Shown one piece after another: positions 1 through 36,050 of a stretch of DNA of 36,050 nt (position 1 is the first letter of the stretch; the number at the start of each line of letters is the position of its first letter). The position numbers were made by a program, and so were the translations under genes. The DNA is from Acanthamoeba sp. SK_2022b. Its lineage: Eukaryota > Discosea > Longamoebia > Acanthamoebidae. The notes beneath the pieces are model-generated. The model had not been told where the DNA came from and made no database searches. It saw only the letters and a program-made list of their open reading frames with translations. The stretch covers positions 1 to 36,050 of the forward strand of contig JANDJZ010000485.1 of the NCBI GenBank assembly GCA_027943245.1. The letters are read 5' to 3'.

Positions 1-1
1 G

Positions 2-844
2 CCGCTGGTCTTTGACTTGATCGAATGTCGACACGTCCACTACACACGTGGCGTGGTCGCGGCCGAGGGCGGCGGCGGCCTGGGTGGCGTGCGGGGCGGC
101 GAGGCGCTGGCCCGGGCGATGGACACGCTCGGGCTGGCCACGGTTGAGACGGCGGAGGTGATCCACGCCTGCGCCAGCGCCGCGCGAGCCCACGCCCTCT
201 CGTTGGTCAGCCGCGACGGATGGAAGATCGTCTACTCGGGTAGGTCTGCTGATATGTTTTTTATTAATTTTCTATTGTTACGTATCAATTATATATATAT
301 ATATATATTGATATTATCATTAAGAAATACTAATTGTTACGGGCGCGCCAGGTGACACGATCCAGCCCTGCCAGGAGCTGATCGAGCTGGGCATGGGCGC
401 GACGGTGCTCATTCACGAAGCGACTTTCGCCCAGGACAAGGCACGCGAAGCCCGGCGCAAGTTCCACACCACAGCCGACGACGCCGTGGAAGCCGGTGCG
501 CGCTTGCCCGAGTGCCCCCCCCCCACATTTGTCGTTTCTGCTCACACGGAACGTGTCGCGCTGTGACAGGGATGAAGATGGGGGCAGCGCGGGTCGTGCT
601 GACCCACTTTAGCCACCAGTACGTGCGGAGCCTGCCGCCATTCGCGCCCAACGCGCGTGCGGCATGGGCCACGGACCTGATGTGCATCCGGCTGTGCGAC
701 CTGGTCTCTCTGCCGCTGGCCGTGGCGCCCATGGCTGCCTTTTTCGCCGACCAGGAGCAGCGCCGGCGCCTCGGCGCCAAGCCAGACGCAGACTCTGAGG
801 ACGAGATCGAGATCTCTGGCGACGAAGCACAGGACAAGTCGTAG
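2..844 (+). CDS. tRNase Z (ELAC-type), C-terminal part, 3 exons
   Basis: Zinc-dependent endonuclease that trims the 3' trailer from pre-tRNA. Only the C-terminal part is in the window; the gene enters from the left. Exons 2-239, 352-495 and 570-844 join in phase (S-G-D-T across intron 1; G-M-K-M across intron 2) and end at TAG. Visible family motifs: DGWKIVYSGDT (metal-binding Asp), LIHEATF, and L-T-H-F-S-H-Q-Y close to the C-terminus, which matches the conserved LTHFSxRY His motif of tRNase Z. The tail is acidic (DSEDEIEISGDE). The long spacing between H-containing motifs and the eukaryotic context favour the long ELAC2-like form, but the N-terminal half is not visible. Both introns are GT-AG; intron 1 is AT-rich, unlike the GC-rich exons. 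Confidence 0.85.
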
Positions 845-927
845 CCTTCTTCCCTTCCTCTTAATGCTCCTCTTCTCTTGTTCCATTGTAAATACGTGTT
901 GAGGTCATGCACTGCGTACACTACCAG

Positions 928-931
<4 letters not shown>

Positions 932-1002
<71 letters not shown>
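932..1002. repeat. (GT)n microsatellite
   Basis: About 35 uninterrupted GT units. Similar CA/TG tracts sit inside introns of host genes further along the window, so this one may also mark an intron. It creates spurious Val-Cys and Thr-His open frames on both strands. Confidence 0.97.
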
Positions 1003-1004
<2 letters not shown>

Positions 1005-1182
1005 TGGGTGCGCGGCCCTGGGCTACCAGGGCATGAACTTTCACGGCGTCGGCATCACGGCGGCCTACGCGCCGTGGACCTACATGGCCGGCACTGCCGC
1101 AGGTCACCCGCTCTACGCCATGCTGGCCTTTGCCGGGCAGCGGCTGTCGCCTACATCCTGCCGGCCCGGTCGCGTCTGCTAG
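1003..1182 (+). other. Possible 3' exon or gene remnant
   Basis: After the (GT)n tract an open frame reads GYQGMNFHGVGITAAYAP, then WTYMAGTAAGHPLYAMLAFAG, ending at TAG near 1180. A candidate acceptor (ccag) lies at 1026-1029. The composition looks protein-like but I recognise no family. From 1183 to 1460 I see no further coding sequence. It may be the end of a gene whose other exons are lost, or a chance frame. Confidence 0.25.
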
Positions 1183-1455
1183 ATGTCTAGAGCATGCAGC
1201 ACCAGCTGGGCGGGTGGAGCGCGGGATCGTCGTTAACCATCGCGACATTGCGGGCGGTGCGGCCAATGCCACGGAAAGCCCCGGGTCTTGAGCGTGGCGG
1301 CCAAACACTCCCAACGAGTGGCGCTTGTCCCTCGAGCAAGCCTCAGCTGTATGGGACACGATCAGTTTACAATGAGGCTCTAACATTGGCTGGTCATTGT
1401 ATCGGCGTTCTTCTTGGTACAAGGCGCCATCACGCGTAGAAAAACTTCATATTGA

Positions 1456-1479
1456 TGTCACTAAGTGGATTTAAATCCA
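1456..1479 (+). repeat. Left target duplication and terminal inverted repeat
   Basis: TGTCA duplication (1456-1460) followed by the 19-bp TIR CTAAGTGGATTTAAATCCA. The inner part, TGGATTTAAATCCA, is itself a perfect palindrome. Confidence 0.82.
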
Positions 1480-1764
1480 TACGCCCATACAACCGTGTTG
1501 TAAGCACGATAAACGTAAATATGAACAAACCTGTGTACACGTTTGTGCAGTGCATGCACAAAGGGGGCACGGGAGACCTTTAAGGATACACAGCTCCTGC
1601 ACCAAAAAAAAAAACCGTAGGTCGTTTAGCAGTGGGAGGCAGCAGTTGAGTGCGCAAAAGGTTGGAAATGGTAAGAAAAGGGGCAATACAGTCAAAAAGA
1701 GAGCTTGTTATTAGAGAAAAGAGAGGAGAGCCATGTATTCTGGAATACTATGTCTGTAAAAAGC

Positions 1765-4700
1765 TTACACCTGAGACTGCATCTGCACGTTGTGCACGAA
1801 CTTTTCAGAGCAGTATGACCGTCCAGACTCACCCAAGCACACGCATTCCTGGTTAATGGAGTACTCACACCCAGGAGCAGAGCAGGCCACTACCTTGCCA
1901 GGAGCCTCAACAGTGGAGCGAAGGCAGACAGGGCAGTGGTTGATGTCAGCAGCAAACAGGTCCTGGCTGGAAGGAAGGTTGTGAGGCTTGGGGAGGTTGA
2001 CTGGAGCTAAAGGGAGAGCATCTCCAAGCAAAGGGGGGCTGAGGGGCAGCATGATGGAGGTGGAAGAGGTAGAAGAAGAGGCAGGACACTCTCATAGAGA
2101 AGCGGCAGGTGAGACTGGGCAAAACGCCACTGTCTCTGATCCTTCTTGACAGCAATGGAATTGTGGCCAAGAAGAATGGCAGCTAATGAAGCAGAGTGTG
2201 TGCCAGCAAACACATTGAGAATCCACTGGCCAGGGTGGCTGAAGATCCTGATGAAGCGCTTGAGTGCCTTGAGTGGTTTCTGGCCATAGTTGAGAGGCTT
2301 GTGCGAATTGGACTTCCAGAGCTTTGGAGCAGGGCAGGAGAAGGAAAGTTGGAAGTCATCAGGAGTGCTTGGCAAGAACACCACATTGTTGCTAGATCCA
2401 AAGCGGAGGAGGATGTAGGTCTCAAAGTTGTTGTAGAGCCATTGGTGAGCGCCGCCCTAGCCGCTGGTCAGTGTCATGACGCCAAGGCTAACAGACCAGC
2501 CAGTGTGGTGTTTCTTTATGACCTTGGTGTACTTGGAAGCAAGGCTGTGCTCGCAGAAGATGACTGCAATGAAGTTGGCCTGCTTGTAGGCAATCTTGAT
2601 TGTGTTGATGAGTGTGTTAAAGCTCTTGACTGGGTAGGGCTTGTAGTCCCAGTAGTCAGCATCGGTTATGCCCTTGGAGGGTGTGAGGCCATAGGGAAGG
2701 TTGATAATCACCAGAGCTGTAGTTGGAAAGGGGAGTATGTAAGCAACTAAACAACAATGAGTGTGGAGATGTATTCCAGAATACAATTGACCATCACAAT
2801 AGTATTCTGGAATACAATTGTACCAGCTCATTTCTTGATGGTATTCTGGAATACAAGTGAGTGGTATGTATGGTAATTTTTACAGGGGGCCCCAATGGAG
2901 CACTTGCCAAGAGCAATATTTGCAGCACAGATGGTGGTGTTGTTGGGGAAGTCATGGCGCCACATCTGTGTTGTGTCCTCTGCTCTGACCACCTATGGCG
3001 ATGCCAGAGCTAGGATGTGGGACTTGAAGTCCATGGGGTAGTCCTGCTTGCCTGACTGGTGTGAGAGGCACTTGAGTGACATCTGCAAGGGGGTTTCCAC
3101 AGACAAGCGCCTTGATGATGCGCCAGACATCCACCTGGTTGTGTGTGAGCTGGAAGAGAGGGTCTAGGCTCTGCTTGTTTGCACCAAGAGCAGCAGCAGT
3201 GAGCTCCTTGCCAGACATTGTCCACTGATGGCAACCTTGAAAGTTGCCACTGCCCAGGTCAACCTGACTAGTTGCCTTGAGCGGCTGCTGAAGGTACTGT
3301 GCCCTGGCCATCTGCAGCTGTCTTGAGGTGTGAGCTGGTGTTGCGCCATAACAGCAAGAGAGCAAGGGCACCTTATCCTTGGACGTCATCTCAGAGCGGA
3401 GTGACCCATCAGTGTTTTGGCGAGCAGCAACAAGTGCTACCTCCATCATGTCAGTGTCAGAGTAGTCTGGCCACCAGTAGACAGTTGTGAGGCAGCAGGC
3501 GCAATGCTGCTGTGGATCAGGGACCCCCTCAGCCTTGAGATAAACGTAGGCCTCCCAGTGATGGTTGCCACCTGCTACCCAGCCAGCATACATCTTGCAT
3601 AGCTCATGCAAGATGAGGCTAGCATTCTCCTTGCAGGCACAGTCCAGAGCAGCATTCTTGACATCTGCAGTGGAGGTTAGTATTCTGGAATTGAGAACAG
3701 CTGTGGTGTATTCCAGAATAACAAGCAATGGTGTGTTTGTGCGTACCTTCAGGGCAGATGACAACAACAAAGAATGGCTCAGTTATGGCTACAGGGTTTG
3801 TGGGTATTCCACTTGGCCACTGCTTCCACCTCCTCTGTTTTGTGGAATGGTTGCTGGAAGCATAATTTAATTTGCAAGCTGAGGTACCATTCTGTTCTTG
3901 CTTACTGCAACACTTAGGTGTGGCCTCCTCAGCAGGCACTGAGATGACATGCTCCTCCTCCTCCTCTTCCAATGCTATCAAAAGGACATTGGGCAAGCTC
4001 TTCCCATGCACAGCAGTCCAGCATGCTCTGTGAACTGGGCCAGTTGCACTCTGCACTATTGGCTTCAGAGCAGGGCCACTGGGAGGAGTCAATGGCTGAG
4101 TAAGTGTAGGGCTGGTTAACTGGGATGACACATCAGCCTCACCAATTTCTTCTTCAGGTGCCTCATGTAGCCCTGCCACTTCCATGGTGTCCTCTTCACT
4201 TGAGCTTTCTGAGGAAGGGCTGGGTGATTTGGAAGGAGAGGAAGATGTGATTGGCAGCTTGTCTTTACCCTTGCACCTTCTCTGGCTATCCTTGGTTGTC
4301 TTTCTCTTTTTGACTTGTCTGGTGCTGACATCAAGTTCCTCCTCTTTGTCCTCCACACCACTCTTGGCAGGGCAATGTTTCTCACCTATCAGGGAAGGGG
4401 GTATGGTGGGCAGCTGCTGTGAGGCCTTGCTTAACTTCAAGAGACAGTCAAGCCTGCCTGTAGGATTGAGGGAAAAGCATCAGCAACAGGCGTGTGTAGA
4501 GCATATTCCAGAATACAACTTGACATGTAATGTATTCCAAAAGTGAATTTGGATTACTGCCATCCAGAACCCCAAAAACTTGCACCCATGGACATGACAC
4601 AAACATACAACCTAAGAAAGTTGCTTACCATGAAATGTTTGAACATTCAGTTTCCCTTTGACACTGCCCTTGAGCTCCTTTGGTAGCACATCCCACATTA

Positions 4701-5086
4701 CCTTGTTGTAGAGGTCCACAAAGTGGTCTTTCCCAGCAATGGATGTTACTGTTGCATTCTCTTCCTTATTTGGCATGGTTGTCTCAAAGTCTGAGAGTAT
4801 GCCAAGGCATGCAATTGATTTTGTATCACCAGCTGATTATGCCCACATCAGCTTCACATACTTGGCGTTGGGGTTGTGCCCAACCTGCCTGAAACCAAGC
4901 ACATACACTCCCCATCATTAGTGGATGGAATCAGCAACAAATGTATGCCCCCCCCCACTTTATGCATTTTGTTATTATTGAATCATCTTGGCCAACTTCA
5001 CTAATCAATACTTACCTTGCGTAGTCGCGGTCCTCCTCATACTCAAGGTACCACGGCAGCATTGAAACAACGCTCTTCTTACTCAT
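1765..5086 (-). pseudogene. Beta-class DNA methyltransferase with C-terminal Cys finger, decayed
   Basis: Exons on the minus strand: 5086-5016, 4888-4629, 4457-3747, 3664-2884, then 2716 to about 2000, and a C-terminal part ending at 1765. Start MSKKSVVSMLPWYLEYEEDR; the middle is Ser/Glu-rich (disordered). Catalytic motif IV reads I-I-N-L-P-Y-G (2708-2688), followed by a target-recognition-like stretch, K-P-L-K-A-L-K-R-F-I (motif X-like) and the SAM loop V-F-A-G-T-H-S (near 2213-2193). The order IV-TRD-X-I is the beta class of amino-methyltransferases (N6-adenine or N4-cytosine; PF01555-like). The C-terminus has C-x2-C-x13-C-x4-C-x7-C-x1-C-x8-C, PHD-like. Disruptions: TAA 4837-4839, TAG 2993-2995, TAG 2457-2459, one frameshift in the exon 3664-2884 and another near 2050. 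NLPY for D/NPPY and FAGTH for FxGxG are atypical, so activity is doubtful even if the frame were intact. Confidence 0.72.
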
Positions 5087-5600
5087 GACTGGGATGGTGG
5101 TGATGTGGTTATGGCTGTGGTGGCGCGACTTGACAAAACCCAACCAACAAGCAGAAATTTTGCTTGCGCCATAAACCACGCACATGCCAATGCAGCAACC
5201 ACCTTAAAATTGCTTCATCAGCTCTGCTCTCCAAACGCTGCAATAACCTATGCGTTTTTTTGACCTGACTCTTTTGTACAACTGTACAGCTCTGTCAACT
5301 GATTGTCTTGAATGGACTTTGTGTGCGTGCTCCATGTATCAACTTTTGTGATGTGTTTGTAAAGGTGTGTGTTCCTGTTGGAGTGCGCAAATGTAGCAGG
5401 GTATCTGGACTCGCTTGCATACTGCTTTTCCAACTCTCAGGAGCCTTCACCAGGGTTGCTTGCAAGCACCAGTGCTGTGCTCTGCAATGCTACCAACGGT
5501 AATCTTGGGCAAACAGTAACTTGATGACATGGTTTGTGTATTCCAGAATACACAACCTGTTACTCTTTGTGTGCTCAAGTTCTTCCCTTTACCAAATTCC
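5087..5600. promoter_or_regulatory. Divergent promoter region inside the transposon
   Basis: Lies between the methyltransferase start (5086, minus) and the transposase-like gene (plus). It holds one perfect GTATTCCAGAATAC site at 5538-5551. A Cys-rich plus-strand open frame at 5308-5502 could be a first exon but has no recognisable motif. No TATA box is convincing. Confidence 0.3.
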
Positions 5601-7657
5601 TTTCTATTGCTTAATGCTAACACCAGGCCTGGTGGTGCTCTGTTTGAGACATGGTTTTTCCTGAATGGAAGGAAATCATTGCTTGGACAAGCATGCCATT
5701 GGTTGCAGGAAGGTGCACTTCTGCCCAAACAGCTGTGCCTGCAGATCTGGGAAGTACATGCCCAAAAGTGGTGCTGCTGCCTTTGCCCCTCAACCACCAT
5801 CTCTCTTATGTTAAACCTGTGGCACGCCAGGAGCTTCTGGGTTTGACATACTCTTAAGAGCTGCAAGCAACAAGAACACTGCTCCACTGTTTCATCACAG
5901 CCTCTTACTGCACTCCAGAGGCCTTTCACGCAGAGGCAAAAACTATCTGAGTGACATGGAGCTGAGTCTCTCTGCGCAGACCTTTTCTTGTCTACTCAGA
6001 AGCTGAGTAGCATTGTACTGGGCTGCTCTGTTCTTGTCACTCCTCTCCCTCCCACATGCTTGGTGGATTGACAACTTCAACAAAGGCTTCCAGAGGTCCC
6101 TGGCCACCTACTTCCGCCTGGACTGCACTGCATTTGTATTGGTGCTGCTCCAGTGGGATGACACAGGAGAAGATGACAGTGCTAGGAGCCAGCTTTCCCT
6201 ACCAAACTCCTTTGACCTTGATCATCTTATGCTCTTTATCTCAAGCTTTGATGACTACCAGCAGGCCAACACTCTGCTTACTTCATTAGCATGTGCTTTA
6301 CAGGTCACCAACAACCCTATGAGGCCAAAAGATGCTGTTACCCACGCAGCCATGATGCTACAACGACAACTGCCTTCTGTTGCCCAACCTTATACATCAA
6401 TATCAACCAGGTAACTTGAAGTTCGAAGCACAAGGTGAAGCGCCTGTACCAGTCTCACACTTCATCCCACTGGAGCTGTGGCCCACCAATGTTGGCAGTA
6501 ATGAAGGCTTTGATGAAGCCTTCCAGAAGGTTCACAAGTTCTACAAAAAACACTCACACTCACCCCACTCCTATGGTGTGGCAGACATCAACATCTTTTA
6601 CCATTACTACCTGGTGCGCTCTCTTACTTTTATTATCTAATCTACTCACGAACCACCCAACAACCTGCAGAGAGCTTTCAACAACTTGGGTTCAGGCAAA
6701 GCTTACAAGGATGAACTGTTACTATGTTTGGGATCCTGGCATCCATACAAAGTGGCTAGTGAATTGCTGTGGAAGGTACAGCCAACACAATATGTGTAAT
6801 TCCAGAATACACAAGCCATGCTAAATTGTATTCTGGAATACTACCAAGGTTCTAACCTTGTGCATACTAACATCTTCCAACCTCCAGACTTACCTTCACA
6901 CAATCACCAGTCCAGCCTTTCATGCCATCACACCAACTTCACTCTGTTATGTTAAGCCTCGACTTGCCACACTGACCCACCTCTACACCTTGTTGACTGA
7001 AAGCTATCCAGTTGTAGCCAGTTCCCATCAGCTGGTGGCCAATCAAGCCATGGATGCGCTCACTGCAAAAGTTGCACAACACCTAATTGACTTCTTTGAG
7101 TTCTACCTCCCTCTGGTACCCCAAACCTTTAGACAGGTTTCTGGTTGTGGGCCAGTTAGTACCTTTGACAGTCCATCATCATTACTCAGGTTTGCGATTA
7201 TGGTGTGTGCTTGTGTTTCAACAACTATGACCTGTGGTTTTGCTACTACCATCGTCTGTTCTTGGTCTTTCTTGGCTTGGCACCCAAGGGCCAGTATGCA
7301 CGAAGTTGCCTGCTCTACCTTCACCTCCTCAACCATTGGCAGGAGGAAGGCCTCTCTGTGGTCAGGCACTTGTCCAGCTCCATCTTCTTGTTCAATGAGG
7401 AGGTTGGAGAGGTGACCTTTGCCCAGCTGGCCAGGACAGTACTTGGCAACACAGACCAGTCTTCCTTGGCCAAACTGCAGGAGGCTTACAAGGCCCAGCC
7501 TTACATTGCTGCAGTTTCACCAGTTACCTATGAAGACTCACACAGTGACTTGAAGGACTTCCCACAGGAGCTACTAGCCATGAAAGAGCATCTACAGGTT
7601 GCAGTTGCACAGATCACCTGTGGTTTGTGGCGCCCTTACAAAAAGCTTGGTACCTAG
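5600..7657 (+). pseudogene. Transposase-like gene, spliced, disrupted
   Basis: Best-supported exons: about 6010-6613, 6671-6775, 6888-7115 and 7190-7657 (TAG). Joins are GT-AG and in phase. Possible earlier coding lies at 5650-5860 (frame with T-C-P-K-V-V-L-L-P-L-P), ending at a stop, and TGA 6007-6009 precedes the first good exon; a frameshift falls near 6385. Features: W-W-I-D-N-F-N-K-G at 6061-6087, V-A-D-I-N-I-F-Y-H-Y-Y-L ending at 6613, G-S-W-H-P-Y-K (6730-6750), and F-N-E-E-V-G-E-V-T-F near 7390. Asp, Trp-His and Glu in this order resemble the layout of eukaryotic DDE transposases and DUF6589-type transposon proteins. That is inference from memory of the pattern; the position between TIRs is the main support. 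Confidence 0.5.
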
Positions 7658-8204
7658 CTTACTTCCTTCAGATTGAACCATTGCCTCATCCACCTTGACA
7701 GCTAATTCAGTTCTGGCCCAGCTGGAAAGGGGGCAAAGAGTTTAAAACAGGAAAGTGTTACTCAGCTTGCCCAAGACTTACCTTTTGACAAAGCAATGCC
7801 AACTACTTTCAGACCAGCTTCTTTTGAGCCTGCCCTAAAAACAGTCAACGAGTTCTTAACTTCGTGGCTTCTTTCAGAAGCCTGAAGGTGCACAAAATGT
7901 ATGTGAAATGTATTCCAGAATACTAACGGCCTTTCTCTCTGTTACACTATAGTCTTTGCCCCCCACTGCTGCCACAACTCTGTACACTGAAAAGTGTTGC
8001 CCCTGACAACTTCACCCTTCTCTGCTTTGCCTCTGGTCCTCCTGTTGTTTCCCCCAGCTTTTGGTAGCCTGCTCTCAAACATGTGGTTTTGCATTTGCCC
8101 TCATTTGACACTGCAGATTCTTGCTCCCTACCCTGCCTAAACAAAAGCCCCCCAATTTGAGGGTTTTTTGCATTTCTCATGCACAACACAGTGATTGTGG
8201 TGTT
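7658..8204. other. Transposon right-hand non-coding arm
   Basis: Contains one perfect GTATTCCAGAATAC site (7910-7923). No credible gene was seen; open frames on the minus strand are low in coding character. Confidence 0.5.
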
Positions 8205-8228
8205 TGAATTTAAATCCACTTAGTGTCA
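8205..8228 (-). repeat. Right terminal inverted repeat and target duplication
   Basis: Reverse complement reads CTAAGTGGATTTAAATTCA, 18 of 19 identical to the left end, followed on the plus strand by the TGTCA duplication at 8224-8228. Confidence 0.82.
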
Positions 8229-8264
8229 GGAATCGGCCAAGAGCTGCCCACTCTATTGTTGGAG

Positions 8265-9381
8265 CTAACAAGAGGAAGACGACCGCGAGAAAGAGGCAGG
8301 CAAACGTTGGGCAGCGCGGGCCAAGAGAGCCGAAATGGCGCCACGGTCCTCCACCGGCAAGTGGCCCTGCTTGTAATACTCGTGGAGAAGGCAAAAGGCC
8401 TCTGGCGCCGCCGCCGGGTCGGGGTGCCCCAGCACGTAGGTCAGGCTGCCGTCGTCGCGCGTCACTTGGGGATACACCCACGGCACGCCCTCGATGGTCT
8501 TGCCGCTGTGTCGCGGCACGTGGGGCTCATCTGAAAGCACGGCCAGCCCGCCGGGTCATCGTCCTTTTTGCCACTCTCTGTGCGCATGGTGTCGCCATTG
8601 CACCAGAGGTTGGAACGCGGCCCGACCAGCTGACCCTTGTTGTAGGTCTCATGAACCAAGAAGCCAAACGGTTGGCAGAGCGTCGGCGACTGGGCGTGAT
8701 GCTCGAGCTGTTTGGCGGGGTCGGCCAAGAGGTCAAAGCACGAGCAAACCGTGGTCGTGGCTTGCCCGTGAAGAACGTCGGCCGTGAAGCAAAATGAGCA
8801 CGCCCTTGCCATGGCGTCGGTCATTTTTCCAGTCACCCTCGCACACTATGCCGCCGGTGTATAACCAGGCAGGATAGGACGAGACCCCTTTGCCATGCTG
8901 TCTGCCTTGAGACCATGATCCCACATAGCGAGAGCAGTCGGACACTTGACGTGTGCCCAGGGGCGTGCCCCCGCCAGTCGTGAGGGGAAAGAGCGCCAAG
9001 CGCACCCAGTGCCAGCCCAATGGCGCGCGCCGCAGTGACCAGAGCCTCAGCGGGAAAGCCAGCCTTTTTGCCAGCCTCGAAAGCGGCTTGCGCATTTTCG
9101 TACGCGTTGCCCTCTTCCTCTTCGAGGTTCCCCCCAATGCGCATCAGCTCGTTGCTATCTCGGCTTCTGTTTTCCTCTTCGTTCTCATCTTTGTCCTCAT
9201 CCTGGTCAGCCTCGTCGTCGTCCTTCTCTTCTTCCTTATCTTTGCTGTCCATACACACCCTTTTCTTGCCCTTATCAGCCGCTGTCTTGGGTGGGTCCAC
9301 ATGCATAATCTCGGACGTGTGGGCAGGTGGCGTGCTGGTTGCTTGGGCCTCGGGGGTGGGCGATTCAAAGGGCGGGTCCAT
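8265..9381 (-). pseudogene. MORN-repeat protein gene, probably disrupted
   Basis: Start at 9381: M-D-P-P-F-E-S-P-T-P, then a Lys/Asp/Glu-rich low-complexity stretch and an Ala-rich helix (AYENAQAAFEAGKKAG). A different frame then gives two MORN-type units, Y-V-G-S-W-S-Q-G-R-Q-H-G-K-G-V and G-D-W-K-N-D-R-R-H-G-K-G-V-L. Another frame gives F-G-F-L-V-H-E-T-Y-N-K-G-Q-L-V-G, and the last (8540-8265) G-V-P-W-V-Y-P-Q-V-T-R-D-D-G ending at TAG. An intron with acceptor at about 8530 is possible, but no GT-AG choice I tried joins all segments in phase. MORN units are short membrane- or scaffold-associated repeats. The transposon's right end is only about 40 bp past the stop. Either a pseudogene or a gene with indels in the assembly. 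Confidence 0.5.
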
Positions 9382-9890
9382 CGTCTTTAAAGCTTTTGAG
9401 CTTGGGATGAAAGGTGGTGAGGAGAGTGCTTTTGCTGTTACACAAATGACTAAGTATTATGGGAAGCTTTTAGCTGTGTCTGCCAAATATGGAGACACTG
9501 ACCAAAGCAATACATGGTTGAGGTAACAAGTCACACTCCATGGAATGCTCTCTGCACTGTTTTAACTATGACTATTCCTTCATCTGCACCTTCAACTTCT
9601 CTGAAGCAGAACCTCACAGGACACTTCAGGAAGCTTTGCTGCAGGAATCTCCCTCACTCACAAGAGCAGTCCATCTAGGCCACCTCTTGCCCAATTGAAG
9701 AGCTGGGCAAGCCTCTACCCAGTGCAGCAAGACATAACCTCTTCAAGTGGATGTTATGCTTGTTTATAAATTGAACAGCATTTATTACAGCAACAGATTC
9801 AACAGCAACAACATGCAATGATGCAGAGAACATTCCACTGAGTCCCCACTACCAGTAGTGGACAACAACAGAGGATGACTTTCCATGTTA
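9382..9890. other. AT-richer region without a recognised gene
   Basis: A plus-strand frame reads FELGMKGGEESAFAVTQMTK and on to a stop near 9526, but I cannot link it to a gene. The composition resembles the transposon interior rather than host genes; it may be an old, decayed element. Confidence 0.35.
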
Positions 9891-9957
9891 GATACAGCCA
9901 TACTGTGCAGAAAGCAGTTAAGCAGGACCAGGTGGTGATAGTACTGGGGTGGGTGGA
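9891..9957 (+). pseudogene. Degenerate 5S rRNA relic
   Basis: GATACAGCCATACTGTGCAG followed by AAAGCA matches the 5' part of the 5S gene at 11137 with three transitions. It then jumps to GTTAAGCAGGACCAGG... TAGTACTGGGGTGGG, matching the 3' half at 17257-17299. About 23 bases between the two blocks are deleted and the 3' terminus is missing, so it cannot fold as 5S. It may be a decayed 5S copy or the head of a 5S-derived SINE. Confidence 0.75.
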
Positions 9958-9988
9958 GTTTGTCTACACCAATGGGGAGTAGTGGGTG

Positions 9989-10330
9989 GAGTTACCTATC
10001 AAGTTACCCATAAACAAGTTACCCATCAAGTTACCTGCCAAGTTACCCAATAAGTTACCCATCAAGTTAACCATAAGTTACCCAGCAAAGTACCAATTTG
10101 GAAACTGAAGTTAACCATAAGTTACCCAATGAGTTACTCATCAAGTTAACCATAAGTTACCCAGCAAGAGTTATCCATTGATGATTAGCTGATGAGTTAC
10201 CCAATGAGTCAGCCAATGTTACCCAACAAGTTACCCAATGGGTTACCCAATGAGTTACCTACTAAGTTATCCACTGTTTTACCCATCAAGTTACCCAGTG
10301 AGTTACCTACTGTGCTACCTGATGAGTTGC
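9989..10330. repeat. Degenerate tandem repeat, unit about AAGTTACCCAnY
   Basis: More than 20 imperfect 12-bp-like units built on AGTTACCC, with variants such as AGTTAACCATA and interruptions near 10100 and 10180. On the minus strand part of it reads as repeated G-N-L-L-G-N-type peptide, which I take as a by-product. The relic 5S lies just upstream. Confidence 0.85.
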
Positions 10331-10816
10331 TACCAGCAAAAGCAGAGGGAGGGCCACATGAATGAAGAAGAGCAGCCTCAGCAGAAAGGGGCAGCCTTGT
10401 ATTCAAGACACTCACTTTCTATAACAGCTTTGAATGAAAGTGACTGCAACCACTACTTCAACCAATTACAGCCATGTGTCACCTCTGCAATGACTGCAGG
10501 TACCAGGATGTGTAGAGCAGTTATGGAATGGCAATCATTGACTTTGAGTCTACGCTCAAGTGGCCTAGTGGCTCTCTACATGGGGAGATGAGATTCTTGG
10601 CTGGAGAGGGTGCAAAAGCTGTGTTGTTGAGTGCATGGGCGTTACCTACTACCCAACCAGTGCAGTGCCCACATCATGCACTCCAGCTCTGGAAGAGTTG
10701 TTCTTCATGCTCAACACAAACATGGTATGCTCACCATACCTCTTCAAGTCCTTCCGGCTTATCGCCGCCCTCCATACGTCCACACAACAGGAGAGAGTTT
10801 TTTTGCCACCACATCA
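10331..10816. other. Intergenic stretch upstream of tRNA-Lys
   Basis: No gene recognised. Short open frames on the plus strand (for example around 10560-10830) overlap in all frames and none shows a family motif. The composition is similar to the transposon. Confidence 0.4.
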
Positions 10817-10889
10817 GCCGTCCTAGCTCAGTCGGTAGAGCGCAAGACTCTTAATCTTGTGGTCGTGGGTTCGAGCCCCACGGTCGGCT
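10817..10889 (+). tRNA. tRNA-Lys (anticodon CTT)
   Basis: Acceptor GCCGTCC/GGTCGGC, D arm GCTCAGTCGGTAGAGC, anticodon arm CAAGA-CTCTTAA-TCTTG (anticodon CTT), T arm GTGGG-TTCGAGC-CCCAC. No intron; CCA is not encoded, as normal for eukaryotes. One U5-U68 mismatch in the acceptor stem is the only flaw. The internal A and B boxes are canonical. Confidence 0.93.
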
Positions 10890-10894
10890 ATCTC

Positions 10895-10899
10895 TTTTT
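10895..10899 (+). terminator. Pol III terminator (T5) of tRNA-Lys
   Basis: Run of five T six bases after the mature 3' end, the usual RNA polymerase III stop. Confidence 0.7.
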
Positions 10900-11136
10900 C
10901 TTAGGCTTCCTTTTGCCCAGCAGCTGATCGCTTAAAGAGGTGGCCTGCTCGTTCCTCTATTCCGAGGAGCTCCTGAGCGGTTCCCTACAATTTAACAACA
11001 AATTCTCACTGTGCCTTCACGCACACTCTTGCTGTGCCTGTTCCACACAATGCTGCACATCTTCAACTTTGTTACAACATAAGCATACGTCAAGGCAGTT
11101 GGAGGAGCGACACCAGAGAAGACGGTCAAGGCTTTC

Positions 11137-11171
11137 GGATACGGCCATACTGCGCAGAAAGCACCGCTTCC
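11137..11171 (+). rRNA. 5S rRNA gene, 5' fragment (interrupted)
   Basis: Starts GGATACGGCCATACTGCGCA and continues through GAAAGCACCGCTTCC, then switches to retrotransposon sequence. Together with 17245-17327 it gives a 118-nt 5S rRNA whose ends (GGATAC/GTATCC) pair. The fragment lacks the internal promoter, which remains with the 3' part. Confidence 0.88.
11157..11171 (+). repeat. 15-bp target site duplication (left copy)
   Basis: GAAAGCACCGCTTCC, repeated exactly at 17230-17244. These are positions 21-35 of the 5S gene and mark staggered cleavage and insertion of the retrotransposon. Confidence 0.9.
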
Positions 11172-11270
11172 GTTTCCGAAAAAAAACTTCCTGCCGCGAA
11201 CAAGGCCACAGCTCCTGCTCCCCCCCTGAACTCGGGTACACCCAACTCAAGAGATGAAGTGCTATTTTGT

Positions 11271-12701
11271 ATGAAGCTTGGAACGGTCAATCCAAGGATA
11301 AAAAACAATGCCAGAAGACCTAGTCTTCCGCCAAAACCGCGCACAGACAGCATCATAATTAATCATACAAAACACTCGCATCTTCTCTCAGAAAGATGGA
11401 CAAGGACACACCCGCACCCTCTACCCATAAGCGAAAGCATGGAGATGAGCAGGAAGGCACCCGCACCTCAAAAACCTCCCGCCCCGAGTCTGAATGTAAC
11501 CCCCCCCAAATCACCAAAAAATTACCTCTCCCCCCAATTAACAAGAAAAAACCCACCCCACCGCCCAGCCCAACGACCAAGCAAGAGACTCATTGCAACC
11601 GAAACTGATGAGGAGAACACCACCCCCAGACCCAGGCCAGGTCACGAAACGAACCCAACCCCAGTGCCCCAACCAACCCAAGATCCTGACTGTGGATGGG
11701 GCGCCAGATACGCACAAGGCTGGGGTCAGGACTCAACCCCCGCTGGGACCAGCACCTACTCATCAATCGAAGCCATCATCAACAAAATTCATAACACCAC
11801 CCCGAGTGAAGACATCGAACAGGAGATTGCCAACGTCCTCAACTCCTATGTAGAAGCCAAGAACAAGTCCATCGAGAGGACAATGAAGGTATCGACAATC
11901 GAACTGGCAGTCCTCAGAGACGCAGTCGCAAAGGCCAGAGGAGGCAGCACCCCCCAAGAAGAGGAAGACCCGACAGTCGCAGTTATAGTCGCTGAGAACG
12001 TCAAGGAGGACTGGAACGCCGTACGCGCCTTCTTCAACGACATCAGGGGACTCGACCTGGAGAACACCATCCTGTTCCCGCAGACGAACAAATGTGCAGC
12101 GATCATAGCCTTTGAATCAGAAGAACACTGCACCCGCGCCCTCAACAAGATCTGCAACTCTGGGAAGGAATGGCACATTGTCTCCTCCATCCCCTCTCTA
12201 AAACAATCTGACTGTGCCCTCAACACCCCCCACACGGCCTACATCTACGCCCCAGACCTCCCGCTAGAAGCCCTTGAGACAATTTCCCCCTCCCCCATCA
12301 AATCGGCTAAAACAACAAACAGGTCCATCACAGTCTCATTCTACAGGGCAGAAGATTCCGCCGCGTTCATTGCACTCCGCTCCATCAAGACTCCCTTGGG
12401 ACTGGCGAACATCTCCAACTCCTACATTGGGAAGACAGAATTCAAGCTGCGTCTGAAAGGCACCCTGAAGAAGTGGCGCTCCTCCAACCTCTGTAACTTC
12501 CTCAAGTCCCAAGGAGTCATCTTCAAGGAGGCGGAAATCGCAAGAAGCCCATTGGATGGACAGAATCTCTCCTACAGCTGGATCAAGTTCAACTCCGCCA
12601 AAGACATGGTCGAAGCCTCAAACAAGACCCTGATCACCATAACAGGAGAGAGACTAATGTGGGAAGAACCCAGAAAACGTGGAATTGGTTGTGGACATTA
12701 A
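11271..12701 (+). CDS. Retrotransposon ORF1, RRM-like nucleic-acid-binding protein
   Basis: First in-frame ATG within the element is 11271, giving 476 residues ending E-P-R-K-R-G-I-G-C-G-H at TAA 12699-12701. The same frame stays open upstream through the 5S fragment, but that part is not element sequence. The N-terminal 170 residues are Pro/Lys/Thr-rich and disordered; then a short coiled coil (SSIEAIINKIHNT...IEQEIANVLNSYVEAKNKSI), followed by segments with the alternating pattern of RRM folds (AVIVAENVKEDWNAVRAFFND; CAAIIAFESEEHCTRALNKI; YSWIKFNSAKDMVEASNKTL). ORF1 proteins of LINEs package the RNA as an RNP. The proline-rich start is open in more than one frame, so the start is uncertain. 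Confidence 0.75.
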   Translation: MKLGTVNPRIKNNARRPSLPPKPRTDSIIINHTKHSHLLSERWTRTHPHPLPISESMEMSRKAPAPQKPPAPSLNVTPPKSPKNYLSPQLTRKNPPHRPAQRPSKRLIATETDEENTTPRPRPGHETNPTPVPQPTQDPDCGWGARYAQGWGQDSTPAGTSTYSSIEAIINKIHNTTPSEDIEQEIANVLNSYVEAKNKSIERTMKVSTIELAVLRDAVAKARGGSTPQEEEDPTVAVIVAENVKEDWNAVRAFFNDIRGLDLENTILFPQTNKCAAIIAFESEEHCTRALNKICNSGKEWHIVSSIPSLKQSDCALNTPHTAYIYAPDLPLEALETISPSPIKSAKTTNRSITVSFYRAEDSAAFIALRSIKTPLGLANISNSYIGKTEFKLRLKGTLKKWRSSNLCNFLKSQGVIFKEAEIARSPLDGQNLSYSWIKFNSAKDMVEASNKTLITITGERLMWEEPRKRGIGCGH

Positions 12702-12738
12702 TAACCCAACACCCACAATCCCACCAAACCCTCTCCTG

Positions 12739-15700
12739 ATGGTTGGCACCTTAAACATATGAGGGGGCCTCCCCCAAAAAATGGACCACATCATACACCA
12801 CTTCAATAAAAAACAACTCGACATACTCATCCTCACAGAAACCAAGACCTTCCATGAAGAATGGACCAGAATCACCCTGTATGGCTTTACTGTCACTCAC
12901 AACGCCCCCTCAATTACCCAAAAAACAAGACAAGGAGGGTTAGCAGCACTATACTGCAACAACATCGCACACCTCATCACAATGGAACAGCTAAACCAAA
13001 CCCACCACCAACACCTTCTCCACATCTCATTCAGGGCCAACAACACCCCTGCCATGCATATAATAGGAGTCTACGCACCTCATGAAAACAGAAACTTCTT
13101 CAACAACACAGTCCTCCCTATCACAAAAAAGTTAACAGAGTCAAACCCAACTATACTAATAGGCGACTTCAACGTGTGCGCACACAAGATTGACAAGAAG
13201 AACCCAAAAGGCTACATCAGCCCACACTTCATAAACCTAATGGAAACGTGCGCGCTAAAAGATGCCTTCTGAGCACTCCACCCAACAAAACAGACCTTCT
13301 CCTGGACCAGAGTTGAAAAGAACGGCAGTATCCAAGCTACAAGGATAGAAACTGCACTAATATCACACCACATAACCCCGATCAACGCCTCATACTCACC
13401 CACGCTGGTTGACACAGACCACCTAGCCTTCACATGCAGCTGGAGAAGAAACAACTACAACCCCTTCACCCCAGTGACTTACCGCAGAGCATTCAAAAGC
13501 AGACTTACCCAAGAAGAGGCTATACTCTTCAATGAACGGATCAGCAACTGTACCTACACTGACATCAGAGACAGAATTGCAACAGCGGCGGCCACCACCA
13601 TCCCAACCCCCCCTCCTAACAAAGCATGTAAACTAAACAAAGAAACTGCAAAACTAGTCAAAAAGTATGGCAAACTCACGCGAAGCATCCACAGACTATT
13701 AGCCACAGGCTCCCTCAAGCCAAAAGAAAGAGCACTTTTCTCAAGTAACGACAACAATGAATGGCTCACCGAAGCAAAAGCCTCACAGAAATCACTCCGT
13801 AGACAGATGCGCAAAGCAATCCGCTCACAAAATAAAATAAAAATAAACACAAACGTCATGAGACAGCGCAGAGATGCCAACCTCACTAACCAACTCCACT
13901 TCAAGAGACTTAAATCACACCTACACCCAAGAACCAACTCCCTACCACTAAACGTGCTAAACGAGCACCATGAACTGGTTACAGACCCGAAGCTAATCAA
14001 AGACGTAACCTGCACCTTCTGGTGTAGCTTGTTCACAAAAGGCCCTGCCCCAACAACCCCTATCCCGAACTGTTACACTAAAGAACGCCCACGCCTTACC
14101 ATTAAAGATAATGAACAGATAACCAGACCCATCACACTGCAAGAACTAAATGACACCCTCGCAAAGATAAAAACAGATTCAGCCCCAGGCCCAGATGAAA
14201 TCAACAACGCAATGCCCAAAGCCCTCAATGCCAGAAACCGAGCAGATCTCCTCTCGTTCCTCAACTCAGCAATGACTGACCCTACACTCCCAGACAACCT
14301 AAACAGCGCAAAAATCTGGACCATCCACAAGAGAAACGACAAAGCAAACCTAAACAACTACCGACCCATAGCACTCTGCCAAACAATATACAAACTCCTA
14401 ACACTAATAATCAATGAACGCCTCTACGAAGCAGTAGAACGGCGCAACATCCTCTCCATAGCCCAAGCAGCCTTTCAAAAAGGGAGGTCAACCCAACTAC
14501 ACATAATCACCCTCCGCAACCTGATCGAGGAAGCCCTCACACTAAACCGCCCACTCTTTGCACTCTTTGTTGACCTGGAAAAAGCATATGACTCCCTGCC
14601 ACACAGAGCCATAACACTCACCCTTCGCTACTATGGCGCCTCCCCAACTCTACAAGAACTAATAAACAAATTGTATGACAATGCAAACACCACAGTGTGC
14701 ACCCGCTACGGTGACACAGCCCCCTTCCCAACGGACAAAGGAGTAAAACAAGGAGACCCTTTATCCCCTCTCCTCTGGAACCTGTTCATCAACCCAGTAG
14801 TAGAACAGCTCCTACACACCCGCTCGGCTCACTCAACATCGCAAGGGGAAAAAATTGGCAACACGGCCTTCGCAGACGACCTCACCATACTCAGCAGCTC
14901 TGGCGCTGACCTAGCCAAATCGCTGGCACTCTTCCAAAACTTCTGCAACTACCACAGACTCCAAATCAGCCCCAGTAAGTCCATCATTGCAACCACCTCA
15001 CTAGAAACCCTGTCCCTAGCAGTAGACACCCCAACAGGACCCCAACTCATACCCAACCTAGACAAGAACAAAAGCGTCAAATACCTAGGCGCCCACATCC
15101 GGTTTGACCAACGCAAACCCGACGAACACTCCCTCACAAAGGAGTTCAAAAAGAAAGCAAACTTCATCTCATCAAAAAGGATGAGCGCAGAAGCCAAAGC
15201 ACACTTCCTAAACACATATGCCTTCCCAACCGTCCTCTACAACACCCCGTCTCGTCCCCTCACCAAAAAAGCAGCAAACAATATAGACTGCGCGGCACGC
15301 AGAGTTATAATAAACGAACTGCACATCCGCAGCTGGTATGACAAAAACATCATGTACGGCCCAGACGGGACGGGCCTCTCGCTTACTGAATTGGGCACAG
15401 CCCAACGATGGGCTGCCCTATCCACCCTAACCTCCATTTTCAACGGACCGGACTCACTAGCGCAGACCACAACAGCAAACAACCTAGCGCTCTACCAAGA
15501 CAAATCACCAGACTTCCCCTTCCACGGCAAACCAACCTTGCGCCGTAACCTCCCCACCATAGCCGCCTTTATAGCAGCAGCTAAAGAATGCGAGGTCCAA
15601 GTAATCTTCCCACACTTAGCGCACCCAAACAACACCCACACACAACCAACCCAACCCCCACCAATCCCACCCACGCCCTACACGCTAGACGTCTTCACCG

Positions 15701-16902
15701 ATGGGTCTTTGAAAAATAGAGCAGCGGGTAGTGGTGTGGTCTTTCACTCCCACCCAAAGCCAATCATACTAACCCACAGAACCCCTAGGGAACAATCAAA
15801 TAATAATGCCGAGCTATACAGTATAGAAATCGCCCTGAAACACACGCCACGCGGCACCCCAGAAATCAGGATCTTTACGGACAGCCAGTACGCCATAAAG
15901 ACGGTACAAAACTGCCTAAAGGACTCCCCAGACATACACCACCTCACCCCAAATAGAGAGACCATCCTCAACATACGCAACCTAGCTGGCAAACACAACA
16001 AAATCACCCTCCACCACATCTACAGCCACGTCACCAAGAAGCTCCGCGCTGATCCCAACAAATGGCAACCAAAGATCGAGGCGCAAAAAACAAACCTCCC
16101 CCTACACTACCCCACCGCCTGCAAACTTAACAACCTAGCTGATGAGGCGGCAAGAAAAGGCGCAGACCTCCCGCCACCCCCCTCGGCCTACGCCCAAGAA
16201 AGGGTGATCGTCCAAGACAACTTCTCCTCCTCCCCAATCCCCAGACGGATCCTCCTACACAAATGGAAGGACCAATGGGACAGACCCCCCCCAGGAACCC
16301 CCAAGCGAAAAGCCCTAGCCAGCCACCCTGACACGGCCCTATACGGTTTCTTGCTTAGAGCCACTAAAAATCTCCTCCCCCTTCGAGCCAACCTTCACCA
16401 AACCTCCTCTAACCCAGTGCACGCAACCCCCACCTGCATCTGGTGTGAACACAACAACCAGGGACACAAACTGGAAGACCTGGACCATGTCCTAGCCTCC
16501 TGCCCAGCACACGAAACTGCACGACGTGAAGCGCAAACGTCTCTAAACACCATCGCGAAAAAACTGGACTCTATCCCCCTTATCCCCACCGCCTCAGCTA
16601 CAGACTGGCTGGGCATACAACGAACTCCAAAAGGACACTCTGACAGCCACTACAAGACCTTCCGCGCCATCCAGGCCACACTCCTCGCCACAAGCCACCG
16701 CATCTGGATTGATCGGTGCCTCTACCTGAATGCCTTGGGCCTCACATGCTCTGCGCAGCGCAAGACAGCCCCTCCCACCCCAGCAACAGCTGGGGTCGGA
16801 AAGGCTAGCGCATCGGCAGGTGCAGGGACCCACAACGCCGTCCAGGTCCACCGCCGACCGAACCCAGCCCGACCAACCGATGAGGTGACACCAGATGACT
16901 GA
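12739..16902 (+). pseudogene. Retrotransposon ORF2: APE endonuclease-RT-RNase H, two in-frame TGA
   Basis: 1387 codons from ATG 12739, interrupted by TGA at 12760-12762 and 13270-13272; from 13273 to 16902 the frame is open. APE domain: T-L-N-I-*-G, I-L-T-E-T-K-T, V-Y-A-P-H-E-N, L-I-G-D-F-N-V, F-S-W-T-R, D-T-D-H. Reverse transcriptase: A-A-F-Q-K-G-R-S-T, F-V-D-L-E-K-A-Y-D-S (catalytic Asp near residue 612), G-V-K-Q-G-D-P-L-S-P, A-F-A-D-D (near 710), K-Y-L-G-A-H. RNase H: D-V-F-T-D-G-S (Asp near 988), N-N-A-E-L-Y, I-F-T-D-S-Q-Y, H-H-I-Y-S-H, N-L-A-D-E-A-A, so D-E-D-H-D are all present. C-terminus: W-C-E-H... H-V-L-A-S-C, a CCHC-like knuckle. Both stops fit CGA(Arg)-to-TGA transitions. Frame begins within or just after the ORF1 end. 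Confidence 0.92.
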
Positions 16903-17001
16903 CCACAACAAGCCAACACAGCCAACACACCAACCCCGACCTTCACCGAGACCGCGGACCCGACCGACCAACCCGACCATCCTCCCCAGGCGCACTCTTT
17001 T

Positions 17002-17027
17002 CCCCTCTCAAGCTGAGAGGGGTTTTT
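17002..17027 (+). other. Hairpin plus T5 in retrotransposon 3' UTR
   Basis: CCCCTCTCA-AGC-TGAGAGGGG forms a 9-bp perfect stem with a 3-nt loop, directly followed by TTTTT. It could be a 3' structure recognised by the element's own reverse transcriptase or an RNA-end signal. Confidence 0.6.
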
Positions 17028-17229
17028 AACGAGGCGCCCCACCGACGCAGACACCGCACAAGCATAGACGAAAAACTTTCCCCTCCTGCGGGAGGGACGG
17101 TGACCAGCTCCCAGCCGAATCCAAGGACCAGAGTGAGAGACTGCCATCACCACAGTGGGGGCTACCGGGCTAACGCCAGAGGCCGCACAGGCACACGGTT
17201 AACCACTTTAACGACCATTACATGAACAT

Positions 17230-17327
17230 GAAAGCACCGCTTCCCATCCGAACAGCGAAGTTAAGCTGCGCCAGGCGGTGTTAGTACTGGGGTGGGCGAC
17301 CACCCGGGAATCCACCGTGTTGTATCC
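17230..17327 (+). rRNA. 5S rRNA gene, 3' fragment with duplicated 15 bp
   Basis: Begins with the right copy of GAAAGCACCGCTTCC and continues CATCCGAACAGCGAAGTTAA and on to ...GTGTTGTATCC, the standard 5S loop B to stem I sequence. It keeps the internal control region (A box, intermediate element, C box) but not the first 20 nucleotides. T4 follows at 17328-17331. Any pol III transcript would start in the retrotransposon tail. Confidence 0.9.
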
Positions 17328-17562
17328 TTTTGCTGCCTCTTCTTTGCCTTTATGATCGTGAGATTCCTGCTCCACGCGAGGCAGCCAGAGCTCCTCACAC
17401 TGCAGAGTGGAGTTTCCCATTCTCTCTCCCACGAGGTCAAACCCTTCCTGGGGACAATGTCTGAGGTTTCCTGCTCAGCTCCACAGCCTGGAAGGGCTGG
17501 TCTTGGCTTCATTTTGGGAGGGTGGGACAAAAAAGGGGGAGGTGGTCGCGGTGTGTCGGTAT
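17328..17562. other. Spacer between 5S fragment and GT8 gene
   Basis: T4 pol III terminator at 17328-17331, then 3'-flanking sequence of the minus-strand gene. No gene seen. Confidence 0.5.
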
Positions 17563-18542
17563 TTACATGGGCAGCCGCGGGTCCTCGGGCTTGACGCGGG
17601 CGGGAGGGTTGGGTCGCGATTGCGCCAGGAGTCGCTTGTAGATGTTGACCTGGAACAGCAGCATGATGAACACGGTCTGCGCTACGAAGATGATCTTGCC
17701 CAAATGGAACATCCACTTCGGGTAGAGCCTACACGATCGTAATCGTTACGTTAATACTCCAATCTCTCCCCCCCCCCACACCACAACAAGATTGGGAGTG
17801 GCACGCACTTCCAAGTAACGATGGCGCCGGCGACGCAGGCCATGACGATGGCGGGGAGGAAGGAGACGAGCGTTTTTCGAATGAGGACCTGCATGTGGCG
17901 GCCCTTGGTTGTGTCGGACCGGAGGTAGGACGAGAGGAAGACGATGAAGACAAAGTTGAGCGTGAACTCGGAGACGATGAAGATGGAGTAGGCCAGCTTG
18001 GGCGGAAGCGTCGCCGGGAGCATCGAGAACGGGATGATGCCCGACAGGAACACGCACAGCACGCCCAGCGCGAGGCCCACCACGCTCTTGCCAAAGTAGG
18101 CGATCAGGTTGTCCAGCCCCTTCAACACCTGCTCCCCCCCAATGCGTGGCGCGTGGTTGTTAGGGGCACGGTCGGCTGACGAATGCGGAAAGGGGGGGGG
18201 GGGGAGGCGCGAGCCGACCTTGGTGCGGTAGGTGGGGTTGGCGAGGCACGGGGAGTGCAGCAGGTTCATGGAGAGCCAGAGCATGAGACCGGCGAAGCCC
18301 GTCAGGAGGACGACCGCGAACATCAGCACGTGCGAGTGCGACTCGCCTGCAAGCGTAAATAAATTTCAGAATAAATACATTATTTCTTTTTAAAAAGAAG
18401 TAAATAAATAAAATATATATATATATTCAATGGTGCCGGCCTGGACCGGAGAGGGACTCGTACCGAGCTCAGACCGTATCCCCTGCCAGATGTTCCAGTT
18501 GTCGTCGAGGATGAGGTAGGGCCACCAGTTCCAGGGCTGCAC

Positions 18543-18593
<51 letters not shown>

Positions 18594-19899
18594 CCGAACG
18601 GGTCACGCGTTAGTCGGATCGGTTCCAATAAACACACCAGAGAGAGAGAGAAGCATCTCCTTACCTTGATGAAGGGGGCGACGGGGAAGGTCATGGCGAG
18701 GCCCGGCAGGGCCTTCATTTCGCGGAAGCGCTCGTGGCAGCCATAGAGGTGCCAGTCGCCGTGCTCGTAGTACCTGAGAGCCAGCTACCGGGTGAGCCCA
18801 GCGCTGCGTGTGGGGAGGGAGGAAAAACGAGACGCGTACCAGAGCGCATTCAAGTTGTAGCCCGGGGGCAGGCGCAGCAGTGGCGCGTCCTTCTGCGGGT
18901 TCTGGTAATCGAACATCGGCGCGCCGCCCATTTCCTGCGCAGGCCAACCCGTCGTTCAGCGTTCGTTGTTGTTAGTCATTTTTGTGTAGTGAAAGTCGCG
19001 TGGCATAACAAGAATGCAAGGAACGCAATCGAGAATGTGCAGGAATGCAGAAACAAGGGAGGGGGGCAAGGGCAAACCTTGAAGGCAAAGTAGGCGGTGA
19101 GGAAGCCCTGGTCGGCGCCGTCGTAGGAGATGGTGTTGTTGTAGAGGGAATGCACCATGTGGTTGAACTTATTCGTGTCGGGCTTGATGACCAGGAGGCC
19201 CGTGTGGAAGTTGCACGGGTTCATGAAGACGGCGCAAAAGTGGCCGCAGTCGAACAGCTCGTCGAGGTTGCCCAGGGCGATGTTGTCAGCGTCGAGGTAG
19301 ACCACGCGCTCGTACTGGGTGAGGTTCCACATGTAGAGCTTGTTGAGGGTGAACTCGAAGCGCGCGAGGTAGCGCTGCTCCTTGCCCTCGGCCTTGGAGG
19401 CCTTGTAGGGATTGGCCATGTTGGGCACTTCGGTGACGATCGCGCCGTCCTGGCGGAGCGTCCGCCGTGTCTCCTCCTTCACGTTGGGCGAGACCAGCAC
19501 CACCATGTCGGCCTTGGTGCCCGTTCTTCGCAGAGAGCGCATCATTACTCGAATCGCCAGCAGATACTCTGCAAAAGGCGAATTTCATTAAATGTAAAAT
19601 TGATCATGATTAATAATAAATCATCGATGTAATTAATTGGTGCTTGCTTTGCAGCTAAAGGAGTGGGAAAAAAAAATGTAATTTATTGATTATATTTGAG
19701 ATTCCCTTGTCAGCGGAAAAATTAAGATCGGGTGGGTAACGTTACCTGCATCTTTGGGGGTGCCCTCGTAGTGTATGGTGGCATACGCGTGCTTGCTGCT
19801 GGATGCTCCCCCTGCATGTGCCGTCGTGACGGCCACTGCGATTACGAAAATCGCAGCAATTGCCAGGCGGGCCATTATCGGCAGGCCTCGGCTTGGCAT
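17563..19899 (-). CDS. GT8 glycosyltransferase with C-terminal membrane segments (IPUT1/PGSIP6-like)
   Basis: Eight exons: 19899-19746, 19568-19078, 18934-18840, 18773-18665, 18536-18464, 18346-18219, 18131-17809, 17728-17563; all phases agree, giving 512 residues. N-terminal signal peptide (LAIAAIFVIAVAVTTAHAGG). GT8 domain: H-A-Y-A-T-I-H-Y, Y-L-L-A-I-R-V-M-M-R-S-L, DxD site V-V-Y-L-D-A-D-N-I, N-F-H-T-G-L-L-V-I-K-P, G-A-D-Q-G-F-L, and K-P-W-N-W-W. The last third has about five hydrophobic segments. GT8 plus C-terminal helices is the layout of plant inositol-phosphorylceramide glucuronosyltransferase, a Golgi enzyme of glycosphingolipid synthesis; glycogenin lacks these helices. Substrate is inferred. 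An alternative start is Met at 19875. Intron 4 holds a (CA)n tract. Confidence 0.85.
18544..18591. repeat. (CA)n microsatellite in GT8 intron
   Basis: About 24 CA units within the intron between exons 18665-18773 and 18464-18536, close to the 3' splice site on the gene's strand (there as TG). Confidence 0.95.
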
Positions 19900-20444
19900 T
19901 GGATCTTGTGTGATTGAACGACTAAGAGGGCAAACAACGAATCACCTCTCCCCTTCGATCCAGTGGCTGCTGCTTCTATTGGCGAGAATCTAACAAAAAA
20001 CGGTGCCACGTCCTTGCGTGCGCTGTGCCAAAGCTCCGTCACTCCGACTCAACCCAAATTTTTGCGATTCGGTCTAGGAGTTGACGAAAGGAGTTTGCCC
20101 TCAGGAGAGCATGACCTTGATCGCCTGGGCACAAGACAGGGCAGACAGGGTGGTCCAAGATCCAAAAGGCCAAAGTATTTGTCAAGATAGCTTACTCCAT
20201 TCCGTGGTGTTTTCCGCGTTTAACCGACCGGCAACCAATGGGCCCGCAGCGGACAGACAGCTTATCACGCCTGCTATACCCGGGCCTGTTGCCGATGGCG
20301 GGGCGAGACATGTGCCCGGCACCGCGCCTGCTGTAGGCCCGGGCCTCCCCAAACGCACTCACCTCCCCCACAGCAATACCTTTACCACCGTCACGCCAGT
20401 AGAGCGGCGGCAGCGAGCGACAAGGAGGAGCGTGTGGAGTCGGC
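19900..20444. promoter_or_regulatory. Divergent promoter region, GT8 and antiporter genes
   Basis: 545 bp between two head-to-head starts. No RNA gene or conserved box I can name. Open frames here are short and lack coding character. Confidence 0.4.
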
Positions 20445-23400
20445 ATGAGCATCTTCGAAGGCGATAACCCACTGGAGGGCTCCGCCATCCTGCTCCTCCT
20501 GCTTCAGCTCATCATAGTGGTGGTGCTGAGCCGCATCCTCACCAAAATCCTTCGCTATGTCAAACGTGTGTTCTCCCTCACTCCCGCATACATATTACTT
20601 TTTTAATAAGTATTGTGTACAAGATCCAAGCTCGTTTTTCTACCTTCAGTATGATTTGAATAATTATTTATTGAATAATTATTTATAATTTCAATTTTAA
20701 TTAAAATTCCCAAATGGAAATTCTAATATGTTTTGTGTCTCGTGTAGAGCCTCCCGTGATAGCAGAAATTGTGGGGGGCATCATACTGGGGCCGTCAGTC
20801 ATGGGCTACGTGCCCGGTTTCACGGACAACATCTTTCCCGAGCACTCGATGGAGGTCTTCTACACGTTCGCCGAGGTGGGCCTGATCTTCTTCATGTTCC
20901 TCATCGGCATGGAGGTAGACCCGCAGCTGTTCAAGCGCAAGCTCGGGCCGTCGCTGATCATCAGCCTCACGGCCATGGGCTTCACCTTCATGCTCAGCCT
21001 CGGCGCGTCAGCCTACATCTACTACAACGTGCCCAGCGGCGCCTCCTATCTCGAGGCCATCCTCTTCACCGGCGTCGCCACCGCCATCACCGCCTTCCCC
21101 GTCCTCGCCCGCATCCTCGCCGACCAGAACCTCATGCAGAGCAAGGTCGGCGTCACCGCCCTGTCCGTCGCCGCCATCGACGACGTCTCGTACGACGTCC
21201 GCCCACGTGTGTCCTCATGTCGTGTGTGTCGCGTGTCCTCGTGTGTGACGTGTGCTGATCCTGGGGTGGGTTGATGACCATCAGGGGCTGGATTGCGTTG
21301 GCGTTGGTGGTGTCGATCGCCAAGTCGTCGGGCAGCCTGACGGCCCTCTACACGCTGCTCGCGCTGTTGGGCTACGTGCTGCTGATGCTCATCGTCGTGC
21401 GGCCCATCACCGCCCTGCTCGTGCGCACGTCGCACCGCAAGAAGATGCAGCACGAGGCCCTGGTCCTGGTGCTCATGCTGCTCTTCGCCTCGGCCTGGAC
21501 CACCGAGGCCATCGGCATCCACGCCATCTTTGGCGGCTTCGTCATGGGCATCGTCGTGCCCCGCGAGAACCAGTTCCACATGAAGGTCACCAAGGCCATC
21601 GAGGTACTCCCACTAGACCCGGCCACTCGCAGCGACACCAAAACAGTGGGCGTGACGTTGGTGGTTGTGTGGTGGGCGTGCGGCAGGACCTGGTGACTAT
21701 CGTGTTCCTGCCGCTGTACTTCACCTACTCGGGGCTGCGCACGAAGCTGGAGGACCTCAACACGCCCGAGTCGGGGGTCATGGTCATCCTCATCCTCGCC
21801 GCCTCCAACATCGGCAAGATCGGCGGCGCCACCTTTGCCGCGCGCCTCGTCGGCCACACCTGCCGGTAACGCCCCCCCCCGTGACTGTCGACACTGTCGA
21901 CATTCGGGACACGCGCAACTTACCAAATTACGATCTGCGTTGTGTGTCGCGCAGGGAGTCGCTCACGGTGGGCGTGCTGCTGAACACCAAGGGACTGGTG
22001 GAGCTGATCGTGCTCAACATCGGCCTCGACGTGGGCATCCTCACCGAGGAGATGTTCGCCTCGTTCATCGTGATGGCCCTCTTCAACACCTTCATCACCA
22101 CCCCGCTCTGCTACCTCCTGTGGACCCGCTGGGCCGTCCGCACCGACCCCAACCTGCGACCCAAGTGCGCCTCTCTTGTCGGCAACTGTCGACAGAAATG
22201 CCACTAACGCGAAGCATGCACGTGTGTGCCCACAAATGTCACAGGGACAAGTTCTCGGTGGTTATGTGCGTGGACGAGCCGGCGTCGGCCCTCGCGATGG
22301 TCGAGGTGGCGGCCGCGGTCATCCACGGACAGAAGAAGCGGAAGAAGCTGCGCCGACGCCCCACGCTCAACGCCCTCCAGCTCATGGAGGTCTCCGACGC
22401 GCCCTCCTCCTATTTCTTTGCGGTAAGACGTCGCATCTTCTCCTTGCACGCAAACGCAAACGCACACGCGCACGCGACTGATGCTGAGATGGTTGGGTGT
22501 GCACAGTTGAGACAGAAGAAGTCGAATGCGCTGGTGCTGTCCAAGAAGCACGCCACGCTGCTGGGACTCAACCTGCGCTCGACCATGCGCGTGTCGGCCC
22601 ACGTCACGCACGACCTCACCCAGATGCTCAACTCCTGGGTACTCCCCCCCCCGCTTCAACATCGTCAACTTGTGGGATTACAAGCGCTGGTTACTCATCC
22701 ACGTGACTTGACCTCTGATCCACCAGCTGTACGAGCTGGTGCTGCTGTGCTGGCATCCGCCCCACGCTGGCGCCGAACTGACTCAGGGCCGGGGCATCCT
22801 GCACCACCTCCTCCAGCACGCGCGAGCCCCCATCGGCGCGCTCGTCTACCCGGTAGCGCCCTCGTCTACCCCCCCCCCCGTTTATTCATTCCTGTCATTC
22901 TTCTTTCGGTCAATCCGATAGCCTCGCCGCTTGCTGCTGATTGGCTGAGAATGGACGATCGCAGGGCAACTTCAATGCGATGAACAGTGTCGACAACGTG
23001 CTGTTCGTGTACCGGTTCGAGCGGTGCGAGCGGGAGGCGTTCCAGCTGGTCCTCTCGCTGCTCAACAACCCGCAGACCAAGGTCACCGTCGTCATGCCCT
23101 CGCGGGAGTCATGGGAGCGCGAGCTCATGCGGCAGTACCACGACAACGAGGATGACGACTACGGCTACGGTGACGACGACGACTACGCCGACGACAAGGA
23201 CGGAGCCTCCGAGATGGACGAGCTGATGGACCTCACCACCAGCGACGACGATGACGACCACCTCGCCCACAAGCGCTCCGCTGTTGTCGACAAAAACGAC
23301 GACGAGGCGGAGGAGGATGCCGCGCAGACCGCGGACGAAGCGACGAGCGAGCACGAGGGAGAGAAGAAGAAGAAGAAGGACAAGAAGGACAAGTGCTGCC

Positions 23401-24692
23401 CGTACAGCGTGGGCGACTTCTTCGACATCCTGTTCCTCTTGGCCCTGCTCCGGCGCGGGCTGGTGGGCCTCGTGCGGTGCCTGCTGCGGCCGTGCCGCGG
23501 AGACCAGCGGCCGCAGCGCAGCTCGCTCGACGATCCGTCGTCCTCCCCGTCGTCATCGGCCGACGAGATAGAAATGACGACCACAAAAGCGACGACGGAC
23601 AAGAAATCAAAGAAGAGGAGCGCGCAGTCTCCTCGCCAGCCACGACGCAGCGAACGAGCGGCCGCCAGGACAATGAGCGACTCGGACACCGACGTCGCGC
23701 CCGCCGCGGCGGGCAGCGGAATGAGCTCCAGCCGGAGCTTGCAGGGAATCAGCCGGTACCACACGCGCACACGCTCACACGCACACGGCACGAGCTCACA
23801 GAGCTTTGGGGGGGGGGGGCATTGCAGAATGGCAGAGCGGTTGGAGGAGGAGGAAGAGCGCAGGCGTGTAGCGAGGGCGGAGCAGAGCAAGAGCGACCAC
23901 GAGGGCATGATGCACCTCCACCACAAGCGGAGGCGAAGGAAGCGAAAGGCCAAGGGCCACCACCATCACCACCTCCCCTGGATCGTCGGAAAGCGGAGGA
24001 CCGAGAAGGTTGTCATCACCTCTCTCTCCCGGCCCACCCACTCCCGTGTTCTGCTGACGTGGCTTTGTTGTCGACAACCTACACCCACAGGAGCTGGAGC
24101 TCGAGGAGGACCCCGAGCGCGCGTGGATGAGCGACATGGACGATGTGCTCGCGCAGCTCAACAAGCACCCCGAGCAGGTCACCATCGTCCAGGTCAACAT
24201 GAACCGCATCCTTGGTAAGGCTCCTGCTGCTGCTGTCTCGCCTCACACTCCACACACACACGGCTCACACTTTGGCATCAAATGTTGGTCGTCGCAGAGG
24301 CCACGCTCAAGGAGGAGAAGAAGAAGCGGGCCAAGCATCAGCGCCAGATGCTCCTGGTGGGCATCGACCGCGAGTGGGACACCTTCGCGCAGGACCAGGC
24401 GCGGTGGAGCGCGTTCGTACATGCGGCGGCGTCGCCGTCGACGTTCGTCCTGTTCCTCCACCCGCGGCTGCACGGCATGGACCCCCCGTCGGCGTCGGCG
24501 GCGGCATCGACTGGTGGCCGCCATTCGCTGCGCGATCGGCTGCTGGGCTGCTGCTGCTGCAGGCCGTCCCGACCCCAGCCATCCACTATCGAAGACGAGC
24601 GAGGCAAGAACAACGAAGACGATGACAACAACGACCGAGAGGACGAAGACAACACCAGCAGCTCCGACCCAGAGGCCAGCCCACAGAAATGA
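20445..24692 (+). CDS. CPA2-type K+/H+ antiporter (CHX/Kha1-like)
   Basis: Eleven exons: 20445-20565, 20748-21189, 21285-21603, 21687-21865, 21955-22164, 22245-22422, 22507-22638, 22727-22852, 22965-24008, 24091-24214, 24298-24692; the total is 3270 nt, 1089 residues, no frame problem. Membrane protein exchanging K+ (or Na+) for H+. Visible: first helix [20 protein letters not shown], then [40 protein letters not shown], the ion-site pair in [14 protein letters not shown], and [16 protein letters not shown]. The C-terminal cytosolic part ([20 protein letters not shown]...KVTVVMP) resembles the CHX regulatory domain. Odd: exon 9 inserts about 260 residues of Asp/Glu-, Lys- and His-rich sequence into that domain, and the tail has C-C-C-C-R-P, a possible palmitoylation site. 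Confidence 0.9.
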
Positions 24693-25692
24693 AAAATCAT
24701 TTGTAAAACAAAAAACCTTTTTATAAATAAAAAAATTCAATATTATACATTGCAGGAGGGGTGGATGAGGTATTCTTCATTTGCCTTGGTGTTGTGCCTG
24801 GATCCCAGGAGCTTGTACGTATAGACTTGAGCTTGTATTGTTTTTGTTGCAGGCACGCAGAACTCCACCATCACGGACAGAAGCTGTTCCACACTGCCCT
24901 GATGCATGCGTAGTGGTGGGAGTTGGGGTTGGGGTGAGCATGCGGGAACGCATCGTCGTCTGTCATACAGGGTAAGCCCAAGGGACGCCCTGCAAGGCAT
25001 ACCTTTGTTGTACAAAATGGCGATCACACCCAAGAAATGATGTCAGAAACTCAAGAAATCAGGCCGTCCGGGGCAGGAAGAGGCTGGTGGCAGAAAAAAG
25101 CTTTGTCTTCTAAGGGACCCCGCTAGTGGAAGTGGCTCCCTCGGCGCACTTGGTTGAGAGGCCGTGCGTTCGAGCCCCACCCCGCTAACCGGCTCCTCCC
25201 GACTCCTTTTTAGGTGTTGCTCCTTTTTTGTACATATGGCCCGCTAAAAATTTGTTTTCTTTGACCTTTTCTTTGGTGCTTCTGGCGTTTCTGCTGGTTT
25301 GCGTCCTCGTTGGAAACGGTTGGTTCCCGCTGCTGCGGGCTTGACCTTGAGATAGTTGAGGGCAACGGGTGAGCAGAGCGGTGTCCTTGTAGGTCCTTGC
25401 GATCGGCGCAGGCTTGCCTCGTGGTCATTGCGAGCTCGACTCGCCGAGCGGGAGTGTGGCAATGAAGTGGCAGAGGGAACGGCTGATGGTAACGAGCGAG
25501 AGAGCGCAGGCGAGCTTTTCATTGGAGGACACGGTCGCCCTCGTCATCCACTGCCCGCAGAAAGTGGCGAAAGTGGCCAAACCACTGAGCTAAGGTCTTG
25601 TCGGCCACATATGAGGCTCAGGATTTGACAGGACCAGGTCAAATAACATTTTGAAGTATGAGCATTTTGCACTTCGGAAGTAAAGCGTACAG
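24693..25692. other. Convergent intergenic region, no gene recognised
   Basis: About 1 kb between the antiporter stop and the 3' end of the next minus-strand gene. AT-rich just after the antiporter stop (poly(A)-signal-like AATAAA is approximated by ATAAATAAAA at 24723). A B-box-like GTTCGAGCC at 25168 does not belong to a complete tRNA. Open frames on both strands lack domain features. Confidence 0.45.
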
Positions 25693-27007
25693 TTACATGT
25701 GATCCTCATCAAGGTCAATGGCTGATGTCGCGGTGCGGAACCGCTCACGCTTCACAAACATGGTCACAAGAACAGCCACTCCAATGGCGACGACTATGAT
25801 GGCAGCGATGGGTAGGATGACTGCGAGTGATACGATCAAGGCAGTGTTGTCACTTGTGCTTCCATCTTTCCCTTCTTCTCCAACTAGGACTCCCAAATCT
25901 GAACACCCAAGACAAAGGAAGATTGAGCTGTAGATCAATACATGATGATATACAAAAAAATATAACAACAAAATGATATATTAAAAAAAAAAAAAAAAAA
26001 AAAAACGAAAGCGGTACCGGGATCGTAGAGCATGTAGGAATCAAAGTGGTTGAACTGCATAACGAGCTGCCCTCGCCCGTCGTCGATTCTGTAAGTGACA
26101 GCACCTGTGGGCTGCACTGCACCATCGATCTCGACCGCCTCGACTAATCGGAGCTGGGTGACGGCCTCGGGACTCAGGGGGTGCTGGCCTAACAGCTTGA
26201 AGGTAGTGAGCCCGGCCTGGGGCGTATCGTTGAAGCGCCGGGACTCGTTGTACTGGGGGCTTATATTCATTCGCACCTCGAGGGCATGATCACTCCTGCC
26301 CTCCCATGGCCAGCCGGTGATGTTGAGTGAGAACTTGGCCAGCGCCGGCGACACGGTGAACGGCAGTAGGCCGCTGCCGACCGTCACCTGCGTGTCCTTG
26401 TCGAACAGGAAGAATTGCATGTCGACCGAGCCCAACAGCGACTGGCCGCCTCCGGCGTCGGTGAAGCCCAGCTCCGCCGAGTACGTGAACGACTGGGTGG
26501 CGTTGTACCGCGTGTCGTTGACCTGGCGCCAGCCACCTTAACCCACGCCGTTGTTTAGTTGGTCGTGCCACAGTAACCCGAAAGTGGGAACGCCAGAGAA
26601 AAGCAACGGTTGCCAGTGTACCGGCAACGAAGGCAGCATGGTAGTAGGACCCATCGGTCTGGCTGAATTCGGACAGCGACTCGAGGCTGAGACTCACCTT
26701 CTCCTGCGGCCGCAGCGACCCGACGGACGCTTCGGAAGGGACAAGTGAGGGTTACAGACCAGCCGCTAAGAGTTTCAAAGGTGGGTACCTCGGGGCGTAA
26801 GGTCGACTGCTGGGGCGCCGTCGACGAATTCCACCTGCACTCCCGAGGTGTCTGAGCATGGCAGGGTTAGACGAGAGGAGAAGGGCAGCGGCGTGCAGAA
26901 GCTTGGGTACTGTTTGCAAGGAGCTGGGTCTGGGCGACGGGAGGTAGCACGGAGGAGAGGCCCACAACCAGGAAAAAGAAGAATCTTAGGTGGCCCACGC
27001 TGTGCAT
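25693..27007 (-). CDS. Secreted/type I membrane protein, unknown function
   Basis: Exons 27007-26789, 26729-26622, 26536-26018, 25898-25693 (TAA). Start M-H-S-V-G-H-L-R-F-F-F-F-L-V-V-G-L is a signal peptide. Next is a Cys-containing stretch (PCKQYPSFCTPLPF...LPCSDTSGV), then a long extracellular domain with beta-rich pattern and N-glycosylation sites (N-D-T, N-A-T, N-I-T, N-E-S), then a helix (TALIVSLAVILPIAAIIVVA) and a short basic/acidic tail, K-R-E-R-F-R-T-A-T. So a single-pass surface protein. The signal-peptide frame and the Cys-rich frame in exon 1 differ by one base: exon 1 is 219 nt and should be 3n+1. No GT-AG intron repairs it; a single-base indel is likely. I recognise no family. 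The last intron has an A/T homopolymer of about 23. Confidence 0.65.
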
Positions 27008-27742
27008 CCTTGTGGCGAATAAGAAAAAGTAATAACCAGCGACCAGCGGCTCGGCAACTGCGTTTCTCCCTTGTTGTGATTGGCCAGCGCAAAGGACCTA
27101 AATGCGGTCTGAGTAGGAATTAAAATTAAACAGATCATTATTTGACTTGAGTGTGGTTTTTAACAACAGCCCTCTTCACAGAGCTATAGATTGGGTCAAG
27201 TCCCGGTGGCGCAATGCCTGATTGGTGACTTATATCTGTTAAAGGGGTGGCTCAAGCAAGTGTGCCGCCACAGCACTTCCAACGTCACCGCCATCACCAA
27301 CACTGCGCACGTCATCACCACCAACACCACTGCATGTCAGCACAACCAACACTGCCAACACCACCACAGCAACCAGCTTCTTCAGCAGGAGAGCCCAGCG
27401 TCGACGGAAACCTGCGCAAGGTGTGGTCAGAGGGTTGCAGGTAGCAACAAGGGAAGGGGAGGTATACCTTCCATAGGCGCCACTACATGACGAACTCAGC
27501 GTCCAGTTCCCTCGGACTTGGAGGCAATTTCTCTCGCCGACGGCCAAGGGCTCCAGGCGCCTGAGGGGCAAGGCGAGAGCCCCCTTGAAACGGCAACAGC
27601 TCAGACGGCCTCCTCAACCTCACCTGGGCTAGTTGGACTCCCTCTGAATTACCGGTTTCATCCTCCCCTGCATGTTTGGCATTTTTCCTGACCGCTTGAC
27701 TTCTTCTGCCCAACAAGGATCGAACTGAAGGAGTCGCAAGAG
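27008..27742. other. Intergenic region, divergent
   Basis: Between the membrane protein start and the small plus-strand gene. A CAC/ACC-rich patch at 27290-27370 gives low-complexity His/Thr frames. No gene recognised. Confidence 0.4.
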
Positions 27743-28036
27743 ATGTCGGGCTACACATTGGAAGTGCAGAAGGGCATCTACGGTGGTGCGCCCCCGCACC
27801 GCGCTTGGCACAGCTCGCAGTCGTGGAGAGTCACCGTCGATCACACGATGACGATCGCAGAGCTGCTCCAGCTCCTTCAACAGACCTGCGACACTTCTGT
27901 ATCCGTTGGCAGGCTGCGCCACGTTAGTGGCAATGGATCTTGGAGCCCCTCGCTTGACAACCCGCTCCAGACCATTCATGAGGCTGGCCTCGTCGAGGTA
28001 ATGATCATCCATTTTACAGGAGGGGAGATTGAGTAA
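27743..28036 (+). CDS. Small protein (97 aa), possible beta-grasp fold
   Basis: Open frame M-S-G-Y-T-L-E-V-Q-K-G-I-Y-G-G to I-I-H-F-T-G-G-E-I-E, stop TAA at 28034-28036. The pattern (strand with W-R-V-T-V-D, helix TIAELLQLLQQTC, S-V-G-R-L-R-H, L-Q-T-I-H-E-A-G-L-V-E-V-M-I-I-H-F) resembles a ubiquitin-like fold, where a helix sits after the first hairpin and the chain ends in a strand. This is inferred from the pattern alone. It could be a whole gene or a 3' exon; the start context AAGAGATGT is unremarkable. No known family assigned. Confidence 0.5.
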   Translation: MSGYTLEVQKGIYGGAPPHRAWHSSQSWRVTVDHTMTIAELLQLLQQTCDTSVSVGRLRHVSGNGSWSPSLDNPLQTIHEAGLVEVMIIHFTGGEIE

Positions 28037-28286
28037 TGTTATTGATCTGCGTGGATCGTGTCCACAGGGTGCTGTGTTGGGCTTCACGGTTCCAGGCATG
28101 ATGGACTAACCAGGCCGGAAACATCACTCTGGCACATGCAGCTTCACGAAAGCTTTGCAAAGAGATTGAGAGGTTTCTTGAAACAACTTGTTGTCGTTCA
28201 GCAGGCAGAACAGCTGGTGCGTCCTCGTTTCAATTGTTTATGAGGAGAGGTGTGTATGAGAAGAGGGATGACGTTCGTAGTCGAGC
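28037..28286. other. Short convergent intergenic region
   Basis: 250 bp between the small protein stop and the p115 stop. Nothing recognised. Confidence 0.4.
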
Positions 28287-29093
28287 TCAGTAGGCGGCGG
28301 GCTGTTCGATTTGGGCGAGGCGCTCCTTGAAGTTGTTGTTCTCAATCTCGAGCTTGGCGAGGGCAATGAGCAGCTCCTCCTGCTCCTCCTCGAGGCTCTC
28401 GTACCTGGTCTTCTCCTCTCGCAGCTCGTTCTGGAGCTGGGCCACCTTGGCCTCGAGCTGTCCTCGCGCCGCCGCATCGGCCGGCGCGCCGCCCGAGCGC
28501 GGTGGCTGCTGCTGCAAGTGCTGGAGCTGCTGCTGGAGCTGCTGCATCTGGAGCTGCTGGGTCTGGATGTGTTGCTGTTGGTGGTGGAGCTGCTGCTGGA
28601 GCCCGCTCAGCTGCTGCTCGAGCTCCTGGTTGCGCTTCATCAGCCCGTTGGCCCACTCCTGCCTCCTCTGCTCCTCGGCCTGGGCCTCGGGTCCAACTGT
28701 GCGGGCGTGCGGGCGCGCGCGCGTGAGTTGCGCGCTCGAGCGAGGCGGAGGGGGGGGGAGCAAGGAAGACGCGTACGCCCGGGGGTGGCGTGTCTGTGGG
28801 CGATCTGCTGCTTGAGGAAATCGATGTCGGCGTCCCTGCTGCGCAGCACGTCCTCGAGCTCGTTGTAGGCCTGCGCCAGACTGTTCAGCTCCTGCACGCG
28901 CCACCCCAACGAGTCAGCGACACGCGCGACGAGGTGTCGGCCTTGCAACGCCACAACAGCCAGCAACCCCCCCCCCCTTGTTTGTTGCAGCATGCATGCG
29001 ACCACTTGCCTGAGCAGCAGTTTGGGCGGCCAACAAATCTTGTCGCTGCGAGTTGACGAGCTGCGTCAGATGGTCGACCTCGCCCGTCTGTGA

Positions 29094-29140
<47 letters not shown>

Positions 29141-29958
29141 ACACATGGACCCGCACACAGCGATCGACCGTTAGCGTGGGCCGTGCGTGAACGGTGGTCG
29201 AGGCACAGATCGGGGTTGAGTGACACGTGCCTTGGACCTGAGGAGGCCTTCGAGTTCGGCGATGCGCGCCTGCGCGTCGGGGCTCATCGACGGCGAATGG
29301 GGGGCGGCGGAGCCGTGGCCGTGGCCGTTGCCGGCGGCCAGCGAGGGCGACCCGGGCGCCGACTGCTGCTGGTGGCGGGCGTAGTGCTGGAGTTCGATGA
29401 TCTGCTTCTTGAGCAGGGCCATCTCCTGGTCCTGGCTGCGGATGAGGTCCTTGTAGGACTGCAGCACGGCCTCGTACTGCTGCTGGCCGCCGCGACCGCT
29501 GCCGCCGTTCGACCCGCCGGCGTCCTGGTGGGCCGCCTTGTTGCCGCGCCCCGAGCCGGGCGCCTTGGACGGCGTCGCGTGCGGGCTGCGAATCTTGCGC
29601 AGGATCCTGTCTGCGCTCGTTGGCGGACACGAGAGCGGCCGCCCAGAGTGAGACCACGAAACGCGAAGAGCGAAGAGCAAAGAAAGAAAAAGCGAAAACG
29701 GAGGAGGGGGGGGGGAAGCGGAGAGCGAACCGTAGGCGTCCTTGAAGAAGAGCGTGAAGTCGTAGTCGTGGAGGATCTTGTCGAGCAGCCGCTCCCTGTT
29801 GCTGATGTCGGCCTCTTCTTCGTAGATGAGCACTGGCTTGTCCTGCTCGGCAAAGAGGAAGGCCTCAGATTTCCTGAAGCCGTCGAGACGGCTCATGAAC
29901 TTGGCCGTGCCAATGTCTCGCGTGATGATCAGATGCAGTGATGACCTGTCAACGCGCG

Positions 29959-30022
<64 letters not shown>

Positions 30023-31239
30023 GAGACGAGGATGCAGACGCGTCGGGGATGAGGCTGGAGAAGGCTCTACGTGTTGATAGCAGACGAGGCGCCCTGGCCC
30101 TCGTCGTAGTCGTCCACCTGGAAGCAGAGGCCAACCAGGAGCGCGCCCAGGCCTTGCACGTGCACGTTGCCGTTCTCCGACATCACCAACTCCACCAGCT
30201 GCGCACACGGCGCGTGCGGCATCGATCGAACGCAGACCAAAGGTCAGTCGCCGAGGAGCGAGGGTCGAGGGAGGGGGGAGGGAGGTGCGCACGAATGGCA
30301 AATTCTTGGGATTCTGGAAGAACGCCTTCACCGCCGGCGAGTAGTCGTGGACCCACATGCAGAGCAGCCTGCCCCCCCCCCGAACTCGTGAGACGCCACC
30401 AAAGCGCAGGAAAATGAAAGCGAAAGAGAGATAATAAAAATATAATATAATAGATAAATAATAGATAAATAATTATACCGCAGCAGGGCGACAAGGACGA
30501 GGGTGTCGCCCTTGGGCGAGGTGTAGACGTCGATGATGGCGTGACCGATCTTGGCCAGGAGGGACACGATGGGCTGGTCGGAACGGGGAATCTCCAGCGG
30601 GATGTCCAGCATCAACTGGTGGAGCGCGCACGACACACGAGCGATGGTGAGGCCCGGCATGCAACCGGTGGCGCCGGGCCGCTCCGCCAACAATGGCCAG
30701 AGCGGCGGCGGGTGGCGCGTGCCTTCTTGCAGGTGGGGCTGTCGGCCACGATGTAGGAGAGCACACAGCCGGCGAACCACCCGCTTAACCCGTCTCCGTT
30801 GCTGGATGGCCAACCAATGATCAAATACAAAAAAAAATACCAATAAATATTAATAAAATTTTTAATGAAAAATGTATTTGAAAAGGAATGAGAAAGGGTG
30901 AAGTGAGACGTACAGGGCACCCTCGACGATGAGTCCGTGAAGGAGGCGACGGCCGATGGAAAACGACTCGACGCTGTCCTCATCGCCATCGGCTATCGGG
31001 CTGGGCCTGTGGGGAGCGTGGGACGAGGTCAGCGCTGCGCGTGTGCGGTGCGCGAGTGCGTGAGGCGACCGACCTGAGGGTGGAGGCCAGGGCGATCTGG
31101 CCCTCCTCGTTCTCGTGGAGGTAGGACTTGAAGGCGTAGAGCGAACCCAACCGCTCCGACACGTCTCGCGAGTTCAACAAAATCACCAGAAGCCTGTGCA
31201 GGGCCTGTCCTCCCACCACCACACGATCACACACACACG

Positions 31240-31302
<63 letters not shown>

Positions 31303-33364
31303 CGCGCAGCTTGGTGGGTGAGAAGACGGGTGAGAGCGAGGGGGCCGAGTGGCACCGATGCATCAACTGGAGAACGAACCGGCTGCTTCTGCCCGCCGTC
31401 CTCGGTCTCCACCACCTTGGACATGAACGCGTTGCGGTTGTCGCTGCTGTCCTTCATCACGTTCCCGAGCGTGCGCAGAGCCTACGCACGGGCACGCACT
31501 GCCATGAGTAGAGCTGCGCGACGACAAAGGCAGCGGGGGGGGAGAGCGTGGCGCGGTGTGGCGTACGCGTGAGCGGACGGCGGGGGAGTTGATGCGGGAC
31601 AGCGCGAGGTGCATGACCAGGTCCAGCAGTCCGTGCTTCCTGATGGCAGTCTGTGAACGGGAGTGGCGCGTGAGGCATTCATCAACAACCCACGCGAGTC
31701 GGAGGAGGAGGAAGGGAGGAAAGCGCGGGGGGGGGGTTCGGGTGTACCTGGTTGGTCGAGGTGTTGGGGTTGTGCGCCGAGACGAGCAGAGAGATGGTGT
31801 CGAGCGCGAGCAGCAGGATGGCCGCCCTTTCCTCGGTGAGGAACCACTGGTCGGTTTGACCCAGGCGAAGCAGCGGAGGCAGGCGCTGGATGCACGACGT
31901 CTCTCTGAAGTAATTCTTCGCATTCCAGAATGACACAATGCAGAGTTGACCGTCAGTTGAAGGGCAACTTTGTGATTGAATGAAAGAATGAATACAGACG
32001 TGAGAGAGAAACAACGAAAGGAGGGGGGGCACCTGGTTGGACACGTTGCCGGCGATCAGCGCGTTCATCAGGTTCAGGGCGTCCTGCACCACGATGCCGC
32101 CCTCGGCAGCACCCTAGCGAGCGCGTACATGAAGCGAGGAGAGAGAGAGAGGTAAGATGAGATGAGATGCCGCTAACGCAAAGCAAGGTGGCCGAGTGAG
32201 GTACCTCGGCGTCGATGACGAAGAACAGCTTCTCGAAGGCGCCCTCGAAGGCGACGATCTTCTGGATCTCCTGATTGGAGTGCGCCAGGTGCGTCAGGAG
32301 AAGCAGGCCCTCTGGGTGAAAAAAAAAAACAAATCAATTAATTAAGTGCCCATTCAATATGAAAATAAATAATAAATAATAAACGTAATAAAAACGAACC
32401 GTTGCGCACGCTCTCGCGGTGGTCCACGAGAAGGTCCATCAAACGAGACACGCCCATCTGGGCACGAAGAATGTACTCCTGAAGAGAGCGAGACGAGGTG
32501 CGCGTGCAGTCAGCAAAACGAGAGGGAGGGAGGGAACCCGACGTGTGAACGAATCGAGCGTGTACCTGGAGAGTGGAGGCCTTCTGCTGGATGAGGGTGG
32601 TGAGGAGCTGGGCGGTATTGAGGCGCACGTAGGACTCCTTCTCTTCGAGCAGGGCCAAGAGGACGCCCACATACTCCTCCTCCTCCACAAACTGGCCCGC
32701 GTTGTAAAGCTCCACGTAGCCCGCGGCCCCTTCCGCCTCCTTCACAACACGAAACGGTCACCACACAACATATGGGCACACACACAAGAATACAGAGAGA
32801 GAGAGAGAGTGAGAGAGGGAAAGCAGCACGTGTGAGACTACATGAGGCAGGCAAGGAAAGGCGTGGAAGGAGAGGGAGACCTCGGGTGGAACGGGCTTGC
32901 AGATGAGGTAGAGGGTCTCCAAGGCGTCACACACGGTGTCGAGGCTGTTGCGATCCGGCTTGAGCGCGCCCACGAGGTCGGGAATCGCCTTGCCCAACTC
33001 CTGTTGAAGCACGTGCCAGCCCCACGGGCAGGATAGCGTCAGTCACGACACGCCACGAGATAGAGGGTGGACAGTTGAAGGGCATGAAAAAGGCGAGGTA
33101 GTAGTGGCGCGAGTAAAGAGAGATGGAAAACAATCGCTAGGCTAGAGATTGAGAATGGGTAATAATTTGATAAGGAAGAAGAGGGAGGACCTCATGGGTG
33201 GCGCGCGAGTGAGCATGAGCCCGAAGGAGCTTGATCACACGGCTGCGCTCGTCAGGGGTGGTCGCAGCGCGCAGGCGAGCGGCCAGCTGCTGTACGCTGG
33301 CCAAAAGCGAGGCATCAGGGAGTGGCGCAAGGATGCCACTCATTCGGCCCAACCATGATGTCAT
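28287..33364 (-). CDS. p115/Uso1-type vesicle tethering factor, 20 exons
   Basis: Golgi tether that links COPI/COPII vesicles to cis-Golgi membranes with GM130/Rab1 partners. Exons from 33364-33191, 33000-32881, 32739-32566, 32478-32400, 32311-32205, 32112-32033, 31915-31748, 31650-31567, 31481-31380, 31204-31074, 31006-30914, 30783-30723, 30615-30479, 30368-30293, 30198-30071, 29945-29731, 29610-29231, 29087-29010, 28891-28777, 28696-28287. About 970 residues, as expected for p115. The N-terminal two thirds are armadillo-like: V-C-D-A-L-E-T-L-Y-L-I-C, V-V-Q-D-A-L-N-L-M-N-A-L, F-R-E-T-S-C-I-Q-R-L-P-P-L-L, A-L-R-T-L-G-N-V, G-W-F-A-G-C-V-L-S-Y. The C-terminus is coiled coil, ending L-E-E-E-Q-E-E-L-L-I-A-L-A-K-L-E with Gln/Leu repeats. 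One base is missing in exon 6 (near 32100) relative to the frame; introns after exons 12, 17 and 18 begin with GC. Confidence 0.9.
29095..29139. repeat. (CA)n microsatellite in p115 intron
   Basis: About 22 CA units immediately upstream (on the gene strand) of exon 18. Confidence 0.95.
29953..30020. repeat. (CG)n(CA)n microsatellite in p115 intron
   Basis: Seven CG units then about 27 CA units, in the intron before exon 16. Alternating CG/CA is a classic Z-DNA-prone sequence. Confidence 0.95.
31228..31300. repeat. (CA)n microsatellite in p115 intron
   Basis: About 35 CA units with one GA interruption near 31238, in the intron before exon 10. Confidence 0.95.
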
Positions 33365-33835
33365 CTTCCTTGATCAATCAACGATCGCAATCGAATCGAT
33401 GACCTAGCGCCTCACTCGGAATGAAAGGGGGCCAGGCGAATCTCACACCTCGCCGACGGTCACAAAGAAAATGATTTCTTTTGTGACGTCATGCCACGCC
33501 AGCCTCTGCTTTTTCCGTTGCATGGAAATTTCGGGTGCACGGATGCAAAGGAATGCGAAAAAGGCTGGAAGGAGGACAAGCAGGAGGGAAACGAAGTGGC
33601 CGAAAGATTGAAGTATTGGACATCTCGAGTACGCCAGCTTGAAAAAATTAGAAAAAAGTTAGAAAAAGAGAGATCGCGTTAGGCTCGCCTCTGGGGCCTA
33701 ACATCTTCATCTGCTAGCCCCCCTCAACCGCCAGCTCGGCAAAAACATCTTTCATCTTTGATTGGACCCCTCCTTCTGTCTTCTCTCGAGAAGATAGAAA
33801 ATTGTCGTTAATTGGTGTAACTGCTCGATTACGAA
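33365..33835. promoter_or_regulatory. Divergent promoter region, p115 and transcription factor genes
   Basis: 471 bp between two head-to-head starts. A 63-codon plus-strand frame at 33491-33682 (Lys/Glu-rich, helix-like end L-E-K-I-R-K-K-L-E-K-E-R) could be an upstream ORF, with little support. TGACGTCA occurs at 33484-33491, a perfect CRE/ATF-type palindrome. Confidence 0.45.
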
Positions 33836-36050
33836 ATGGACACCCAGACTCTGCAAGACGACCTTCAGGAGCTCATCAACCTTCTGCAAGGCCTTAACCC
33901 CCAACATCTGGCCACTGTGACTCAATTCCTGCGGCACCGGCCAGAGGATCTGCTACTTGGCCAATTGAGCGAATTGCTGCGCGATGCAACGCCTGCCCAA
34001 GTGGACCGACTCGTAACTCTAAACTCGTCCACCAACGCTCAACCTCCTCCCGGCGTGCCCAAGCCTAAAAGCGAAAATGGAGAAGGAGACGATCAACATC
34101 AGCTGCAGGACGGCCAGGACGACTCCACAGCGTCCCAGGCTGATAGGGAAGCGATCGACAAGCTGCCCAAGGAGATGGTGGCGTCGTTCGGCCTGCTCGT
34201 GCAGGTCTACCAGCTCTACCAGCTCCTCAATCGACTCTCCATCCTGCAGCTCATGAAGATCTTTGAATTCGTGCCCTCGGGCCCGCAAGTGCAGCAGCTC
34301 CAACTGCTCCAGCAGCTCCAGCAGCTGCTCGGCCAGCTCCTGCCCGAGACCCTCGCCTCCCTACACCAAGAGCTTGCGTCGGCCGAGGCCGGCCGCGAGC
34401 AGACCGTCCTCTCCCAGCTGCTCCAGCTGCGCAAGGAGCACTTCCACCTCTACCAGCCCCTGCGCATGCTCCTCCAGCTCGATCTGGACGATCTCCTCGC
34501 CCTGCAAGACGCGCTCCCGCGGCTGCAGCCGGTGCAAATGCTTCAGCTGCTCGCCCTCCTCCAGCTCCAGCCCTTTGACGTGCTCGAGCTCAAGCGCATC
34601 CTCCACGCCTCGCGCCTGTCCTCTGCCCACGACTCCCTCGTAGACGACCTCGGCAGCCTCCTGCCGCCGCCCACTTCGGTCCCGGCCGAGCCCACGCCGC
34701 CGGCAGCGACGCCGGCTGCCCTCCCGGCTCTGCCACAGCCTCAGGCGCCGCAGCAGCAGCAGCTCCTGGGCGGCGTGGGGCTGGCCGTGGCCGGCGCCCC
34801 GCCGACCCCTCACGCTACTCCCGCGCCGCCCGTGCCTCACGCTCCCAGGTACGCGCCTGGCGCCCCTACTCGAGCCCCGTTGTCTTTGTGCACGCGCGTG
34901 TGGCTTCTTCTTTCTCTTTTTCTATCGGATTCACTCTCGCCTTCTTCTACTTCTATTGCTACGACTACAATGCCGCCTACTGCGCGTTCCCTTCTACTTC
35001 TATTTCAATTTCTATTACTACTACCTACTACGTTATTCCTGCTTCTACTATTCTGTGGCGCGCTGTACATACGAACGTCGCCTTTCATCACCGCCTCGTC
35101 GTCGTAACGCACTGATGACGTCACGGTCTTGGCGCTCGTGGCCTCTTTCTTTGCGTCTTCTTATCGCGTGCGTCGATTATTACCGTTTTGTTGCAGAGCG
35201 AGACCGCTGCTGCGCATCGTGGAGCAGCCGCCCGAGAAGTCGGTGTACAAGCGCAACCTCAAGCCCAACCCGACGCTCCAGCTCGTGGAGGAGGAGCTCG
35301 GCATGGAATCCAACCTCTACATCGCGCCCGTGCTCATTCGCTGCGACACGCTCGAGGAGAAGAACAAACTCCTGACCGGCAACAAGCCAGTCAAGGTACA
35401 CCGCTCGACGCGCCTTCACACACACACACACTCGTTCGCTCGTTCGCTTGCTTTCGAGCAACGCGGAGGAGGCGCATCTCGGTTCGTGTGCTCACCGCGC
35501 GTGTCGCAGGTCGCGCCAGGGCGCGTCGTTTCCTTCCGAAGGCTCAAGATCATGGCGACCTCGCACCAACAAGGCGAGTCGCTCTTTGCCATTCGGTTCG
35601 AGCTCAGAAGGTACCACTAATCGATCCGAGACCAAGAGAGAGAGAGAGAGGGAGGGAGGGAGACTCGCTTCGATCGCCGCGCTGCCTGAGCACAACTCAC
35701 AACCCACACGTCGCCCATCAGGTATCACGGTAACGAGTACGAGATATTGGACTACGTCCAGTCCAACCCGGTCTGCGTGCTTTCGCACTCGACCCAGCTG
35801 CGCCCTGTATCGTCCATGACCCCGTCCGTCACCGAGGTATCACCCCCTCCCCCCGGTCGTCTCCCGGCTCTTGCAAGGACGCTCGAGTGCGGAGATCGTC
35901 TGCCCTTTATCTTTGTCTTTGTGGTGACGCCGTCGTGTCTGACGAGCTCGTCGCCGCCACACCAGGTGATCCCCTACAGTGGTACCACTGCCGGCGGCAC
36001 GCGCGTGGCGGTGTTGGGCACCAACTTCGTCGACAGTCCCTCTGCTCGAG
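33836..36050 (+). CDS. Probable transcription factor: Leu/Gln-rich N-terminus, Ig-fold domain, IPT/TIG (partial)
   Basis: Exons 33836-34848, 35197-35395, 35510-35610, 35722-35836 and 35966 to beyond the window; phases agree. The N-terminal 340 residues are very rich in Leu and Gln (VQQLQLLQQLQQLLGQLL), helical, then Pro/Ala-rich. Exons 2-4 give P-L-L-R-I-V-E-Q-P-P-E-K-S-V-Y-K-R-N, L-Y-I-A-P-V-L-I-R-C-D, V-V-S-F-R-R-L-K-I-M-A-T-S, F-A-I-R-F-E-L-R, and S-N-P-V-C-V-L-S-H-S-T-Q-L, a layout like Rel/CSL/p53-type DNA-binding beta sandwiches (F-x-x-L-x-I...R-F...S-x-P-I). Exon 5 opens an IPT/TIG domain: V-I-P-Y-S-G-T-T-A-G-G-T-R-V-A-V-L-G-T-N-F. IPT following such a domain is typical of Rel/NFAT/CSL factors. 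DNA binding is inferred, not shown. Confidence 0.6.

What the first reader, a model, noticed from the sequence alone, without database searches (positions are those of the whole stretch)
1461..8223. DNA transposon carrying a beta-class DNA methyltransferase with a Cys-rich finger
The sequence shows 19-bp TIRs, a 5-bp TSD, a transposase-like gene, and a divergent gene with NLPY catalytic and FAG SAM-binding motifs in the order of bacterial N6A/N4C methyltransferases, fused to a PHD-like finger. A mobile element that brings its own amino-methyltransferase could mark its own DNA, or its excision/insertion sites. Few eukaryotic elements are known to do this; I do not know of this one as described.
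Basis: partly seen in the sequence, partly recalled or inferred. Interest (0 to 1): 0.88.

Follow-up and report, generated by a model that had tools for sequence, protein, structure and literature searches.

The report
Jumping gene with self-addressed DNA methyltransferase
This is a eukaryotic jumping gene that carries a predicted bacterial-type DNA-methylating enzyme, and copies of one short palindrome are spaced evenly through its non-coding parts, likely as the address by which the enzyme would mark the element's own DNA and help it escape host silencing.

Summary
Window 1461-8223 is a multicopy TIR element: 16-bp perfect ends, and 5-bp target duplications in all 3 copies with two true ends and both flanks readable. 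The opposite-strand gene encodes a beta-class amino-methyltransferase (PF01555, E 3.7e-10 in a sister copy) with a PHD-like finger. The window copy of the gene is broken; the sister on contig C654 splices (predicted) to an unbroken 1041-aa frame. Diverged remnants of both genes lie in the same arrangement on C942.

New here: a 14-bp palindrome, GTATTC-YR-GAATAC. It occurs 37 times in the 45-Mb genome, 35 of them inside copies of this element. C654 has 13 sites (up to 2 mismatches), none in a methyltransferase exon, in seven clusters about 1.1 kb apart. A distant relative (C432) keeps the core. The element is strongly CpG-depleted (observed/expected 0.185; flanks about 1), as expected if the host methylates it.

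Best reading: the protein likely docks on these palindromes and methylates the element to resist silencing. Docking, base, activity and outcome are inferred. ParB-methyltransferase accessory proteins are published for algal transposons, so this is a new variant of a known kind. A ParB-like domain is only weakly supported here; the transposase superfamily is unidentified.

The parts
1461..8223 (.). whole element (6763 bp)
   Evidence: TIRs, TSD, other copies
1456..1460 (.). target site duplication TGTCA, left
8224..8228 (.). target site duplication TGTCA, right
1461..1479 (+). left terminal inverted repeat (contains GGATTTAAATCC)
8205..8223 (-). right terminal inverted repeat
1765..5086 (-). 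methyltransferase gene, 6 predicted exons (5016-5086, 4629-4888, 3888-4457, 3747-3834, 2884-3664, 1765-2716); pseudogene in this copy
   Evidence: mapped from the C654 gene model
3405..3834 (-). possible ParB-like region (GGNHRW motif at 3555-3572, GGNHHW in this copy); 140 nt of it missing here
   Evidence: motif and hhalign only, weak
2124..2717 (-). beta-class amino-methyltransferase domain; NLPYG 2688-2702, FAG motif 2187-2213
   Evidence: PF01555, phrog_67
1798..1935 (-). PHD-like Cys-rich finger (two ligands lost in this copy)
5111..7657 (+). second gene, presumed transposase; exons tentative; its candidate start codon lies 24 bp from that of the methyltransferase gene, head to head
   Evidence: ORFs, copies, relatives
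1735..1748 (.). palindrome, 3' of the methyltransferase gene
2771..2784 (.). palindrome, intron 5
2802..2815 (.). palindrome, intron 5
2841..2854 (.). palindrome, intron 5
3680..3693 (.). palindrome (2 mismatches), intron 4
3708..3721 (.). palindrome (1 mismatch), intron 4
4503..4516 (.). palindrome (1 mismatch), intron 2
5538..5551 (.). palindrome, presumed intron of the second gene
6797..6810 (.). palindrome (2 mismatches), presumed intron of the second gene
6828..6841 (.). palindrome, presumed intron of the second gene
7910..7923 (.). palindrome, 3' of the second gene

Best explanation
This is a multicopy DNA transposon with matched terminal repeats and 5-bp target duplications whose opposite-strand second gene encodes a predicted amino-methyltransferase with a PHD-like finger, and the protein likely docks on the element's own evenly spaced 14-bp palindromes and would methylate the element, probably on adenine, to resist host CpG-methylation silencing. 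Shown: ends, TSDs, copies, gene arrangement, methyltransferase family, the palindromes with their confinement and spacing, and CpG depletion. Inferred: splicing, a ParB-like fold, palindrome binding by this protein rather than another, adenine as substrate (DLPYG; recalled rule that D/N-x-P-Y means N6-adenine and S-P-P-Y N4-cytosine), what the finger reads, and that the mark counters silencing. Proposed cycle: a new copy transcribes both head-to-head genes; the protein returns to the palindromes, one cluster per about 1.1 kb, in introns and 3' regions; it writes methyl marks across the element; copies that lose the protein or its expression are CpG-methylated by the host and decay.
For: Palindrome GTATTCYRGAATAC: 35 of 37 genome sites lie inside copies of this element; backwards control 1 site (places set). 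In the window 11 of 11 sites (up to 2 mismatches) lie inside it, chance expectation 0.13. C654 copy: 13 sites; 8 of 8 in the methyltransferase gene span lie in introns (p about 1e-6 if placed at random); seven clusters 1120 +/- 122 bp apart, matched by 3 of 20,000 uniform and 15 of 5,000 non-coding placements, found post hoc and with tentative second-gene exons. The diverged relative C432 has 2 exact cores TATTCNNGAATA, one 17 nt past the stop of its methyltransferase frame; 0 in 200 shuffles. P0005 reads 'VFQNT', as the palindrome would, at the place of a palindrome-bearing intron (by eye). Methyltransferase; unbroken spliced 1041-aa frame in C654; metagenome relatives P0001 and P0003 keep methyltransferase and finger pattern, P0002 most of it. 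C942 has relatives of both genes in the same relative orientation. CpG o/e 0.185 (window element), 0.47 (C654), 1.07 and 0.89 in flanks; of 223 listed window dinucleotides that are CG in another copy, 150 are TG or CA. In print: VANC21 binds a short motif in non-coding parts of its own transposon and removes methylation (PMC5735166, passages); in A. castellanii 5mC is confined to transposons and 6mA marks expressed genes (PMC12695648, passages).
Against: Nothing shows that this protein binds the palindromes; the presumed transposase or a host factor could. ParB_N (PF02195) finds no part of the element although it rings at six other places in the genome. hhalign gives only P 0.043, probability 1.2%, and windows of the protein without the GGNHRW motif (441-662, 481-702) score as high as those with it (17.7 and 17.5 against 17.2-17.6). 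AlphaFold models are unusable for the methyltransferase part and the ParB-like exon (mean pLDDT 42 and 38). Some palindromes may stem from duplicated pairs: 2771-2813 and 6799-6841 are 81% complementary over 43 nt, the sites themselves making up much of that. Most copies are decayed, so any protection fails in the end. Selection on the protein could not be shown: few differences lie outside CpG context and results are mixed. C942 has no intact palindrome core in the 1.9 kb held.
Confidence: 0.4

Rival explanations
1. The palindromes are binding sites for the element's transposase or for an element-borne regulator, and the methyltransferase acts elsewhere, for example on the ends, to time transposition as Dam methylation does for some bacterial elements.
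For: The sites are near-symmetric and element-specific and occur in both gene halves; the ends contain a different palindrome, GGATTTAAATCC.
Against: The sites are not concentrated near the ends as usual for transposase sites (recalled); they are spread evenly. The 1001-bp non-autonomous copy C241 has TSDs but no core site, so they seem dispensable for mobilisation.
Confidence: 0.2
2. The palindromes work on RNA or as stress promoters: hairpins in introns and 3' UTRs, or heat-shock-element-like TTCNNGAA sites.
For: They lie in introns and just 3' of stop codons; neighbouring sites can pair (I9); the centre TTCNNGAA resembles a heat-shock element (recalled).
Against: None in the 24-bp gap between the two candidate start codons; some lie outside introns; the shared outer bases exceed a heat-shock unit; even spacing over both genes is not expected.
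Confidence: 0.13
3. The methyltransferase represses its own element (copy-number control) or alters host genes rather than resisting silencing.
For: The finger suggests a link to chromatin; bdelloid N4CMT, a bacterial amino-methyltransferase fused to a chromodomain, silences transposons (PMC8885841, passages).
Against: An address found almost only inside the element argues against host targets; in A. castellanii 6mA is reported on expressed genes.
Confidence: 0.16
4. The methyltransferase is a captured passenger without a role for the element.
For: Transposons capture genes; selection could not be shown.
Against: The methyltransferase-finger arrangement is kept in P0001, P0003 and C432, and relatives of both genes co-occur on C942.
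Confidence: 0.11

Closest known systems
ParB-like / amino-methyltransferase accessory proteins of algal transposons (Ectocarpus Sola1-1_Ec32; green and red algal elements), PMC12477816
   Same: Opposite-strand accessory gene of about the same length (1104 aa there, 1041 predicted here), amino-methyltransferase domain; the authors too propose binding and modification of their own transposon (passages).
   Different: PHD-like finger fused here; transposase unclassified; ParB-like domain only weakly supported here. The Ectocarpus main text contains no word beginning 'palindrom' or 'PHD'. Its sources on green and red algae (Iyer 2011, Petroll 2025) were not read.
VANC anti-silencing proteins of Arabidopsis VANDAL transposons, PMC5735166
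   Same: Short motif mainly in non-coding parts of the protein's own transposon and rare in other elements; anti-silencing shown there, proposed here (passages).
   Different: Different protein without methyltransferase (recalled); the VANC21 motif YAGTATTAY is non-palindromic and in dense same-orientation arrays, here single to triple palindromes about 1.1 kb apart.
Bdelloid rotifer N4CMT, PMC8885841
   Same: Bacterial-type PF01555 methyltransferase fused to a eukaryotic chromatin-reading domain (passages).
   Different: Host gene with a chromodomain that silences transposons; here transposon-borne with a PHD-like finger, predicted N6-adenine.
Bacterial and phage beta-class methyltransferases (RsrI, phrog_67)
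   Same: Sequence matches: RsrI over the SAM-binding part, phrog_67 over both motifs.
   Different: Spliced eukaryotic gene with long N-terminal region and finger, inside a TIR element.
TET/JBP-carrying DNA transposons of fungi, PMC12730594
   Same: DNA transposons carrying a DNA-modifying enzyme (passages).
   Different: Dioxygenase acting on methylcytosine, not an amino-methyltransferase.

Membership tests
TIR DNA transposon | terminal inverted repeats in several genomic copies | tested here: met
   17 TIR matches against 0 in the control
TIR DNA transposon | constant-length target site duplication | tested here: met
   5 bp in 3 of 3 copies with two true ends and both flanks; 3 further loose end pairs without TSD set aside as chance
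TIR DNA transposon | DDE-type transposase | tested here: inconclusive
   no Pfam family up to E 10; D/D/E residues by eye only; DUF6589 search without positive control
beta-class amino-methyltransferase | PF01555 above gathering cut-off | tested here: met
   40.6 bits against 26.7, over profile positions 151-217 of 221
beta-class amino-methyltransferase | catalytic motif N-terminal to SAM motif | tested here: met
   DLPYG aa 729-733, FAG aa 893-895; phrog_67 spans both
beta-class amino-methyltransferase | methylates DNA | not testable with these tools
   -
PHD finger | Pfam PHD-type model above cut-off | tested here: inconclusive
   PHD_NSD (cut-off 23.9): cut-out P0001 finger 24.4 bits, whole P0001 20.2, P0003 16.8, C432 finger 17.9, C654 finger 12.4; YNG2 PHD E 0.0013 for the C654 finger
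ParB-like transposon methyltransferases of algae | amino-methyltransferase gene on the strand opposite the transposase | tested here: met
   gene orientations, though the transposase is presumed
ParB-like transposon methyltransferases of algae | ParB-like domain | tested here: inconclusive
   no PF02195 match; hhalign against 7 ParB proteins P 0.043, none of 150 shuffles above (highest 19.6, about equal), GGNHR aligned with DGFHR, but motif-free windows score as high
ParB-like transposon methyltransferases of algae | sequence homology to the algal proteins | not tested
VANC-type anti-silencing | family-specific motif in non-coding parts of the own element | tested here: met
   35 of 37 genome sites; 8 of 8 in the methyltransferase gene span in predicted introns
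VANC-type anti-silencing | protein binds the motif and lowers 5mC | not testable with these tools
   -
VANC-type anti-silencing | VANC protein homology | not tested
   no VANC sequence was compared

The most novel reading that the evidence does not exclude
A eukaryotic transposon that carries both a bacterial-type DNA methyltransferase and its own address code: a regular lattice of palindromes, a parS-like system, on which a ParB-like/methyltransferase/PHD protein loads and spreads an adenine mark across the element, imitating the host's active-gene 6mA and holding off 5mC silencing.
Probability: 0.27. Interest if true: 0.9.

Novelty: new variant of a known kind. Interest (0 to 1): 0.73.

Why it matters
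If true, this would be a compact natural system in which a mobile element writes its own epigenetic identity with a bacterial methyltransferase directed by a short DNA address. It would suggest how transposon-borne amino-methyltransferases, reported in algae, find their own DNA. It also makes the open question of 6mA against 5mC in protists testable on one 7.3-kb element.

Tried and rejected
Rejected: membership in a Pfam transposase family (no match); no class assigned. RAG/Transib was considered because of 5-bp TSDs and a PHD partner (recalled), but no call supports it. H3K4me3 reading by the finger, suggested by the weak YNG2 match, is not claimed because the tryptophan before the histidine of the ING cage (recalled) is absent. 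Segmental duplication as the source of all palindromes: flanks of most sites differ, but one pair of site pairs shares 43 nt. Recent-copy conservation of palindromes (2.7% difference, other intron 4.4%, exon 6.9%) is too weak and CpG-confounded to use. dN/dS was inconclusive. Phage and viral-contig searches gave only short methyltransferase-core matches (4 phage records) or none. A protein search with the ParB-like exon scored 7,996 candidates (capped) and found none; that with the second gene scored 7,998 (capped) and found one. Foldseek and VIA on the poor methyltransferase model gave weak methyltransferase and FYVE-type finger matches, not used as evidence. Copies dropped from counts: C232 (73% over 135 bp) and the end-only places C440, C514, C376, C438. 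Not examined: PF01555 match C68, second-gene relatives C509 and C278.

Not in print, as far as searched: the titles and abstract starts listed by searches (several lists capped; open-licence library only) showed no amoebozoan transposon with a ParB-like/amino-methyltransferase and no such palindrome array.

Full report
What is there. Window 1461-8223 is bounded by inverted ends (16 bp identical, 18 of 19) and flanked by TGTCA on both sides. The window is contig C647 of a 44.9-Mb, 1129-contig genome; its organism was not identified here. Eleven loci including the window share sequence beyond the ends (C647, C654, two on C356, C962, C387, C549, C733, C489, C241, C430; a 135-bp match on C232 is left out), and the 16-bp end pattern (up to 1 mismatch) occurs 17 times against 0 for the reversed control. 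The three copies with two true ends and both flanks readable have perfect 5-bp duplications: C647 (6763 bp), C962 (5157 bp) and C241 (1001 bp). C654 (7303 bp) has both ends but its contig stops at the right end. Three loose end pairs in the same scan had no duplication and are set aside as chance.

The methyltransferase gene. In C654 the minus-strand gene splices, by prediction, from six exons to 1041 aa without a stop. Aa 725-924 match phage DNA methyltransferases through both motifs (phrog_67, E 5.9e-11). PF01555 scores 40.6 bits against a cut-off of 26.7, over the SAM-binding part, and RsrI methylase is the best solved relative over the same part (E 6.2e-6). The C-terminal finger has the spacing of a C4HC3 PHD finger by eye. 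Pfam support is below cut-off for C654 itself (12.4 of 23.9 bits) and just above it for the cut-out finger of P0001 only (24.4). Four metagenome relatives (40-61% identity) were found; P0001 and P0003 keep methyltransferase and finger, P0002 most of the finger, and in P0004 the finger does not align. Upstream, the motif GGNHRW recalls the ParB/sulfiredoxin signature (recalled) and is kept in C432. Against seven ParB-type proteins hhalign aligns it in register and none of 150 column shuffles scores higher, but the P-value is 0.043, the probability 1.2%, and windows of the protein lacking the motif score as high. Pfam ParB_N does not see it although it finds six other places in this genome. The ParB-like reading is therefore weak.

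The window copy is dead. Relative to C654, exons 4 and 5 lack 140 and 266 nt, neither a multiple of three, and the methyltransferase exon lacks 4 nt, with stops. Key residues changed too.

The second gene. It runs the other way from a candidate start codon 24 bp from that of the methyltransferase gene. No Pfam family matches up to E 10. One metagenome relative, P0005, is 58% identical over 35% of the query. That it is the transposase is inferred from its place in the element.

Co-travel. Contig C942 holds a methyltransferase relative (34% over 149 aa, E 6.5e-13, with stops) and a relative of the second gene (54% over 39 aa, E 9.1e-6) within 1.6 kb, in the same relative order and orientation. 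The two matches are about 1.1 kb apart there and about 4.5 kb in the window, so this is probably an internally deleted remnant. The genes therefore appear to have stayed together through substantial divergence.

The palindromes. GTATTCYRGAATAC occurs 37 times in the genome; 35 sites are in copies of this element and 2 (both GTATTCTAGAATAC, on C144 and C489) are not. The reversed control pattern occurs once. In the window all 11 sites (up to 2 mismatches) are inside the element, with 0.13 expected. In C654 there are 13: three in intron 2, two in intron 4, three in intron 5, one 3' of the stop codon, and four in the other gene's presumed introns and 3' part; introns 1 and 3 have none. All 8 within the methyltransferase gene span fall in introns, which make up 670 of 3796 bp. 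The seven clusters are 985-1342 bp apart (mean 1120, sd 122); 3 of 20,000 uniform and 15 of 5,000 non-coding placements are as regular. I noticed this after the fact. Flanks differ between most sites, though the site pairs at 2771-2813 and 6799-6841 resemble each other over 43 nt. In C432, whose methyltransferase is about 30% identical over the longest aligned stretch (46% over a short one), two exact cores TATTCNNGAATA remain, one 17 nt past the methyltransferase stop (shuffles: 0 of 200). C942 has none intact in the 1.9 kb held.

Host response. CpG observed/expected is 0.185 in the window element, 0.47 in C654, and 1.07 and 0.89 in the flanks; at 223 listed dinucleotides that are CG in another copy the window has TG or CA at 150, while for GpC 439 of 518 listed are unchanged. 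This is the footprint of 5mC deamination (established knowledge), and fits the report that in A. castellanii 5mC is confined to transposons and 6mA marks expressed genes (PMC12695648, passages), if the host is an Acanthamoeba.

Mechanism. The pattern of a family-specific motif kept in introns, intergenic and terminal non-coding DNA of its own element is what was described for VANC21 (PMC5735166, passages). An enzyme that writes amino-methyl marks and a dispersed palindrome suitable for a dimeric binder in the same element suggest self-addressed marking. Binding, base, spreading and benefit remain untested, and the rivals are given separately.

Known and new. A brown-algal Sola1 transposon carries an opposite-strand 1104-aa ParB-like/amino-methyltransferase protein, and the authors cite similar ones in green and red algae as possible self-modifying accessory proteins (PMC12477816, passages). 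The kind is therefore known. New here, within the searches made, are the fusion to a PHD-like finger, an unclassified transposase partner and, above all, the evenly spaced element-specific palindromes.

Noticed in passing
11034-16902: A LINE-type retrotransposon: an ORF of 555 aa, an endonuclease domain (PF03372) and a 1142-aa ORF with reverse transcriptase and RNase H, with strong strand skew.
   Followed up: partly
1461-8223 versus 1-1460 and 8224-9380: Sharp CpG depletion inside the element (0.185 against 1.07 and 0.89).
   Followed up: yes
L040, L043, L044, L045 (C549, C430, C440, C514), right ends: The four copies have right flanks beginning AGAAG; for C549 and C430 the match extends further, suggesting they sit in a larger repeat.
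   Followed up: no
C7, C315, C320 (three places), C329 of the own genome: ParB_N (PF02195) matches above cut-off, some in long open frames; not part of this element, nature unknown.
   Followed up: no
C68:13801-13896 of the own genome: A PF01555 match above cut-off (31.4 bits) in a 419-aa open frame, outside this element; nature unknown.
   Followed up: no
C432 (L061): A diverged methyltransferase relative with a PHD-like finger, GGNHRW and variant palindromes TTATTCTAGAATAA and ATATTCTGGAATAA; no matching TIR within the 3.2 kb held.
   Followed up: partly
20714-21271: Sodium/hydrogen exchanger exon (PF00999).
   Followed up: no
about 932-1002: Long GT microsatellite near the element's left end.
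   Followed up: no
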